Below are positions 1 through 64,000 of a stretch of 64,000 nt of DNA, piece after piece. The notes below the pieces were generated by a model. It had not been told where the DNA came from, did not search any database, and saw nothing but the letters and a program-made list of their open reading frames with translations. The first letter of the stretch is position 1. Every line of letters starts with the position of its first letter. The stretch is from NCBI RefSeq assembly GCF_001636345.1, contig NZ_KV440945.1, positions 3,941,854 through 4,005,853 on the forward strand, in the 5' to 3' direction. The stretch is from Cytobacillus gottheilii (GTDB lineage: Bacteria > Bacillota > Bacilli > Bacillales > Cytobacillaceae). The translations under genes and the position numbers were made by a program.

Positions 1-175
1 CCTTCATTACAAGATCCATCAGAATGATATCCGGGCGCAATTCCAGCGCCATTTCAATCGCTGTACGTCCATTATCTGCCTCGCCTACCACTTCAATATC
101 CGGCTGTGCTGTTAAATAAGAGGAAACCCCTATTCTTACCATTTCATGATCATCAACAAATAGCACTTTAATCAT
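1..175 (-). CDS. liaR: LiaR/VraR-type response regulator, N-terminal part (runs off the window)
   Basis: Only the first 58 codons are inside the window. They begin [13 protein letters not shown], a receiver-domain start with the paired acidic residues, and continue to [11 protein letters not shown], which holds the phosphoacceptor Asp. The ATG lies 35 bases beyond the stop of the sensor kinase, so the two form a cognate pair. LiaR/VraR regulators (NarL family) are activated by LiaS under cell-wall stress and switch on the lia operon. The DNA-binding half is not visible, so the family call rests on the receiver and the neighbours liaS, liaF and liaH. Confidence 0.88.
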
Positions 176-210
176 ACTGTCCATCCTTCCTAAAACTCTA
201 TTCTGGCTGA

Positions 211-1233
211 TCAGATTAATGGCACCTTCACTTCAAGTCTTGTTCCTTTATCTTTTAAACTAATGATCTTGAGTGTTCCGCCTACCTCAACAGCACGTTC
301 ATACATATTTTGAAGGCCATAAGAACCTGCTTTTGCTTCCTCTACATCAAACCCTACTCCGTCATCTACAACCCTCAGAATCGCATAACCATCTCTTTCA
401 ATCAGCAAAACTTCAAGCATTTCCGATTTTGCATGACGAAGAGTATTCGAGACAGATTCCTGCAGAATACGGAATAAGTGATCCTCTACTCCTTTATCAA
501 GAGGAAACTCTTCAAGCTTCCAATTAATATTCATCGTTACCTTTTGCAGAAGCTCAACCAGCAGTTCTTCAACTCCTTCTTTTAGAGATTTTCCTTTTAA
601 AGCCGCTGGCCTCAAATGCAGAAGCAAAGCACGCATTTCCAGCTGTGACTGATGAATCATTGCTTCTACCATTTTAAGCTGTTTTGCCTGTCTGTCTTCA
701 TCCTTTGTCTTTGTTTCTGTTAATGCGGACATAAGCATGGAAGCAGCAAAAAGCTGCTGGCTGACTGAATCATGAAGTTCTCTTGCCAGACGGTTCCGCT
801 CCTGTGAAACAATTTCTTGCATTCTGTTTTCAATTTCCTCCGCCTTCTCTGTTGCAAGCTTTTGAGATAACTTTGCCTGTTCAGCAATTTGTTTTTGAAT
901 CTTGCCTACACGCTCGGATACAGATTGCAGTTCTCCGGATACCGGCAGCTTGGTCAAATCAAGCTGGCGTCCTTCCTCAAGCTGATGCAGCCATTCATCT
1001 GCTGTGTCAATCTGTTTTCTCCAATGAAAGCCTGAGAAAATGCCAAAAATAATGCCAATAGCCAAACAGATACTAGGCATAAAGATAATAAAAGGAATAT
1101 CCATAATATCCAGTTCCCAAAGGTCTCGCCAATTATTTAGAGGGAAAACGGTAAAAAAGGCTAGGGAAAAAGCAGCAAGCAGGAATAATGACAATCCAGC
1201 TCCCCACATTACCTGGCGCTGAACTGCACTCAT
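211..1233 (-). CDS. liaS: LiaS/VraS-type sensor histidine kinase
   Basis: 340 residues. Two N-terminal membrane segments (about 11-31 and 46-68) enclose a very short extracellular loop, which is typical of intramembrane-sensing kinases. A coiled linker leads to the HisKA_3 motif [15 protein letters not shown] with phosphorylatable His154, then an HATPase domain with [13 protein letters not shown] and a DDGVGF box. LiaS phosphorylates LiaR when antibiotics disturb the lipid II cycle and is held inactive by LiaF. It overlaps the liaF stop by four bases, indicating translational coupling. Length and order match the family. Confidence 0.93.
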
Positions 1234-1964
1234 ACTCTTTTCACCTCTATATTCCCGGCGAACATAGAACTCACAATTTTCACCTTTTGATGAGCATTTT
1301 CATAATCAGCTGTATGAAGCTGAAGAGATTGATTGAACATCTTTTCATCCTGTAAGTCTAAAATACGGGCTGTACCCGCAAAGGAGGTGTGGTTTACATA
1401 TACCTCCATATCGTAAGGCACCAGCACTACAATATTACCTACAATATTGCGGATAAAAATAATCGTTTCTCCTTTTGGCAGAACGGTGTAGCTTAAATCA
1501 ATAACCGTGTCGCCAAGGCCAGCCTGAATATTTATATCATTCCATTCATATACAGCTTGAGGAGTCTTCTGCTTCCCGAAAAAGACATTTGTAACCAGTG
1601 GTTTTTTCTTAACAAGATTTTCATCTTTTACAGAGCTTTTTGACAAATCTATCACTGGTTTAATTTGAATAGGATTTTTTTTCGTCTGGGAATATTGAAT
1701 GAGAAAATGTATTAAAATGGCCAGCAGCAAAAAGCGGAATGTCAGCATGCTTAAAACAGAGATGACGAGAAAGACAATACCTCCCCAAAAAAGCAGTTTG
1801 CCAAGCTTTTTCGACATCCGTTTGCTTCCAATATAGATCATGCCCACTTGAACTAATAAAGAAAAAATGAGTCCCGAATTAAAAAAGGTAAATTCTAAAA
1901 AGAGCATTACAATCCCTATGATAATCAGCCAGCTCGTATAATCACTCTTTATTTTTTCTTTCAT
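1230..1964 (-). CDS. liaF: LiaF, membrane inhibitor of the LiaRS system
   Basis: 244 residues. The N-terminal half has about four hydrophobic segments (roughly 10-90) with little extracellular sequence. The soluble C-terminal half is a beta-rich LiaF-type domain (PF09922), with stretches such as GDTVIDLSYTVLPKGE and VGNIVVLVPYDMEVYVN. LiaF keeps LiaS inactive without stress. An AGGAGGGAAG ribosome binding site precedes the ATG. It heads the F-S-R part of the locus and is separated from liaH by a 354-bp gap holding a dispersed repeat instead of liaG. Confidence 0.92.
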   Translation of the reverse strand: MKEKIKSDYTSWLIIIGIVMLFLEFTFFNSGLIFSLLVQVGMIYIGSKRMSKKLGKLLFWGGIVFLVISVLSMLTFRFLLLAILIHFLIQYSQTKKNPIQIKPVIDLSKSSVKDENLVKKKPLVTNVFFGKQKTPQAVYEWNDINIQAGLGDTVIDLSYTVLPKGETIIFIRNIVGNIVVLVPYDMEVYVNHTSFAGTARILDLQDEKMFNQSLQLHTADYENAHQKVKIVSSMFAGNIEVKRV

Positions 1965-2079
1965 CGGGCTTCCCTCCTTTATATCAGTGGTGCATTCTTT
2001 TTTCTTAATGATGGTGAAAATTTATATTCGTATCGAAAAGACGCAGCATACCTGCGCCTCTAAGATGGGTCTAGCTCCA

Positions 2080-2285
2080 ACGTTACCGCTTTTCTTTTCG
2101 GCTAGCTCCAACGCCTAGCCCCTCGAGGTCTTAAGACAATCTGTCCAGAAGGTTGAAGACCAACCTTCTTGCCATCTTGCCTTAAGCTTGGGGCCCACAG
2201 GATGTGGGTTGTGCAGACGTTGCCACAGGACGTGGCGGTTTTAGTCTGCGTTCCTTAAACGAGCAAGGCGTTTCCGCTTTTCTTT
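2080..2285. repeat. Dispersed structured repeat between liaH and liaF
   Basis: This fills most of the 1965-2318 gap. It begins with GTCTAGCTCCAACG, repeats GCTAGCTCCAACGCCTAGCC shortly after, and ends GCAAGGCGTTTCCGCTTTTC. Inside are several hairpins: AGAAGGTTG pairs with CAACCTTCT (2147-2169) within a longer stem bounded by CTTAAG; CCCACAGGATGTGGG; and GCAGAC...GTCTGC enclosing GCCACAGGACGTGGC. Elements starting CTAGCTCCAGCGCCTAGCCC recur between genes in many Bacillaceae genomes as I recall. No reading frame is supported. The duplicated start suggests a truncated copy beside a full one. Confidence 0.75.
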
Positions 2286-2318
2286 TTATACTACCATTTT
2301 TTTATTCTGTTTTGAGTG

Positions 2319-2951
2319 TTATTCTGCTTTTTTCATATCTTTTTCAAGCTGAGCGATTTTAGCATCAATGGTGCTGCGGTAATAGGATGTATTGACTTCG
2401 TGTTCTAGTCTGTCAATGTATGTTTCTATTTCATTAAAGCGCGAATATGGCTGATCTGAATATTCATCGTTATGAAGGACCTTGCTCATCTGATGATTGG
2501 CTCGGGTAATATTCTCTCTGCCCATTAATTCCATACGGCGCAAGTGCATATCTTTTAATTTATGCTTCATATCCTCATAATTTCTTTCTAATTCCAGAAG
2601 CTGAGTATTAGCCTGTTTCAGCATTTCCTGCAGGCGGCTTGCACGCTGCTCATAATGTTCGTATTCCTGCTGAGCAAATGCCTGCAATTCTTGCTCGCCG
2701 GCAGCAGCCGCAATTTCAGCTTGCTTCTTTCTTTTTTGTGCAAGGTCTGCAGCTTCGTTATACTCACTTGTGAATTCTTCTTTTAGTTGGTATTGGCGTT
2801 CTAATAGCTTGCGGACTTTTTCAGCTTCTTGTTCACTTTCTCTTAAATACTGATTTAATAACGCGATTGGATTTTTCTTTTCTTTATGATCCAAAGCCTC
2901 ATTTAAGTCCGCTACAATTGTATTTTTTATGCGTGTGAATAGATTTGACAT
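2319..2951 (-). CDS. liaH: LiaH, PspA/IM30-family membrane-protective protein
   Basis: 210 residues, almost entirely charged coiled coil, starting MSNLFTRIKNTIVADLNEALD, which matches the amphipathic N-terminal helix of PspA/LiaH. The core is rich in Glu, Gln and Lys with heptad spacing up to about residue 155, then a C-terminal helix. PspA-family proteins assemble into large rings or rods on the inner face of stressed membranes. It follows the LiaI-like gene by 20 bases, as in the B. subtilis liaIH unit, and is probably the main LiaR output here. Confidence 0.92.
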   Translation of the reverse strand: MSNLFTRIKNTIVADLNEALDHKEKKNPIALLNQYLRESEQEAEKVRKLLERQYQLKEEFTSEYNEAADLAQKRKKQAEIAAAAGEQELQAFAQQEYEHYEQRASRLQEMLKQANTQLLELERNYEDMKHKLKDMHLRRMELMGRENITRANHQMSKVLHNDEYSDQPYSRFNEIETYIDRLEHEVNTSYYRSTIDAKIAQLEKDMKKAE

Positions 2952-2971
2952 TTTATATGCTCTCCTTTAGG

Positions 2972-3322
2972 TTATTTTTTATTGATTTCAGCCCATTGCT
3001 TTTCAAAGTTTGCGAATGGATCATTATGATTTTCTTTTGGAAACGACTGTTTTGTTTTATTCCAGTTCTTATATACGAGATATAGCACATATGCTGCGGC
3101 AATACCGATAATTGCCGGAATGTTAGATGCCGATGCAAGGAGCGCCGCTAAACCGATAATCCCCCATCCTGCTTTCTCCCAATTTGAGTTTGCTTTAATA
3201 AATTGTTTATAGACGAAATATAGGATGGTGATGCTGATTGCCAGCGCGAGCATTGGTCCAATGTTTCCAATCAAGATCAGCGCCGCTATGCCTCCTGCCA
3301 TTAGTAAACCGAATTTTTTCAT
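2972..3322 (-). CDS. liaI: LiaI-like small membrane protein
   Basis: 116 residues with tightly packed hydrophobic segments (about 5-42 and 52-86) and a soluble charged tail ending in FEKQWAEINKK, which parallels the acidic/aromatic tail of B. subtilis LiaI. LiaI is the membrane anchor for LiaH. It is the first gene of the minus-strand unit, 20 bases before liaH, with a good GGAGG site before the ATG. Sequence similarity to LiaI is modest, so the symbol rests mainly on topology, tail and position; database annotation may read lmo0954-family membrane protein. Confidence 0.75.
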   Translation of the reverse strand: MKKFGLLMAGGIAALILIGNIGPMLALAISITILYFVYKQFIKANSNWEKAGWGIIGLAALLASASNIPAIIGIAAAYVLYLVYKNWNKTKQSFPKENHNDPFANFEKQWAEINKK

Positions 3323-3400
3323 TTCGTTTCCTCCTTTCTTGATATCATCTTACCGTGATTTCAAAACTTCTATAACGAGCCTCAAGCGTATTTTCATATA

Positions 3401-3429
3401 AGACTTAAGGCGTATAAGCCTTTAAGACT
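3401..3429. promoter_or_regulatory. Inverted repeat upstream of liaIH, candidate LiaR operator
   Basis: AGACTTAAGGC and GCCTTTAAGACT form a near-perfect dyad about 80 bases upstream of the LiaI-like start codon. LiaR/VraR operators are dyads built around AGTC/GACT, so the site fits in sequence type and position. The assignment is inference. Confidence 0.5.
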
Positions 3430-3529
3430 GTAACTCATGGAACATTCATCCATGTCCTTTATATTGGTTATGAACAATTTATGGAGGGGTAGTAAAAGGA
3501 TAATCGCACTGTAAGGAGGAGGAAAAAAG

Positions 3530-4033
3530 ATGTTTGGAATCGAAGACTTTTATCATTTCATTCAAGCATTTTTCGTCGTATTTCCGATTGTAACGATCTT
3601 GCATTTAATCGGTCATCTAACCTTCGCCTATTTTTTTGGCTGTAAGAAAATGAAGGTAGTAATTGGAGTAGGAAAAAAATTATTTTCAGTGCGAAACATT
3701 GAAGTCAGATTATATTATTTTTGGCATGGCAGCTGCAGCCTTGGACCTTTGAAATACACAAATAAATACTCTCAATGTCTGATCTTGATTGGAGGTTCTC
3801 TATTTAATCTGCTTGGTATTCTGATTGTAAATATATTGATTCATGAGAGTATCATTAACCCTTCTATGCTCACGTATCAGTTTATTTATTTCTCCATCTA
3901 TTATGTTTTCTTCGCTTTATTGCCGATGGACTTTCCGGATGGAACGGCAAGTGATGGGAAAATGATCTATTCGACTTTGAAGGGAAAAGAGTGCAAACAA
4001 ACCTCTCAAGATTGTCAAAGTTTTACCAATTAA
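3530..4033 (+). CDS. M50/site-2-protease-like membrane protein, probably non-catalytic
   Basis: 167 residues with about four membrane segments. The first carries HLIGH (residues 25-29), which lines up with the HExxH zinc motif of site-2 proteases but has Leu in place of the catalytic Glu. A later GGSLFNLLGIL resembles the conserved G(x)xxN segment, and PDGTASDGKMIY (about 137-148) resembles the second zinc-ligand motif ending in DG. The spacing of all three elements fits an M50 fold. A strong AAGGAGGAGG site precedes the ATG. I infer an inactive homologue; function unknown. Confidence 0.55.
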   Translation: MFGIEDFYHFIQAFFVVFPIVTILHLIGHLTFAYFFGCKKMKVVIGVGKKLFSVRNIEVRLYYFWHGSCSLGPLKYTNKYSQCLILIGGSLFNLLGILIVNILIHESIINPSMLTYQFIYFSIYYVFFALLPMDFPDGTASDGKMIYSTLKGKECKQTSQDCQSFTN

Positions 4034-4045
4034 CAAATCACATGA

Positions 4046-4089
4046 AAATCCGCACCTCCGCAAATAATAAAATTCGGAGGTGCGGATTT
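4046..4089 (+). terminator. 15-bp inverted repeat: terminator-like hairpin that buries the next ribosome binding site
   Basis: AAATCCGCACCTCCG (4046-4060) is perfectly complementary to CGGAGGTGCGGATTT (4075-4089). The 3' arm contains GGAGGTG, the ribosome binding site of the VanW gene starting at 4091, so folding would hide it. There is no long T tract, so this may act on translation as well as, or instead of, termination. Confidence 0.7.
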
Positions 4090-4090
4090 C

Positions 4091-5017
4091 ATGCTAAAAG
4101 CCACTTTATGCGCTTTGCTTTTAAGTGCACATTCACTTCATCCAAATGAAGGACTTATCATTCATCATCAGAACAAAAAGATTGCAGAAATTCAAAAAGA
4201 AGAGTATGAAATTCCATTATCAAGTATCCCGCTTCTAAATATAGAGCAATACAATACATTACTCAGTACTCTTGAAAAGCAAATCTACCTGCCACCTGCA
4301 GACGCTTATATAGGTGAATATGGGCAAATTATTGAAGAGAAGGTTGGCGTAAAATTACACAGGGAGAAATTTGCCCATTTATTTTCTCACTATTTCTATA
4401 ATAATAATCTAAAGAAAATGGAAATCCCTACTCTGCCCATTCATCCAAGAGTAGATCGTGACCTGCTGCTGCAGATAAATGTAAAGATGATCGGCCAATA
4501 TGCTACTTATTTTAATAGCCGCAATGTCAGCCGCACGAATAATATTATCTTAGCTGCTAAAGAAATTGATAATACAGTTGTTTTTCCCGGTGAATTGTTT
4601 TCCTTTAATCAAAGTGTCGGGCAGCGAACAACCAACCGTGGCTTTCAGCGTGCTCCTGTTATTGTAAGGGGAGAATTATCAGAGGACATTGGCGGAGGAA
4701 TCTGCCAAGTCTCTTCTACTTTATTTAATGCTGTTGACCAAGAAGGCCTTTCCATCGTCGAGCGCTATTCACACAGCAAGCGTGTCCATTATGTTCCGCC
4801 TGGCCGAGATGCAACGGTCAGCTGGTATGGACCCGATTTCGTTTTCCAAAACCTGTACACTCATCCAATCTTGCTTCGTGCAAAAGTTTACGGCGGTCAA
4901 ATGGTTGTAAAAGTTCTTTCTTCAGATGAAATTGACTTAGAACCCCGCAAAGTTCCTAAAACTGATGAATTAGAAGAAGATCAACAGCAGTTAATACAGT
5001 GGATGAATGAAAGATAA
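4091..5017 (+). CDS. VanW-family protein
   Basis: 308 residues. The C-terminal half is a clear VanW domain: FNQSVGQRTTNRGFQRAP, then the signature GGGICQVSSTLFNAVDQEGL, and a VPPGRDATVSW segment. The N-terminal ~130 residues are a poorly conserved extension. The first ~14 residues (MLKATLCALLLSAHS) are weakly hydrophobic and could be a short export signal. VanW proteins accompany some vancomycin-resistance clusters but are common in Bacillaceae without resistance genes; the biochemical role is unknown. Its GGAGGTG site is eight bases from the ATG and forms part of the hairpin at 4046-4089. There are no van genes nearby, so a resistance role is not indicated. Confidence 0.88.
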   Translation: MLKATLCALLLSAHSLHPNEGLIIHHQNKKIAEIQKEEYEIPLSSIPLLNIEQYNTLLSTLEKQIYLPPADAYIGEYGQIIEEKVGVKLHREKFAHLFSHYFYNNNLKKMEIPTLPIHPRVDRDLLLQINVKMIGQYATYFNSRNVSRTNNIILAAKEIDNTVVFPGELFSFNQSVGQRTTNRGFQRAPVIVRGELSEDIGGGICQVSSTLFNAVDQEGLSIVERYSHSKRVHYVPPGRDATVSWYGPDFVFQNLYTHPILLRAKVYGGQMVVKVLSSDEIDLEPRKVPKTDELEEDQQQLIQWMNER

Positions 5018-5039
5018 GCGGATGCTGCTGCAGCCGCTT
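5016..5039 (+). terminator. Weak hairpin at the end of the VanW gene
   Basis: AAGCGG and CCGCTT flank a self-complementary CTGCTGCAG-like loop directly at the VanW stop codon, followed by ATTGTATTTCTG. The stem is short and the T tract poor. Confidence 0.35.
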
Positions 5040-5053
5040 ATTGTATTTCTGTG

Positions 5054-5863
5054 CTATTTTTGACACCCTGGACAAAAAAATGTCTTTCTGGAGGATATTT
5101 CTGTTTTAACAATTTTACTATGACATCTGTTACACTCCATGCCTTCACGATCATAAACAAGACAGTGGTCATTATAACACCCAGTGAGCTGATCATCTTG
5201 AAATAAGGGATTTTCCATATAACCTCCAAGCTGAGTTGCATTTGTTAAAACGGATACCATCGCAGAATACAACTTGTCTTTCTCCTCTTCACTCAGCATA
5301 TCCATTCCTCGATCTGGAAGCAGATAGGCTTCATAGCAAATTTCATCGCTATAGCAATTTCCAATTCCAGCAATCACATGCTGGTTTACAAGTGTTGTTT
5401 TCAGCATGCCCCTTCTTCCTTCTAATAGCTGCTGAAATGCCTCACGATTAAAATGATCCTGCAGCGGCTCCGGTCCTAAATCTGCAAGTTCATCCTCAAG
5501 CGTCTGTTTGTTATGTAAGTGCAAATAACCTAGCCGCAATCCAATAAAATAAAGTTTAATGCTGTCAAAAGTAAGAGTGATCTGCTTTGTTCTGTTTGGT
5601 GCATCTTGATCGTTCCCCACATACATCCAGCCTCCAAGCATTAGATGAAGCAACAGAAATTTCCCTGTGCTTAAGTGGAAAATTAAATGCTTCGCTCTTC
5701 TCTCAATTTTAACAATTACCGCTCCATTGAGTTCTTGTTTAAACAAGTCAGCAGTCACATTTATTGATTTTTCACGCTGAATTTCTGTCTGGATAATTCT
5801 TTTTCCTGCGAGGATGGCATGAAGCTGCTGCTTATAGGTTTCCATTTCCGGCAGTTCCGGCAT
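5054..5863 (-). CDS. Fpg/Nei-family DNA glycosylase
   Basis: 269 residues beginning MPELPEMETY; after Met removal Pro is the catalytic N-terminal nucleophile and Glu follows, as in all Fpg/Nei enzymes. The helix-two-turn-helix region contains GIGNCYSDEICYEAYLLP. The C-terminus is a complete zinc finger: CNRCHSK followed by FFCPGCQK. The family removes oxidised bases (8-oxoguanine or oxidised pyrimidines) with AP-lyase activity. The sequence diverges from housekeeping MutM, so this is probably a second, Nei-like paralogue; substrate preference cannot be read from sequence. It is monocistronic. Confidence 0.9.
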   Translation of the reverse strand: MPELPEMETYKQQLHAILAGKRIIQTEIQREKSINVTADLFKQELNGAVIVKIERRAKHLIFHLSTGKFLLLHLMLGGWMYVGNDQDAPNRTKQITLTFDSIKLYFIGLRLGYLHLHNKQTLEDELADLGPEPLQDHFNREAFQQLLEGRRGMLKTTLVNQHVIAGIGNCYSDEICYEAYLLPDRGMDMLSEEEKDKLYSAMVSVLTNATQLGGYMENPLFQDDQLTGCYNDHCLVYDREGMECNRCHSKIVKTEISSRKTFFCPGCQK

Positions 5864-6012
5864 ATTCTTTCGCTCCCCTTTAGCACTTTTTTGTATAGTA
5901 TGTTGATTGACTCCGAGAAATTATGCACGAAGGATGGATTGACTGGAGAATGAAAGTAGGATTCCCTATGCCGGAAGAAAAATTTGCTTAACTGCCGCAG
6001 AACAAAAAAATA

Positions 6013-6048
6013 CACTTCTGCTGTTAGATATCTCTAACAGCAGAAGTG
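6013..6048 (-). terminator. Rho-independent terminator after the YflT-like gene
   Basis: Perfect 16-bp stem, CACTTCTGCTGTTAGA against TCTAACAGCAGAAGTG with a TATC loop. On the minus strand it is followed by TATTTTTTTG, directly downstream of the stop at 6060. Confidence 0.9.
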
Positions 6049-6059
6049 TTCATATCATC

Positions 6060-6338
6060 TTAATATTGTTTACGTTCTAGACCTGCTTCACCAGGATTTT
6101 GTTTTTGCTGCCGCAATAGTGGCGACTGGCTATCAACAAAGACAAGTGTTTTCCCTTCTTCAACCTGCTGCTGATAATTGTCATCTTCTGTATTAATCTG
6201 CTCTAAGCTTGCATACTGCTCACCAATGACAGCAATTTCTTCTGGTTTAAAGCCTTGATCCTGCAGTTGTTTGACTGCGGCGACTGCATCTTCTTCCACT
6301 TGATACGCGCCAGCAAGCCTATAATGCTGCTGATTCAT
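6060..6338 (-). CDS. General stress protein, YflT/GSP17M-like
   Basis: 92 residues. The first ~70 match the general stress protein 17M (YflT) fold: RLAGAYQVEEDAVAAVKQLQDQGF followed by PEEIAVIG, an N-terminal beta strand, helix, and a second strand. YflT-type proteins belong to the sigma-B general stress regulon; their biochemistry is unknown. Here a well-spaced sigma-B promoter lies 36 bases upstream (6374-6399) and a perfect terminator follows, so it is a one-gene transcription unit. The tail (about 75-92) is polar and likely disordered. Confidence 0.82.
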   Translation of the reverse strand: MNQQHYRLAGAYQVEEDAVAAVKQLQDQGFKPEEIAVIGEQYASLEQINTEDDNYQQQVEEGKTLVFVDSQSPLLRQQKQNPGEAGLERKQY

Positions 6339-6373
6339 ATAAACTCCTCCTTTATTAAGGAATTTATACTCTA

Positions 6374-6399
6374 ATACCCCATTATCTGCATGTAGAAAC
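6374..6399 (-). promoter_or_regulatory. Sigma-B promoter for the YflT-like gene
   Basis: On the minus strand, GTTTCT is followed after 14 bases by GGGTAT, matching the sigma-B pattern GTTTNN-N12-15-GGGTAT. It lies just upstream of the AAGGAGGAG site of a gene whose family is sigma-B dependent, which supports the call independently. Confidence 0.8.
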
Positions 6400-6406
6400 T
6401 TAGCCT

Positions 6407-7540
6407 TTAAATAGATTTCGAAATAGCTTGATTGAATACTGCAATGATATCTTCTGCATTTTCAATTCCAATTGAAATTCTCACTACTTGATCTGTAATG
6501 CCAAGTGCAGCGCATGCTTCTGGCGGCAATGCCCGATGAGAGGTTCTTAATGGATGTGAAACCGATGTTTCCACACCAGCAAGGGTTGGAACAATTTTGA
6601 TCCACTCCAAATTTTTAAAAAATAAGCTAATGTTAACTGTTTCCGCTAACTTGATTGTTACCATGGCGCCAAATCCTTGTTCACCATGCTCTAAAGGGTA
6701 GTAAACCGTCTCAACATGTTCATTTTCTTTTAAGGATAAAGCCACAGCGCGAGCGTTTGCAGATTGTGCCTTCATTCTTAATGCTAATGTTTTCGCGCCG
6801 CGGCATGTCAGCCATGCTTCAAATGGAGTGGAATTGGCACCAAGATTCACAATTTTGGTTCTAGCTCTTTCCACAAGTTCCTGATCGCCAACTACGACAC
6901 CTGCTGTCACATCACTATGTCCGCCAATGTATTTCGTTGCACTATGAACAACTATGTTAACTCCTAATCGGTATGGCTGGCAATGCAATGGTGTCGCAAA
7001 TGTATTATCAACAATCGTTTTCAGCTCGTGCTTTTGCGCTAGTTGAACAAGCTGAGTCAGATCTTCTACTCTTAAGAGTGGATTAGTAATTGATTCTGTA
7101 TATAAAAGAACTGTATTTGTTTGGATGGCTGCTTCCACTTCAGCCGGATTTGCAAATGAAACAAACGTGACACTAATTCCTAATGAGGAAAGCTCCTCTT
7201 TTAGCATATGAAAAGTGCCTCCATATACATCATCTGCTGCCACAATGTGATCGCCGTTTTGTGCTATTGATAAAATAGCTGCCAGAATAGCAGATAAGCC
7301 TGATGAAGCTGCTGCTCCTTCTGGTGTGCCCTCAAGACGGGCAACTAGCTGGCCCAATTCATCTGTATTTGGGTTGCCAACTCTCGAATAAAGATAATTG
7401 CCGTTCCCCTGGTAGAAGCCTTCTAATTCTTCTAAATTGGAAAAGGCAAAAGCAGACGTTTGGTAGATTGGTGTTACCTTGCTTTTAATGATCCGTTCCT
7501 TTTTATTTTGATTATGTAACACCGATGTTTCGAAATTCAT
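6407..7540 (-). CDS. PLP-dependent transsulfuration enzyme (Cys/Met metabolism family)
   Basis: 377 residues, the normal length for cystathionine gamma-synthase, cystathionine beta/gamma-lyase and methionine gamma-lyase. The PLP lysine is Lys203 in SATKYIGGHSD. Other family features are YSRVGNPNTDELG, the SSGLSAILAAIL helix, DDVYGGTF and VDNTFATP. The C-terminal AGVETSVSHPLRTSH block is also conserved. Reaction specificity (synthase versus lyase) cannot be decided from these motifs. It stands alone, with no S-box riboswitch visible in the 7541-7724 leader, so regulation by SAM is not indicated. Confidence 0.88.
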   Translation of the reverse strand: MNFETSVLHNQNKKERIIKSKVTPIYQTSAFAFSNLEELEGFYQGNGNYLYSRVGNPNTDELGQLVARLEGTPEGAAASSGLSAILAAILSIAQNGDHIVAADDVYGGTFHMLKEELSSLGISVTFVSFANPAEVEAAIQTNTVLLYTESITNPLLRVEDLTQLVQLAQKHELKTIVDNTFATPLHCQPYRLGVNIVVHSATKYIGGHSDVTAGVVVGDQELVERARTKIVNLGANSTPFEAWLTCRGAKTLALRMKAQSANARAVALSLKENEHVETVYYPLEHGEQGFGAMVTIKLAETVNISLFFKNLEWIKIVPTLAGVETSVSHPLRTSHRALPPEACAALGITDQVVRISIGIENAEDIIAVFNQAISKSI

Positions 7541-7724
7541 TTGCTTGATCTCCCTTTGAGCAAAAGACTTTAGCTCGTTAAAATATTTGTAAATTCTGAT
7601 AAGGATTATAGCAACGAATCTTTATAACGTCAATGTGTGAAAGCTTCCAGCTTCGGGTACTTATCGTATACAAAGTCTTAATATAGGAAAACATACAATC
7701 AGATAATGTAAGAGGAGGATATTT

Positions 7725-9251
7725 ATGACGAATCAAATGCCAAGATTTCCAGAATCATATTGGACAGATATTGATCTGCCCTCTTTTCAGCCCTTAAAGG
7801 AAGATACTTCTGCAGATGTGGTGATTGTAGGCGGAGGAATTACAGGAATCACATCGGCATATTTGCTGGCTAAAGAAGGACTTAAAGTTACGCTCTTAGA
7901 AGCTGGGAAAATCTTAAATGGCACAACCGCACATACAACGGCGAAAATAACTGCACAGCATGGAGTTATATACGATGAATTCATTCAGCATTTTGGACTT
8001 GAAAAGACGAAACTCTATTATGAGGCTTCCAAAGAAGCTCAGGAATTTATCTTAAAAGTAAAGAACGAATTAAATATTGATTGTGATTATAGCGAGCAAG
8101 ATGCCATAATTTATGCAGAATCGGATGAATATAGAGAAAAGCTAAAAAAAGAGATGAGTGCATATGAAAAGCTTGGCATTACCGGCCATCTTGGCAATGA
8201 TTTTCCATTTCCTATCGAAACTAAGGCTGTCTTAACCATGAATAATCAAGCTCAATTTCATCCTCTGAAATATTTGCATCAGCTTGTTCAGGCATTTACG
8301 GATATGGGCGGCACTATATACGAGAATACAACAGCTGTGGATCTTGAAAAAGGGGAACGTCCAGATGTTGTAACAAGAGAAGGACATCGGGTCAAGAGTA
8401 AATATGTAATAGCAGCTTCTCATTTTCCTTTCGCAGATATGAAAGGATTCTATTTTGCCCGACTGCTACCTGAAAGATCGTATGTTATTGCGATCAAGGC
8501 AGAGAAAGAGTACCCCGAAGGAATGTATTACAGCGCTGATCAGCCCAAGAGATCCTTGCGATATACTCCTGTTAATGGGGAAAAACTTTTATTAATAGGA
8601 GGAGAAGGTCATAAAACAGGTAAAGGACCTGACACGCTGAAGCATTACGAAGCACTAGAACAATTTGCTTCCAGCCTTTTTGGCATTAAAGAATATCCTT
8701 ATCGATGGTCTGCACAAGATCTGACTTCACTTGATAAAATGCCATATATCGGGCCAATTACTGCTGACCAGCCACATATTTTTGTCGCAACAGGCTACCG
8801 AAAATGGGGCATGACAAATGGTACTGCAGCAGCTTTGCTTTTAAGAGACCAAATCCTTGAAAAAGAAAATCCGTACAGTGAGTTATTCTCACCGTCCCGT
8901 TTTGTGGCTGATCCTAGCATTAAAAAGGTCATTTACTATAACACTGATACCGCTGGACAGCTGTTAAAAGGCAAGCTCGAGTATGTGCCAAAAGAAATCA
9001 GCGATCTCTCGAATGATGAAGGTGCTGTTGTCATTGTGGATGGAAAAAGATCTGGTGCTTATAAGGATATGGATGGGAAATTGCATGTTGTCGACACTAC
9101 CTGTACACATATGGGCTGCGAAACACGATGGAATCACGGAGAAAGAACATGGGACTGCCCTTGCCATGGATCACGGTTCTCCTATGATGGAGAGGTTGTG
9201 GAAGGTCCAGCAGACAAGCCATTAAAAAAATTGAATGATGTTACTGGTTAA
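7725..9251 (+). CDS. yhfW: FAD-dependent oxidoreductase with C-terminal Rieske domain (YhfW type)
   Basis: 508 residues, the size of B. subtilis YhfW. The N-terminus has a Rossmann FAD motif VIVGGGITG (33-41) within a D-amino-acid-oxidase-like (DAO) domain. The Rieske [2Fe-2S] domain at the C-terminus has CTHMGC (Cys460, His462) and CPCHGSRF (Cys478, His481), the four cluster ligands. Such fusions pass electrons between the cluster and flavin; the substrate is unknown. An AGAGGAGGATAT site precedes the ATG. It is divergent from the transsulfuration gene and shares only the 184-bp intergenic region. Confidence 0.92.
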   Translation: MTNQMPRFPESYWTDIDLPSFQPLKEDTSADVVIVGGGITGITSAYLLAKEGLKVTLLEAGKILNGTTAHTTAKITAQHGVIYDEFIQHFGLEKTKLYYEASKEAQEFILKVKNELNIDCDYSEQDAIIYAESDEYREKLKKEMSAYEKLGITGHLGNDFPFPIETKAVLTMNNQAQFHPLKYLHQLVQAFTDMGGTIYENTTAVDLEKGERPDVVTREGHRVKSKYVIAASHFPFADMKGFYFARLLPERSYVIAIKAEKEYPEGMYYSADQPKRSLRYTPVNGEKLLLIGGEGHKTGKGPDTLKHYEALEQFASSLFGIKEYPYRWSAQDLTSLDKMPYIGPITADQPHIFVATGYRKWGMTNGTAAALLLRDQILEKENPYSELFSPSRFVADPSIKKVIYYNTDTAGQLLKGKLEYVPKEISDLSNDEGAVVIVDGKRSGAYKDMDGKLHVVDTTCTHMGCETRWNHGERTWDCPCHGSRFSYDGEVVEGPADKPLKKLNDVTG

Positions 9252-9266
9252 TGCACCTGATAAAGA

Positions 9267-9300
9267 GAACCAGCTCCCCTGCAATTAGGAGAGCTGGTTC
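9267..9300. terminator. Bidirectional terminator between converging genes
   Basis: GAACCAGCTC and GAGCTGGTTC form a perfect 10-bp stem around a 14-base loop, located between the stop codons of the Rieske oxidoreductase and HemAT. T tracts are modest on both sides. Confidence 0.7.
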
Positions 9301-9311
9301 CTTAATATCCT

Positions 9312-10610
9312 TTATGCATTATTTGCCGCATCATTTAACTTTTCAGCTGAAGAGGCAACCGTTGTAGAGGCAGTTCCTATTTCATTAATGCTATAAATAA
9401 GTTCATTTACTTGATTCCCTACCGAACTAAGATAGTTAGCGTTTGAAGATATGGATGCTGCAATCGCATCAAAGGCTTCATTGGTTTGCAGAGATGTTTC
9501 CATCCCTTCTGTAACAGAAGATGCTACATTTAATAGAGACTCACTAACTGCTTTTGTCAGCAAGGAAGATGTTTGAATCAATTCCTGGATTTCGCCTATT
9601 GATAATTTAGTCTGCTCAGCCAGCTTCTTTACTTCCTGTGAAACTACTGCAAATCCCTTGCCATGTTCTCCGGCTCTGGCAGCTTCGATCGCTGAGTTCA
9701 AGGCCAGCAGGTTTGTCTGATCGGCAATACTTTGAACAAATGCTATAACAGAATTTACTTTTTCAGATGCTCCGTTAAGCTGCTCAACGGTTGTTGTCAT
9801 AATCGCAGTCTCAGACTGAATCTGCTCAATTTTAATAGAAAGGTCGGAAAGCTTTTCTTTCCCAATTCCACCTTGATACTGAATGGTTTCTGAATGTGCT
9901 CCGCTATCCTTAATAAGACTATTAAACTCATGACTTCGTGCAATTAAATTTTCAACTGATGCACTCGTTTCCTCAGCTAAAGCAACGAGATCCTCACTGA
10001 CATCGAGGATTTTATCCTTTAATTCATTTTTCCCCTGCTGAAATGTATCCTTCATCATCCTCATATTTTCTTCTTCATAGGTCTCAAGGACAAGCTGCTG
10101 CTCCAGACTTAAAAGCTTATTTACGGAGGCAATGATTTCTTTTAATTCGATAATTGAATGTGCACTTTCACAAATGACCTCCAGAATAGCATTTTGAAGA
10201 TTTTGAAACGATCCCATATACCATGCAGGTTTTAAGCCAATTTTATAGTGTATAAATGCAATTCTTAATCTCTTATTTATAAACTCTTCTGTAATTTCTC
10301 CATTAAATAATTCAATGATATGCTGCCTTAAAGTTCCTCGTAATGTTGAAACGGAACTATGTTTGTTTACTATATCCTGCAGCTCCTGTACTTGAAGAAT
10401 AGTTCCATAAAACTCTTCTGTTAACCAATCAACCTGATGCTCTATTAAAGGCTGCACCAGCTTAATATGCTGCAAATCTTTTTCTGATATTTTAAGCATT
10501 TGCAGTTTTTCTAGTATGTTTTGGTTATTTTTAATGTCAATTTTCACTTGAATTTCTTTTGCTGCTATTTGCCAGTTCTCTCTTTTTGGGTGTTTCTTAA
10601 ATTTTAACAT
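9312..10610 (-). CDS. hemAT: HemAT, heme-based aerotaxis transducer
   Basis: 432 residues, the same length as B. subtilis HemAT. Residues 1-180 are a sensor globin; His121 in [18 protein letters not shown] is the likely proximal heme ligand. There are no membrane segments. The C-terminal half is an MCP signalling domain with the hairpin signature [20 protein letters not shown], which contacts CheA/CheW. It binds O2 in the cytoplasm and biases flagellar rotation. It is monocistronic and divergent from nothing closely linked. I did not find a convincing sigma-D promoter in the short leader. Confidence 0.95.
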
Positions 10611-10710
10611 GTTTTCCCCGCCCCTAAAGGTGATAGCACCTCTGTTTATAAAATCTCTATATACTATAAAATAACATAATGCAATAAGATAATATGTGAA
10701 TTTTTGGTGC

Positions 10711-10750
10711 CAAATACCTATACCAATCGCATGATTGGTATAGGTATTTG
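10711..10750. terminator. 18-bp perfect inverted repeat downstream of a small gene
   Basis: CAAATACCTATACCAATC and GATTGGTATAGGTATTTG pair perfectly around a GCAT loop. It abuts the stop codon of the 44-residue minus-strand gene. Neither side carries a strong T tract, so it may be a terminator or a protective 3' hairpin. Confidence 0.6.
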
Positions 10751-10751
10751 A

Positions 10752-10886
10752 TTAATCTTGAACATTTTTATTTTTTGCTTCTCTGCTGCCTGTTGTAAAT
10801 TCAACTAATTCTTCACTTGTACGGTCTGGATGTTTTTTATTATTATTTCGCTGCGCGTTTTGATTAGCCTTTTTAGTACGTCCCAA
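10752..10886 (-). CDS. Small basic/polar protein, 44 residues
   Basis: A TTG start preceded by AAAGGAGTG at good spacing opens a 44-codon frame, MGRTKKANQNAQRNN to AKNKNVQD, ending at an 18-bp hairpin. It is rich in Asn, Lys, Gln and Arg with no hydrophobic segment, which resembles small acid-soluble or minor spore proteins in composition. I do not recognise the family. The combination of ribosome binding site, frame and terminal hairpin supports a real gene; an in-frame GTG three codons upstream sits too close to the binding site. Confidence 0.55.
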   Translation of the reverse strand: MGRTKKANQNAQRNNNKKHPDRTSEELVEFTTGSREAKNKNVQD

Positions 10887-11194
10887 GACACTCACTCCTT
10901 TCGTTTAATCAAAAGTAGTATGAGTCAAGGAAAGAATGGTTATTCAGGTTAATCCCACCTCATAGTTCATAATATTCAGAATACTAACGGTGTTCTACAT
11001 GTTTCGACACTGTTTGTAGAAAATATATCAGCGTTTCCCCTTATTTTCTATAGATTTTCATTAAAATTTACAAAAAAATAACTGAAAGCCTTTACTATTT
11101 CCTTTCAGGTAAACATAGCTTCTATAAGTTTATATGCAAGCTCCATTTTACTCCGGTCTAAGAATGAATTGTAATTATAATGTGAAATAAAAAA
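10887..11194. other. Intergenic region without a recognisable gene
   Basis: AT-rich stretch between the small gene and the helicase terminator. I see only a short inverted repeat, TTCTACA and TGTAGAA, near 11000-11025, and no supported reading frame or RNA motif. Confidence 0.5.
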
Positions 11195-11228
11195 CCGAAT
11201 GATTAGCATGCAATTTCTAATCATTCGG
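11195..11228 (-). terminator. Rho-independent terminator of the DEAD-box helicase gene
   Basis: CCGAATGATTAG and CTAATCATTCGG form a 12-bp stem; on the minus strand it is followed by TTTTTTATTT. Confidence 0.9.
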
Positions 11229-11264
11229 AAATTAATCTTGTTTAATTATTTTGTCATTAACAAC

Positions 11265-12413
11265 TTATTTACGCTGATCACGCGTACTGTATTCCGTAAT
11301 GTCTCCGCCTCTGATCATCATTTTTTGCACAGGTATATTCAGCTGATTTCCAAACTTTTTTAATTCTCTTTCTTCGCGCTCATTAATAATGGAAAGAACC
11401 GTTCCGCTGGCACCAAATCGGCCAGTTCTGCCAGATCTATGAACATATTGCTCCATATCCTTTGGAAAATCATAATGAACTACATGGGTAATTCCCTTAA
11501 TATCTAAGCCTCTTGCAGCCACATCAGTTGCCAGCAGAAGATTGGTTCTGCCTTCTTTAAAATCCTTAAGTGCTTTTTGACGTTCGGTTTTATCCAGGTC
11601 GCTATGCAGAGTACTTACTTTAATATTTTTGAAGTCCAGCTTTTCAGAAAGCACCGTTAAATTGCCGATATCTCTTACAAAAACCAGTCCTTTTATCCCA
11701 TTAAGTCTGGAGATCTTTTCAAGCATTTTCATTTTATCTCTTTGCTCTGCGATAAAGTAAAAGTGTGAAACTTCTTCTGCTACTATGGTTTCGTCTTTAT
11801 TAATTTTAAGCATACTTGGCGACTTGGCCATTTCTGCTGCAATTTTTTCAATGTGAGATGGTAATGTTGCTGAGAACATAACCATTTGCCGGTCACTTAG
11901 AGTGGATTTCACGATATTTGTTACAGTGGATGTATGCTCGGGTACAAGCAGCTGGTCACACTCATCTAAAATAATGGTTTTTACTTCATGCATTTTCAGC
12001 TTCTTCTGCTTAATAAGCTCTAGCATTCTTCCTGGTGTTCCTAAAGCAATATGAGGATGTTTTTTTAATTTTTCAAGCTGTCTCTTCACATTGGCTCCGC
12101 CGATAAAGGACGCTGCTCGAATTCCGCTGCCAGTTGCCCATTTCCCTATTTCCTCTAAAATTTGCATAATTAATTCTTGCGAGGAAGCTATAATAACTGC
12201 CTGTACAGCTTTTTTCTCAACATCAATTTTTTCCAGAAGCGGCAATAGGTATGCTAATGTCTTCCCGGTACCGGTTGGAGATTGAGCAATAATATCTTTT
12301 CCATCAATAATAAGTGGAATAGCCTGCTGCTGAATAGTCGTAGGCTGCTGAAAGCCGCTTTTAGTCCATGCTTCTTGAATAAATGGCTTCATATCTTTTA
12401 TAAGTGTATCCAA
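11265..12413 (-). CDS. yfmL: DEAD-box RNA helicase, YfmL type
   Basis: 382 residues forming just the two RecA-like domains with almost no C-terminal extension, as in B. subtilis YfmL. Motifs: Q motif region GFQQPTTIQQQA, Walker A SPTGTGKT (Lys51), GTPGR, motif II DECD (150-153; Cys where most have Ala), motif III SAT, and motif VI YVHRSGRTGR. The GGANVKRQLEKLKKHPHI segment is characteristic of the YfmL branch as I recall it. YfmL aids ribosome biogenesis. The gene is monocistronic and ends at a strong terminator. Confidence 0.87.
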   Translation of the reverse strand: MDTLIKDMKPFIQEAWTKSGFQQPTTIQQQAIPLIIDGKDIIAQSPTGTGKTLAYLLPLLEKIDVEKKAVQAVIIASSQELIMQILEEIGKWATGSGIRAASFIGGANVKRQLEKLKKHPHIALGTPGRMLELIKQKKLKMHEVKTIILDECDQLLVPEHTSTVTNIVKSTLSDRQMVMFSATLPSHIEKIAAEMAKSPSMLKINKDETIVAEEVSHFYFIAEQRDKMKMLEKISRLNGIKGLVFVRDIGNLTVLSEKLDFKNIKVSTLHSDLDKTERQKALKDFKEGRTNLLLATDVAARGLDIKGITHVVHYDFPKDMEQYVHRSGRTGRFGASGTVLSIINEREERELKKFGNQLNIPVQKMMIRGGDITEYSTRDQRK

Positions 12414-12609
12414 TTTCTGTCACCTTCAGTTTTCTGTATTAATCAGTGTATTAAATAGGATTTGTTCGAGGATGTCATACCTAAAAATACCACTGTTATG
12501 TTCGGTTAAACGCTAAACATCATATATTTGATTGTGCAGTTTCTGCATTTTCATTGTCATACTCACTTTTTATTTACAACATAAAGCTTTTTTATTCTAA
12601 CAAACTAAA

Positions 12610-12637
12610 AGGTGCCCAGCAATAGCGCTGGACACCT
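12610..12637 (-). terminator. Terminator of the AGCS symporter gene
   Basis: AGGTGTCCAGC and GCTGGGCACCT (minus strand) pair around GCTATT and are followed by TTTTAGTTTGTT, just past the stop codon. Confidence 0.85.
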
Positions 12638-12650
12638 CTGGTGGTTTTAT

Positions 12651-14111
12651 TTATGAAACCTTATCCTTCTCTTCTTCAAGATTATATCCATCTGCCCAAT
12701 ACTCAGCATTTTTAATGCCAAGTTTCGTTGAGTTGAATACAGGATCCAATCCTTGTTTCTTTTGTGCTTCATAATCTCTCAAGGCAATAAGAGCTGGCTT
12801 TGTTAAAATGAGGATGGCGATTAAATTCAGCCATACCATCAATCCGAGACCAACGTCTCCAAGCGCCCAGGCAAGCCCTGCTGTTTTAACAGCTCCATAA
12901 AATGTTGCACCTAGGAGGACTAATTTCAATATAAACATTGCCGGCTTAATATTCTTGCCTTTTACTAAATAGGCAACATTCGTTTCTGCGATATAGTAAT
13001 AAGCCATAATTGTTGTAAATGCAAAGAAAAATAATGATACAGCAACAAAACCTGCTCCAAATCCAGGAAGCACGGATTCAACAGCTTCTTGAGTGAATCC
13101 CGCACCCGCTTCAACACCTGGAAGATTTTCTACAAGGAAGCTTCCATCAGGGCCAACTGTATTATACATATTCGTAAATAAAATCATAAATGCGGTTGCT
13201 GAACACACTAATAACGTATCAATATATACAGAGAAAGCCTGAACAAGTCCTTGTTTAGCAGGGTGTGATACCTCTGCTGCTGCCGCCGCATGAGGACCAG
13301 TACCCTGACCAGCTTCGTTAGAGTAAATACCCCGCTTTACTCCCCATGCAATCGCACTGCCCACAATACCGCCAAACATCGAATCAGCTGCAAAGGCACT
13401 GCGGAATATTAGTGAAAACACTTCCGGAACTGCACTAATGTTCATTCCGATAATAATAAGAGCAACAATCATATACCCGACTGCCATAAAAGGCACAGCA
13501 TACTGAGCAACAGTTGCTATTCTCTTAACACCGCCGAAGATGATTAAAGCTAATAAAATGACAATAGCTCCACCCGTTATATACTTACTGACACCAAATG
13601 CGTTTTCAATCCCGACAGAAATTGAATTGGATTGAACACCAGGCATGAGGATTGCCATTGCTAGTAAAGCTGCAAGTGCAAATAGAACGGCATACCATTT
13701 CACCCCAATGCCTTTTTCAATATAATATGCTGGTCCGCCTCGGTATACACCGTCTTTCTTAACCTTATAAATTTGGGCAAGCGTTGATTCAACAAACGCA
13801 CTTCCTGCACCAATGAATGCAATAGTCCACATCCAGAATACAGCACCTGGACCACCCATTGCGATCGCTGTTGCAGTACCAGCAATATTACCTGTCCCTA
13901 CTCGGCCGGATAATGCTAGCGATAAAGCCTGAAACGAAGAAACACCTGCATCCGAGCTTTTCCCCTTAAACATGAGCAAGAACATATCTTTAATATGCCT
14001 TACTTGAAGAAATCTTGTCATGATTGTAAAAAATAGTCCTATTGCCAAACAAATATAAATGACGGGGTTGCTCCATAAAACATTATTAAGACTGCCTACG
14101 AATTCTTCCAA
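12651..14111 (-). CDS. Sodium:alanine/glycine symporter (AGCS family)
   Basis: 486 residues with about eleven membrane segments. The AGCS signature region GRVGTGNIAGTATAIAMGGPGAVFWMW (about 69-95, shown here in part) and GSAFVESTLAQIYK are clear, and NEAGQGTGPHAAAAAEVSHPAKQG is the second conserved block. The family imports alanine, glycine or glutamine with Na+. No amino-acid riboswitch is visible upstream. It is divergent from the MFS gene at 14329. The substrate cannot be fixed from sequence. Confidence 0.9.
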   Translation of the reverse strand: MEEFVGSLNNVLWSNPVIYICLAIGLFFTIMTRFLQVRHIKDMFLLMFKGKSSDAGVSSFQALSLALSGRVGTGNIAGTATAIAMGGPGAVFWMWTIAFIGAGSAFVESTLAQIYKVKKDGVYRGGPAYYIEKGIGVKWYAVLFALAALLAMAILMPGVQSNSISVGIENAFGVSKYITGGAIVILLALIIFGGVKRIATVAQYAVPFMAVGYMIVALIIIGMNISAVPEVFSLIFRSAFAADSMFGGIVGSAIAWGVKRGIYSNEAGQGTGPHAAAAAEVSHPAKQGLVQAFSVYIDTLLVCSATAFMILFTNMYNTVGPDGSFLVENLPGVEAGAGFTQEAVESVLPGFGAGFVAVSLFFFAFTTIMAYYYIAETNVAYLVKGKNIKPAMFILKLVLLGATFYGAVKTAGLAWALGDVGLGLMVWLNLIAILILTKPALIALRDYEAQKKQGLDPVFNSTKLGIKNAEYWADGYNLEEEKDKVS

Positions 14112-14328
14112 GCAAAAACCTCCTCTTTATTCTGAATTTTTACCATATTAAGAATTATAGGACATATGTAAATTCAATACAATCATTTTTTTTGACATTT
14201 TCACTAGAAAAGAATTTGGACTAGTTATTGTCTTGTTAGGTCATACTTAAATCACTTTCATTTTTCTGAAATTTCCGTTATGCTTATATTTAGGAAAACG
14301 AAATATCTTCAAGAAAGAAGTGTTTTTA

Positions 14329-15540
14329 TTGAATCAGCAATCAAAGAGAAATCTCTTCATCATGTGGTTTGCCAATTTCTTCATAGCTGGAAGCATGACA
14401 ATGGTATTGCCGTTTATCTCCTTGTACATTGAGACATTCGGAGACTTCTCCTCCGCTTATGTTCAGCATTGGTCAGGTTGGACATTCGCCATTACATTTG
14501 TGACTGCTTTTATCTTCTCACCTATATGGGGAAGAATTGGGGATTTATATGGCCGCAAAAAAATATTGATTATTTCCGGTCTGGGCATGGGGGTATCCAT
14601 CTTTTTAATGGGCTATGTCACTTCTGTCGGACAGCTTTTTACATTAAGACTATTCATGGGTATATTCACAGGATTTATCAGTGTCTCGCAGGCTTATATC
14701 TCCACACAAACTCCTAAAGAAATTGCTGGACGTGTTCTCGGCACGCTTCAGACAGGAAGCATTACCGGCTCCTTAATGGGACCGCTGCTAGGCGGTATCC
14801 TCGCAGATACTTATGGCTACGCAAGTACATTCCAGGGAACTTCCTTTGCCATTATTCTCTCCGCGATCCTCGTGATGTTTACAAAAGAATATGTAATCGA
14901 ACGCACGAAGGGAACCAAGCAAAAGTATTCAAGCAAAGAAGTTATTTTACACATCATCCGCCATCCGGTTTTATTAACCGTTATGCTCATTTCCTCCTTA
15001 GTTCAAATCGCGCATTTTAGTATTCAGCCTATCTTATCTCTATATGTCAGCGAGCTACATGGCCCAGAAAATCTCGCTTTCTTCGCTGGAGTTGCCTTTT
15101 CTGCAGCAGGAGCAGGAAATTTATTAATGGCACGTAAATGGGGGAAAATTGGAGATCAGCATGGCTATATTAAGGTGCTTATAATCCTATTATTATTGGC
15201 TGGTATTTTCTATATTCCAGGCGGATTTGTCACCAATATGTGGCAGCTTGTGCTTGTTCGTTTTCTGCTCGGAGTAACCATCGGCGGCATTATACCAGTG
15301 CGTGTCGCATATATTCGCCAAGAGGCACCGCTCACCATGCAAGGCGAGGTGCTCGGCTACAATACAAGCCTGCGATTCCTAGGCAATGTTATTGGACCTG
15401 CAATGGGCGGAATCATATCTGCTTATTTTGGTTTTACAGCCGTCTTCCTGCTTACAAGTTCACTTCTGATTATAAGCGGTCTTATTTTACTTGCATCAAC
15501 ACATCGGCACCCAGAGCTATCGAAGGATTCGGTGACTTGA
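14329..15540 (+). CDS. MFS drug-type efflux transporter
   Basis: About 403 residues with twelve membrane segments. The loop 2-3 motif GRIGDLYGRKKILI is the MFS motif A, and the segment-5 block GSITGSLMGPLLGGILAD is motif C of drug:H+ antiporters, so export is likely. I prefer the TTG at 14329 because AAGAAAGAAG is correctly spaced from it; a GTG at 14320 would add three residues but leaves no room for a binding site. A terminator follows at 15619. The substrate is unknown. Confidence 0.85.
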   Translation: MNQQSKRNLFIMWFANFFIAGSMTMVLPFISLYIETFGDFSSAYVQHWSGWTFAITFVTAFIFSPIWGRIGDLYGRKKILIISGLGMGVSIFLMGYVTSVGQLFTLRLFMGIFTGFISVSQAYISTQTPKEIAGRVLGTLQTGSITGSLMGPLLGGILADTYGYASTFQGTSFAIILSAILVMFTKEYVIERTKGTKQKYSSKEVILHIIRHPVLLTVMLISSLVQIAHFSIQPILSLYVSELHGPENLAFFAGVAFSAAGAGNLLMARKWGKIGDQHGYIKVLIILLLLAGIFYIPGGFVTNMWQLVLVRFLLGVTIGGIIPVRVAYIRQEAPLTMQGEVLGYNTSLRFLGNVIGPAMGGIISAYFGFTAVFLLTSSLLIISGLILLASTHRHPELSKDSVT

Positions 15541-15618
15541 ATTTGAAAAAGAAAGCCTGATTTTGAAGGCGGAATTTGAACAGACCTTGTATTTCCAATG
15601 TCCATTTATACTTGATAT

Positions 15619-15656
15619 GAAAACAGCTTGGAGTAAGATCTCTCCAGGCTGTTTTC
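15619..15656 (+). terminator. Terminator of the MFS gene
   Basis: GAAAACAGC(TT)GGAG pairs with CTCCAGGCTGTTTTC and is followed by AATTTTGTT. Confidence 0.8.
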
Positions 15657-15690
15657 AATTTTGTTCACACTGGAATGATAATTGGTTTAG

Positions 15691-15925
15691 AAATAGACGG
15701 AGAAATTACGTTTATTTAGAGAAATACCTACATTTCCCCCAAAATAGGCGGAGTATTTCCGACTATATGCACATATTCAATGAATTTTGCTCTAAATAGA
15801 GGAGTTAACCGGAATTCCTCCCTTTATTTTTGCTTATTTTGCCCTGTTATAACGAATAGCCGGAAATTCTCCCTTTATTTTTGCTTATTTTTCCCTGTTA
15901 TACCAAATAGCCGGAATTTCTCCTC
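15691..15925. repeat. Degenerate tandem array, unit about 51 bp, five units
   Basis: AAATAG (or GAATAG) followed by a CGGA/GGAG-containing block recurs at 15691, 15742, 15794, 15854 and 15905, giving spacings of 51, 52, 60 and 51. The last units share CCGGAATT-type starts and the stretch CCCTTTATTTTTGCTTATTTT. It lies between converging genes, beyond the MFS terminator. It is not coding: the unit length is generally not a multiple of three and stops occur in all frames. Confidence 0.8.
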
Positions 15926-15967
15926 TATAATGAGTCCTATGATTTTATGAATATGCAAAAATAGAAG

Positions 15968-15999
15968 AGCAGTCCAATTCAACTAGGAATTGGACTGCT
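15968..15999 (-). terminator. Terminator of the subtilase gene
   Basis: AGCAGTCCAATTC and GAATTGGACTGCT form a perfect 13-bp stem with a 6-base loop, just past the subtilase stop; TCTTCTATTTTTGC follows on the minus strand. Confidence 0.85.
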
Positions 16000-16014
16000 T
16001 CTTTCTTTTTCGAA

Positions 16015-17286
16015 TTATCTTACACGCGGAAAGCCAAATCCTGAAGCATAATCATCTCCAGCTGCAGCACCAGTTCCGCCTTTAATATCGTATTGAATGG
16101 CACGGTTTCTTAATTCTGTGCGAAGCTGTGTGTGTGACCAAGATGGATTAGAAGACCAGATTTTAGCTGCTAATCCTGCAACATGCGGAGTCGCCATTGA
16201 TGTTCCGCTAATTGTATTATAGCCACCGCCTATCCATGTTGATTCAATGTTCGCACCAGGTGCAGAAACCTCAACATCTCTCTCCTGAATGACATAGTCA
16301 CCATCTGTATTTGGATTTCCTCTTGAAGAGAAGTTTGCAACCCGATAAGTTCCGTTTTGCTGTACATTTTCAAGAGCGGCAACAGCAACTGCGTTTGGCA
16401 AGGCGCCAGGATATCCAATTGTATTGCTAGAAGGACCGCTATTACCTGATGCAGCAACAACTAATACACCTTTGCTGTATGCATAGTTAACCGCATTTGT
16501 GATCAATGTGTCCTTACCAGCTGAACCTAAAGACATATTAATAACTACTTTAGAGCCTGTTCTTGATGCTTCATCTGCTACATGGCGGATGGCTCCAGCA
16601 ATATCATCCGAGTAACCTCGGCCATTGTCACCAAGCACTTTATATGCCCAGAGCTTCGATTGAGGAGCAACACCGTAAATACCCAATCCATCATGGCCTC
16701 CATGCGCTAATACACTGCCAGCCACGTGTGTTCCATGCCCTTGTCTGTCCGTACAAGAACCGTTTACGAGCGGATTCGATTGTGTGAAGTCTTTACATTG
16801 CTCAGCTGATCCTGCCAGGTCAATATGCGATGTATATACGCCTGTATCAAGAACAGCTACTTTAATGCCGCTTCCCCCTGATGTGGCTCTAATGCCGCTA
16901 TCATTATAAATCGCCTGAATGCCCCATGGTGTCTGGTCACTAGGAACTGCGTTTATGTCATTTGACAGGCTATTTTGTTTGCGCTTTGTCGAAGCCGTTT
17001 CTAACTTTACCTCTTGAACAATTTCTACTTTAATATTTTTATTGTTCTGCAGTGCTTGATATTGCTTTGCATTTACTGTTGTAGTGAATCCATCATTGCC
17101 AAAATTCCAGCGGGGTTCATGCTGCGACTGCAGACTTGCTTTTGCTGAAGAAGATCCTTGAATTAACACACGATAGGTTTCTTTCGCTTCTGCTGCAGAA
17201 TCCTCCTTTGCAAATGCATTTCCTGTGAACAGAGATACGCCCAAAGTCAAACTAAGTAGCACGGCACCAAGCTTTCTTTTTTTCAT
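16015..17286 (-). CDS. Secreted subtilisin-like serine protease (S8)
   Basis: 423 residues from the ATG at 17286, chosen because GAGAGGAG precedes it; an ATG six codons upstream overlaps that site. A signal peptide (MKKRKLGAVLLSLTLGVSL, ending AFA near residue 26) is followed by an I9-like propeptide to about residue 110. The catalytic triad is Asp147 (VLDTGV), His184 (GHGTHVAG) and Ser363 (GTSMATPHVAG), with oxyanion Asn in AASGNSGP. Two cysteines (164 and 178) bracket the loop before the His and could form a disulfide, as in some cold-adapted Bacillus subtilisins. It is an extracellular scavenging protease. Confidence 0.93.
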   Translation of the reverse strand: MKKRKLGAVLLSLTLGVSLFTGNAFAKEDSAAEAKETYRVLIQGSSSAKASLQSQHEPRWNFGNDGFTTTVNAKQYQALQNNKNIKVEIVQEVKLETASTKRKQNSLSNDINAVPSDQTPWGIQAIYNDSGIRATSGGSGIKVAVLDTGVYTSHIDLAGSAEQCKDFTQSNPLVNGSCTDRQGHGTHVAGSVLAHGGHDGLGIYGVAPQSKLWAYKVLGDNGRGYSDDIAGAIRHVADEASRTGSKVVINMSLGSAGKDTLITNAVNYAYSKGVLVVAASGNSGPSSNTIGYPGALPNAVAVAALENVQQNGTYRVANFSSRGNPNTDGDYVIQERDVEVSAPGANIESTWIGGGYNTISGTSMATPHVAGLAAKIWSSNPSWSHTQLRTELRNRAIQYDIKGGTGAAAGDDYASGFGFPRVR

Positions 17287-17644
17287 CCTATTTCTCCTCT
17301 CCATTTATTTATTTGTGTTTCATGGATGTGACCTCAGTATAGTGAAAATTTCCAAATTAAAACATATGTCAATCTATGCAACATTTAAACTGTGAAAATT
17401 AAGTGAAGTTTCATAGATATAAAAAAGTAACAGGAAAAATGGATTAATTCATATTGATTTAGTGGGATATTAGCTTAAAAGCGCTAACTAATCTGCTGTG
17501 AAGCTGCAAAGAAAGCAACTAAAAATGAGGGCATTTTGTTGGATAAATAGTGTGGATTTACACGGCATTAAATTTAGTCCAATATATTCCAGCTAGTAGA
17601 GTGTAACTTTTTCAGAAATCTTTAATATGGTGGATCCTGCACTA

Positions 17645-17765
17645 GGAATTGACCGTTAAATGCAGAGAAATGATTGAACGTCTGCCTGGAATGATCGAAA
17701 ATATCTTCGAATTGACCCGAAAAAATCGGGAAAGGGATTGATACTCTTTAGGAAATAATCGAAAT
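17645..17765. repeat. Weak degenerate array with ATTGA/ATCGA cores
   Basis: Within the gene-free 17287-17818 stretch, ATTGA or ATCGA followed by an A-rich run recurs at 17648, 17673, 17694, 17711, 17737 and 17758 (steps 25, 21, 17, 26, 21). One unit contains the small hairpin CCCGAAAAAATCGGG. The rest of the gap holds the subtilase leader and nothing else I can identify. Confidence 0.4.
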
Positions 17766-17768
17766 AAA

Positions 17769-17801
17769 AAAGATAGACTAGCTCGCAGCTAATCTATCTT
17801 T
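17769..17801 (-). terminator. Terminator of the MDR oxidoreductase gene
   Basis: AAAGATAGA and TCTATCTTT pair, with AGCT-rich inner pairing; on the minus strand TTTTATTTCG follows. Confidence 0.8.
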
Positions 17802-17818
17802 CTACCTGTCCTAATTCG

Positions 17819-18814
17819 TTATTCACCGATTCGAAAAGCAATTTTTCCAAGTTGTTTCGCCTCTTCAAGTCTAGTAAAGGCTGCTTCATATTGATCTAAA
17901 GTGTAGACTTCATCAAGAACAGGTTTGATGCCGTGTTTCTCAATAAATGAGAGCATTTCTAAGTATTCCTCTGCACTTCCCATTGTTGATCCAAGCAAAT
18001 TAAACTGGCCGTAGAAAAATTCCCTTAAATTAAATTGAAATGTATCACCTGTAGATGATCCAAATGTTACGATGGTTCCGCCTTTTCGCAATAAAGACAT
18101 AGACTGATTAAAGGTGGCAGCACCTACAGATTCAATAATTAAATCCATTCCTATGCCCCCAAGTGCCTCTTGCCAGTCTTCATTGCTGTCAACTGCTTGT
18201 TTTGCTCCTAACTTCAGCGCAGCGTCACATTTCTCTTTGGAACGGGAGCTAACATATACTTCAGCTCCTGCAGCAACTGCAAACTGGAGCAGGAATGTGG
18301 CTACTCCGCCTCCAATCCCTGGAATGAATACTTTCATCCCCTCTTTCAGCTTTCCTCGAGTAAATAAGGCGCGGTATGCTGTTATTCCGGCAAGGGATGT
18401 AACGCCCGCTTCCTCCCATGTTAAGAAACCTGGCTTAGCAGCAGCATTTTCTGCCGGAATGGTAATATACTCAGCAAATGTGCCGTGATAAGGCAATCCC
18501 ACAATCTCGAAGCCAGCTGGCGGTGCATCGCTGTTCTCCTTCCAGCCGAGACCAGGATTAATCATGACTTCTTTGCCAATCAGCGATGGTTCCACCCCTT
18601 CTCCAACAGCATCAATGATCCCTGCACCATCAGATCCGATTACTAGGGCAGGATCAGCAGAATGATGGCGGTGAAGAACAAATAAATCACGATGATTTAG
18701 TCCTGCTGTCAGAAGCTTTACCCTTACTTCTCCTTGAGCAGGTTCCGGTTTATCTAATGTCCTATACGAGAGGCCTTCCATTCCATTTGTGCCTTCATGT
18801 GCTAACGCTCTCAT
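17819..18814 (-). CDS. Zinc-type MDR alcohol dehydrogenase/quinone oxidoreductase family protein
   Basis: 331 residues. The N-terminal GroES-like domain has LTAGLNHRDLFVLHRH and GSDGAGIIDAVGEGV; the Rossmann domain has IPGIGGGVATFLLQFAVAAGAEV. The structural-zinc cysteine cluster is absent and the catalytic Cys position is not obvious, so it is closer to NADPH:quinone oxidoreductases than to zinc ADHs. Substrate unknown. It is monocistronic, flanked by its own terminator. Confidence 0.82.
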   Translation of the reverse strand: MRALAHEGTNGMEGLSYRTLDKPEPAQGEVRVKLLTAGLNHRDLFVLHRHHSADPALVIGSDGAGIIDAVGEGVEPSLIGKEVMINPGLGWKENSDAPPAGFEIVGLPYHGTFAEYITIPAENAAAKPGFLTWEEAGVTSLAGITAYRALFTRGKLKEGMKVFIPGIGGGVATFLLQFAVAAGAEVYVSSRSKEKCDAALKLGAKQAVDSNEDWQEALGGIGMDLIIESVGAATFNQSMSLLRKGGTIVTFGSSTGDTFQFNLREFFYGQFNLLGSTMGSAEEYLEMLSFIEKHGIKPVLDEVYTLDQYEAAFTRLEEAKQLGKIAFRIGE

Positions 18815-18935
18815 TTATACCACTCCTTATTCAAATTCTTAGTTCCATACTACAAGGAAAAGTACTTTAGGATCAACAATCTGACTTTTTATTTTTTGAT
18901 TAGTGGCAATTCACAAAACCTTATAGAGAAAAAAA

Positions 18936-18964
18936 GAGGCATACCCCTAATGCAGGCATGCCTC
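18936..18964 (-). terminator. Terminator of the methionine aminopeptidase gene
   Basis: GAGGCATG(C) and (G)TATGCCTC pair around CCTGCATTAGGG; TTTTTTTC follows on the minus strand. Confidence 0.85.
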
Positions 18965-18972
18965 ATTCTTAC

Positions 18973-19788
<816 letters not shown>

Positions 19789-19982
19789 TTAGTTTAAGAG
19801 CAGACACCCGTGTCATCGTACAGCTGGACAGCTAAAGACGTTCAACGTAATTTCAATTGTGAATGAACCACTCTCTGATTTGAGAAGCTTCCTCTTCTTT
19901 AATCATGTTAAAATGTAATATAATGTATGAGATTCAGCTGACTTAATATGTTTAAATATTATACTTTCAGAGGAGGCTTGGC

Positions 19983-21718
19983 ATGTTTGAGCTCCTGATC
20001 ACCATGGTTGAGCGTCTTGGAATTATTGTTACGATCGCATTTGTCTTAACACGTTTTAGCTTCTTTCGTGACATGATTCATCAAGAACGGTTAGATACAC
20101 AGCAGCAATATAAAGCGATCATTTTTTTCGGTTTCTTTGGCATTATCGGTACATACTCTGGAATGGCGTTAGATACTGGCACACAGCAATTTGACCGCTG
20201 GGTGGCAGAACTTACTTCAGATGAAGCGATTGCCAATTCACGTGTGGTTGGCGTCGTACTAGCCGGCCTGCTGGGCGGCTATAAGGTCGGGATTGGAGCA
20301 GGAATCATTGCGGGCATTCACCGTTTTACATTAGGCGGATTTACAGCACTTGCCTGTGGCTTGGCTGCGATGTTAGCTGGGATCATTGCGGGATTTTTTC
20401 ATAAAAAAGATCGCCATGTAAAGCTCCCTGCTGCTTTTTTCATTGGCGCATTAGCCGAGTCTGTACAAATGCTGATCATTCTCTTAATAGCCAAACCATT
20501 CGATAAGGCTTAACACTTGTTGAAATTATTGGTCTGCCCATGATATTAGCCAACGGACTTGGCTCTGCTCTCTTCTTATTAATTATTAAAAATGTGATCA
20601 ATGAAGAAGAAAAAGCCGGGGCAGCACAGGCACAAAGAGCACTAAGGATTGCAGACCAAACACTTGCATACTTGCGAAAAGGGATGAATGCCCAATCTGC
20701 AAATGCTGTTTGTCATATTTTACATAAAGAAATACAATCAAGCGCTGTCGCCATTACAAACACGACTGAGATTCTTGCTCATTTGGGGCTTGGTGATGAC
20801 CATCATAAAGCAAACAGCACAATCCAAACACAAATCACAAGGGATGTAATCCAAAATGGCGAGCTTGTGATTGCAAAGGATGATACGATCCATTGCCGAA
20901 ATAAGGATTGCCCGCTTGGAGCAGCTGTTATTGCACCTTTAAAGCAGCGCGGGGAAACGATTGGCACACTTAAATTCTACTTCAGCTCGGAAAAAGAAAT
21001 TACCAATCTATCCATCGAACTTATTACAGGTTTAAGCCTGCTCTTAAGCAATCAGCTTGAAATTGCACAAGCCGAAAAAGCGTATCAGCTGGCACAAGAG
21101 GCAGAAATTAAGGCATTGCAAGCGCAAATCAGTCCTCATTTCTTATTTAATACGTTAAACACCATTATCTCTTTAACAAGAATTGATCCTGATAAAGCAC
21201 GCAGCCTGCTCGTATCACTTTCTCACTTTCTCAGAAAAAACTTAACGGCGACCACAGTAACAATGACCACACTGGAACAGGAATTAAAGCACACAAAAGC
21301 ATATCTGGCTATTGAGGAAACACGTTTTTTCCATAAGCTTACTGTAGAATATGATATTGATGAAGAAACGCTCCTCGAAAAGATTCCTCCGCTGACACTG
21401 CAGCCGATTGTGGAGAATGCAATTAAGCATGGAATTATGGATAAAGAGGAAAATTGTATTATTTCCGTCTCAATAAAAAAATATTATGAAGCAGTAAAAG
21501 TAACGGTTACAGACAACGGAAATGGCATAACAGAAGAAAGAATCAAGGAGCTTGGCGTTAAAGAAGTTCAATCACAAACAGGCTCTGGTCTTGCCTTGTA
21601 TAATGTAAATCGCCGTCTCACCATGATGTTCGGCAAACAGTCAGCTTTAAAAATACACTCAAAAATAAATGAAGGTACAAGCATTCATTTTTTATTAAAT
21701 ACGATGGAGGAAACTTAA
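19983..21718 (+). pseudogene. lytS: LytS-type sensor kinase, interrupted by a one-base frameshift
   Basis: Two open frames, 19983-20513 and about 20513-21718, together encode one LytS. The first part holds the 5TM-5TMR_LYT membrane domain (GYKVGIGAGIIAGIHRFTLG) and ends KPFDKA-stop. The second, in the next frame, resumes LTLVEIIGLPMILANG, then a GAF domain, the phosphoacceptor block ISPHFLFNTLNT and an HATPase with TLQPIVENAIKHG. Adding one T to GCTTAACA restores a ~578-residue protein, the family length. LytS/BtsS kinases sense pyruvate or envelope state and act on the adjacent LytTR regulator. The change could be a true mutation or a base-call error. Confidence 0.9.
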
Positions 21719-22447
21719 TTGGAAAAGCAAATTTCCGTGTTGATTACCGATGATGAACACTATAGCCGTGAAGAGCTGAAGCATCTTCTCTCTTCCTTTC
21801 CGAACATCAATGTAATTGGAGAAGCGGAATCAGGAGAAAGTGCTGTGATGAAAACAGTTCAGCTGCAGCCTGATGTTGTCTTCCTTGATGTCGAAATGCC
21901 AAAGATGAACGGAATGGAAGCTGCAAAGATATTAATGGAATTGAAGAAGAAGCCTATTATTATTTTTGCAACCGCTTATCCGCAGTTTGCTGCAGAGGCA
22001 TTTCGCTACGAAGCAACAGACTATTTACTTAAACCGTATGACGAAGAACAGCTTGCTGACACAATCGGGAGGATCTCTAAACTGCTGACGGTAAATGAGA
22101 GCACACAGCTTCGGCCAGCAGGAAAACTCGCCGTCGAAGAAGATGGAGAGATCTTATATGTCGATCCCATTGAGATTTTGTATGTTTCCCGAGATGATAA
22201 AGTCACAAAAATCATTTCAAAACAAGGATCCTTTGAAACAAAGCTTCCGCTCAAGGATTTAGAGAATCGCCTTTCTTCCTATCGTTTTTTCAGAATTCAT
22301 AAAAGCTATATTGTTAATCTGGATTATGTCAGCAAGCTCAGCCCATGGTTTAACGGGGCATATCAGCTTGAACTTGAAGGAAACAGTGAAAAATTGTCTG
22401 TCAGCCGAAATTATGTTAAGGCTCTGCGTGCTAAATTAGAAATCTAA
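21719..22447 (+). CDS. lytT: LytT-type response regulator (LytTR DNA-binding domain)
   Basis: 242 residues. A receiver domain with phosphoacceptor Asp57 (VVFLDVEMPKMNG) is followed by a LytTR domain (about 135-240), including LPLKDLENRL, RIHKSYIVNL and LSVSRNYVKAL. It starts at a TTG immediately after the lytS stop, with GGAGG inside the end of lytS, so translation is coupled. LytTR regulators bind paired direct repeats; the adjacent cstA is the obvious candidate target. The gene itself is intact although its kinase is frameshifted. Confidence 0.93.
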   Translation: MEKQISVLITDDEHYSREELKHLLSSFPNINVIGEAESGESAVMKTVQLQPDVVFLDVEMPKMNGMEAAKILMELKKKPIIIFATAYPQFAAEAFRYEATDYLLKPYDEEQLADTIGRISKLLTVNESTQLRPAGKLAVEEDGEILYVDPIEILYVSRDDKVTKIISKQGSFETKLPLKDLENRLSSYRFFRIHKSYIVNLDYVSKLSPWFNGAYQLELEGNSEKLSVSRNYVKALRAKLEI

Positions 22448-22465
22448 CTTACACACAGATTTATG

Positions 22466-22516
22466 AGGTGAGTTGCCGTCTATATTCTGGACGGCAGCTC
22501 GCCTTTTTCTTTTTTT
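22466..22516 (+). terminator. Terminator of the lytST operon
   Basis: AGGTGAGTTGCCGTC pairs with GACGGCAGCTCGCCT (two G-U pairs) and is followed by TTTTTCTTTTTTT. Confidence 0.92.
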
Positions 22517-22622
22517 ACTTATACACAATCCTTCCATACACCCGCATTTATCCGTTATTTTGCATCTTAGAAAGCCTTTTCAACATATTAACCTCTTAAT
22601 CTTACATCTTAGTCACAAAATG

Positions 22623-22651
22623 TTCATATTTCTTTTTTGATCTTTTATACT
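22623..22651 (+). promoter_or_regulatory. Probable sigma-A promoter of cstA
   Basis: TTCATA and TATACT are separated by 17 bases, about 30 bases upstream of the cstA start. The -35 element is weak, which suits an activated promoter. Confidence 0.45.
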
Positions 22652-22654
22652 TAA

Positions 22655-22668
22655 TGTAAACGCATACA
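22655..22668. promoter_or_regulatory. cre-like CcpA site downstream of the cstA promoter
   Basis: TGTAAACGCATACA matches the cre pattern TGWAANCGNTNWCA at all but one defined position. It lies between the -10 element and the ribosome binding site, a position where CcpA blocks transcription, fitting a transporter used under carbon limitation. Confidence 0.65.
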
Positions 22669-22682
22669 AAGGGGAATTATTT

Positions 22683-24140
22683 ATGATTACTTTTCTTGCC
22701 TCTATCGCACTTTTAATTATCGGATATTTTACTTACGGCAAGTATGTAGAAAAAGTATTCGGCGTTAAAACGGCGAGAGCAACTCCAGCATATACCCATT
22801 CTGACGGAGTCGATTATCTGCCAATGAGCACGCCGAAAAACTCATTGATCCAGCTTTTGAATATTGCAGGTACAGGGCCGATATTTGGTCCAATCATGGG
22901 AGCACTTTACGGACCAGTCGCTTTCATTTGGATTGTTATTGGCTGTATTTTTGCAGGTGCTGTTCATGATTATTTAACAGGGATGATCTCCATCCGCAAC
23001 CGCGGTGCCCATTTACCAGAGCTTGCGAGCAAGTTTCTTGGTAAAGTAATGAAACACGTTGTTAACGCGTTTGCAGTACTTCTTCTGTTACTAGTCGGAA
23101 CTGTTTTCGTTTCTACACCAGCAGATCTTTTATATGTACTTTCAGATGGAAGCGTTGCTTTATGGATTATCATTGCAGCCATTTTCTTATACTATGTTTT
23201 GGCTACTTTACTGCCAGTTGATAAAATTATCGGTCGCTTATACCCTTACTTCGGGGCACTTCTGATTATTAGTGCACTAGGAGTAGGAATTGGCCTAATT
23301 GTAACAGGTGCAAAAATTCCTGAGATTTCATTATCAAATTTCCATCCTGACAATTTACCAATCTTCCCGCTGATTTTCTTTACGATTACTTGCGGTGCAT
23401 TATCTGGATTCCATGCAACACAAACACCTATTATCTCTAGAACAACTCAAAAAGAACAGCAAGGCCGTAAAATTTTCTACGGAATGATGATTGCTGAAGG
23501 TATTATTGCTATGATCTGGGCAGCTGCTGCGATGAGTATGTTTGATGGTTACAACGGTTTAAGTGACATGCTTGCAAATGGTGGTCCTGGTGCTGTTGTT
23601 TCAGAAGTTTCAACAACACTTCTTGGCGCTATCGGCGGTACACTTGCCATCTTAGGGGTTGTCGTTTTACCAATCACTTCTGGAGACACAGCTTTTAGAA
23701 GTGCTCGTATGATTATTGCTGAGTATATCAACATGGCGCAAAAGAAACTTTCTTCCCGCCTTTGGATTGCACTTCCACTATTCGCAATTTCTGTTGTTCT
23801 TACGCAAATTGACTTTAACATCCTGTGGAGATATTTCAGCTGGGCAAACCAAGCAACGGCCGTTATTGCATTGTTTGTAGGAGCAATGTATCTATATATT
23901 GCGAAAAAGAATTATTGGATCTCTTTAATACCAGGAACATTTATGCTCGTCATGGTATGGACCTATATTTTAAATGCACAGATTGGATTTAATCTTCCGA
24001 TGAATATTTCATGGATCGTATCTGCTGTAGCGTCCACAGTATTAGTTGTACTATTCTTTAGAGCAGCGAAAAAAGCGCGGGCCAATAATCTTCCGCTTGA
24101 GATTGACATCTCTGATTATAATAAAAATATCGCATCATAA
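22683..24140 (+). CDS. cstA: CstA-family carbon-starvation/pyruvate transporter
   Basis: 485 residues with more than a dozen hydrophobic segments. The CstA signature region is clear: GTGPIFGPIMGALYGP, HDYLTGMISIRNRGAHLPE, and CGALSGFHATQTPIISR. It is shorter than E. coli CstA (about 700), matching the short Gram-positive form. E. coli CstA and BtsT take up pyruvate or peptides and BtsT is controlled by the LytS/LytTR-type BtsSR pair, so the adjacent lytST is probably its regulator. A cre-like site lies in the leader. AAAGGGG precedes the ATG. Confidence 0.92.
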   Translation: MITFLASIALLIIGYFTYGKYVEKVFGVKTARATPAYTHSDGVDYLPMSTPKNSLIQLLNIAGTGPIFGPIMGALYGPVAFIWIVIGCIFAGAVHDYLTGMISIRNRGAHLPELASKFLGKVMKHVVNAFAVLLLLLVGTVFVSTPADLLYVLSDGSVALWIIIAAIFLYYVLATLLPVDKIIGRLYPYFGALLIISALGVGIGLIVTGAKIPEISLSNFHPDNLPIFPLIFFTITCGALSGFHATQTPIISRTTQKEQQGRKIFYGMMIAEGIIAMIWAAAAMSMFDGYNGLSDMLANGGPGAVVSEVSTTLLGAIGGTLAILGVVVLPITSGDTAFRSARMIIAEYINMAQKKLSSRLWIALPLFAISVVLTQIDFNILWRYFSWANQATAVIALFVGAMYLYIAKKNYWISLIPGTFMLVMVWTYILNAQIGFNLPMNISWIVSAVASTVLVVLFFRAAKKARANNLPLEIDISDYNKNIAS

Positions 24141-24207
24141 AAATTGTTTTAGAAGAAGGGCACGTGCAGAAAGCATGTGCTCTTTACCTTATAAGGAGGA
24201 ATTGGAA

Positions 24208-25051
24208 TTGAGAATTTTAGTTGTTGGTGCTGGAGCGATCGGCGGTTATTTTGGCGGCAGACTTGCTGAAAAGGGTGAAGATATAACGTTCTTAGTAAGG
24301 GAGAAAAGAAAGGAATACCTTGATCAGCATGGGCTTTCGATTGAAAGTGTGAATGGCAGCATGCAGCTTGCTCCTAAGATGATTTTAAGCGGAGAGAAAG
24401 CTGATCCATTTGATATTATTTTGCTTTCTGTAAAATCCTATCACCTCGATCAGGCTGTCGCGAGTATGAAGCCTTATGTTGGAGAACATACATATATTCT
24501 TCCCCTTCTAAATGGGATCGCTCATCTTGATCTAATCCGGAAATATTGTTCAAATGAGTCCACTTCATGAGCTTGTGTTTGGACCGCTGCCTTCAACAGA
24601 ACGCGCAAACCTGCCTCAATTAAAAGAGGTATTGTCAGGCACGAAGGCAGAGATCCGCTACTCGGATTCGATTGAACAGGAGATGTGGCATAAATATGTT
24701 TTTATTTCTGCCTTATCTGGTGTGACCTCTCTCTTTCGCTCGCCTATTGGTCCGATCCGAGACGATCAGAATGGGCAAAGCGTTATTCAATCTGTCGTAG
24801 AGGAGGTTACTGAGATTGCAAAAGCGATAAACGCTCCCGTGGCAGATAATCTGCAAGGGATCGTTTTAAATAAACTGCAAATACTTGGTTTTCAAATGAA
24901 ATCGTCTCTTCAGCGTGATATGGAAAAAAACCTTCCAACTGAAGGCGATCACTTCTTTGGGTATTTGCTAGAACAAAAGAATTCATATACCTCTTCACCT
25001 GTTCTTTCAGCTATTTATTCAAATATCACTATTTACGAAAAGTCACTTTAA
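24208..25051 (+). pseudogene. panE: 2-dehydropantoate 2-reductase (PanE/ApbA) with an internal deletion and frameshift
   Basis: A TTG start after AAGGAGGAA opens MRILVVGAGAIGGYFGGRL, the NADPH-binding motif, and runs to NGIAHLDLIRKYCSNESTS-stop. The next frame resumes IVQMSPLHELVFGPL and continues through the C-terminal helical domain to 25051. Family members have about 20-25 residues (the VLGGLCFI-type segment) between these points; here they are missing, so a deletion that is not a multiple of three has joined the two halves near 24545. The catalytic Lys block is also affected by the shift. The gene looks inactive. It is 67 bases downstream of cstA. Confidence 0.88.
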
Positions 25052-25056
25052 AGGTA

Positions 25057-25090
25057 AAAAGCAGCAGGATTACACTGCTGCTTTTTACTT
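25057..25090 (+). terminator. Terminator after the panE remnant
   Basis: AAAAGCAGCAG and CTGCTGCTTTT pair around GATTACA, followed by TACTTTTTTC. Confidence 0.88.
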
Positions 25091-25195
25091 TTTTCACCTT
25101 TTTATTTGTTCTCATGTAAAATATGACATGTCAGTCAATTTTTATAATCGCTATAAAGTACGTTTATCAAGATAAATCAAGATAGGAGGACAATT

Positions 25196-25918
25196 TTGAT
25201 TGGATTAATCGTAACTTTAATTATTATGGTCATTATATTTGGTTTACTTGGATGGGCAATTCGATATAAAGAGGCTTACTTTCTATTATCAGGGTTTGCC
25301 ACTATGACCGAGGCTGAACAAAAAGAGTTTCTGGAGAATAGATATCCTCAAAAGGTCGGCAGCATGCTGATCATTACAGCAGTTGGAACACTGCTGCTTC
25401 TGCCTTTACTCTTTACTTCATTCCCGTATGCAGCTGAGATTATTTTTGGCTACACTTTGCTCTTTATATTTGGAGGTTTTATTTATCTGTCAAAATATGA
25501 ACTAAAGCATAAACGGAAAAAAAGCTATATTATTAGTATTTCCTTATTTGTTCTAGTCGTTGGAGGGGTGAGCGCATTAATGATTTTTACTTACCAGGAT
25601 TATGAAGTAACCTTGGATAATGATCAGCTTGAAATTACCGGAATGTATGGACAGCAGTTGCCAATTGATGACCTGAAATCAGTGGAGCTTCTGGATGAAA
25701 TGCCTGAAATCGAATTTAAAACAAACGGTGTTGGAGTTGGAACATTGGCTAAAGGGCATTTCAATGTAAAAGGTTATGGAAATAGTTTGCTCTATATTCA
25801 TAGTGATAGCCTGCCAATTATCTTAATCCAAACAAATGAAAACCCCATCTTTCTAAACAATCAATCTACATCTGTCACAAAGGATTGGTTTAACAAGCTT
25901 CGTAAGTACTTGCAATAA
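25196..25918 (+). CDS. Membrane protein, DUF3784-like N-terminus with a soluble C-terminal domain
   Basis: 240 residues starting at TTG after AGGAGGAC. Four hydrophobic segments (about 2-22, 57-73, 77-98, 108-128) resemble DUF3784, including YKEAYFLLSGFATMTEAEQ. The C-terminal ~110 residues (YEVTLDNDQLEITGMYGQQLPIDD) look like a bacterial PH-type domain, a beta-rich fold found in membrane-anchored proteins. Function is unknown. No operon partner; its own promoter presumably lies in 25091-25180. Confidence 0.7.
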   Translation: MIGLIVTLIIMVIIFGLLGWAIRYKEAYFLLSGFATMTEAEQKEFLENRYPQKVGSMLIITAVGTLLLLPLLFTSFPYAAEIIFGYTLLFIFGGFIYLSKYELKHKRKKSYIISISLFVLVVGGVSALMIFTYQDYEVTLDNDQLEITGMYGQQLPIDDLKSVELLDEMPEIEFKTNGVGVGTLAKGHFNVKGYGNSLLYIHSDSLPIILIQTNENPIFLNNQSTSVTKDWFNKLRKYLQ

Positions 25919-25999
25919 AAATCCCGTGTTTTCACGAATATTTTTTTGGGAATGATATAGTTATGAATAGATCAAGTAAAATTGGGAGGATAACCATAC

Positions 26000-26956
26000 A
26001 TGTCATACATATTGTTAATTGCAGGCTTTGCTCTGTTAATTTTTGGAGCCAACTTCTTTGTTGATGGTGCTTCTAAAATTGCAGGCTTTCTTAGAATTTC
26101 CCCTCTTTTAATCGGTTTAACCATCGTTGCTTTTGGAACGAGTTCTCCGGAGGCTACAGTTAGTATTTTAGCAGCATTAGATAATAGTGCAGATGTCGCG
26201 ATCGGAAACGTTGTTGGAAGCAATATTTTTAATATTACCCTCGTTGTTGGACTAACAGCCGTTATTTTTCCTTTACAAGTTGAGAGTACAACAATAAGAA
26301 AAGAAATCCCATTCACTCTGCTGGCAAGTGCTGCTTTATTTATTTTTATCAGTGATGTTCTTCTTGACGGCGGCTCTGCCAATGTTATCACCAGAAGCGA
26401 CGGATTCATTCTATTGCTCTTTTTTGCCGTTTTTCTCTACTATTTGTTTGAAGTGGCCAGAAAAAACAGAACAGAAGCACCAGCTGATCACGTTAAACCA
26501 ACTTCTGCAGTCTGGCTAAAACAGATTGTTTTCACCCTGCTCGGCCTTGCGGCAATTATATTTGGCGGCGATCTTGTTGTCAGCAGCAGTACTGAAATTG
26601 CTTATTCCTTAGGGATGAGCCAAACATTAGTCGGATTAACCATTGTTGCAATTGGTACCTCTCTTCCTGAGCTTGTTACTTCAATTGCTGCAGCGATAAA
26701 GAAAGAAAGCGAAATTGCGCTAGGAAATATTGTTGGAAGTAATATCTTTAATATTTTGTTTGTGCTTGGTGCTTCGGCTTCCATCGCACCACTGCCTGCA
26801 GACCCGAAAATTTTCATTGATATTACCATTATGATACTGTTAACCGTTGTACTTCTTATTTTCTCTCGTTCTCATTATAAAATTGGCAAATTCGAAGGAA
26901 TTATATTAGCAGCAGCATATATCATTTATCTCGTTTATATTATCATGAGAAATTAG
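26000..26956 (+). CDS. Calcium/sodium antiporter, CaCA family (YrbG type)
   Basis: 318 residues with ten to eleven membrane segments and the two internally duplicated alpha repeats: IVAFGTSSPEATVSILAAL...AIGNVVGSNIFNIT near the start and IVAIGTSLPELVTSIAAAI...ALGNIVGSNIFNIL in the second half. The acidic residues (Glu) in each repeat bind the cation. The family exchanges Ca2+ (or related cations) for Na+. An intact binding site GGGAGGAT precedes the ATG, and a palindromic terminator follows. Confidence 0.93.
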   Translation: MSYILLIAGFALLIFGANFFVDGASKIAGFLRISPLLIGLTIVAFGTSSPEATVSILAALDNSADVAIGNVVGSNIFNITLVVGLTAVIFPLQVESTTIRKEIPFTLLASAALFIFISDVLLDGGSANVITRSDGFILLLFFAVFLYYLFEVARKNRTEAPADHVKPTSAVWLKQIVFTLLGLAAIIFGGDLVVSSSTEIAYSLGMSQTLVGLTIVAIGTSLPELVTSIAAAIKKESEIALGNIVGSNIFNILFVLGASASIAPLPADPKIFIDITIMILLTVVLLIFSRSHYKIGKFEGIILAAAYIIYLVYIIMRN

Positions 26957-26960
26957 ATGA

Positions 26961-26988
26961 AAAGCCGGTTCAGCTGAACCGGCTTTTT
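26961..26988. terminator. Bidirectional terminator between converging transporter genes
   Basis: AAAGCCGGTTCAGCTGAACCGGCTTT is a perfect palindrome followed by TT on the plus strand and TCATC on the minus strand. Confidence 0.9.
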
Positions 26989-26998
26989 AAATACAGCT

Positions 26999-28279
26999 TT
27001 ATAACTCAGCAGTTACTGCTGGATCTGGTTTAGCATCCAATTCCCTTAAATGAATGATCAGCGTCCGTTTCCATAATTGATAACAAAGCAGAAGGAAAAT
27101 ACTCAATCCGCATACTGCAAATAATAACCAGACAGGCACACTCTCAAGCAATGCACCAAAGATAATAAAACCAAGCGGTGTCATTGCACTTGCACCCATC
27201 TCCATAATGGACATAACTCTGCCTCTATAGGAGTCTGGTGTGCTCTTTTGCAGTAAAACCATTACAGGCATATTGATCAGCATAACAAAGGTCGATAGCA
27301 GGAGCACCAAAATGATTAAGTAAATAAACACAAAGTTATTCGAAATGGCACTTAATCCGGGCATACTCGGAATTCCCAGCAATATTAAAACAAGAGATAA
27401 TGCAATCATTCCGCCGATAATGGCATTCTCTTTCTTTTTCATCTCAGGGCGTGAAGATAAGAATATAGCCATAATAAGCATTCCTACAGACAAAGAGCCT
27501 TCAATAATCCCTAATTGAAAAGGTTCCATCCCCTTAACCGTCAGAACTAAATATGGCATTGCCACTGGGAATACTGCAAACCAGAAGTTAATCCAAATAC
27601 AAACAAGAATGAGATTAAAAATAAACGGCTGATTTTTCACATAAACAAATCCGGTTTTCATATCTTCAAAGAAATTATTGTGTTCATTTTCCTCTTTTTT
27701 CTCGGAAAACAAATGATAGTTAATGAGAATACTGGCAATCCCAGATACGGTAAAGGCGATGATGTTAATCATCATAAAAAAAGGCAGCGTCATAAAGCCG
27801 AATAATACTCCGCCTAATACTGGACCTAAAATCGTCGATAATGATGCTGCGGCTTGATTGAGTGACATAGCTTTTTGTAAATGATCTGGACCAATCATAT
27901 TGTAGATGGATGAGGTCACTGCTGTAGTATAGAAGGTGTTGAGGGTACTTAAAACTGCTGTCGCCGTATAGAGGAGCCAAATTTCAGGAAATACAAAGTG
28001 AAACAGCAGCAAAATAATCGTTAACCAAACGGCACAAGCAAAGTCTGAAATGATGATGATTTTTTTGCGGTCAAGCCTGTCACTAAGTGCTCCAGCCACC
28101 GGGGCCAGAAGAATACGCGGGAGAACACTCAGCATTAATGTAATCGCAAAATTTAAGCTTGATCCTGTTTCAGCAAGAATATATAAACCAATCGCAAACC
28201 CATAAAGAGAAGATCCTAAAACTGCAATCATCTTTCCAGAGACAAAAAGGATTAGATTCTTTTTGACAGCAGCATTCAT
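26999..28279 (-). CDS. MFS transporter, MFS_3/enterobactin-exporter-like
   Basis: 426 residues with twelve membrane segments. The N-terminal half has GALSDRLDRKKIIIISD (motif A) and the segment-5 block LSTILGPVLGGVLFG. The organisation, including PDSYRGRVMSIMEMG in the second half, matches the MFS_3 group of efflux proteins. It overlaps the ArsR-like regulator by four bases, so both are co-transcribed, and the regulator probably controls the pair in response to the exported compound. Substrate unknown. Confidence 0.87.
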   Translation of the reverse strand: MNAAVKKNLILFVSGKMIAVLGSSLYGFAIGLYILAETGSSLNFAITLMLSVLPRILLAPVAGALSDRLDRKKIIIISDFACAVWLTIILLLFHFVFPEIWLLYTATAVLSTLNTFYTTAVTSSIYNMIGPDHLQKAMSLNQAAASLSTILGPVLGGVLFGFMTLPFFMMINIIAFTVSGIASILINYHLFSEKKEENEHNNFFEDMKTGFVYVKNQPFIFNLILVCIWINFWFAVFPVAMPYLVLTVKGMEPFQLGIIEGSLSVGMLIMAIFLSSRPEMKKKENAIIGGMIALSLVLILLGIPSMPGLSAISNNFVFIYLIILVLLLSTFVMLINMPVMVLLQKSTPDSYRGRVMSIMEMGASAMTPLGFIIFGALLESVPVWLLFAVCGLSIFLLLCYQLWKRTLIIHLRELDAKPDPAVTAEL

Positions 28280-28746
28280 TCTTTTTCCTCCTCAGTCATT
28301 TCCTCAACCCTAAAATCAAAAACATACGGTTTTCTGCCTTCACGCTCTTTAACCGTCATTTTAATGTACTTCATAATTAGTGCATCAATGTCAGCATCAA
28401 ACGCTTGCTTCTCCTCCTCAGTTAAGGACAAATTCGTTCTGCTTGTTCCTTTTTTTACATCTGCTAACTCCTCCCCTTTTAAAACAAAATGGGTTGCTTT
28501 AGAGCGATAATACTTTTCCATGATTCCCCTGTTTTCTTTCGTTTCAGTGATTTCTAAAATGCCGCCATTGTACAGCTGCTGAATATGGTAATGAATACTT
28601 CCTGGCGTTTTCCCCATTTCATCTGCCACTTGTTTAGCTGTCATCTGTTCTTCAGCCAGCAGATAAATAATTTTCACTCGCAGCGTGCTGGAAATGAGCT
28701 TTTGCTGTTCTAGATTGATTTCCATTGATTTCTTTTCAAATTTCAT
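28276..28746 (-). CDS. ArsR-type winged-helix regulator
   Basis: 156 residues from the ATG at 28746, with GGATG at proper spacing; a GTG three codons upstream is too close to it. Residues about 15-75 form a winged helix: STLRVKIIYLLAEEQMTAKQVADEMGKTPGSIHYHIQQL is the classic HTH_20/ArsR layout, described here by its ends. No metal-binding cysteines are present, so it is not a metal sensor. The C-terminal ~70 residues are charged and could bind a ligand or dimerise. It heads an operon with the MFS gene. Confidence 0.85.
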   Translation of the reverse strand: MKFEKKSMEINLEQQKLISSTLRVKIIYLLAEEQMTAKQVADEMGKTPGSIHYHIQQLYNGGILEITETKENRGIMEKYYRSKATHFVLKGEELADVKKGTSRTNLSLTEEEKQAFDADIDALIMKYIKMTVKEREGRKPYVFDFRVEEMTEEEKE

Positions 28747-29001
28747 TTTTTTCACATCCGCTTTTCTTCTTTTATGTTGAGTATTAAAGCTCTGATCCTT
28801 AGTAAACTAATAAAGATAAATTAGTCTGAGTTAATCGTATATTACAAAATTATTATATGTTCTAACTTTTTAGAATGCAATAATAACTTAGAACGAAAAT
28901 TCGACAGATGTAACTCACTCATTAAAAAATGGTTCTTTTTTGAGCGAGTATGGTTCTTATCTGGTTTTTTCTTGCTCTTCATTTGAAGGAACCAGTGGAA
29001 T

Positions 29002-29185
29002 AAGCGGAGATTTTACCCTTATTAATAGAATTGAGCTATTTTGGGGCGAAATAAGAGGAGAAATTCCGGTTATATAGAATAAAATCGCTTTTTTTCTTGA
29101 TTTTTGGTTAGTTAGACGGAATTCTTCCGTTTATTTAAGCCTATTTTAAGTGATTTTACGATTTAAGCGGAATTCTTCCGCCTAT
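29002..29185. repeat. Degenerate tandem array, CGGA-type blocks at 51/61/51-bp spacing
   Basis: The 28747-29405 gap holds four related blocks: GCGGAGATTTTACCC, AGGAGAAATTCCGG, ACGGAATTCTTCCG and GCGGAATTCTTCCG, with aligned positions 29005, 29056, 29117 and 29168. The last three are short dyads in themselves. Blocks resemble those at 15691-15925. No reading frame is supported; the rest of the gap is the regulator leader and the katE terminator. Confidence 0.75.
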
Positions 29186-29337
29186 TTATGAAAATTTAAA
29201 TTTTTGATTTGGCAAGAAAACTTGAAACGAAAGAGTGCAAGACTCCTGCTTAGACTCAGCACATCAGCCCAGCCGGAAAGCGAATTTTAAAGTGGCATTA
29301 CTTACATATTTCATTAATAAACTCAGAAACAGCAAAA

Positions 29338-29385
29338 AAACCAAACCATTAGACAGATAAATATCTACTAATGGTTCGGTTTTTC
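29338..29385 (-). terminator. Terminator of katE
   Basis: AAACCGAACCATTAG and CTAATGGTTTGGTTT (minus strand) pair around a 15-base loop and are followed by TTTTGC. Confidence 0.88.
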
Positions 29386-29405
29386 AATAGCTGCAATATT
29401 ATAGC

Positions 29406-31484
29406 CTATACTTTTCTATTCCAGAAACGATGCTGGCCAATAGCCTGAATAAAGGCTTTATTAAACATACTCAGTTCTTCTGCGTTTGTGATGCAAACAA
29501 CGCCCTCTTGCTCACATACCTTTCTAGGTTCAAGTTCAAGGTCGTTTAACCCAGCAGATTGTGCAAGCTCCGCACCCTCGTTTACAAATCCAATCGGCTT
29601 AAAGTGCTTATGTGCTTGTCGAAGAAAATCTATTGCTTCTCTTTCTGTCTTTAGCTGATCGATGCTTCCTTGACCTCCGGGTACAAAAACAGCGTCATAA
29701 TGAACAGAGTCCGCTGTAAGGAATGTTTGGTGCGCTTCTACTTGTTCGTTTGTTTCACTCTTCAGCATTCCTTGATGTGTACTGACAATTTCAGCTAGAA
29801 CACCCTCAGTTTTAAAGGCCTTCATCACTTCCATTACTTCCTCAGCACGTACACCGTCGGCAGCAAGTATAGCCACTTTTCTAGTCTGTGGCCGTTTTGC
29901 TGTATTCTCCTGGCTCAATGCAGGAGAGGATGCGGTCACTTTTGATTCTTCAGCATTCTCAGGCATTGAAACGCCAACACCTTTAGCAATTTGCTCTGCC
30001 AAATACGTATCAACATGACTGAACATATTTACAACCTGCTGCCGTACGTCTTTACTTTTCACCCTGCCGACTTCAAATTGAAAGGCTCCAATTATATGCA
30101 TCTTTTCAGGCTCTGTCATACTATTCCAAAAGAGTTTTGCCTGGCTGAAATGATCTTTAAAGCTGTCGCTCCGTGCACGAATTTTTCGGCCCTCTACCTT
30201 TTCCTGATAATGTACATACCCGCCTTCTTCCTCTGTGGCAGGACGAGGATCATTATTTTGCAGGGAATTCTTATGATAAGCGACTTGTCCCTTATTAATT
30301 GTCATCCGATTGTAGCCGTCGTATTGATTGTTATGGAATGGACAAACCGGGCGATTGATTGGCAATTCATGAAAATTTGGACCGCCAAGACGGATCAATT
30401 GTGTATCGGTATAAGAAAACAGTCTGCCCTGCAGCAGTGGATCATTGGAAAAATCGATTCCCGGCACCACATTGCCTGGGTGAAAAGCAACCTGCTCTGT
30501 TTCTGCGAACACATTGTCTTGATTGCGATTAAGTGTCATTTTACCAATCTTCTTAACAGGAACAACTTCCTCAGGCCAAATTTTCGTCGGATCTAAGATG
30601 TCAAAGTCAAAATTGAATTCCTCTTCCTCATCTATCATTTGAACACCCAGTTCAAATTCTGGAAAATCGCCTCTTTCAATTGCTTCCCATAAGTCTCTTC
30701 GGTGATAGTCCGGATCTTTTCCAGCTAGAGTAAGGGCTTCTTCAAAAACAAGCGAATGAACGCCAAGCACTGGCTTCCAGTGAAATTTCACAAAGCGTGC
30801 TCTGCCCTGTTCGTTAACAAATCTGAAGGTGTGCACACCAAAGCCTTCCATCATTCGTAAACTTCTCGGTACTGCACGGTCAGACATTGTCCACATGATC
30901 ATATGTGCTGACTCTTGGTTATTGGCGGCAAAATCCCAAAAAGTATCATGTGCAGTAGAAGCCTGCGGCATTTCATTATGAGGCTCTGGCTTAAATGAAT
31001 GAACAAGGTCAGGAAACTTGATGGCATCCTGTATGAAAAACACAGGAATATTATTGCCGACAAGATCATAGTTTCCTTCTTCTGTATAAAACTTCACCGC
31101 AAAACCTCTGGCATCTCGGACAGAATCTGCTGAACCTTTTGAGCCTGCGACTGTTGAAAACCGGACAAAAACAGGTGTTTTCACATTAGGATCTTGGAGG
31201 AAGCCTGCACGCGTATATTCTGCCATTGATTCATACGGCTGAAAGAATCCATGTACTCCAAAGCCGCGAGCATGAACAACCCGCTCAGGAATACGCTCAT
31301 GATCGAAATGAGTCATTTTTTCTCTGAAATGAAAGTCCTCCATTAACGTTGGTCCTCTGCTGCCTGCTTTCAGAGAGTGCTCGTCCTCTGAAACCTTAAC
31401 CCCCTGATTGGTTGTCATATATTGGCCTTTGTTATCACTGCGGAACTGCTCTAATTGTTCGTCTTTGCGATTTTCATTGCTCAA
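29406..31484 (-). CDS. katE: Large-subunit catalase, KatE/HPII type
   Basis: 692 residues, the size of B. subtilis KatE (686). The catalytic His71 is in RVVHARGFGVHGFF and the distal Asn in the GSADSVRDARGFAVKFYTEEGNYDLVGNN region; the proximal heme ligand Tyr is in LFSYTDTQLIRLG. Residues ~535-690 form a DJ-1/PfpI-like flavodoxin-type domain (KVAILAADGVRAEEVMEVMKAF), typical of large catalases. It detoxifies H2O2 in the general stress response. A sigma-B promoter lies upstream at 31545-31570, and a strong terminator follows. Confidence 0.95.
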   Translation of the reverse strand: MSNENRKDEQLEQFRSDNKGQYMTTNQGVKVSEDEHSLKAGSRGPTLMEDFHFREKMTHFDHERIPERVVHARGFGVHGFFQPYESMAEYTRAGFLQDPNVKTPVFVRFSTVAGSKGSADSVRDARGFAVKFYTEEGNYDLVGNNIPVFFIQDAIKFPDLVHSFKPEPHNEMPQASTAHDTFWDFAANNQESAHMIMWTMSDRAVPRSLRMMEGFGVHTFRFVNEQGRARFVKFHWKPVLGVHSLVFEEALTLAGKDPDYHRRDLWEAIERGDFPEFELGVQMIDEEEEFNFDFDILDPTKIWPEEVVPVKKIGKMTLNRNQDNVFAETEQVAFHPGNVVPGIDFSNDPLLQGRLFSYTDTQLIRLGGPNFHELPINRPVCPFHNNQYDGYNRMTINKGQVAYHKNSLQNNDPRPATEEEGGYVHYQEKVEGRKIRARSDSFKDHFSQAKLFWNSMTEPEKMHIIGAFQFEVGRVKSKDVRQQVVNMFSHVDTYLAEQIAKGVGVSMPENAEESKVTASSPALSQENTAKRPQTRKVAILAADGVRAEEVMEVMKAFKTEGVLAEIVSTHQGMLKSETNEQVEAHQTFLTADSVHYDAVFVPGGQGSIDQLKTEREAIDFLRQAHKHFKPIGFVNEGAELAQSAGLNDLELEPRKVCEQEGVVCITNAEELSMFNKAFIQAIGQHRFWNRKV

Positions 31485-31544
31485 TTGAACTGTACCTCCT
31501 ACTATTAGCCGCCAAATATGCTGCTATGTATATTTATTTGTCCC

Positions 31545-31570
31545 TTACCCGTCCAATTCTTCTAATAAAC
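31545..31570 (-). promoter_or_regulatory. Sigma-B promoter of katE
   Basis: On the minus strand GTTTAT is followed after 14 bases by GGGTAA, matching the sigma-B consensus GTTTAA-N12-15-GGGTAT with one change in each box. It lies about 60 bases upstream of the katE start; katE is a classic sigma-B gene. Confidence 0.8.
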
Positions 31571-31740
31571 AAAAAATACAGTTTCTGATAATAGTCTCCT
31601 AAATTACTAGGTAAATCGCGTCATTTTTTTCCCATTTTTCTATAAATCGACAAAATATTTTCCTATTTGAGGAATAGGGTGTTGTTAAATATTGAAAAAC
31701 AATATAAAATTTTCTTAATACTTCAATAGGACGTGAAAAA

Positions 31741-32313
31741 ATGGAAATAACAACTCATTTTTTCTTTAACCTTTCATTGCTCATTATTGTGCTCTTTTTT
31801 TCTTTGGTTATTGCCAGAAAGCTTAATTACACTACTGTACCTAAGTTTGGAGCTTTATGCTGCGTGATGTTTATGCTTTTTATTTGTATACAATTGTCCT
31901 ATAAACCGCATCCTGAATTGCATTATGATTTACGGATTATTCCCATAGCGATCGCTGGATTATATATTGGAATTGGTCCTATTGTGGCTGTATTGGCGAT
32001 TATCCTGCGGGGGTTTTATGGATTGGATGAAGGATTTCTGCTTCATACAGTACTATTTACTATTTTCGGTCTTATTACTTGGTTCCATTATTCTAGTTTT
32101 TGGAAACTCCCTGCCTCAAAAAGAATCAATTATTCTATTCTAAGCACCATTATGTTCTCACTTATAAGCTTACTTGTTATCGAGTTAACCATTATAGTAG
32201 AGAATCGTTTTGATTTATGGTTTGCGTACTTGATTATACCGGCCTTAGGTGTCGGCATGATCGCTTATACCATTGAATTTATTCTTCATAATGCAGATAT
32301 TCAAAAAAAGTGA
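31741..32313 (+). CDS. KinB-like sensor kinase, N-terminal membrane part (first half of a split gene)
   Basis: 190 residues with about six membrane segments of the 5TM-5TMR_LYT type (YDLRIIPIAIAGLYIGIGPIV). It ends FILHNADIQKK-stop, where KinB-type kinases continue straight into the HisKA domain. The stop TGA overlaps the GTG start of the next frame. The last codons are CAA AAA AAG TGA, which contains the heptamer A-AAA-AAG. A -1 shift there, or one extra A, produces a continuous 421-residue kinase aligned without gap to B. subtilis KinB (428 residues). It may be a mutation, a read error, or programmed frameshifting. Confidence 0.82.
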   Translation: MEITTHFFFNLSLLIIVLFFSLVIARKLNYTTVPKFGALCCVMFMLFICIQLSYKPHPELHYDLRIIPIAIAGLYIGIGPIVAVLAIILRGFYGLDEGFLLHTVLFTIFGLITWFHYSSFWKLPASKRINYSILSTIMFSLISLLVIELTIIVENRFDLWFAYLIIPALGVGMIAYTIEFILHNADIQKK

Positions 32314-33005
32314 TTCTTACGGAGAAAATGGAAGCGGTTGAGCAAATGGGGGCTGCAATATCACATGAAATCCGCAATCCACTTACAGCAGCAATGGGAT
32401 TTGTCCATTTAATGAAGGAGCCAGCGATATCACCCAAAAAACGGATGGAATATTTATCTATCGTAAAAGAGGAACTTGAATCAGCAGAACGTGTTATTCA
32501 AAACTATTTAACGTTTTCTAAGCCATCACTTGGTTATATAGAAGAAATACCAGTTAAAACAGAACTTCTAAAAGTCATAAATATCTTAAAGCCTTCAGCT
32601 AACCAAAATTCAGTAGAAATTACGACGAACTTTGCTATTCTGGGCTCCATTGAAGGCGATCGGCAAAAATTTCATCAATGTTTCCTAAATGTCATCAAAA
32701 ACTCAATTGAATCCATGCCTCGAGGCGGACATATCTATATTTATACACATTATACAAAAACACATATCATTATTGAGATAGAAGACACTGGAGTCGGCAT
32801 GAGCCAAGAGCAAATTCAGCGTCTCGGCGAACCCTATTATTCTACGAAGGGGTCTAAAGGCACTGGATTAGGAATGATGGTTGTGTTCAGCATTGTAAAA
32901 GCAATGAAAGGGACGATAAGGGTTGAAAGCGAAATAAATCAAGGCACCACCTTTTCGTTTACTTTCCCTACATACAATCACTCAAGTAAAAATGAAAGGT
33001 TTTAA
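32310..33005 (+). CDS. KinB-like sensor kinase, catalytic part (second half of a split gene)
   Basis: 231 residues opening at GTG. HisKA: AAISHEIRNPLTAAMGFVHLM (shown by its first residues; His19 is the phosphoacceptor). HATPase: FLNVIKNSIESMP, EDTGVGMSQEQIQRLGEPYYSTK and GTGLGMMVVFSIV. All catalytic motifs are intact. Without the upstream part it would be a soluble kinase lacking a sensor, with no ribosome binding site of its own beyond weak sequence, so translation probably depends on the upstream frame. KinB-type kinases feed the sporulation phosphorelay. Confidence 0.82.
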   Translation: MILTEKMEAVEQMGAAISHEIRNPLTAAMGFVHLMKEPAISPKKRMEYLSIVKEELESAERVIQNYLTFSKPSLGYIEEIPVKTELLKVINILKPSANQNSVEITTNFAILGSIEGDRQKFHQCFLNVIKNSIESMPRGGHIYIYTHYTKTHIIIEIEDTGVGMSQEQIQRLGEPYYSTKGSKGTGLGMMVVFSIVKAMKGTIRVESEINQGTTFSFTFPTYNHSSKNERF

Positions 33006-33046
33006 TGTTTCCCACAAAGGCACCTGCATATTTTAATACATACATA

Positions 33047-33078
33047 AAAGGATCCGGATGAATACTTGGATCCTTTTT
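33047..33078. terminator. Terminator between the kinase and the Nudix gene
   Basis: AAAGGATCC and GGATCCTTT pair around a 12-base loop, followed by TTCTTGTTTT; it serves the plus-strand kinase and probably the converging Nudix gene. Confidence 0.85.
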
Positions 33079-33104
33079 CTTGTTTTATCCAGTTTTTTAA
33101 GCTG

Positions 33105-33635
33105 CTAACTTTCAAATATATTTAGCTGGCTTTCCTCAATGATTGGTAAACTTCTTTTCTCCCAAGCAAACTCAAGTATCTGCTCCTTAATATCAGGATA
33201 TAGGATAATATTCTTTAAATGTGCTAAAGATATCCATTTAATATCTGTTTGATTGGAATCTGGGTATTCTGGCACCTGAGCTGTTTCTCCATCTGGGATT
33301 GTACATTCGAACATAAGGCAGATGCTATGCTGCGGACCATATTTTGAATGATTTTCAACTGGTTCATATTCGTAAACAAGAACAAGATCTCCGACTTCCA
33401 CTCTAGCCGAAACTTCCTCCATAGCCTCACGCCTGACTGCTTCAATAATTGTTTCTCCAGGCTCTGCACCCCCGCCTGGTATATTATAATGAACTCCATT
33501 TTCATCTTCATATTCCACTAATAAAATCTCGTTATTTTTATTAATGATCATTGCAGCAGCTCTCACTCTAATATGACTGTTCACAGCAGGCCCCCATTTC
33601 AGCTGTATTCTTGGATTCTTGTCTACTAAAATCAA
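33105..33635 (-). CDS. Nudix hydrolase
   Basis: 176 residues. The Nudix box starts at GGGAEPGETIIEAVRREAM and ends EEVSARV, matching GX5EX7REUXEEXXU. The N-terminal strand (IRVRAAAMIINKNNEILLVEY) and the following LNIPGGG-type turn fit the family fold. Nudix enzymes hydrolyse nucleoside-diphosphate-linked substrates; the substrate here is unknown. Only 13 bases separate it from the upstream epimerase, so both are in one unit controlled by the TetR-type operator at 34614. Confidence 0.88.
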   Translation of the reverse strand: MILVDKNPRIQLKWGPAVNSHIRVRAAAMIINKNNEILLVEYEDENGVHYNIPGGGAEPGETIIEAVRREAMEEVSARVEVGDLVLVYEYEPVENHSKYGPQHSICLMFECTIPDGETAQVPEYPDSNQTDIKWISLAHLKNIILYPDIKEQILEFAWEKRSLPIIEESQLNIFES

Positions 33636-33648
33636 GAGTTCCCTCTAA

Positions 33649-34596
33649 TCACTTATTCGTTTTCTCTGCTAAATATTCCTTCGTCCACTCTAATGTTTTG
33701 CGGAGCCCATCTTTGTAGGGGGTTCTTGGAACTGGTCCCACTTCAGCTTCATACTTTTCCCCATTGAGAATGACAGGCTTTTCTGTTAGATACATCATCT
33801 CCTTCATTTCCCGCATGAACGGATTGAAGATTCCCAGTAAGGCAATCATCCCTGCAGATACGGACATGATCTTTTTCCTGTATTGTTCCCCCCGTAAAAG
33901 GGATTCAATTTCAATTCCTGAGATAGGATGGGCAGAAGGGATATTCCAGTTTTGATTGTAGGCTTTATCCTTAAGCGCAAGCTCAATGATCGCTTTTGCT
34001 CCATCGATTGTATATAGAAACTCTCTTCGTTTTTGTTTATTCCCTACATAAATAGCATTCTTATTCTGTGCAGCTCCTTTAATCGTTTCAAAAAGGATTG
34101 TATTAACCGCCAATGGTCCATATAAATCCGGCATATGAGCAATAATCACATCTATATCGCTGCTTAATAGCCTTTTCTCCATTTCAAGTCTAATCTTCCC
34201 CTTTTTCGTTTGCGGATTTTTTGCACTGCTCTCTTTAACATGTTGATCCTGAAAGCCATATGCATAAATATTATCGGCAAGCACTATTTTTGCTGAATGC
34301 GCCTGTGCTGCAGCCAACATATTTTCAATACATAGCGGATGCTGTGCCAACCAGTTTTGATACGGAAAGCTGACCGCATGAAAAAGAATTTCAGCTCCCT
34401 CTGCCGCTTCCATCATGTCTTCCTTTACTAGAGCATCTCCTGGAAAAATGGTTACCAAATGATTGTCATTAAATAACGCTGTAAGTTTTTGTTCCCCTCG
34501 TGCAAAGGCAATTACCTCAATTCCTCTAGCAGTCAATTCATTTACCAGAGCATACCCTATTCCTCCAGTTGCTCCTGCTACCAATACCTTTTTCAT
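33649..34596 (-). CDS. NAD(P)-binding epimerase/dehydratase-family protein (extended SDR)
   Basis: 315 residues from the ATG at 34596 (GGGGGATG precedes it); a longer frame upstream lacks a binding site. MKKVLVAGATGGIGYALV carries the GxxGxxG Rossmann motif. The YxxxK-like region is around LADNIYAYGFQ, with the Lys not clearly in place, so catalysis may differ from classic epimerases. AKIVLADN and VPRTPYKDGLRKTLEWTKEYL fit the extended SDR fold. Expression is likely controlled by the adjacent TetR-family gene through operators on both sides of the intergenic region. Confidence 0.78.
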   Translation of the reverse strand: MKKVLVAGATGGIGYALVNELTARGIEVIAFARGEQKLTALFNDNHLVTIFPGDALVKEDMMEAAEGAEILFHAVSFPYQNWLAQHPLCIENMLAAAQAHSAKIVLADNIYAYGFQDQHVKESSAKNPQTKKGKIRLEMEKRLLSSDIDVIIAHMPDLYGPLAVNTILFETIKGAAQNKNAIYVGNKQKRREFLYTIDGAKAIIELALKDKAYNQNWNIPSAHPISGIEIESLLRGEQYRKKIMSVSAGMIALLGIFNPFMREMKEMMYLTEKPVILNGEKYEAEVGPVPRTPYKDGLRKTLEWTKEYLAEKTNK

Positions 34597-34613
34597 CTTT
34601 TCATCCCCCTTTA

Positions 34614-34628
34614 TTAACCAATGGTCAA
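34614..34628. promoter_or_regulatory. TetR-type operator before the epimerase-Nudix unit
   Basis: TTAACCAATGGTCAA is the same dyad as at 35312 with one arm mismatch, positioned just upstream of the epimerase ribosome binding site. Confidence 0.75.
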
Positions 34629-34642
34629 TTAATAGTAAAAAG

Positions 34643-34671
34643 ATAGAACTGAACAATATGTCCGGTTCTAT
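34643..34671 (-). terminator. Terminator of the TetR-family gene
   Basis: ATAGAAC and GTTCTAT pair around a 15-base loop, followed on the minus strand by CTTTTTACT. Confidence 0.6.
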
Positions 34672-34711
34672 TTGAGTCTAATATACGTGGGCTAATTATT
34701 TTTTCAAGCAT

Positions 34712-35296
34712 CTAACAAGATCCTTCATTCCCTAATCCTCTCAGCACAAATGTAACGTGATTTTCTGCTGCCGCTTCTGCTTCTGAATAGGATTGGGCAT
34801 AGCCTAAGAAATGTGAAACAAATCCATGTAAAGAAAGAAAAGCAGACCATATTAAATAGATGGCTGGAGGGCGGTCCATTAACTTAAAAACCGCTTGTGC
34901 GAATTTTTCATAGCTTTCATTTGCAGGAGACTGCATTAACCCATCCACTCCTTCACCCTTCATCAAGAACATAAACTCATATTGATTTTGATTATTTAAT
35001 CCGTATTCGATAAATCTCAGGAAGAGTGTCCGAAGTTTCTGTGCCCTATGTTCTTCACTAGCCATAACCGTATCAATGATCTGATTAAGTTGTGCGAAAT
35101 CTTCTTCAATCATGCCATAAAAAAGCTGTTCTTTATTTTTAAAATGATAATATAGAGCTCCATGACTGCAGCCTAATTCAGCAGCAATACTGCGCATTGA
35201 TACGGCACGATATCCTTTTTCTTCAAATAGAAAACGAGCTTTACGAATGATTTTATCCCGTGACAGCTCATCTGCATTTACTCTTCTTGCTGACAT
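34712..35296 (-). CDS. TetR-family transcriptional repressor
   Basis: 194 residues. The N-terminal HTH spans about 12-58: DKIIRKARFLFEEKGYRAVSMRSIAAELGCSHGALYYHFKNK is the TetR helix-turn-helix with the expected GALYYHFK turn (given in part). The C-terminal helices form a ligand-binding domain with many aromatic residues. Near-identical dyads TTAACC-N3-GGTTAA occur upstream of this gene and of the epimerase, so it probably represses both units. The inducer is unknown. Confidence 0.92.
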   Translation of the reverse strand: MSARRVNADELSRDKIIRKARFLFEEKGYRAVSMRSIAAELGCSHGALYYHFKNKEQLFYGMIEEDFAQLNQIIDTVMASEEHRAQKLRTLFLRFIEYGLNNQNQYEFMFLMKGEGVDGLMQSPANESYEKFAQAVFKLMDRPPAIYLIWSAFLSLHGFVSHFLGYAQSYSEAEAAAENHVTFVLRGLGNEGSC

Positions 35297-35311
35297 CCTA
35301 ATTCCCCTTTA

Positions 35312-35326
35312 TTAACCAGTGGTTAA
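35312..35326. promoter_or_regulatory. TetR-type operator before the regulator gene
   Basis: TTAACCAGTGGTTAA, a perfect 6+3+6 dyad, directly upstream of the ribosome binding site; it matches the site at 34614, implying autoregulation. Confidence 0.8.
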
Positions 35327-35621
35327 TTATTAATATACACATTCGATAAAATAAAGGCAATATTTTCTTTTTTATTTCATAACTCTTAGTTATTAAAAAT
35401 ATCTATACAGTGTACAACCCCAAGCTCAGTACTTGCTCTTGACTTTTACTGGCCCTCATTCACAAGTGAATAATAAATCTCAGAAATAACAGCTCACAGA
35501 GAAATTTTGCATTGATGATTCCCATGTTCCTTAGCAGTTCATCCTATTAGTGATGTTAAACTTTGAAACTTTTTCCCCAGCTTTACGTAATACTTATTAG
35601 TCAATTGAAAGAAGGGATCTT
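35327..35621. other. Intergenic region without a recognisable gene
   Basis: Apart from the promoter regions of the flanking divergent genes I see no coding frame, structured RNA or repeat here. Confidence 0.5.
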
Positions 35622-37301
35622 ATGAGTCAATTTTTATTATTTTCAATCATAGCAGGCCTTGCTGCTGCTTTAATTCTTGTGCCTTTTTCTCCCAAGGCTA
35701 AATCAGACGATAAGAAGAAAACGTTTAATATCAAGCTTTTAGGTGCTGCGGTGATTTTATTTACTGTCGGGGTATTTGCAGTATATTATCTTACAAATCT
35801 AGATCGGAATTTCACTTCCCTATGGGGACTTCTGATTGTTGTTTCTGCTCTGGGTGCCCTGTTTTCCACCGGCGCAGAGCGGATGGTAAAAACAGTCCTG
35901 TTTATCGCCAGCCTCCTATTCGGAGTTTACTTGCTGACAGCTTTTGTTTTTAATGCTGATGAAAAGTATGAAATAGCTAACATGGATGAGCAAACTGAAA
36001 TTGAAGCTTTTGATGAAACAGAAACACCTGCCAGCGTTCCGCCGCAGTTTGCCCGAAATAAAATGAAAAAGGCTTTCGGCCAGGTTCCGAATACAAGCTA
36101 CTATGAACTAGGCAATCTGCAAATTCAAAAGGTAAACGGTGAATATGTATATATTGCTCCAGTAGAATTCTCTGGTCTTTTTAAATGGCTAAATGGAGAT
36201 ACCACACCTGGTTATTTTACGGTTAGTGCCACTGATTCAACAGCAAATCCGAAGTTTATGAAGACAGAAATGGAATATACTCCATCATCCTATTTCCATA
36301 AAAATATCGAGAGACATATCCGAATGAAGCACCCTGAATACATCTTTTATGGTGATCCTCAGCTCGAAATCAATGATGATGGCAAACCTTTTTATATTCG
36401 TTCTTATGGTGAATTTGTTTCAGCGCGAAATGGTTTTGATGTGAAAGGGATTGTGATGGTTGACCCTTCAAACGGTAATACAGAAACATATAAACTTGCA
36501 GATGTGCCAGCCTTTATCGATGGTGCTGTTTCCCCTGAAGCGGTTAGCCTGACAAATAGCTATTATGGAAACTATATTCATGGCTTCTGGAACAGCAAGT
36601 TTGGCAAATCAGATGTTAAGCTTCCATCCGATGAAGGAACAGAAGCAAATGTCAGTCCAATCTTTGACGAAAACGGTGATATGTATTACTTTACTGACTT
36701 TACCAGTCCAAAAGAAGGCGTAGATTCTATGCTCGGCTACTCCTTAACAAACTCCCGTACTGGTGAGGCGGTTTACTACACCGGCAACCTGGAAGAATCA
36801 TATATGGATTCACAAGGGGCTCTGCAAATTATCGAGAAGAGATTTATTGAAAAGAAATGGGAAGGCAAGATGCCGATTCTATACAACTTTTACGGAGAAG
36901 CAAGCTGGCTGACACCTGTCCTTGATGCCAATGGCTTTTTGCAGAATTACTTTATCGTTTCAGCAGCAAATCCTGAGATTTCTGCATATGGCACGACACC
37001 TAATGAAGCATTACGATTATATAAAACAGCCTTGCAGCGCGGCGGCGGTTCAGTTGATGGCAGTTCAGATGCAGAAGAAAAAACAATTAGCGGTTCGGTT
37101 GTACGAGTTTACAAGGAAAAGGTAGGAGATTATACAACGATTTCCTTCCTGCTCGATAATAACAATAACTTCCTAATTTCTTCCGAAAGCAGTCCGCTTG
37201 CCATCTACTTGCAAGAAGGTGACAGTGTAGAAGTAACTTACTTGGATACAGGAGAAACCTTCCTGCCTGTAAAATCCATGACGATTGAAGGGCTGGAATA
37301 A
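35622..37301 (+). CDS. Large membrane-anchored protein of unknown function
   Basis: 559 residues. Three or four membrane segments occupy about 1-115 (FSIIAGLAAALILVPF; LLGAAVILFTVGVFAVYYL; FTSLWGLLIVVSALGAL; TVLFIASLLFGVYLLTAFV), with basic loops. The remaining ~440 residues are hydrophilic and probably extracellular, beta-rich, with repeated Gly/Asp turns and no Cys. There is no motif I recognise. An AGAAGGG site precedes the ATG, and a perfect palindromic terminator follows, so it is a single-gene unit. Codon use looks like its neighbours. Possibly an envelope-associated factor, but this is a guess. Confidence 0.75.
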   Translation: MSQFLLFSIIAGLAAALILVPFSPKAKSDDKKKTFNIKLLGAAVILFTVGVFAVYYLTNLDRNFTSLWGLLIVVSALGALFSTGAERMVKTVLFIASLLFGVYLLTAFVFNADEKYEIANMDEQTEIEAFDETETPASVPPQFARNKMKKAFGQVPNTSYYELGNLQIQKVNGEYVYIAPVEFSGLFKWLNGDTTPGYFTVSATDSTANPKFMKTEMEYTPSSYFHKNIERHIRMKHPEYIFYGDPQLEINDDGKPFYIRSYGEFVSARNGFDVKGIVMVDPSNGNTETYKLADVPAFIDGAVSPEAVSLTNSYYGNYIHGFWNSKFGKSDVKLPSDEGTEANVSPIFDENGDMYYFTDFTSPKEGVDSMLGYSLTNSRTGEAVYYTGNLEESYMDSQGALQIIEKRFIEKKWEGKMPILYNFYGEASWLTPVLDANGFLQNYFIVSAANPEISAYGTTPNEALRLYKTALQRGGGSVDGSSDAEEKTISGSVVRVYKEKVGDYTTISFLLDNNNNFLISSESSPLAIYLQEGDSVEVTYLDTGETFLPVKSMTIEGLE

Positions 37302-37305
37302 TATG

Positions 37306-37347
37306 AAGGGCAATTGATCTTCAGCTGAAGATCAATTGCCCTTTTTT
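37306..37347 (+). terminator. Perfect palindromic terminator after the 559-residue membrane protein
   Basis: The 34 bases at 37308-37341 are a perfect dyad centred on TTCAGCTGAA, followed by TTTTTTG. Confidence 0.9.
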
Positions 37348-37513
37348 GAAAATATTTTTAAAGTAATTTGAAACCTTTTACCTTCTTGATTCGTAACATA
37401 ATATGATTTCGATTGGAGATAAGTAGATTTGAAACATCAGCGAATGGACAGAATCTCCTCCTCTCGTATATTGTAAAAGTATGATCTTTTAAAAAATATA
37501 AAAGGGTGAAGAC

Positions 37514-38395
37514 ATGGGGAAACGTATTTTTTACTTTTTACTGACAAATATTTTAGTTCTTGTAACTATAAGCATTATCTTCTCGTTAATTGGCGGGGGG
37601 AATTATATTAACGGAGCAGGCAATATTGATTTTACATCGTTATTAATTTTCAGTGCTGTCATTGGTTTTTCTGGCTCCTTCATCTCATTGGCAATGTCGC
37701 GCTGGATGGCAAAACGCATGATGAATGTCAAAGTGTTAAATCCGCAGGATGCACTATCTTCTTATGAAAGAGACATTGTTGAGAAAGTACATCGCTTATC
37801 AAGAGCAGCGGGTCTGACACATATGCCTGAAGTTGGGATTTATGATTCTCCTGAAGTAAACGCATTTGCAACTGGACCGTCTAAAAAAAGGTCGTTAGTA
37901 GCGGTATCCACCGGGTTGCTGCGAGAAATGGACGAGGATGCTGTTGAAGGCGTTATTGCCCACGAAGTTGCACATATTGCAAACGGTGATATGGTTACAA
38001 TGACGTTACTGCAAGGTGTGGTCAATACATTCGTTGTCTTTCTTTCACGTATTGCGGCGTGGATTGTATCGCGTTTTGTTAAAGAAGAGCTAGCGCCAAT
38101 TGTCCATTTTATTGCTGTTCTCGTTTTCCAGATCGCCTTTTCGATTTTAGGAAGCATAGTGGTCTACGCATATTCAAGACATCGTGAATATCATGCTGAC
38201 CGAGGCGGAGCTGACTTAGCGGGCAGAGATAAAATGACACACGCACTGCAAATGTTAAAAGCCTATTCAAACCGTATGAAGGGTGAAGAACAAACAGCCA
38301 TTTCCACTTTAAAAATAAACAACAAAGGCAAATCCATGCTGTTTTCAACACACCCTGACATAGATGAACGAATTAAACGCTTGAACAGCAGATAA
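37514..38395 (+). CDS. htpX: HtpX zinc metalloprotease
   Basis: 293 residues. Two N-terminal membrane segments (about 5-27, 42-62) and two after the active site. The HExxH motif is HEVAH (His150-Glu151-His154), and the third zinc ligand is Glu in [14 protein letters not shown]. HtpX degrades misfolded membrane proteins under envelope stress. An AAAGGGTG site precedes the ATG. It is followed by a bidirectional terminator facing the PrsA-like gene. Confidence 0.95.
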
Positions 38396-38396
38396 T

Positions 38397-38431
38397 AAAA
38401 AAAAGCAAAGCCAATAGCTTTGCTTTTTTTT
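38397..38431. terminator. Bidirectional terminator between htpX and the PrsA-like gene
   Basis: AAAAGCAAAG and CTTTGCTTTT pair around CCAATAG with A and T tracts on both sides. Confidence 0.9.
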
Positions 38432-38457
38432 ATTATCGTTTCTGGTGACATTCTCAA

Positions 38458-39330
38458 TTAATCCTGCAAATAATTAGTAATCTCGTATTCTTCATATTTC
38501 TTATCAAGCCAAGCTGGATATTCTGTCTGCATCTTAGTATCAAGCAATGCCGTCTTAATTTCATCCTTCACGTCTTCAAATACTGCTTCCTTCGCTTCTT
38601 TTTTTCCTGTTGTTTTAATAATGTGATAGCCAAATTCAGTCTTTACAGGTTCACTAATAGTCTCTGCTTCTTGGGAAAAGGCTACATCTTCAAAAGCCTC
38701 TGCCATTTCCCCTCTCCCGAAGTATCCTAATTCTCCGCCTGACTCTGCTGTCGCTTCATCTGTTGAATATTCGCTCGCCAGTTCAGCAAAATCACCGCCA
38801 TCAGTTAATTTTTTCACCACTTCATTTGCCGTTTCTTCATCTTCAACTAAAATGTGACTTGCTTCCACTTGCTCTTCTTGACCATAGCTATCCTTATTTT
38901 CATCAAAGTATTCTTTCATTTCTTCATCTGTAATCTCGATAGCAGGTTCAATCAGTTTTTTGGTAGCCAGATACATTTCAATATCCTTCTCAATGGCTGA
39001 TTGTTCAATGCCATTCGTCGCTAGGATTTCATTAAAAGCATCTTCTCCGCCATATGAATCCATATAAACAGTCATCTCTTCATCTATTTCCTCTTGGGTG
39101 ATCTTTATATTTTCTTTTTTCATTTCCTGCTCAATGATGTTATTTGTAATCAGCGCATCCAAAGCAGTTGTTCCGTATTGAGAGACAAGCTGCTCTTGCA
39201 GCTCATTCATGCTAATCTCTTCTCCATCTACCTTGGCAGCCAAATTCTTGGGAGTAAAGAATATAGCGGCCCCAATCCCGATTACTAACACTGCTCCAAT
39301 AACAACGTATATCCACTTTTTATTCTTCAT
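38458..39330 (-). CDS. Membrane-anchored PrsA-like peptidyl-prolyl isomerase (foldase)
   Basis: 290 residues from the ATG at 39330 (AAAGGAGATTTT precedes it); a longer frame upstream lacks a binding site. An N-terminal membrane anchor (KKWIYVVIGAVLVIGIGAAIFF) is followed by a SurA-type N domain and a parvulin PPIase (about 150-245: EASHILVEDEETA, YSTDEATAESGGELGYFGRGEM, EFGYHIIKTTGKK). Unlike PrsA, the signal has no lipobox cysteine, so it appears to be anchored by its own hydrophobic helix. It lies 19 bases downstream of the HtrA-like gene, giving a protease-foldase pair. Confidence 0.9.
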   Translation of the reverse strand: MKNKKWIYVVIGAVLVIGIGAAIFFTPKNLAAKVDGEEISMNELQEQLVSQYGTTALDALITNNIIEQEMKKENIKITQEEIDEEMTVYMDSYGGEDAFNEILATNGIEQSAIEKDIEMYLATKKLIEPAIEITDEEMKEYFDENKDSYGQEEQVEASHILVEDEETANEVVKKLTDGGDFAELASEYSTDEATAESGGELGYFGRGEMAEAFEDVAFSQEAETISEPVKTEFGYHIIKTTGKKEAKEAVFEDVKDEIKTALLDTKMQTEYPAWLDKKYEEYEITNYLQD

Positions 39331-39349
39331 AAAATCTCCTTTATATTCC

Positions 39350-40723
39350 TTATTCTGTTTCAAGCTGTTTGCTGGCAAGCGTTACTTTCACTTCTTTTAG
39401 TTCACCTTGTCTGTAATACTCAACTGTTACGTTATCGCCAATTTTAAAATCGGTATATAGTGCTTTCCGTAAATCATCTGGACCCGTAACCTTTGTTCCG
39501 CCAATGGACACAATAATATCCTCTGCCTGAAGTCCTGCTTTCGCTGCAGCAGATGATTCATCAACATTGGTAATAATAGCACCTGCTGTTACATTCTCTG
39601 GTACATCTCTTAAGTAGAATTGCGGAATCTCCTCTAATGCTGCAAGCCCAACACCTAAGTAAGGACGTTCGACCTGTCCGTCTTCAATCAATTGATTGAT
39701 TAATGCCTCTACATCATTACTTGGAATTGCAAATCCAAGCCCTTCCACACCGCTTTCAGAAATCTTTAAGCTGTTAATGCCAACCAGTTCACCGGCAGAA
39801 TTTATAAGGGCACCGCCGCTATTTCCCGGATTGATGGCTGCATCTGTTTGAATAACATCCAAGTCCCATTCTCCAGCTGATGTAGATACAGCAATAGAAC
39901 GATCTACCGCACTAACAATCCCTTGTGTAACCGTTCTTGATAAATCAAGTCCAAGCGGATTTCCGATTGCTAACACTTGATCCCCAGCTCGAAGCTTTGA
40001 TGAATCGCCAAATGGCAGAACTTCTGCTGAAATATCTCCTTTTATTTTAATAACAGCTATATCTGTTAATGGATCTGTGCCTACTAATTCTGCAGATAGC
40101 TTTTCTCCATCATGAAGGGTGACCTCCACTTTGCTGGCATTTTCAATGACATGATTATTCGTAACAATATATGCTTCATCATCTGTCATTTTAAAAATTA
40201 CTCCAGAACCGGAACCGCTCTCTGCTTCTTCACCAGATACCGCTCTTCCAAAAGGATCAACCTGCTGCTGATCCTGATAGTTTACGATTCCCACTATAGC
40301 CTTGGATGCTTGTTCGATGGTGTCTGCTAAATTCCCAGTCGCTGCCGAATTTACTTTTTGAACATTAACATCCGATACTGCAGTTTCAGTTTGACTAACT
40401 GCTGCAGGTGTATCATCCTGGGCTGATTCTACAAAAGGCAGGGCAGTTAAAGTTAGTGCTGAGCCAACAACTCCGGCAGCAATGGTTTTCATAAATCCTC
40501 CCCACTTGCCGGATTTTTTTGTTTCTTTTACAGTAGCGCGGCTTCCCTCACTGCTTGCTGCTTGAAAAGGCTTTTCATGTACAGTCTCACTTTGAGCATT
40601 TTCCTCTCTGTCATTTTCCTGTTGAACGTTAAATGATGTGTCATATTTATTTTCGTTTTGACTCTCAGTTGTATTGTTTTGATCTGAAAATGGATTGTTT
40701 TTATTTTCGTTTTGGTGTTCCAT
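39350..40723 (-). CDS. HtrA-like membrane serine protease with PDZ domain
   Basis: 457 residues. A long polar cytoplasmic N-tail (about 1-75, rich in Gln/Asn/Glu), one membrane segment near 79-97, then a trypsin-like domain with His191 (TNNHVIENA), Asp221 (DPLTDIAVIKI) and Ser302 (NPGNSGGAL), and a PDZ domain from about 360 (AKAGLQAEDIIVSIGGTKV). HtrA/YyxA-type proteases degrade misfolded exported proteins and are induced by secretion stress. It heads the htrA-prsA-like unit; no CssR-type operator was recognised. Confidence 0.93.
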   Translation of the reverse strand: MEHQNENKNNPFSDQNNTTESQNENKYDTSFNVQQENDREENAQSETVHEKPFQAASSEGSRATVKETKKSGKWGGFMKTIAAGVVGSALTLTALPFVESAQDDTPAAVSQTETAVSDVNVQKVNSAATGNLADTIEQASKAIVGIVNYQDQQQVDPFGRAVSGEEAESGSGSGVIFKMTDDEAYIVTNNHVIENASKVEVTLHDGEKLSAELVGTDPLTDIAVIKIKGDISAEVLPFGDSSKLRAGDQVLAIGNPLGLDLSRTVTQGIVSAVDRSIAVSTSAGEWDLDVIQTDAAINPGNSGGALINSAGELVGINSLKISESGVEGLGFAIPSNDVEALINQLIEDGQVERPYLGVGLAALEEIPQFYLRDVPENVTAGAIITNVDESSAAAKAGLQAEDIIVSIGGTKVTGPDDLRKALYTDFKIGDNVTVEYYRQGELKEVKVTLASKQLETE

Positions 40724-40846
40724 AATCTATTCATCCTTCCATATCTAAATGGTTTTTGTTATATAAGCTGTTCCTTACATTTCATACTTTACACACGTTA
40801 TGTGTCAGGAATATGTCAGGGGAAAATAAATCTGTGAAAATGAAAA

Positions 40847-40878
40847 AACCTTTCATCTATTATGCTGATGAAAGGTTT
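40847..40878 (-). terminator. Terminator after the CotF-like pair
   Basis: AAACCTTTCATC and GATGAAAGGTTT form a perfect 12-bp stem, followed on the minus strand by TTTCATTTTC, just past the stop at 40893. Confidence 0.88.
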
Positions 40879-40892
40879 ACCGATAGATATTA

Positions 40893-41177
40893 TCAATTTG
40901 GGTGCAGGTTGTTTTGCATAAGTTCTTGTACTTTTACAACTTGTTCCTGTGCAGCAAGTTCTGTTTCATACCAGCCTTTTTGCTCTAAGTAACTGAAGAT
41001 TTTATATTGATTTGTACTGGCATGTTCAAAGCATTGGTTATAAATATCACGAAGTTCATCATGAGCTGATTCTAATAAACTGCGTCCGCTTCCAGTGCAT
41101 CTCGCTTTTTCAAGCTCCAGACAAAGCTGAAGAATCTCTCGCTCTGTCAAACTTCTCTCATCCATATTGTTAGGCAT
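40893..41177 (-). CDS. CotF-family spore coat protein (second of a pair)
   Basis: 94 residues from the ATG at 41177; a TTG 14 codons upstream is not preceded by a binding site. DERSLTEREILQLCLELEKARC and HDELRDIYNQCFEHASTNQYKIFSYLEQKGWY match the CotF/YraG-type coat protein pattern, with the KGWY turn and two cysteines. Coat proteins of this family are small helical hairpins. It follows the first member with only 42 bases between stop and start, so the pair is co-transcribed, probably in the mother cell. Confidence 0.78.
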   Translation of the reverse strand: MPNNMDERSLTEREILQLCLELEKARCTGSGRSLLESAHDELRDIYNQCFEHASTNQYKIFSYLEQKGWYETELAAQEQVVKVQELMQNNLHPN

Positions 41178-41219
41178 TTGGGATTTGCAGCTCCTATCTT
41201 TTAATGACTTTAATTGCAA

Positions 41220-41423
41220 TTACTGCATCATTTTTGTTCTGTTAAAATATTGAGAAAGATTCGCGACATTAAGCTGATGACTTTCTGCAATTGTCTCCAG
41301 CATCTGCTGCACTTGCGGATCCTCACATTGGGTGGCACACCAGTTAAGTGTTTTGGCAGTTATCGCTTCTGCTCTGATTTCATCTTCTATTAAAGCAAGC
41401 TCCTTCATCGTTAGCTGATGCAT
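41220..41423 (-). CDS. CotF-family spore coat protein (first of a pair)
   Basis: 67 residues from the ATG at 41423, preceded by AGGTGAAAGCC; a GTG three codons upstream overlaps that site. MHQLTMKELALIEDEIRAEAIT and a CATQCED motif fit the first, shorter partner of CotF-like (YraG/YraF-type) pairs. Two cysteines could form crosslinks in the coat. Function is inferred from family and position only. Confidence 0.72.
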   Translation of the reverse strand: MHQLTMKELALIEDEIRAEAITAKTLNWCATQCEDPQVQQMLETIAESHQLNVANLSQYFNRTKMMQ

Positions 41424-41596
41424 GGCTTTCACCTCATATGTATTTAATATCCTTATTAGTATGGATGAGGGAATTTACTTTATACCAACATCTGCTATCA
41501 TTTTCCTTCTAAAAGATAAGGCTGGGACAAAAAAACAAATACATATCTCTAAAATACGAATATTCATTATCTTGGTTTGGGTTTTTAAACAAGTCC

Positions 41597-41726
41597 GTTC
41601 CACCTGCGCTGCGGACCCTCGCTTTCCGAGGGGAGGAAGGAGAGCCTCCTCGGCGCGCCTGCGGGGTCTCACCTTTTCCTCTATTTCCCTCCGGAGCCTG
41701 AGGGTCCTCCGCTCCATTTCACTCAT
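41597..41726. repeat. Dispersed GC-rich intergenic repeat
   Basis: The stretch from GTTCCACCTGCGCTGCGG to CGGAGGACCCTCAGG (read on either strand) is markedly GC-rich against the surroundings and contains GAGACCCCGCAGG, a string typical of a repeat found between genes in many Bacillus genomes as I recall. On the minus strand GAGACCCCGC...CCTCGGAAAGCGAGG and similar runs form strong hairpins. It lies in the 41424-41837 gap, upstream of the coat pair. No frame is supported. Confidence 0.75.
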
Positions 41727-41759
41727 ATTAGTAAGATAAATTCTAAAATAAATAAAAAT

Positions 41760-41796
41760 CCGGATGATTAGAAATAGTCACTTCCTAATCACCCGG
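41760..41796 (-). terminator. Terminator of the two-component operon
   Basis: On the minus strand CCGGGTGATTAG pairs with CTAATCATCCGG around a 13-base loop, then ATTTTTATTT. Confidence 0.88.
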
Positions 41797-41837
41797 TTCT
41801 ATGACAATGGTAAATTTATATGTCCCAGCCACCACTA

Positions 41838-43277
41838 TTATTGACCTTCATTTAAAACAGTATATTGGGGCAAGGTAATCGTAAAGGTTGTACCGGCAGC
41901 TGAGCTTTCAGTTAACTCCAAGTCTCCTCCAAGTGCATTGGCAATCATTTTGCTGAAGGGCAGGCCAAGTCCCAACCCCCGCACTTTATATTTCTTTCCT
42001 TCGCCTCTGTAAAATCGTTCAAAAATCAGTTTCTGTTCTTCTAGGGGTATTCCAGAACCAGTATCTTGTATCTGAATATGAACGTTGAACTGATCTTTTT
42101 TAACAGTAACATGAATTTGGCCGTGATCCTCAATGGCCTGACGCGCATTATTGAGCAAATTTGTTAATACTTGCTGCAATCGGATTTTATCAATACTTAC
42201 CACTGCATCCTCTGATAGATACTCTCTTGTTAAGGTTACTCTCTGGTCTTCTTGAACAATTTCCCAGTCATGCGTAAATTCCCGGATCAATTCATTTATA
42301 TGGTATTCTTCTTTGGCTACAGGAATGGAGTTTGCCGCAAAAGTATTAAAAGCAAGCAAATCCTCCACCATCTTTTTCATTTTAGCTGTTTCTTTTAATG
42401 ATAATGTTAAAAATTCCTTAGCATCTTCACCGGTAACCACATCATCATTAATCGCCTGAAGGAGACCGCTTATAGATGTAACAGGTGTTTTAAGTTCATG
42501 TGTCACTCCAGCAAGCAGTTCTGTTCTGAGAGATTCGAGCTTTTGCAGCCTTGCGGACATTTCCTGGAAAGAATGCACGAGCTCATACACTTCCTGCTCA
42601 TTGATATTGCTTGGGAGATGGATATTGTAATCTCCCTCTTTTACCTGCTTCGCGGCAAAAGCAACATCCTTGATCGGATTAGAAAGCCGCCGCGATAAAA
42701 AGTAGATGGCCGCCCATCCAAGGAGCGCTAAACTGATAATCATTACCCCAAGCAGCGTATATTCCTGATCTACCTCGGTGAGATTATCTTCCAGCTCAAT
42801 AAACACCACCCATCCGTAAGAAATCGCTTCTGACTGAATCGGCGTTTTGACAATGTAAAAATCTTCACCGCTGTCAGTTAACTGCAGTTTCTGCACCTGT
42901 TCTTCATTCGTTAAAATGGCACCCGGAAACCTTGCAAATATACGGTCATTAGAGCGATTGCTCGTTAGTATCCTTCCATTGACATCCACAATGTACATAT
43001 ATGGGTCTTTTTCCAGATCCATATATCTTCCTCGTTCAGACAGCAGGCCAGGAACATCTCCATTTTGCATTGGCCGACCTTCACTAATATCTATAAATCG
43101 GTCTGCCACTTCTTCAGACATGAGTGTCATAATTTTCAAGCGGTTTTCCAATGTGGTATGCCGAATCCAAACGGCTGAGATGATCGCTATCACAATAAGA
43201 CCGATGCATAAAGTAATTAAATATCTTGTAGTCCAGTACCGGAGCAGCGAAACCCTTTTATGATTTTTTGTAAACAC
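41838..43277 (-). CDS. OmpR-family-partner sensor histidine kinase
   Basis: 479 residues from the GTG at 43277; an ATG at 43322 would overlap the response regulator by 65 bases, and the GTG version overlaps by 20. Two membrane segments (about 15-37 and 180-202) bound a ~140-residue extracellular domain, then HAMP, HisKA (AGVTHELKTPVTSISG) and HATPase (DTGSGIPLEEQ; VRGLGLGLPFSKMIANALGG). It is the cognate kinase of the regulator just upstream. Position next to coat and HtrA genes suggests envelope-related sensing, but the signal is unknown. Confidence 0.9.
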   Translation of the reverse strand: MFTKNHKRVSLLRYWTTRYLITLCIGLIVIAIISAVWIRHTTLENRLKIMTLMSEEVADRFIDISEGRPMQNGDVPGLLSERGRYMDLEKDPYMYIVDVNGRILTSNRSNDRIFARFPGAILTNEEQVQKLQLTDSGEDFYIVKTPIQSEAISYGWVVFIELEDNLTEVDQEYTLLGVMIISLALLGWAAIYFLSRRLSNPIKDVAFAAKQVKEGDYNIHLPSNINEQEVYELVHSFQEMSARLQKLESLRTELLAGVTHELKTPVTSISGLLQAINDDVVTGEDAKEFLTLSLKETAKMKKMVEDLLAFNTFAANSIPVAKEEYHINELIREFTHDWEIVQEDQRVTLTREYLSEDAVVSIDKIRLQQVLTNLLNNARQAIEDHGQIHVTVKKDQFNVHIQIQDTGSGIPLEEQKLIFERFYRGEGKKYKVRGLGLGLPFSKMIANALGGDLELTESSAAGTTFTITLPQYTVLNEGQ

Positions 43278-43941
43278 TGAGCTGATACCCCAATCCGCGT
43301 AATGTTTTAATCTCTCCTTCATCCTCTGGCCAGAATTGCAGCCCCTTTCGAAGACGTTTAATTGCCAAATCTACTGCACGATCACTTCCATCATATTCCC
43401 ATCCCCAAACATGCTCAATCAGCTGATCTCTTGTGAACGTTTGGTTAGGATGTTCTGCAAGAAAAAGCAGTAAAGACAAATCGCGGGGAGTTAGTTCCAC
43501 GATTTGATCCTTAACCTTTACTTGATGAGCTTTCATATCGATATGGAGGCAGCCGAATTGCTTAATGTCCGTATCGTCTGTCTGCGCTCGTCTTAATACG
43601 GCATTGATTCTTGCAATTACTTCATCTGCTATAAATGGTTTTGCAATATAGTCATCAGCTCCGCCATTCAGTCCATCCAATTTATAATTCACATCTCCAA
43701 GTGCTGTCAGCATAATGACAGGACAGCTGCTGATTTTGCGGATTTCTTTTAAAATCGTCCAGCCATCTTTTCCAGGAAGCATTACATCTAAAAGGACTAA
43801 TGAAGGGTTATGTTCTTCAAATTTCCTAATGGCTTCATTGCCTTCAAAAGATTGTACAGCTGTATAGCCTGCTTTCTGTACATATACTTTCAGTACTTGG
43901 CTTATCGCTAATTCATCTTCTACAATTAGTATCGTCTTCAC
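43258..43941 (-). CDS. OmpR/PhoB-family response regulator
   Basis: 227 residues. Receiver domain with phosphoacceptor Asp52 (LLDVMLPGKDGW) and conserved Thr/Lys (MLTALGD; ADDYIAKPF), then an OmpR winged helix (about 130-225: LTPRDLSLLLFLAEHPNQTFTRDQLIEHVWGWEYDG). It overlaps the kinase gene and is first in the operon. The operator cannot be read from sequence. No divergently transcribed target lies next to it other than the aldo/keto reductase on the other strand. Confidence 0.93.
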   Translation of the reverse strand: MKTILIVEDELAISQVLKVYVQKAGYTAVQSFEGNEAIRKFEEHNPSLVLLDVMLPGKDGWTILKEIRKISSCPVIMLTALGDVNYKLDGLNGGADDYIAKPFIADEVIARINAVLRRAQTDDTDIKQFGCLHIDMKAHQVKVKDQIVELTPRDLSLLLFLAEHPNQTFTRDQLIEHVWGWEYDGSDRAVDLAIKRLRKGLQFWPEDEGEIKTLRGLGYQLSVYKKS

Positions 43942-44119
43942 TGCTCATCCCCCGCAAAACATTGTACTAGTTTGTGTATATGATACCCCTTCTTTTTTAC
44001 CTTCGTCTACCTGAGTTTACCCTTTGATCATGTCAGCAGGATGTCAGGCATGATAGTTTCATTTCTTTTCATCTTTTGATAGCATAAAATTATCCAGAAA
44101 ATGAAGGAGAGTGGAAGGT

Positions 44120-45052
44120 TTGACGAATAAAGTTCAGATTGGCAAAACTGGTTTATATGTAAATCCAATTGGCCTTGGTACAAATGCTGTTGGCGGCCAT
44201 AACCTGTATCCAAATTTAAATGAAGATACTGGGAAAGAATTAGTCCGCACTGCTTTGAAAAATGATATTAATTTCTTGGATACTGCTTATATCTATGGAC
44301 CAGAGCGTTCTGAAGAATTGATTGGGGAAGTTTTAAAAGAAACTGGACTTCGTTCCGAAACCATTATTGCTACAAAAGGCGCACATAAATTTGTAGGAGA
44401 AAACACGGTTTTTGATAACTCTCCAGCTTTTTTAAAGCAGTCTGTAGAAGATAGTTTGAAACGCCTGCAAACAGATTATATTGACCTCTACTATATTCAT
44501 TTTCCTGATGAAAGCACGCCAAAGGAAGAAGCTGTCGGCATGCTGAAGGACTTGAAGGATCAAGGTAAAATTAAAGCAATTGGGGTTTCTAATTTTTCCA
44601 TGGATCAGTTAAAGGAAGCTAACAAATACGGTTATGTAGATGTGTATCAAGGTGAGTATAGTTTATTGGCTCGAGACGCAGAGAAAGAGCTGCTTCCATA
44701 TGCTTTAGAGCACAATATTTCATTTGTTCCTTACTTCCCGCTGGCATCCGGCTTGCTCGCAGGTAAATATACAAAGGATACAGCCTTTAACGACTTGCGT
44801 GCAAACTCTCCACATTTCCAGCCAGGAGTTTTTGAGCATAATTTAGAAAAAGTTGAAGAATTAAAGAAAATCGCAGCGGGGAAAGATGTGGAAGTGGCCC
44901 ATCTTGTTCTGGCATGGTACCTTGCACAGCCGGCAATTGATGTTCTTATTCCTGGAGCTAAGAGAGCTGAACAGGCAATAGACAATTTAAAAACATTAGA
45001 AGTCTCTTTAACAGCAGAAGAAATCAAGAACATCAGCAGCATTTTTAACTAA
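44120..45052 (+). CDS. Aldo/keto reductase
   Basis: 310 residues from the TTG at 44120 (AAGGAGAG eight bases away); a GTG three codons upstream is too close. Catalytic tetrad residues are visible in [18 protein letters not shown] (Asp, Tyr), IATKGAHKF (Lys) and DLYYIHFPD (His). The AKR cofactor-binding end includes [18 protein letters not shown]-dependent carbonyl reduction is expected; substrate unknown. A terminator follows directly and then the 52-bp array. Confidence 0.9.
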
Positions 45053-45067
45053 ATAAAAATCTCCATG

Positions 45068-45111
45068 AAAAATGCCTGAAACCCTCTAAGTATGGGTTTT
45101 AGGCATTTTTT
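45068..45111 (+). terminator. Terminator of the aldo/keto reductase gene
   Basis: AAAAATGCCTGAAACCC pairs with GGGTTTTAGGCATTTTT around TCTAAGTAT (G-U pair tolerated), then T. Confidence 0.85.
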
Positions 45112-45138
45112 GAGTGATTCCCTCGACTTAGTCTCCAA

Positions 45139-45710
45139 GCGGATTTCGGGAGGTACTTTCTCTTTGTAATTCCCGAAACTTTGTCTCCTAGCGGATTTCG
45201 GGAATTACTTTCCCTTTGCATTTCTCGAAACTTTGTCTCCTAGCGGATTTCGGGAGGTATTTTCCCTTTGCATTTCCCGAAACTTTGTCTCCTAGCGGAT
45301 TTCGGGAATTATTTTCCCTTTGCATTTCCCGAAACTTTGTCTCCTAGCGGATTTCGGGAGGTACTTTCCCTTTGCATTTCCCGAAACTTTATCTCCAAGC
45401 GGATTTCGGGAATTACTTTCCCTTTGCATTTCCCGAAACTTTATCTCCAAGCGGATTTCGGGAATTACTTTCCCTTTGTAATTCCCGAAACTTTGTCTCC
45501 TAGCGGATTTCGGGAATCACTTTCCCTTTGTAATTCCTGAAACTTTGTCTCCTAGCGGATTTCGGGAATCACTTTCCCTTTGTAATTCCCGAAACTTTGT
45601 CTCCTAGCGGATTTCGAGAATCACTTTCCCTTTGCATTTCCCGAAACTTTGTCTCCTAGCGGATTTCGGGAATCACTTTCCCTTTGCATTTCCCGAAACT
45701 ACTTCGGCAT
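45139..45710. repeat. Tandem array of a 52-bp unit, eleven copies
   Basis: GCGGATTTC occurs at 45139, 45191, 45243, 45295, 45347, 45399, 45451, 45503, 45555, 45607 and 45659, an exact 52-bp period, followed by one degenerate copy ending near 45710. Each unit contains TTTCGGGA and its reverse complement TCCCGAAA, so half-sites alternate orientation about every 26 bp. Units 1, 3 and 5 carry GGGAGGTA, units 2, 4, 6 and 7 GGGAATTA, and 8 to 11 GAATCA, indicating stepwise duplication, including of a 104-bp double unit. It lies between converging genes. Confidence 0.97.
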
Positions 45711-45747
45711 CCCGATTTCAGACATCAGTTTCCCTCTTTCTTACACA

Positions 45748-46119
45748 TTATATAGATTGCTTTACATAAATAGCTTGAGTCTTTTTAACAGTTTTACAGT
45801 CTTGCAAATCTTCGTTTGTTAAAAGTCCCAGCTCAATCGCTGATTTTATTTTAGCTTCGTCCGGGCTTTTTACAATGAGATTATTCAAATTAAGGCCTTC
45901 TAACTTTTCTACGGTCGATTCCTGCTCATATTTTTCAGCCGTTCTTATTTGCCGCTGCAGTTTGAAATCATGTACAACAAGCTCACCCTTTTGTCCTTCT
46001 CCGACTGTATGATCAAAATAACTGTTAAAGGAAGTCTTCAAATCAGCCAGCTCGTCATCCAGCTCTTTTTTCCGCTTGATTAGCTCTGTATAACGGACAA
46101 GCATTTCTCTCGTTATCAT
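45748..46119 (-). CDS. Hypothetical protein with coiled-coil N-terminus
   Basis: 123 residues from the ATG at 46119, which follows GGAGGAGAACA; a longer frame upstream lacks this. The first ~40 residues (RYTELIKRKKELDDELADLKTSFNSYF) look like a coiled coil; the rest is mixed alpha/beta with repeated LNLNNLIVKSPDEAKIKSAIE. No family recognised. It is the first gene beyond the 52-bp array and reads away from it. A phage or cell-wall role cannot be suggested from sequence. Confidence 0.62.
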   Translation of the reverse strand: MITREMLVRYTELIKRKKELDDELADLKTSFNSYFDHTVGEGQKGELVVHDFKLQRQIRTAEKYEQESTVEKLEGLNLNNLIVKSPDEAKIKSAIELGLLTNEDLQDCKTVKKTQAIYVKQSI

Positions 46120-46225
46120 TGTTCTCCTCCATTTCAAAAAAGAATACTACATTGTATTTTTGAAATGGAGACTATATTCATCATGTTATGAACATAGCAA
46201 AAGTATAAATTTCTACAATAAAAAA

Positions 46226-46246
46226 CGACCGGGATTTCACCGGTCG
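46226..46246 (-). terminator. Terminator of the MerR-family gene
   Basis: CGACCGG and CCGGTCG pair with TGAAATC in the loop; TTTTTTATTG follows on the minus strand. Confidence 0.9.
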
Positions 46247-46257
46247 CTAACTCATCT

Positions 46258-47022
46258 CTACTGCTGTTTTGCTGTATAAATCAATATTGCATCACGCAGG
46301 AAAACCGCGGTTCCCTTCTTCTGTTTATCATAATAGGCTGTAAACCTTTTATCATCCACATACATTTGCGCAAGATTGGCATGGGCATCTTTATTGTATT
46401 CCTTCCAATGAAAGCATAGCCACTTCTTATGAAGGTCTGCTGCCTGCTGAGCTATTTCTGAAGAAGGGTCTCCTGTTTCAATTGCCTCAGCCAGCAGTGT
46501 AAACATTTTTTGTTCCAGCGCCTGTAATTGTTCATAATTCTTTTCAGACATGTTTATTAACTTGCGATTGGACTCATCAATCGCAGCATCTCCATACTTC
46601 TCACGAATTTCTGCACCATATTTTTTCTCATTATCATCGACTAGTTTCTTTTTAAAGCCTTCAAATTTCTCTTGATCAGACATGGTCATTCTCCCTTCTG
46701 CAGACAGAATTGTCGCATTCACATTTTTTATTAATTGATCAAGCTGTCTTTGTTTTTCCAGGAGCTTTTCACGGTGTTCCTTTAGTGCAGCAACTGAATC
46801 AAAGTCTGGACTAGATACAATCTCTTTGATTTCCTCAAGACTGACACCAAGCTCACGATAAAAAAGAATCTGCTGAAGTGCATCTACCTCTTTTTCACCA
46901 TAAATCCGGTATCCAGATGAATTGATTCTAGCCGGCTTTAGAAGTCCAATTTCATCGTAATACCTTAAGGTTCTTGTACTTACTCCAGCTAATGCTCCCA
47001 GTTTTTGCACTGTATATTCCAT
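46258..47022 (-). CDS. MerR-family regulator, Mta/TipA type
   Basis: 254 residues from the ATG at 47022 (GGAGTGATTAC precedes it). The N-terminal MerR winged helix is clear: YTVQKLGALAGVSTRTLRYYDEIGLLKP, then a coiled helix (about 75-110), and a C-terminal TipAS-like drug-binding domain (from about 118: SDQEKFEGFKKKLVDDNEKKYGAEI). Length and plan match B. subtilis Mta (257 residues), which activates multidrug efflux genes. It is monocistronic. Direct targets are not visible nearby. Confidence 0.87.
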   Translation of the reverse strand: MEYTVQKLGALAGVSTRTLRYYDEIGLLKPARINSSGYRIYGEKEVDALQQILFYRELGVSLEEIKEIVSSPDFDSVAALKEHREKLLEKQRQLDQLIKNVNATILSAEGRMTMSDQEKFEGFKKKLVDDNEKKYGAEIREKYGDAAIDESNRKLINMSEKNYEQLQALEQKMFTLLAEAIETGDPSSEIAQQAADLHKKWLCFHWKEYNKDAHANLAQMYVDDKRFTAYYDKQKKGTAVFLRDAILIYTAKQQ

Positions 47023-47153
47023 GTAATCACTCCTATACAAAGTTCAGCTTAGAAGGCGCCTTTGAAACCCTGCCTTCTATCAAAAATGTTACACGTTTCC
47101 GCTGCGTAAAGGTCAACCGTATTTTTCACATTTTTATATTCTATTATAAAAAA

Positions 47154-47180
47154 CTCCCTAAACCAAAGCGGTCTAAGGAG
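47154..47180 (-). terminator. Terminator of the 63-residue membrane protein gene
   Basis: CTCCTTAGACC pairs with GGTTTAGGGAG on the minus strand around GCTTT, then TTTTTTATAATAG. Confidence 0.85.
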
Positions 47181-47187
47181 GAATTTC

Positions 47188-47379
47188 TTACTTTCTTTGA
47201 TCCCGATGATCAAGGAAAAACAGTGTATAGGATATAAGCCCAGACAACAATGAAGCACCAATGGCGATCAAAAATCGAATGCCAAGTTCAATATCCGAAA
47301 AATCCTTATCGAGCATCCACAAGGCGGCAATTGCTACAAGGATCATGATGGCAATCACAGCCGGCAGCTTTTTTTTCAA
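47188..47379 (-). CDS. Small two-span membrane protein
   Basis: 63 residues: MKKKLPAVIAIMILVAIAALW and LGIRFLIAIGASLLSGLISY are two membrane segments separated by a short acidic loop, ending in a basic tail. GGAAGTTA-type sequence precedes the ATG and a strong terminator follows. It may share a promoter with the TraB gene, from which it is separated by 33 bases. Function unknown. Confidence 0.62.
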   Translation of the reverse strand: MKKKLPAVIAIMILVAIAALWMLDKDFSDIELGIRFLIAIGASLLSGLISYTLFFLDHRDQRK

Positions 47380-47412
47380 GATAAATAACTTCCTTTCAAG
47401 GCAATGGTAAGA

Positions 47413-48579
47413 TTAAAAGTTTTGAAAGAATAAACGTATAACATCAGCTCCGCCAATGAATGTGCCTAATGAACTTCCCAGATTCGCCAGCACGACAATA
47501 AGCAAAATGCGTGTCACTTTATTTCTCCAAAAGCCTTTAAACGTAAATACATCTTCTGTCAATTTCTCAAAATCACTTACATTTGGTTTAACTAAAAATG
47601 CTTGTGCTATACCTGCAAACCAGCCTGCTGCAAGCAGCGGATTTAACGAAGTAATAGGTGCTGCAATGAATGCCGTTAATATAGTTAGCGGATGGCCCAG
47701 AGCTAACGCAGCTCCCAGTGCAGATAAACCGCCATTCCATAATACCCAGCTAAGTGTTTGCTGAAGTCCTGCATCTGGATTAGCAATAAACGTATAAGCT
47801 ATAATCGCCAGGATAAGGATTGGAATACTCCAGCCAATTATTTTTGGTGCCTTTGATTTTGGCGGCAGTGCCGTCAATTTTTTCAAATCATGTTTTTTAT
47901 GTATTTCTTTTGTTATTCCTGGTACGTGGGCAGCCCCAAGTACAGCTACAATTTTTTCACCTGGTGCATTTCTGATTTTTTCAGCGAGATACTGATCACG
48001 TTCATCAATAAGCGGCACCTTTAATTGCGGAAAGGAATCTGTAAATTCATCTAAAATCGCATTAATGGTATCCTGCTTTTTCATTTTTTCAAGCTCTTCT
48101 TCTGTAATACTTTCATCACTGAAAATACTGGCGATCACTTGAGATAAGAGGAGCGACTTTCCTTTTAACCCTAATCCTCCCCAGATACGCGAGAAAGTAA
48201 TCTGGATATTCCGGTCCGCCAACACTAGTTTTGCATCTACATCTTTCGCTGATTCAATTCCTTGAATCATTTCTTGACCAGGTTTTATATCAAACTGCTT
48301 GGCCATTCGGTTTTGAAAAGAGGATATAGCTAAGTTCATCAGCAGCAAGGTTGCTTTTTTTTCTTTAATGACCTTGAAAATATCCATCTCTTTCCATTTG
48401 TTACCTTCCATAACAGACTGATAACGGCCTGCATCAAGTTCAACACAGACTGAGTCTGGTCTTTCTTGTTCAATGACCTCTTTTACCTGTTCAGCACTAT
48501 TTTTTGAAATATGAGCGGTGCCAATTAGTATGTATTCTTTTCCATCTAAATGCAGCCTCGTAATATTCTCCTCAGACAT
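47413..48579 (-). CDS. TraB/PrgY-family membrane protein
   Basis: 388 residues from the ATG at 48579 (AAGGAAGGTATTT precedes it). The N-terminal TIKI/TraB domain has GTAHISKNSAEQVKEVIEQERPDSVCVELD and a conserved Glu/His set; after about residue 255 come four or five membrane segments (IIGWSIPILILAIIAYTFI; LSWVLWNGGLSALGAAL; ILTAFIAAPITSLNPLLAAGWFAGIAQAF). The family includes Enterococcus PrgY/TraB, which damps peptide pheromones. Substrate here is unknown. No pheromone or conjugation genes are nearby. Confidence 0.87.
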   Translation of the reverse strand: MSEENITRLHLDGKEYILIGTAHISKNSAEQVKEVIEQERPDSVCVELDAGRYQSVMEGNKWKEMDIFKVIKEKKATLLLMNLAISSFQNRMAKQFDIKPGQEMIQGIESAKDVDAKLVLADRNIQITFSRIWGGLGLKGKSLLLSQVIASIFSDESITEEELEKMKKQDTINAILDEFTDSFPQLKVPLIDERDQYLAEKIRNAPGEKIVAVLGAAHVPGITKEIHKKHDLKKLTALPPKSKAPKIIGWSIPILILAIIAYTFIANPDAGLQQTLSWVLWNGGLSALGAALALGHPLTILTAFIAAPITSLNPLLAAGWFAGIAQAFLVKPNVSDFEKLTEDVFTFKGFWRNKVTRILLIVVLANLGSSLGTFIGGADVIRLFFQNF

Positions 48580-48817
48580 AAATACCTTCCTTTTTAACCT
48601 ATCACAGTTACTTATAGGTTTATTCACAAGACGTTTATAGTTTTTCTTAACTTTTCTTTTAAACTGTTAAAAAATCCATACTATAAGAGTACAAAATGTA
48701 CGTGATATAAACAACTACTTTATTCCCACGTATACTCATTTTACATTATTTTAAAGAGAAGTACTTGAAATCGGTATATAGCCGAGAGAATAACTGACTG
48801 TCAGGTATATACAAAAA

Positions 48818-48846
48818 GAACCGGCAGCGCATTGCTAAACCGGCTC
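48818..48846 (-). terminator. Terminator of the ring-cleaving dioxygenase gene
   Basis: GAGCCGGTTTA and (CGCTG)CCGGTTC pair on the minus strand around GCAATG, then TTTTTGTATATAC. Confidence 0.85.
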
Positions 48847-48861
48847 TCAGCTGAGAAGTGT

Positions 48862-49839
48862 TTATTCCTTCGTAAATGCCTGTGTGCTTCTTACTGTATC
48901 AATTGGACGTACCAGCTTTTCAATTTCTTCCCGCTTATGCTCTAAAAATGGCGGTAATGATAATTTCTCACCAAGTGTTTCATAAGGTTCATCTCCCATG
49001 AAACCAGGTCCATCTGTAGCAAATTCAAAAAGAATCTGAGGTGCCAGCCTTGAGTAAAGTGATTCAAAGAAAAAGCGATCAACGTGGCCTGAAGTACCAA
49101 AACCAAATTGTCGAAGTCTTTCATCCCAATAGTCGATAGCACTGCGATCCTCAACACGGAAAGCGGCATGGTGTACCGTGCCATACCCTTGGCGTCCCTG
49201 CGGCAATACTGAGTTATGTTCAGCAATGACTCTAGCGCCATTTCCGCCTTCTCCAGCTTCAAACAAGTATAGGTCTCCTTCGCGGGCAACCTCTTTGAAC
49301 TGAAGGACTTTGTTCATCATCTCTTTAAAATAGTCAATATTAGCAATGCGAACAGTAATGGGGCCTAAACCTGTGATCGCAAACTGTGTTGGTATCGGTC
49401 CTTTTTCCCAAGGTGATCCTGGGGCAACACCAGTAAGATTTTCATCTGAAACAAGTGCATATTGCTGATCATCAAAGTCTGTAAAAGAAAGTGTTTTAAC
49501 GCCAAATTCTTCTGTTATTCCACTATGTGCGACATTCAAACGATCAAAACGTTTTACCCAATAGTCAAGAGCAGCATCGCTCGGAACACGGAAGGCTGTT
49601 TTATAAATTTCATTTGTTCCATGAGTACCCTTCGGAATACCCGGAAAATCAAAAAATGTCATATCAGTACCTGGACTGCCTAGATCATCTGCAAAAAAGA
49701 GGTGATATGTTTGAATATCATCCTGATTGACCGTTTTCTTCACAAGACGCATTCCTAATGTATAAGTGAAAAATTGATAGTTTTTTTCTGCACTGCTTGT
49801 AATCGCAGTTACGTGATGGATACCTTTTAAAGGATGCAT
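48862..49839 (-). CDS. VOC-family ring-cleaving dioxygenase, MhqA/MhqO-like
   Basis: 325 residues made of two VOC modules. Metal-ligand residues are in GIHHVTAITSSAEKNYQF (His) and VHHAAFRVEDRSAIDYW (His), and a Glu in ILFEFATDGPGF. This is the plan of hydroquinone/catechol ring-cleaving dioxygenases such as B. subtilis MhqA, MhqE and MhqO, which respond to quinones. A partial match to the MhqR operator is present at 49877. It is monocistronic. Confidence 0.87.
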   Translation of the reverse strand: MHPLKGIHHVTAITSSAEKNYQFFTYTLGMRLVKKTVNQDDIQTYHLFFADDLGSPGTDMTFFDFPGIPKGTHGTNEIYKTAFRVPSDAALDYWVKRFDRLNVAHSGITEEFGVKTLSFTDFDDQQYALVSDENLTGVAPGSPWEKGPIPTQFAITGLGPITVRIANIDYFKEMMNKVLQFKEVAREGDLYLFEAGEGGNGARVIAEHNSVLPQGRQGYGTVHHAAFRVEDRSAIDYWDERLRQFGFGTSGHVDRFFFESLYSRLAPQILFEFATDGPGFMGDEPYETLGEKLSLPPFLEHKREEIEKLVRPIDTVRSTQAFTKE

Positions 49840-49876
49840 TATAATATACCTCCATTTTAAATATCTTTAATTAATT

Positions 49877-49896
49877 TATTTTTAATTCGAGATAAA
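49877..49896. promoter_or_regulatory. Possible MhqR-type operator
   Basis: TATTTTTAATTCGAGATAAA resembles the MhqR consensus tATCTcgaAtTCgAGATAaaa as I recall it, with the right half matching and the left half degenerate. It lies about 40 bases before the dioxygenase start. Confidence 0.4.
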
Positions 49897-50034
49897 TATA
49901 ACATTGAACTCTTCTCCTTGTCAAATATGTAACATTTACAAATTCATTAAATAACTTCCTGTTTTTTTACATAGTTCCCCTCCCTTTATGCAAAACTACT
50001 TACAATCACAAATAATGTAATTGGAGTCCTTTAT

Positions 50035-50292
50035 ATGATCACTCGTGCAACCTTTTTATTTTTTATACTTACCCTAATTCTCATTGTTTCTTTAGATTTT
50101 CCTATTAAAAACTTTGATTATAAAAAGGTGATGGGTGATCTGTTCGATTTTAGCAAAAACCCAGGAAATATGTATCTTGTGGGAATTGTGGGCTTTGCAT
50201 TGATTTATAGCTTCATTACCGATCTGAGATTAAAAAGGAGTTCATCTCATTCCAATGGTAAAAAGAACAACAATAAGAATTCATCTACTTAA
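50035..50292 (+). CDS. Small two-span membrane protein, candidate germinant-receptor D subunit
   Basis: 85 residues. TFLFFILTLILIVSLDFPI and MYLVGIVGFALIYSFITDL are membrane segments, with a polar, Ser/Asn/Lys-rich tail. GGAG eight bases before the ATG. It lies 67 bases upstream of the B subunit of a germinant-receptor operon, in the same direction. Small two-segment D proteins accompany ger operons in several bacilli and modulate receptor function. The call rests on size, topology and position; no sequence signature was recognised. Confidence 0.6.
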   Translation: MITRATFLFFILTLILIVSLDFPIKNFDYKKVMGDLFDFSKNPGNMYLVGIVGFALIYSFITDLRLKRSSSHSNGKKNNNKNSST

Positions 50293-50359
50293 ATATAGGA
50301 TAGATGAAGGTTCGCTTGCTTAAATATACTATTTTCACATAAAGGGATGAACGTGTTTT

Positions 50360-51523
50360 ATGAATAACTCCGGTGAGAAAATTTCCATTTTTGAATTTAT
50401 GTTATTAATTGTACTATTTGAAATTGGTACTGCCATTGTCGTTATACGAGGTGCAGATGCAAGACAAAACGCTTGGCTGGCAGTGAGCATTGCGATGGTG
50501 TTTGGATTTTTGCTGTTTGCTATGTACTTTAAATCTTTCTTATGGAAAGAAGGAAGTTTATATGAAATTTTAATCGCATGCTTCGGAAATAAATTAGGGA
50601 AGGTCTTCTCTTCGGTTTATACCGTCTATTTTATCTATTTAGCAAGCCGCGGACTGCGTGATTTCACTGAAATGCTTGTATCAGTGGTTTTGCCTCAAAC
50701 ACCAATTGAATTCTCTTCAATCCTGTTTATGGCTGTTTCTGCTTATACTCTATACTTAGGATTTGAGGTTTTCTCAAGGACAACTGTTATTTTTGCACCA
50801 TATATTTTTGTACTACTAGGTGCAGTTACGCTCTTTTTATGGGTGAACAAGAGCATTGATTTAACAAATTTGCAGCCTATTCTTGCAGATGGAATAATGC
50901 CTATTTTAAAAGCAGTTTTCCCTGATCTTTTAACCTTTCCCTTTGGTGAACTGATTGTGTTTACAATCATCCTGCCTCAGGTGGTGAATGTTAAAAATAG
51001 CTTTCGTCTTATTCTTCTGGCGATATACAGTTCAGGATTGATTATCACGCTTACTATTATTTTAAATGTAAGTGTTTTGAGCGAGTCCGGTTACTTACGC
51101 GCCAACTTCCCCTTACTTAGTTCAGCAAGGGAAATATCGATTGCAAATTTTCTGGAAAGAATTGATGCCTTTGTTGTTTTTATTATTATGTTGGGCGTAT
51201 TTGTAAAAGTGTCTATTTTTTTATTTTGTGCACTAAAAGGGCTAGAAGCAATTTACGAGCAGCCTTATCGTTATTTCGCTTTTCCAATTGGCATGCTTGC
51301 TGCTGCGTTTTCTGTTCTTATTGCATTTAGCTTGAATGAGCATTTAAAAGAAGGTTTAGAAATAGTTCCCTATTATCTAAGCATTCCGCTGCAGATAGGA
51401 TTGCCGATGCTAGTATTTTCCATTCTTTTTTACAAATCTAAACGTGGGGAGGGAGCAGAACATGAAAAAAACAATAAAAACCTTCAAAAAAATCGGAACA
51501 AAGGAAACGAGGCAAGCAGCTGA
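50360..51523 (+). CDS. Germinant receptor B subunit (GerAB/GerKB-type spore germination permease)
   Basis: 387 residues with about ten membrane segments (the APC-type fold): IFEFMLLIVLFEIGTAIVVI, YFIYLASRGLRDFTEMLVSVVLP and others. The conserved block around residues 35-60 and LPQTPIEF match GerAB. It is the first of three receptor genes and overlaps the A subunit by 62 bases. Gene order B-A-C differs from the usual A-B-C of gerA, gerB and gerK operons. The germinant specificity cannot be read from sequence. Confidence 0.93.
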   Translation: MNNSGEKISIFEFMLLIVLFEIGTAIVVIRGADARQNAWLAVSIAMVFGFLLFAMYFKSFLWKEGSLYEILIACFGNKLGKVFSSVYTVYFIYLASRGLRDFTEMLVSVVLPQTPIEFSSILFMAVSAYTLYLGFEVFSRTTVIFAPYIFVLLGAVTLFLWVNKSIDLTNLQPILADGIMPILKAVFPDLLTFPFGELIVFTIILPQVVNVKNSFRLILLAIYSSGLIITLTIILNVSVLSESGYLRANFPLLSSAREISIANFLERIDAFVVFIIMLGVFVKVSIFLFCALKGLEAIYEQPYRYFAFPIGMLAAAFSVLIAFSLNEHLKEGLEIVPYYLSIPLQIGLPMLVFSILFYKSKRGEGAEHEKNNKNLQKNRNKGNEASS

Positions 51524-53048
51524 AGAAATAACGGTTGAAGAAAAAGACGATCTTCCCGATTCACTGGAAGAGCATATTAACGAATTAAAATCACTCCTGC
51601 ACCATACAAGTGATCTTTTAATAGATGATATTTATGTTGGCAGTCTAAAAGCTAAATTATGTTATATTGAGTCTATTTGTGATTCTAGTCATATTTACGA
51701 AAAAATTCAGCACCCTTTAAACACGATCCCAACTGTAACAGATAAAAATTTACGACTCGATAGTAAACGCGAACTGATTCGACTCTTTTCAAGTGCACAG
51801 CTTCAATTTTCAGATAACTTGAAGGAAGCCGGAAAAAAACTGGTTGATGGGTTTGCCTTAATCATCTTAAAGGATTCAGAGCCATATTGTTTTATACAGG
51901 TAAAAGGCGCTGAAACAAGAAGCATTACAGAGCCAACAACGCAAACAACGATTAGAGGTCCTAAAGATGGTTTTGTTGAAGATCTTTCAACAAACTTGAG
52001 TCTAATAAGAAGCAGAATCAAGAACCCAAACTTATGTTTCCAAAAATATATAATTGGTGAAGATACAAGTACTTCTGTCACAATCGGCTATATGGGTAAT
52101 ATTGTAAATGATAAAATATTAGAAGAGGTTAAGACACGGCTTGAAGAGATTAAGACGTTTGCCATCTTTGAATCAGCGAATATTGAGGAAATGATAGCTG
52201 ATAAGACCTTCACTCCCTTTCCACTTATTTATAATTCGGAGAGACCGGATTCTGTTGCGGCTCATATCGTCTCAGGAAAAATTGCTGTATTAGTGGATGG
52301 AACACCTTTTGTACTTACGGCACCTGCCACATTTAATGATTTTTTCAGCATATCAGAGGATTACTATCAGCCTTTCTTTATGGCATCCTTTTTGCGGATC
52401 ATCCGTTATTTTTCCTTTGTCATTTCACTGCTGCTTCCATCCCTTTATGTAGCCATAATTACCTATCACCATGAAATGATCCCAACCACACTCATCACCA
52501 AAATATTTTCCCAGCGAGAAGGAATTCCTTTTCCAGCTGTTATTGAGGCGCTTGCTATGGAGATTACATTTGAAATCTTGCGAGAGGCTGGGGTTCGTAT
52601 GCCACGCGCTGTCGGGCAAACCGTTTCCATTGTTGGCGGACTTGTTATTGGTCAATCTGCAGTTGAGGCAGGCATCGTCTCTAACTTCATGGTTATTATT
52701 GTAGCGTTAACAGCGATTGCAAGTTTTGTTTCACCTGTTTACAATTTAGCGATTTCAACTCGGATGCTGCGCTTTTTGTTTATTCTGCTTGGCGGGATGA
52801 TCGGCTTTTATGGGATTATATTAGCTCTCATTATAATGGTTGCCCATTTAAATAGTTTAAGATCGTTTGGGGTACCTTATTTAACTCCAGTTACACCATT
52901 TATTGCCTCTGACCAGCAGGATACCTTTGTTCGTCTTCCCTATTTTATGATGTTTTCACGACCAAAATATTTAAAAACAAAAAAGGAAACAAAGCAATTC
53001 AATGATAATTCTCCAACACCTCCAGTAAATAAGGAGGGACAACAATGA
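51462..53048 (+). CDS. Germinant receptor A subunit (GerAA/GerKA-type)
   Basis: 528 residues from the ATG at 51462, preceded by GGGGAGGGAG; an upstream ATG gives a six-residue longer, less likely start. The N-terminal ~240 residues are soluble (SSGTVVADKNLRLDSKRE-type region), including RGPKDGFVEDLSTNLSLIRSRI; then four to five membrane segments from about residue 290 (VVALAIITYHHEMIPTTLITKI-type region, EGIPFPAVIEALAMEITFEILREAG). This matches the GerA family (spore inner membrane). Overlaps B upstream and C downstream (4 bases). Confidence 0.94.
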   Translation: MKKTIKTFKKIGTKETRQAAEEITVEEKDDLPDSLEEHINELKSLLHHTSDLLIDDIYVGSLKAKLCYIESICDSSHIYEKIQHPLNTIPTVTDKNLRLDSKRELIRLFSSAQLQFSDNLKEAGKKLVDGFALIILKDSEPYCFIQVKGAETRSITEPTTQTTIRGPKDGFVEDLSTNLSLIRSRIKNPNLCFQKYIIGEDTSTSVTIGYMGNIVNDKILEEVKTRLEEIKTFAIFESANIEEMIADKTFTPFPLIYNSERPDSVAAHIVSGKIAVLVDGTPFVLTAPATFNDFFSISEDYYQPFFMASFLRIIRYFSFVISLLLPSLYVAIITYHHEMIPTTLITKIFSQREGIPFPAVIEALAMEITFEILREAGVRMPRAVGQTVSIVGGLVIGQSAVEAGIVSNFMVIIVALTAIASFVSPVYNLAISTRMLRFLFILLGGMIGFYGIILALIIMVAHLNSLRSFGVPYLTPVTPFIASDQQDTFVRLPYFMMFSRPKYLKTKKETKQFNDNSPTPPVNKEGQQ

Positions 53049-54259
53049 GAAAATGGATATTTCTCTTGTTTTACTTGGGTGGAACTATACTGCTTACCGG
53101 CTGCTGGGATCTGAGAGAAGTCAATCAAGTTTCCATTGTCTCTGGATTGGCTCTTGACCAAGGCGAAGAATCAAAGTATCGATTAACAATTGAATTATTT
53201 AATCCTACTGAATTAACCCCTCAGACGAGTTCTGGGAACACTGCTAGTATTGTCTTTGGCATTAATGGGGATTCCATTGGGGAAATGATGCTTAGACTAA
53301 ATGAGATATTTTCCAGGAAGCCGATTTTTTCACATATGAAAACCATGTTTATTAGCGAAGAGCTTGCCAAAACTGGAATTGCCGAATTATTAGATCCAAT
53401 GGACCGCAACAGAGAAATACGAAATGATTTTAATATCATGGTTGTAGAAGCACCTCATAAGGCAGCAGACGCATTAAAAATTACGTATCCTCTGCAAAAG
53501 GTTTCAACACTAAAAATAAATACGCAAGCGAACAATTTTTTTGAGGATTGGGGTGGAGATCCTGATGTCCGGTTAAAGGATATTATTGATTCAATGGTAT
53601 CTGAAGGACGAGAGCCTATTACAGCAATGGTAGAAATTGTTGGTGACCCAAAAGAAGGTTCAAAAATAGAAAATATACATTCTACTCACCCTAATACTTA
53701 TATTAAAATCAGCGGGATAGCTCTTTTTAAAGGTGACGCGATGATTGGCAAGATGCCCATCTCAGCAACTAGAGATTATTTGATCACACAAAATAAACTA
53801 AGACAAACTTCTTTGTCCATAAACTGTAAGGATGACCAGACTGTTGATATTCAGCTAAAGGACATTAACGTTGGTACAAATGTTTCTGTGAAAAATAACG
53901 AGCCTACCTATCATATTTCGATAAGTGGAGAAGGTAATATAAATGGGGTTCAATGCTCTGAACAACTGAATTTATCTGCAACAACTGAGAAATTTGAAAC
54001 AAAAGCTGAAGACTTTATTGAAGGAGAACTCCTCCATACAATAAACGAAGTCCAAAATGATTATGGTGCAGATATATTCGGCTTTGGAGAACTCCTTTAT
54101 AAATCTCTGCCAAAACAATTCAAACAGAAGCAGACAAATTGGAACGAAACTTTCGTTAATGCAAAGTTTGAAGTGAATTCTACTATTAAGATTCGCAGAT
54201 CTGGCTTAAGAAATGAATCATATATTTCAGAAATTAATGACCAAGAAGTAGAACAATAA
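53045..54259 (+). CDS. Germinant receptor C subunit (GerAC/GerKC-type lipoprotein)
   Basis: 404 residues. Lipoprotein signal: FLLFYLGGTILLTGC, with the lipobox ending LTGC (Cys19-20), then WDLREVNQVSIVSGLALDQG, the GerAC starting signature. Three mixed alpha/beta domains follow. The last gene of the operon, overlapping A by four bases, completing an intact receptor. Lipid attachment by Lgt is required for the family's function. A complete receptor strongly supports a spore-former. Confidence 0.95.
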   Translation: MRKWIFLLFYLGGTILLTGCWDLREVNQVSIVSGLALDQGEESKYRLTIELFNPTELTPQTSSGNTASIVFGINGDSIGEMMLRLNEIFSRKPIFSHMKTMFISEELAKTGIAELLDPMDRNREIRNDFNIMVVEAPHKAADALKITYPLQKVSTLKINTQANNFFEDWGGDPDVRLKDIIDSMVSEGREPITAMVEIVGDPKEGSKIENIHSTHPNTYIKISGIALFKGDAMIGKMPISATRDYLITQNKLRQTSLSINCKDDQTVDIQLKDINVGTNVSVKNNEPTYHISISGEGNINGVQCSEQLNLSATTEKFETKAEDFIEGELLHTINEVQNDYGADIFGFGELLYKSLPKQFKQKQTNWNETFVNAKFEVNSTIKIRRSGLRNESYISEINDQEVEQ

Positions 54260-54346
54260 TTTTTTTCAGTTACCATTGAACACTTCTAAAGAGAAGGGTA
54301 TACTCAACTTTAATATTAATATGAAGAAAGTAGAATTGGTTAACAT

Positions 54347-55900
54347 ATGAAATTGAGTATGAAGTTTCTAATTTTAACATTGCTCAGCTTTACAATGATT
54401 GGCACCTTCGTTGGAAGTATAGCATCTAGCATTATCAGCAGCAGCAATCACTTAAAAGAAAATTACTTAGCTGAGAATCAATATTATGCTGAAAAATTGG
54501 CTGCTACAGCCAATCTGCTGTTTAAAGATATGTTTAAAAGCCTTGAAGTCGCAGCCAATAATACTTCCTTTAAAACCGCTAATGCTAGTGAAGCAAGCTT
54601 GGATTTAAATAACCTCTTGCAATCAACTTCTTACTTTAATTCAACATGGCTTGTTGATGCTAATGGCAAAATTGTGGCCACAGCGCCAGATATTAATTTT
54701 GAAGGCAGGAAACTGAGCAGTCCAGGTGCTATAGAAGCTTTAGAGAAAAAGATGCCATTAGTCAGTGAACCCTATATAGGAGCTACTGGCAGGTTCATGA
54801 TTCTGGTTTCTGTGCCAGTTATAGATCAATCAGGTTTATATGCCGGCTATCTTGGAGGGACGATTTATCTTGAGGAATATAATAGCTTAAAAACGGTTCT
54901 TGGCCAGCATCCTCTCACTGGAAATAAATCTTATGTATATGTCGTTGATTCAAATGGGACGATTATTTATCATCCCAATAAACATTTTGTGAATAGGAAT
55001 GTCCAGTCAAACGTTTATGTTCAGGAAGTCATGAAGGGAAAAACGGGAAGTCTTCAAGGGGAAAATTCAGAAGGTATTGATATGCTGGCTGGATATGCTC
55101 CTACAGCTGCTTCAATTGGCTGGGGGATTATCTCGCAAACGCCAGTCAATACATTAATGGAACCTACAATCGATCTGGTTAAAAAGTCTATACTCAACAT
55201 GATTCCATTTATGATTTTCATTCTAATTTTTTCAATTATTTTTCTGACTAGAATCGTCCATCCTATTCGTGACTTAGCTCTATATGCACAAAATATAAGC
55301 CGCAATAAACCTAAACAAATAAAAAAAATACCAGCATGGTATTTTGAAGCTCGCGAACTCAAAAGAGCCATATTAGTAACTGTTGAACATTATCAAGAGC
55401 GACTAATTGAAGCTGAAAGCGAGTCAAAACGGGATCAGCTCACTGGGTTATACAATAGGCGGGCATTAGATAAAATGATTGAAGACATCAATCAATATTC
55501 TCTCATTTTATTTGATATCGATTATTTTAAAAGTGTGAATGACCAGTATGGCCATTTAATGGGGGATCAAGTTCTTCGTTATACGGCCGAAACCATTATG
55601 GCAGAAACGAAAAATACTGATTTTTGCTTCCGCTGGGGCGGCGAGGAGTTCCTTATTCTCCTCCCGGAAACAAAACAGGAAGAAGCCTATTTTATATCAG
55701 AACGAATTAGAGAAACATTCGCTCGCACTTTAAGCCCGATAGATAAGCCAATCACCATTTCGGCAGGTGTCGGAACACTGTATGAAACGTCTGATTACTT
55801 CTCCGAGCTGCTGCATTTGACGGATCAGGCATTATATGAGGCAAAGCATTCTGGCCGCAATACAACAATAAAAGCAAAAAATATACCTAAACTTAAATAA
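54347..55900 (+). CDS. Diguanylate cyclase with extracellular Cache sensor
   Basis: 517 residues. Two membrane segments (about 8-28 and 284-303) enclose a dCache_1 domain; then a linker and a GGDEF domain from about 345. The active motif is GGEEF (431-435) in CFRWGGEEFLILLP. The inhibitory I site RxxD, expected just before, reads KNTD, so feedback inhibition by c-di-GMP is probably lost. The gene starts 87 bases after gerC and ends at its own terminator; no PDE partner is adjacent. It makes c-di-GMP in response to an extracellular ligand. Confidence 0.93.
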   Translation: MKLSMKFLILTLLSFTMIGTFVGSIASSIISSSNHLKENYLAENQYYAEKLAATANLLFKDMFKSLEVAANNTSFKTANASEASLDLNNLLQSTSYFNSTWLVDANGKIVATAPDINFEGRKLSSPGAIEALEKKMPLVSEPYIGATGRFMILVSVPVIDQSGLYAGYLGGTIYLEEYNSLKTVLGQHPLTGNKSYVYVVDSNGTIIYHPNKHFVNRNVQSNVYVQEVMKGKTGSLQGENSEGIDMLAGYAPTAASIGWGIISQTPVNTLMEPTIDLVKKSILNMIPFMIFILIFSIIFLTRIVHPIRDLALYAQNISRNKPKQIKKIPAWYFEARELKRAILVTVEHYQERLIEAESESKRDQLTGLYNRRALDKMIEDINQYSLILFDIDYFKSVNDQYGHLMGDQVLRYTAETIMAETKNTDFCFRWGGEEFLILLPETKQEEAYFISERIRETFARTLSPIDKPITISAGVGTLYETSDYFSELLHLTDQALYEAKHSGRNTTIKAKNIPKLK

Positions 55901-55942
55901 GTGAACAGCCGTGATTCAATCACTAAGTTCTGTTCTCCGTAC

Positions 55943-55967
55943 GCCCGCCGCTTGGCGGGCAATTTTT
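55943..55967 (+). terminator. Terminator of the diguanylate cyclase gene
   Basis: GCCCGCCGCTTGGCGGGC forms a 7-bp GC-rich stem with a four-base loop, then AATTTTTA. Confidence 0.9.
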
Positions 55968-55987
55968 ATAATCATGTAAGTTTCCGT

Positions 55988-56611
55988 TCATCCTGGCAAT
56001 TGTTTTTTCAAACTGGCTTTTACCTCATCTTCAAGACCTTTCATTTTCAGCTCAAGCCGGTGAATACCTTCATCAATGGCATTATCTTTCTTGGCTGTCC
56101 CGCTAAATATCAGCGGTTCTCCGAAAGTAATAATCGCTTTCCTGCCTTTTAGAAGCTGTGAAAAGTTGGTTGGCCCTTCATAGTGTGCTGGCAAGATCGG
56201 GGCTTTTGCTTTTACTGCAATGGTTACCGCACCTCTTTTCAAGGGTACATCCTCACTTGTTCTGGTGCCGCTTGGAAAAATCCCTACACATTGCTGTGCT
56301 CTCAGCAGCTTTAAAGGAGTCTTTATCGTACTGGGACCAGGGTTTTCTCGATTAACAGGAAAGGCATGGATGGAACGCAGGAACTTATTCTTCCATCTAC
56401 CCTCAAATAACTCTTTTTTTGCCATAAAATGTACTGGTGTGGGATATAAAGCTATGGCCAATATAATCACGTCTACCCAGCCTATATGTGTGCATGTAAC
56501 GATAAAGCCGGTGTTCTTTGGAATATGATGGTTCCCTTTTACTTTAACAACCTTAAAGATTCTTAAAAAGATATAAATAATAGTGCTGATAAATTTATAC
56601 ATCTCCCACAC
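55988..56611 (-). CDS. plsC: 1-acyl-glycerol-3-phosphate acyltransferase (PlsC family)
   Basis: 207 residues with an N-terminal hydrophobic segment. The catalytic HX4D motif is His42-x4-Asp47 (CTHIGWVDVIILA), and the substrate-binding block is GIFPSGTRTS (family FPEGTRS). It acylates lysophosphatidate in phospholipid synthesis at the cytoplasmic face of the membrane. Monocistronic; converges with the cyclase. The family has several paralogues in bacilli, so the exact acceptor is unknown. Confidence 0.9.
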   Translation of the reverse strand: MWEMYKFISTIIYIFLRIFKVVKVKGNHHIPKNTGFIVTCTHIGWVDVIILAIALYPTPVHFMAKKELFEGRWKNKFLRSIHAFPVNRENPGPSTIKTPLKLLRAQQCVGIFPSGTRTSEDVPLKRGAVTIAVKAKAPILPAHYEGPTNFSQLLKGRKAIITFGEPLIFSGTAKKDNAIDEGIHRLELKMKGLEDEVKASLKKQLPG

Positions 56612-56738
56612 CTCTTATCACTAGATTATAGTACCTAGTCATAATTATATAATGGATGAGTTTGTCTCGGCAATTTTTTTATTTCCTAGACTAAGATGGA
56701 ATGTATTTCTTTAGGGAGTTGATTATAATTTTGAAAAA

Positions 56739-56767
56739 CAGGAGAACAGTTCCCTGCTCTCCTCCTG
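56739..56767 (-). terminator. Terminator of the 141-residue secreted protein gene
   Basis: CAGGAG...CTCCTG with inner AGAGCAGGGAACTGTTCTC pairing, followed on the minus strand by TTTTTCAAAAT. Confidence 0.75.
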
Positions 56768-56778
56768 ATCTTCAGCAT

Positions 56779-57204
56779 CTATTTGAGGTTGAATAGTTCC
56801 AAGGGCGGTTGTTGATCATTTTTGCAGGTAAAGAAGTGTGGATTGTTTTCATCGTCGAAGACAAGGATATGCGATGATTGTTCATTTGGAATAATGATGA
56901 TGAGTTCATCGATATAACCATTCAGCCATTGGTTATTAACAGAAACACTTGGTTGTAACGGGATTTTCACCATATAGCCTGTTTTCGGCAGTGGATCAAG
57001 CTTTTTGTAAACACCTGTGATTTGCTTAATCATCTTTTCAGCCTGTTTTTGAATCTTTGCATTTGGTGTAATAGTACTTGTGACTTCCCTTTTATCAACA
57101 TTATAGATTTCTACATTCTTAGCTGGTGATGCAGCATTCGTATTTATAGGTATTGCTATCGCGAATAAAATGCAAAGCAGAACTGCCACTGTTTGTTTCT
57201 TCAT
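56779..57204 (-). CDS. Secreted protein of unknown function
   Basis: 141 residues. A signal peptide (MKKQTVAVLLCILFAIAIPINTNA) ending AxA near residue 25 is followed by a ~115-residue mixed domain with one Cys in the mature part (FTCKN), which is not a lipobox. GAGGTGATAAT precedes the ATG. It lies 54 bases downstream of the Fur-boxed esterase on the same strand, so it could be co-transcribed and iron-regulated, but no function is recognised. Confidence 0.65.
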   Translation of the reverse strand: MKKQTVAVLLCILFAIAIPINTNAASPAKNVEIYNVDKREVTSTITPNAKIQKQAEKMIKQITGVYKKLDPLPKTGYMVKIPLQPSVSVNNQWLNGYIDELIIIIPNEQSSHILVFDDENNPHFFTCKNDQQPPLELFNLK

Positions 57205-57258
57205 ATTATCACCTCATTCTTACGATGCCCTATTATAGTGATGATATGAATGGTCCAA

Positions 57259-58035
57259 TTATAATAAAAATCTTAGCCCTCTGCTGAATGCTGCTGGAAC
57301 ATTAGACATATGATTTTCGCCTGCTCCTGCAAAAAACTCTGTCTCGAGATTAATCTTGGGGTTGAGGCTTTGTCTTTCGTACATCGCTTTTGAATCTTCA
57401 AAAATATCCCCTGCCATTTCCTCAGTGCCTGCGGTGATAAATAATTTTGTTGGGCTTTTAAGTTCAATATTGGTGGTAAATGCTGTTTCTAAATTCAAGA
57501 TGCTTTTCTGATCCCACCAAATGGATGGGCTGCTGACAAAATAGTTCTGAAAGCTGTTTGGCTTTTGGAACATTGTATATAACGCAAATAAGCCCCCGAG
57601 TGAATGACCATAAAGTGTTTGTTTTCGTACATCAATTGGATATTTCCGCTGAATTTCCTTCTGTATTTTTTCAGTAAGAAGTGATAAAAACTGTGCTGCT
57701 TTTCCGCTCTCTGGCCATGGGTTTCCATCTGGTCTAGATGGAATGTTCTTTTCCTCAACAGGTGTTGTCAGATCAGCAAGCCTTCTTGGATGAAATCGCT
57801 CCTCCCCAGGGTATCCGATGCCTACAAGGATCAGAGGCGATATACCCGTTTTTTCAGGCTGGAACAATTGCAGTTGGGCTATTTCTGTGAACATTGTAAA
57901 AAATGCATTGGCATCAAGAATATACATAACCGGAAAACCTTCTGCTGGAACTGGTGTATTTGGTATAGAGACCATGATCTGATAATCTTGTTCCTCTGCT
58001 GCCCATTCCCACTTTTCTATTTTGTTTGAACTCAT
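57259..58035 (-). CDS. Siderophore esterase, BesA/IroE-like alpha/beta hydrolase
   Basis: 258 residues. The nucleophile elbow is GHSLGG (Ser), the family is the esterase-D/IroE type that hydrolyses ferric trilactone siderophores: RPDGNPWPESGKAAQFLSLLTEKIQ, GENHMSNVPAAFSRGLRFLL at the C-terminus with the catalytic His. Length matches BesA-like enzymes. A perfect Fur box lies 45 bases upstream (58080-58098), supporting a role in releasing iron from bacillibactin-type siderophores in the cytoplasm. No siderophore synthesis genes are in the window. Confidence 0.85.
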   Translation of the reverse strand: MSSNKIEKWEWAAEEQDYQIMVSIPNTPVPAEGFPVMYILDANAFFTMFTEIAQLQLFQPEKTGISPLILVGIGYPGEERFHPRRLADLTTPVEEKNIPSRPDGNPWPESGKAAQFLSLLTEKIQKEIQRKYPIDVRKQTLYGHSLGGLFALYTMFQKPNSFQNYFVSSPSIWWDQKSILNLETAFTTNIELKSPTKLFITAGTEEMAGDIFEDSKAMYERQSLNPKINLETEFFAGAGENHMSNVPAAFSRGLRFLL

Positions 58036-58079
58036 ATGTATAACACTCCCCCATTAATAATGATTGCAAAAAAACAAAA

Positions 58080-58098
58080 GATAATGATAATCATTATC
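58080..58098. promoter_or_regulatory. Fur box before the siderophore esterase gene
   Basis: GATAATGATAATCATTATC is the classic 19-bp Fur consensus, a perfect palindrome apart from the central base. Confidence 0.95.
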
Positions 58099-58202
58099 AA
58101 TTAAAATATACCTTATTTTTCTACGTATAACAACCGTAATTTAAGAATGGGTACACAAAAATTTAAATATTGCCTGTACACTTCTATATTAATGCAAAAA
58201 AA

Positions 58203-58228
58203 CAGGCAGACCCAAATGGGTCTGCCTG
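58203..58228 (-). terminator. Terminator of the YebC-family gene
   Basis: CAGGCAGACCC and GGGTCTGCCTG form a perfect stem around AAAT; on the minus strand TTTTTTTGC follows. Confidence 0.92.
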
Positions 58229-58237
58229 CAGGATAAA

Positions 58238-58957
58238 TTAGTCTTCTAGATCTACATTATGATAAACACGCTGCACATCCTCTAAATCTTCGAGGGCATC
58301 GATTAACTTTTCGAACTGAGCTTTTGCCTCTTCATCAAGTTCAACATCCGTTTGCGCCAGCATCGTTTGCTCTGCAACAGTAAATTCAGTAATGCCAGTA
58401 TTTTTTAAAGCTTGCTGTACGGAATGGAATTGATCTGGTTCAGCATAAATAATAACGGAATCATCTTCTTCGATGATGTCACGCACATCCAGGTCTTCTT
58501 CCATTAAAATCTCTAAAATGTCATCAGCCGTTTTGCCTTCTAATCCAATGACGGCTGTAGCATCAAACATATAGGAAACAGATCCGCTCACACCCATATT
58601 TCCGCCGTTTTTGCCAAAGGCAGCGCGAACATTGGATGCTGTTCTATTCACGTTATTTGTCAAAGCATCCACTATGATCATAGAACCGTTAGGACCAAAT
58701 CCTTCATAACGCAATTCATCATAGCTCTCATCTGAGCTTCCCTTAGCCTTTTCAATTGCACGATCAATAATATTTCGAGGCACATTGTATGTTTTAGCAC
58801 GCTCAAGTACGAACTTCAATGCTTGGTTTGACTCAGGATCAGGCTCCCCTTGTCTTGCCACAACATAGATTTCAAGTGCAAATTTCGAATAAACCCGGCT
58901 CGTATTTGCATCCTTTGAAGCCTTTTTTTCCTTAATATTGTTCCATTTACGGCCCAT
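58238..58957 (-). CDS. yeeI: YebC/PmpR-family protein (YeeI type)
   Basis: 239 residues from the ATG at 58957, the length of B. subtilis YeeI; an upstream GTG three codons away is less well placed. [43 protein letters not shown] and GSVSYMFD are the conserved blocks of the family. YebC proteins are described as transcription regulators or translation factors that rescue ribosomes on proline stretches. The MGRKWNN start distinguishes it from the ruvC-linked YrbC paralogue. It is monocistronic. Confidence 0.9.
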
Positions 58958-59179
58958 ATTTCCCACTCTCTTTCAGCTTTTAACTCTATAATAAATGAAT
59001 GTATATGCTTGCATATACCGAATATGAACTATTCAAACCATATTATAGCGCAAACCTTTAGGCAAAAAAAGCATATGGCACTTAATTACATTTATACTGT
59101 ATTTATATCATTATTTAAGTAAATCTTTTTAAGTCTTTTTAACCTGCCTTGATGTCTAATATATAAAGGGGGGATTTTC

Positions 59180-59698
59180 TTGGAGATAGCAGATTTATTA
59201 AAAAAAGCCAAAAAAGGCGATGACCATGCTTTTTATCTTTTAATTAAAATACATAGGGATCGGCTTTTGAAGGTAGCCATTTCATATTTAAAGAATGAAG
59301 GAGAAGCGCTCGAAGCACTTCAAGAGGTTACATTCAGAGCTTATAAATCCATAAAGAAAGTAAAAAAGCCAGAATACTTCTCAACTTGGATCACTCGAAT
59401 CATGCTTAATTATTGCCACGATCAAGCAAAACATAGAAAAAGAATGACCGTAACAGACTTGTTTGAAGAATATAACAGCAAAGAAGACTATGAGCAAAAA
59501 ATAGTGATAGAAGATGCCTTATCAAAAATTGATGACCGTTCCCGTGAAGTCATTATCTTAAAGTATTATCATGATCTCAAAATTAAAGAGATTGCGGATA
59601 TCCTTGGCAGTCCTGAAAGTACCATAAAAACCTGGCTATATAAAGGGATGAAATCACTGCGAAAAGAATTGGAAGAAGGGAGCGGTATTCATGTTTGA
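59180..59698 (+). CDS. ECF-type RNA polymerase sigma factor
   Basis: 172 residues from a TTG after AAAGGGGGG. Sigma region 2: YLLIKIHRDRLLKVAISYLKNEGEALEALQEVTFRAYKSI; region 4: LSKIDDRSREVIILKYYHDLKIKEIADILGSPESTIKTWLYKGM, both described by their ends. Region 3 is absent, as in ECF factors. It overlaps the next gene by eight bases, which encodes its anti-sigma factor. The target promoter was not identified; I did not find a convincing self-promoter. Confidence 0.9.
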   Translation: MEIADLLKKAKKGDDHAFYLLIKIHRDRLLKVAISYLKNEGEALEALQEVTFRAYKSIKKVKKPEYFSTWITRIMLNYCHDQAKHRKRMTVTDLFEEYNSKEDYEQKIVIEDALSKIDDRSREVIILKYYHDLKIKEIADILGSPESTIKTWLYKGMKSLRKELEEGSGIHV

Positions 59699-60962
59699 AA
59701 GAGAAGAAAAAGAACTGGCACAATCAAGAAACAAAATTGAAAAGATTATGGTTTCTGAAGAATTAGCAGATCAAGCCATATTAAAAGGAATTCAGAAAGC
59801 AAAAGCTATGCAATTAAAGAAAAACAAAACAAGACCTTTCAGCTTGCTGCTGTCGGCTTCCCTTATTTTCTTGTCGTTTTTCCTTACTATTCATACCTCA
59901 GACTCAGCTGCAAAATTTTTTGCCAATATACCTGGTTTAGAACAGGTCATAAGTAAGATTCGAAATGATACTGGCCTTTTGGCGGCTGCTGAAAACAATT
60001 ATATTCAAAAAATAGGAATGACCAAGGAACATACAAGTGGAAGTGTAACCATTGATTCTATTATTCATGACGAGAAATCTATCATTGTATTTTTTACAGG
60101 TGGAAATTCAGATGCTGTTCTGAGCATATCTTTGCTTGATGACCAGCAGCAGCTATTAGATGCAGAATATAAATTTGAACAAACGGAAGCATTAGACATA
60201 TCCGATACATTAGAGTCTCGTACCTTAACTTTAACGGATCCTCAAGATACTATGCCGGATGAGATAAATATTCGTGTAGAGGTTAATACAGATAAAATCG
60301 AGTATCTTACATTTCCGGTAACATTGGATAAAGAAAAGGCTGCAAAAAAGAAGGAATTTGAACTAAATGAAACAGTCACAGTTGCTGGGCAGCAACTTAC
60401 CTTTACTTCAATTGAGATTTATCCAACCATGACAGCTGTTCATGTAAAATACCCTGAAGAAAACAGCATGGAGATTTTTGGATTTAATGACCTGCAATTA
60501 ATTGATGAGCACGGAAATGTATGGAGTCAATACCCTTCAGAGCCTGCTGCCAACACCCGTACTAAAAATGAAGAAGTTGTAATCCTAGAAAGCAGTTATT
60601 TTACAGAGTCGGAAAAACTATATCTGCAATTTACCTCTTTAAGAGCTTTAGATAAAAAGGAAACATCCGTAGTCATAGATGCCGATAAAGAGCAATTTAT
60701 AAAAACACCTAGTGATGGTCTGTTATCAGATGTGTATATAATAAAGGATGATCTATACATACGCTTGGATACAAACTCATTTGAAAATCTGATCTTTCCT
60801 TTAGAAGAGGTTATGGGCAGTAAAGGCGGAGGTTATGGAATCGCTAAAGATGCAGACCATATGCGCTACAGCCTTCCCTACAATGGGTCACAGCTAATCC
60901 ATTTGAATTTAGTTGATTATCCGGCTGACATTGAAAGGAAGACAAAAATAGAAATCAAATGA
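59691..60962 (+). CDS. Membrane anti-sigma factor (DUF4179-type)
   Basis: 423 residues. Cytoplasmic N-terminus (about 1-44, binds sigma), one membrane segment (about 46-62: FSLLLSASLIFLSFFLTIH) and a large extracellular domain of about 350 residues, beta-rich, of the DUF4179/DUF5643 type. It overlaps the sigma gene, as expected for an anti-sigma factor whose release is triggered by an envelope signal. The signal and any site-1 protease are unknown. Confidence 0.82.
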   Translation: MFEREEKELAQSRNKIEKIMVSEELADQAILKGIQKAKAMQLKKNKTRPFSLLLSASLIFLSFFLTIHTSDSAAKFFANIPGLEQVISKIRNDTGLLAAAENNYIQKIGMTKEHTSGSVTIDSIIHDEKSIIVFFTGGNSDAVLSISLLDDQQQLLDAEYKFEQTEALDISDTLESRTLTLTDPQDTMPDEINIRVEVNTDKIEYLTFPVTLDKEKAAKKKEFELNETVTVAGQQLTFTSIEIYPTMTAVHVKYPEENSMEIFGFNDLQLIDEHGNVWSQYPSEPAANTRTKNEEVVILESSYFTESEKLYLQFTSLRALDKKETSVVIDADKEQFIKTPSDGLLSDVYIIKDDLYIRLDTNSFENLIFPLEEVMGSKGGGYGIAKDADHMRYSLPYNGSQLIHLNLVDYPADIERKTKIEIK

Positions 60963-61033
60963 CGTTTAGCAGCAATAATTCAGGCTTTTTTATAAGAAAA
61001 TATGACCGCTGTATAGAGCATTTGGGTTAATTT

Positions 61034-61078
61034 CTCTCCTGACTCGCCATTTTTAGTATGGATCAGGAGAGTTTTTTC
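61034..61078 (+). terminator. Terminator of the sigma/anti-sigma operon
   Basis: CTCTCCTGA and TCAGGAGAG form a perfect 9-bp stem with a 20-base loop, followed by TTTTTTC. Confidence 0.88.
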
Positions 61079-61086
61079 GATTTCTT

Positions 61087-61245
61087 ATCAAGTTGTGGCT
61101 AATTCCTTTCGAATTTTTTGCTTTACTATCAAAATTTACCGTTTTCCTATCAAATTTCTTCGTTTTCCTATCAAAATTTGAGCTTTTCCCATCAAAACTT
61201 TTCAATTTCCCATCAAACTCAAGCTCTTTCCTATTAATTCCCATT
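61087..61245. repeat. 21-bp tandem array with phased A/T tracts
   Basis: ATCAA-type cores occur at 61087, 61128, 61149, 61170, 61191, 61212 and 61233 (ATTA), giving one step of 41 and five of 21. The unit is like CGTTTTCCTATCAAAATTT; T4 and A4T3 tracts alternate about every 10.5 bp. A minus-strand frame through it would encode a heptapeptide repeat starting FDRK/FDGK because 21 is a multiple of three, but it has no ribosome binding site. It lies in the 60963-61384 gap. Confidence 0.85.
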
Positions 61246-61384
61246 GCCAGCGTTGCAATAGTACCAGAGCCACGCCATCTTCCATTCACATTCTATAACC
61301 AATCACCACACTAAAGGGGTTCCGAATTTATTTTATTTTGATATACTGTTTTTTATAAACTTCAATTATGGGGATGAACATGTT

Positions 61385-62290
61385 TTGAATTTACTTATGA
61401 TTATGCTGCCAGTTTTGCTGATTTTTGCTACTGGCTTTTTAGCACAGAAAAAGTTCGGCTTTGATATAAAGTCTATTTCAAGAATGGCTCTTTATATTAT
61501 GTCACCGGCTCTCGCCTTCCGAACGTTTTATGCAAATGAAATTACGATTGATTATTATTATATTTTACTGTTTAGTTTTGGGCTCAACATCATTCTCGCG
61601 CTGATCGTGGGAGCTGTCAGTTATTTTACCAAGGCAACCCGGCAGCAAATGTCCGCCATGATGCTTGGCGGTATTTTTATGAATCAGGGGAACTATGGTG
61701 CACCAATTGTTCTTTTTGCTTTTGGAGCTGCTGGCTTTGATTATGCGGTCATCATGATGGTCTTTCAATCTTTCTTAATGAATACAGTTGGATTATTTTT
61801 CGCTTCTCTTGGCGGAGAAGAAGGTGCCAGTATTCAAGAATCTTTACGAAGAATGGTAAGAATGCCAGTATTGCACGGTGCCATTTTAGGTGTAGTTCTC
61901 CAACTGACCGGAGTGAGTATTCCTGTTAATTTCATGGATGCAATCAGTTTAGTTGCAGACGCCTCCATTCCTACTGTCATGCTGATATTGGGAATGCAGC
62001 TTGCCGTTATTTCAAGAAAAAGAGTGGCATATCGTTTCGTTTCGATTGTTACGGTTATTCGCATGGTAATTTCACCTGTTATCGCCATTATTGCAGTCCA
62101 TTTTATGCCGATTCCAGATTTACTGAAGCATGTTTTCATTATACAGGCTGCCATGCCATCTGCTGCAAATACAACCATGCTGGCAGTACAGTTTAACACA
62201 GAACCTGATCTTGTATCTTTCACGACCTTTATAACGACTATTTTGAGCATTATATCCATTCCGCTTATTCTAATTTACATTGGGGTATAG
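61385..62290 (+). CDS. AEC-family transporter (auxin efflux carrier-like)
   Basis: 301 residues from a TTG after GGGGATGAA, with about ten membrane segments in two inverted halves: LLMIMLPVLLIFATGFLAQK and IFMNQGNYGAPIVLFAFGAAGFDYA in the first, and FIIQAAMPSAANTTMLAVQFNTEPDLVS, the conserved crossover, in the second. The substrate is probably an organic acid or amino acid. No regulator is linked. Codon use resembles its neighbours. Confidence 0.88.
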   Translation: MNLLMIMLPVLLIFATGFLAQKKFGFDIKSISRMALYIMSPALAFRTFYANEITIDYYYILLFSFGLNIILALIVGAVSYFTKATRQQMSAMMLGGIFMNQGNYGAPIVLFAFGAAGFDYAVIMMVFQSFLMNTVGLFFASLGGEEGASIQESLRRMVRMPVLHGAILGVVLQLTGVSIPVNFMDAISLVADASIPTVMLILGMQLAVISRKRVAYRFVSIVTVIRMVISPVIAIIAVHFMPIPDLLKHVFIIQAAMPSAANTTMLAVQFNTEPDLVSFTTFITTILSIISIPLILIYIGV

Positions 62291-62332
62291 ACCTTTAAAC
62301 CGCTTTAGAAATTTTGAAAGGTTGTTACCCTC

Positions 62333-62587
62333 ATGAAAATACTCAGCCATTCTTATCGAAAAAGAGGCGGAATTGAATTTGTTTTTGCAGAGTTTCCAAA
62401 TTCCAAGGCCCTTCTTGTGCCAATTAAAAAATATTATTTCGTTAAATCTGTGCGCTGGAGTGCTGAGGATCCTCCAGTTACCAGACAAGACTTAGAAAAG
62501 ATGGAGTTAGCCGTTAACGATTTGATGGGGACAATTGATTCTTATAAGCAAAGGATACATCCTGATTCCTATTTGAAGAAATACTAA
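62333..62587 (+). CDS. Hypothetical protein, 84 residues
   Basis: 84 residues with GAAAGGTTG eight bases before the ATG. MKILSHSYRKRGGIEFVFAEF suggests a beta hairpin start; the C-terminal half is helical (VTRQDLEKMELAVNDLMGTID). No membrane segment and no family recognised. It starts 42 bases after the AEC gene and could be co-transcribed. The stop lies directly before a structured region. Confidence 0.5.
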   Translation: MKILSHSYRKRGGIEFVFAEFPNSKALLVPIKKYYFVKSVRWSAEDPPVTRQDLEKMELAVNDLMGTIDSYKQRIHPDSYLKKY

Positions 62588-62654
62588 AGCTACTTGCCAA
62601 ATGGCAAGCCTGAAAGACAAAAACTTAATCGGACTAATACTTTTTGAAGTAGCT
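62588..62654 (+). other. Candidate structured RNA element
   Basis: AGCTACTT (62588-62595) and AAGTAGCT (62647-62654) close a 67-base domain that also contains the hairpin TTGCC-AAAT-GGCAA. A terminator follows at once. The domain and terminator lie between the 84-residue gene and the DUF3231 gene, either as a 3' structure of the first or as a leader of the second. It matches no riboswitch class I know. Confidence 0.35.
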
Positions 62655-62659
62655 AAAAG

Positions 62660-62699
62660 GACAGAGGCGATTTGTGAATCGTTCGCTCTGTCTTTTTTT
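62660..62699 (+). terminator. Terminator before the DUF3231 gene
   Basis: GACAGAG(G)CGA pairs with TCG(TT)CGCTCTGTC, then TTTTTTTAT. Confidence 0.85.
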
Positions 62700-62794
62700 A
62701 TACATTTATCCTCCTCAACTGTCTTCCATTTTTATTCATAAGTTTTTATTAGTAGCAAATACTACTTATGCAATGAATATAAGGAGGTAAGCAT

Positions 62795-63784
62795 ATGGAA
62801 GACACTTCAAAGCTGACCGCTAGCGAGCTCTCAGTTCTAAACGGTACATTTATGGCAGAATCGTTATCGGTTTGTGTATTAACGTATTTTTTACAGCATG
62901 TACAGAATCCTGTCATAAAATCTTATATCCAGACAGGCCTTGAAATATCTCAATCAAATTACGATGTTATACGGAAATTAATGGTTTCAGAAGAAATTCC
63001 CGTTCCTGATGGTTTCACAGAAAACGACGTAAATATTCATGCAGAACGCTTGTATACCGATGAATTCATCCTTCATTATGCGATGAATATTGGACTGATG
63101 GGGGTGAATGCCTTTAGTTCAGCTCTTCCCAATGCTGCTCGAAAAGATATCCGTAATTTTTATGCTTCATGCCTTCAATCAAGTACAAACTATTTTAATC
63201 AGGGAATTGATATTGCACAGGAGATGGGCAATTATATTTGGGCACCATATATCCCATATCCAACTGAGGTGGAATACATTCATTCCAAGAAGTTTTTAGG
63301 AGGATGGTTTGGAGAACAAAGACCACTGACATCAGTTGAAATTTCCCATTTGTTTACAAACTTATACCGGAATATGCTTGGTTCTGTTTTGCTTATGGGA
63401 TTCTCTCAAACCGCCAAAATTCCTGAAGTAAAAAAGTTTTTAAAAAGAGGTACAGAATTAGCGAAGCATCATTGTGATGTGTTCTCCGAATTCCTAAAGG
63501 AGAGCGATCTGTTTCCGCCAGCAAATTCAACTATACATGCTACCGCTTCAACTGACCCTGTCTTTTCGGACAAGCTCGTTATGTTTCATACAAAAGCATT
63601 GTACTCTGCTGGCATCGGCTTTTATGGAGCAAGTATTGGAACAAGCGCAAGAAGAGATCTAATCACAGCGTACACACGACTCATTACTGAGGTCGGTGAT
63701 TATTCAAAGGATGGTGTGAATATCTCCATTGAAAAAAACTGGATTGAAAAGCCTCCATCTGCTCCAGATCGTAAAAAACTTTAA
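62795..63784 (+). CDS. DUF3231 protein, two ferritin-like modules
   Basis: 329 residues made of two similar helical halves (about 10-165 and 180-325), each with the LTSxEIS/SELSxL start, a long helix pair and conserved His/Glu/Asp (for example HYAMNIGLMGVN in the first, FHTKALYSAGIGFYGASIGTSARRDL in the second). DUF3231 proteins are four-helix bundles of the ferritin-like type, found in Bacillaceae, sometimes linked to spores. Function is unknown. AAGGAGG precedes the ATG. Confidence 0.85.
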   Translation: MEDTSKLTASELSVLNGTFMAESLSVCVLTYFLQHVQNPVIKSYIQTGLEISQSNYDVIRKLMVSEEIPVPDGFTENDVNIHAERLYTDEFILHYAMNIGLMGVNAFSSALPNAARKDIRNFYASCLQSSTNYFNQGIDIAQEMGNYIWAPYIPYPTEVEYIHSKKFLGGWFGEQRPLTSVEISHLFTNLYRNMLGSVLLMGFSQTAKIPEVKKFLKRGTELAKHHCDVFSEFLKESDLFPPANSTIHATASTDPVFSDKLVMFHTKALYSAGIGFYGASIGTSARRDLITAYTRLITEVGDYSKDGVNISIEKNWIEKPPSAPDRKKL

Positions 63785-63800
63785 AATGAAACTACGACCA

Positions 63801-63823
63801 AGCGGGAATCGTTTATTCCCGCT
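63801..63823 (+). terminator. Weak hairpin after the DUF3231 gene
   Basis: AGCGGGAAT and ATTCCCGCT form a perfect 9-bp stem with a five-base loop (CGTTT), but no T tract follows; the remaining 170 bases to the window end show nothing else. Confidence 0.45.
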
Positions 63824-64000
63824 GGCTGTTAGTTGTCTAAAATTTACACATGCTAACAGTGCTGAAAATTAGACATTCACAGCTTGCTAGCGATTTCTAC
63901 CTTCTGTAATTGGAGAATCAATATAATACTGTGATTTTCCTCACCACATAATGTATTCGTATTCATTATTCTTATAAACTTCTTTCTCTGTAAATAGTTG

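Follow-up and report, generated by a model that had tools for sequence, protein, structure and literature searches.

The 52-bp tandem array studied here, which lies in a 64,000-nt stretch of bacterial DNA (the window), belongs to a published and unexplained class of 52-nt satellites found in Bacillus and its relatives. Across the eight arrays of its family (F1) in the window genome, two opposed boxes hold one spacing while the DNA between the boxes has drifted. In a wider set of 34 array records, unit length changes far less than neutral indel rates predict. Many other families of the class carry an A/T phase of 10.4 bp that the window family lacks. We tentatively regard the array, at a little below an even chance, as a putative DNA scaffold, located at the ends of genes, for a protein that bends or wraps DNA.

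In 176 Bacillus genomes, repeats of 51–53 nt made up 1886 of the 4029 recorded, more than any other class (Subirana and Messeguer, 2021; PMC8161180); Table 4 of that paper lists none for B. subtilis 168. The parts of that paper on which we draw describe constant length, unconserved sequence, and short signatures together with their reverse within the unit; they propose nucleoid proteins or small RNAs for the 52-nt repeats and state that a constant length without shared sequence has no obvious explanation. In these parts helical turns are raised only for the 20–21-nt class, which is related to two turns, and the main text, to the same extent, makes no mention of gottheilii, curvature, bending or gyrase. 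The same authors' repeat survey of 2019 is PMC6749651. In our literature searches no title or abstract opening dealt with the phasing of 52-nt repeats. What we add to the 2021 paper is the 10.4-bp phase, the box spacing, the indel comparison and the gene context; a 2020 J Bacteriol paper lies outside this comparison. Like the satellites of PMC8161180, as far as they are described there, the window array is a constant, non-coding 51–53-nt repeat of the Firmicutes, with a period that is not a multiple of three and at least four copies (52 bp × 11.1). It has a signature and its reverse in one repeat (TTTCGGGA and TCCCGAAA), its genome holds several unrelated families of the same length (F1 and F2), and its length varies between relatives.

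Structure and setting of the array

TRF gave the window array (Table 1) 93% matches and 0% indels at period 52, in agreement with the eleven copies of the sequence-only reading. GCGGATTTC occurs in 11/11 units in exact 52-bp register starting at 45139. The motif and reverse complement that had been ascribed to each unit are present in most of them, TTTCGGGA in ten of the eleven (unit 10 carries TTTCGAGA) and TCCCGAAA in nine (units 2 and 8 deviate). With at most one mismatch, GATTTCGGGA has 11 matches in the window against 3.57 expected, all 11 inside the array, and this count was reached in 0/100 shuffles. The unit groups 1/3/5, 2/4/6/7 and 8–11, from which duplication of a 104-bp double unit had been suggested, are borne out where the units read GGTA, ATTA or ATCA. 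Another variable site, with TAA in units 1, 7, 8 and 9 and CAT in the remaining ones, divides the units differently, and the double unit is therefore supported only in part. TRF reported a 104-bp superperiod for other arrays but none for the window array; higher-order repeats of the 52-bp unit, with superperiods of 104, 154–156, 194 and 208 bp, occur in L100, L103, L104, L113 and L118. Unit 11 is diverged over its final 10 bp and is followed by a degenerate further unit running to about 45742 (by eye); the orthologous array of C. gottheilii is likewise trailed by a degenerate stretch.

Table 1. Coordinates of the window array, its boxes and its neighbours
Feature	Position in window	Strand	Evidence
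Aldo/keto reductase gene, left neighbour, 3′ end toward array	44111..45052	+	PF00248, E 8.8e-80
Terminator-like inverted repeat (AAAAATGCCTGAAACCC..GGGTTTTAGGCATTTTTT), between aldo/keto reductase gene and array	45068..45111	.	by eye
Tandem array (satellite), family F1, 52 bp × 11.1	45126..45700	+	TRF and unit listing
Box A, unit 1 (family type TTTCGGGAATKAC; here TTTCGGGAGGTAC), every 52 bp	45144..45156	+	
Box B, unit 1 (type ATTCCYGAAA), inverted relative to box A, every 52 bp	45169..45178	+	
Degenerate terminal unit (GATTTCAG..ATCA..TTTCCC), array edge decay	45711..45742	+	by eye
129-aa protein gene, right neighbour, 3′ end toward array	45748..46137	-	95% identical in C. gottheilii

The array lies, as the sequence-only reading had it, between converging genes, and the protein encoded on its right has no Pfam match at E 0.001. 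Its period is, as also stated there, not a multiple of three; a 90-aa ORF within the array is taken to be incidental. The inverted repeat ahead of the array has a loop of about 9 and was therefore not listed by the terminator scan, whose loop limit was 8. That scan gave 9 terminator-like matches against 1.5 expected, all of them GGGA..TTCCC stems of nine units with poor T tails; the stem is not kept in the other F1 arrays (by eye), and we rejected an array of terminators.

Several other elements were seen in the window. Positions 61073–61217 hold a 21/42-bp array of the TTTCCTATCAAA type, a second constant-length satellite class, similar arrays occurring at L094 5446–5626 and in the orthologous C. 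gottheilii stretch. A short array (51 bp × 2.3) occupies 15809–15923 and has no counterpart in the TRF output for the orthologous C. gottheilii stretch. The minus strand at 2194–2260 carries an Rfam Bacillaceae-1 RNA (RF01690, 80 bits). Pieces 41519–41830 (82.5%), which is overlapped by an ORF at 41475–41726, and 28984–29189 (82.0%) match non-orthologous places in the C. gottheilii stretch and are probably interspersed repeats.

Opposed boxes at a fixed spacing in family F1

The pattern TTCGGGAA-N40..48-TTCGGGAA gave 56 pairs in the window genome (41 forward, 15 reverse) and its reversed control gave 0. The spacer was 44 in 53 of the 56 pairs, which cluster at eight places; these eight arrays, the window array included, constitute family F1. 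They have diverged to the point that BLAST with the window unit recovers three of the eight places at E 0.001. When the units were aligned gaplessly and anchored on TTTCGGGAA, box B (ATTCCYGAAA) had its best match at offset 25 from the anchor in 8/8 arrays, although its sequence is absent from the pattern used to gather them. A local dyad search made the arm distances seem variable; we relied upon the gapless anchoring with its fixed offset. Mean pairwise identity was 0.79 in box B and 0.77 in the four bases after the anchor, and 0.37 and 0.30 in the two spacers. Box A is followed by box B after 25 bp and box B by the next box A after 27 bp, so that the opposed half-sites proposed at intervals of about 26 bp are indeed found, as 9-bp arms centred 26 bp apart. 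By this geometry the A boxes would share one face of the helix at intervals of five turns, with the inverted B boxes close to the opposite face.

One sequence-specific protein, peculiar to this species group, might read TTTCGGGAA/TTCCCGAAA as an array of operators. The constancy of box B outside the search pattern argues for this, as does box A, which heads arrays in G014, G030, G007 and G027 (where it was the search word). We consider such an operator array quite unlikely, since another family of the window genome retains 52 bp without these boxes (by eye), inverted boxes about 26 bp apart are about half a turn out of register, which is unusual for a simple dimer, and no Noc-type site is present. 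The Noc binding-site motif ATTTCCCGGGAAAT has 3 matches in the window at up to 3 mismatches (4.24 expected), 0 of them in the array.

Sister families in three other genomes (L099–L107; G014, G030 and G007) begin with TTTCGGGAA, the search word, followed mostly by CCAAT or TCAAT, and most have ATTG near offset 21 in the same 52-bp frame. All eight F1 places lie within C1 2.37–4.41 Mb of the window genome (G000), in one half of the chromosome. TTTCGGGAA is on the + strand at seven of the eight; the sign of the GC skew changes between 2.31 and 2.65 Mb. With the terminus set at 2.40 Mb, the purine-rich strand is leading in 12 of 15 arrays of this genome, but family F2 has exceptions, and a strict replication polarity was rejected.

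One period in unrelated families

A stratified 400-kb sample of the window genome, drawn to avoid search bias, yielded five arrays that had 4 or more copies and a period above 30 bp not divisible by three, and all five had period 52. They belong to another family, F2 (AACACCCC type), whose motif, when up to 3 mismatches are allowed, is found at 13 places in the genome; 11 of these places have more than one match. BLAST with the window unit found no F2 place; F1 and F2 were judged unrelated on this result and by eye.

Across the genus, the wider TTCGGGAA pattern (spacer 20–50) has at least one match in 20 of 36 genomes, many of the matches being single and at other spacings, and its reversed control matches 8 genomes (13 matches). 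Arrays of 52 bp were confirmed by TRF in the window genome, G017, G014, G030, G007 and G027. From 800 kb of ten other genomes we obtained three arrays of period 52 (one of only 2.5 copies) and one of 53. In 400 kb of G003, G019 and G030 there were four of period 52 (one of only 2.5 copies) and a 51-bp array, whose period is a multiple of three and which could be coding. Sampling in other genomes also gave two arrays of longer period, one of 148 bp (2.6 copies) and one of 124 bp (3.1 copies). No 52-bp array was present in a random 400 kb (20 stretches) of G014, G030 and G017, though each of these genomes has some elsewhere; 21-bp arrays and some with periods of 102–123 bp were found there.

Constraint on unit length

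Among 259 units, 228 were exactly 52 bp, 25 were 51 or 53 bp, and 6 were 50, 54, 57 or 58 bp, the last two lengths both coming from L099, where runs of N occur. The count covers 34 array records, including one overlapping duplicate in L101 and two C. gottheilii orthologues. Relative to their consensus the units carry 1374 substitutions, and 31 units are of other length; the 90 raw indel events scored in units include many compensating pairs within one unit. Non-coding DNA of the window, array excluded, differs from that of C. gottheilii by 942 substitutions and 142 gaps (6.6 to 1). At this indel rate about 208 length changes would be expected among the array units, against the 31 units seen, a comparison that contains some ascertainment since the arrays were partly found by patterns permitting spacers of 40–48 or 20–50.

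A 10.4-bp phase in the class but not in the window array

The sequence-only reading attached importance to 52 being 5 × 10.4. In a Fourier analysis of unit consensi, where the fifth harmonic of 52 is 10.4 bp, A/T power at k=5 reached z 10.5 in 29 genus consensi (AA/TT/AT z 12.5) and z 7.8 in 17 published consensi (AA/TT/AT z 8.1), each against mononucleotide shuffles; the other harmonics were mostly small, with the exceptions of k=8 (z 5.8, genus set) and k=11 (z 4.0, published set). By Fisher values that are too optimistic, relatives recurring in all three sets (in the last L174/L209 and L183/L221, by eye), the component was significant at p<0.05 in 14 of 31 arrays against dinucleotide shuffles (4.7e-13), in 12 of 25 published consensi (7.1e-12) and in 4 of nine arrays gathered after the hypothesis (7.6e-5). 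The harmonic k=5 had been chosen after viewing k=1–12 in the first two sets, and the nine later arrays, in which k=3, 4, 6 and 7 were not significant, are the only fresh test. The 10.4-bp A/T share averaged 0.122 in the 29 arrays of length 52. In 570 non-coding 52-mers serving as controls it was 0.049, and of 20,000 random control sets of equal size none exceeded 0.102; non-array DNA itself shows a weak trace of the period (0.049 versus 0.041 in its own shuffles).

The phase is also respected by variation: in 21 non-F1 arrays of length 52 the variants preserve it (z 3.93). In these arrays AA/TT (z 8.5) and GG/CC (z 5.2) are phased and purine/pyrimidine is weaker (z 3.0); because G/T versus A/C is phased as well (z 7.1), the signal is not purely one of A/T. 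An origin of the signal in sub-repeats was rejected, though a weak trace remains in the letter identity among A/T pairs, which is 0.60, 0.53 and 0.59 at lags 10, 11 and 21 versus 0.51 at control lags; among G/C pairs the corresponding values are 0.50, 0.47 and 0.49 versus 0.50. The 20–21-nt class, analysed at 10.5 bp, gave no common result in four consensi.

By family, the significant arrays were 14 of the 23 outside F1 and 0 of the 8 within it. The window array has no 10.4-bp A/T component (rank 9 of 26 harmonics, p 0.58), the A/T share of F1 arrays (0.049) equals that of control DNA, and F1 variants show no phase constraint (z 0.53). The five-turn idea is thus supported for the class, in which A/T is phased in many families, and not for the window array, F1 being without the signal.

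Copy number and genomic location

The window genome and Cytobacillus gottheilii Marseille-P3555, in which the 129-aa neighbour has its 95% identical counterpart, share 87.5–94.6% DNA identity over aligned regions. Period and half-sites recur in this relative with other copy numbers, which could be affected by repeats collapsed in its assembly: 5 units versus 11 at the window array, about 4 versus 13 or so at a second orthologous pair, and about two degenerate units (by eye) versus about ten at a third site. For six further arrays, with counterparts sought at guessed coordinates, L092 was located, L094 gave its flank only, and L093, L113, L114 and L115 were missed.

By a dicodon gene caller, the 24 distinct array-bearing spacers comprise 14 convergent, 10 codirectional and 0 divergent ones; this count omits the two orthologues from C. 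gottheilii as well as five array records that lie at the end of a locus. Control spacers of at least 150 bp, from random stretches of G000, G014 and G030, comprise 38 convergent, 154 codirectional and 68 divergent ones (Fisher 4.5e-6 for convergent, 0.0018 for divergent). A cruder caller placed L107 in a divergent spacer, L100 and L113 in convergent ones, and L091, L106 and the first array of L090 in codirectional ones. Within the unbiased sample of the window genome only 1/6 (dicodon caller) or 2/6 (cruder caller) of the arrays were convergent, and avoidance of divergent spacers is therefore the safer statement.

These data bear on the possibility that the array is a neutral minisatellite, expanding and contracting by slippage and unequal recombination in tolerant gene 3′ ends, with a period that is inherited and meaningless. 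Such an origin would fit the changes in copy number and the decayed edge unit, and also the 0/24 divergent spacers given by one caller, which would be expected if promoters were avoided. It sits poorly with a length of 52 bp common to unrelated families, with unit lengths that change less than neutral DNA, with the fixed box spacing of F1 and with the non-F1 variation that respects the phase. We hold a neutral origin to be possible but on the unlikely side.

Comparison with RNA elements and known repeats

The arrays might instead be transcribed and act as hairpin arrays, small RNAs or sponges. RNA is one of the two proposals for the class in the parts of PMC8161180 that we use, and transcription of repeats in B. 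coagulans is reported in the part of PMC8625621 that we use. Many units contain dyads, and one pair in L090, T-A to G-C across boxes A and B, is compensated (by eye). In 33 arrays, compared with dinucleotide shuffles, mean foldability z was -1.07 and -0.88 (two strands), and in 27 published consensi -1.46 and -1.71; the best z fell below -1.64 in about 63% of the latter but in only 27% of the 33 arrays. Dyad size and spacing vary between families, and structure in RNA would leave the phasing of A/T to the DNA helix unexplained. The Rfam covariance models gave no hit over the array at gathering score; relaxing the threshold to E 1 brought up Thr_leader alone (E 0.2), at 45039–45113, ahead of the array; identity with an RNA family was accordingly rejected. 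A role as RNA is in our judgement improbable. We also rejected the hairpin as the cause of the period, as dyads are not universal, their geometry differs between families, and the excess of foldability in the genus arrays is modest.

Among DNA repeats, the 20–21-nt Bacillus satellites are likewise constant in length and differ by corresponding to two turns rather than five and by other sequences. The strong gyrase sites and BIME-2 elements of E. coli resemble the 52-nt satellites in being intergenic repeats downstream of genes, and the gyrase sites have a phased 10-bp variation in G/C, according to the parts of PMC6379681 considered here. Many families of the class share such a phase; the window array, as shown above, does not. 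Unlike BIME-2, the 52-nt satellites have no REP palindrome and do not require RAYT. A REP/BIME-like element spread by a RAYT transposase would agree with the intergenic position at gene 3′ ends, the palindromic parts and the 2 Y1_Tnp-family matches in the window genome; of the 36 genomes, 23 have such a match. Against it, Y1_Tnp matches at E 0.001 are absent from G014 and G030, both of which bear arrays, and the units are 52-bp tandem copies, not scattered 20–40-bp palindromes. The RAYT link was rejected on the Y1_Tnp result, and we regard such an element as highly improbable. CRISPR arrays also combine conserved and variable parts, but here the whole 52-bp unit is repeated at 93% and there are no unique spacers; the earlier verdict that this is not CRISPR is upheld.

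Proposed mechanism

If the array is a scaffold, it would act as DNA rather than as RNA or protein. In units of five turns, equivalent positions would all fall on the same side of the helix, and a DNA-bending or DNA-wrapping protein could thereby pack side by side over hundreds of base pairs. The constraint would be visible in many families as the A/T versus G/C phase of 10.4 bp and in F1 as the two fixed boxes.

Candidate binders are DNA gyrase and a dedicated nucleoid protein. Gyrase is named because its E. coli sites have phased G/C and lie downstream of transcribed genes: the gyrase motif shows a phased 10-bp G/C variation, and both BIME-2 elements and the DNA downstream of highly transcribed operons are enriched in gyrase sites (PMC6379681, in the same parts). 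A preprint (PMC12393610) describes, in the part used here, a 36-bp centre flanked by G/C-periodic arms of 47 bp. Gyrase geometry does not account for the number 52. For the genome-wide 10–11-bp periodicity, the part of PMC7537859 that we cite argues that core motifs do not bend DNA, which calls for caution in reading the 10.4-bp phase as bending.

A bolder form of the scaffold proposal, which we think rather unlikely as a whole, is a wrapping code, in which sequence-free, helically phased scaffolds of five turns per unit would recruit gyrase or a histone-like protein, in register, to the ends of genes, mainly between convergent ones, and serve as topological sinks or domain boundaries. With selection acting on phase and box geometry alone, the families would then differ in their sequence.

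In summary, the A/T phase of 10.4 bp recurs in many families of the class independently of their sequence and points to DNA bending or wrapping, and evidence for it at the level of the class makes the purpose of the 52-nt satellites testable. If the proposal is true, some bacteria would carry nucleosome-like positioning DNA.
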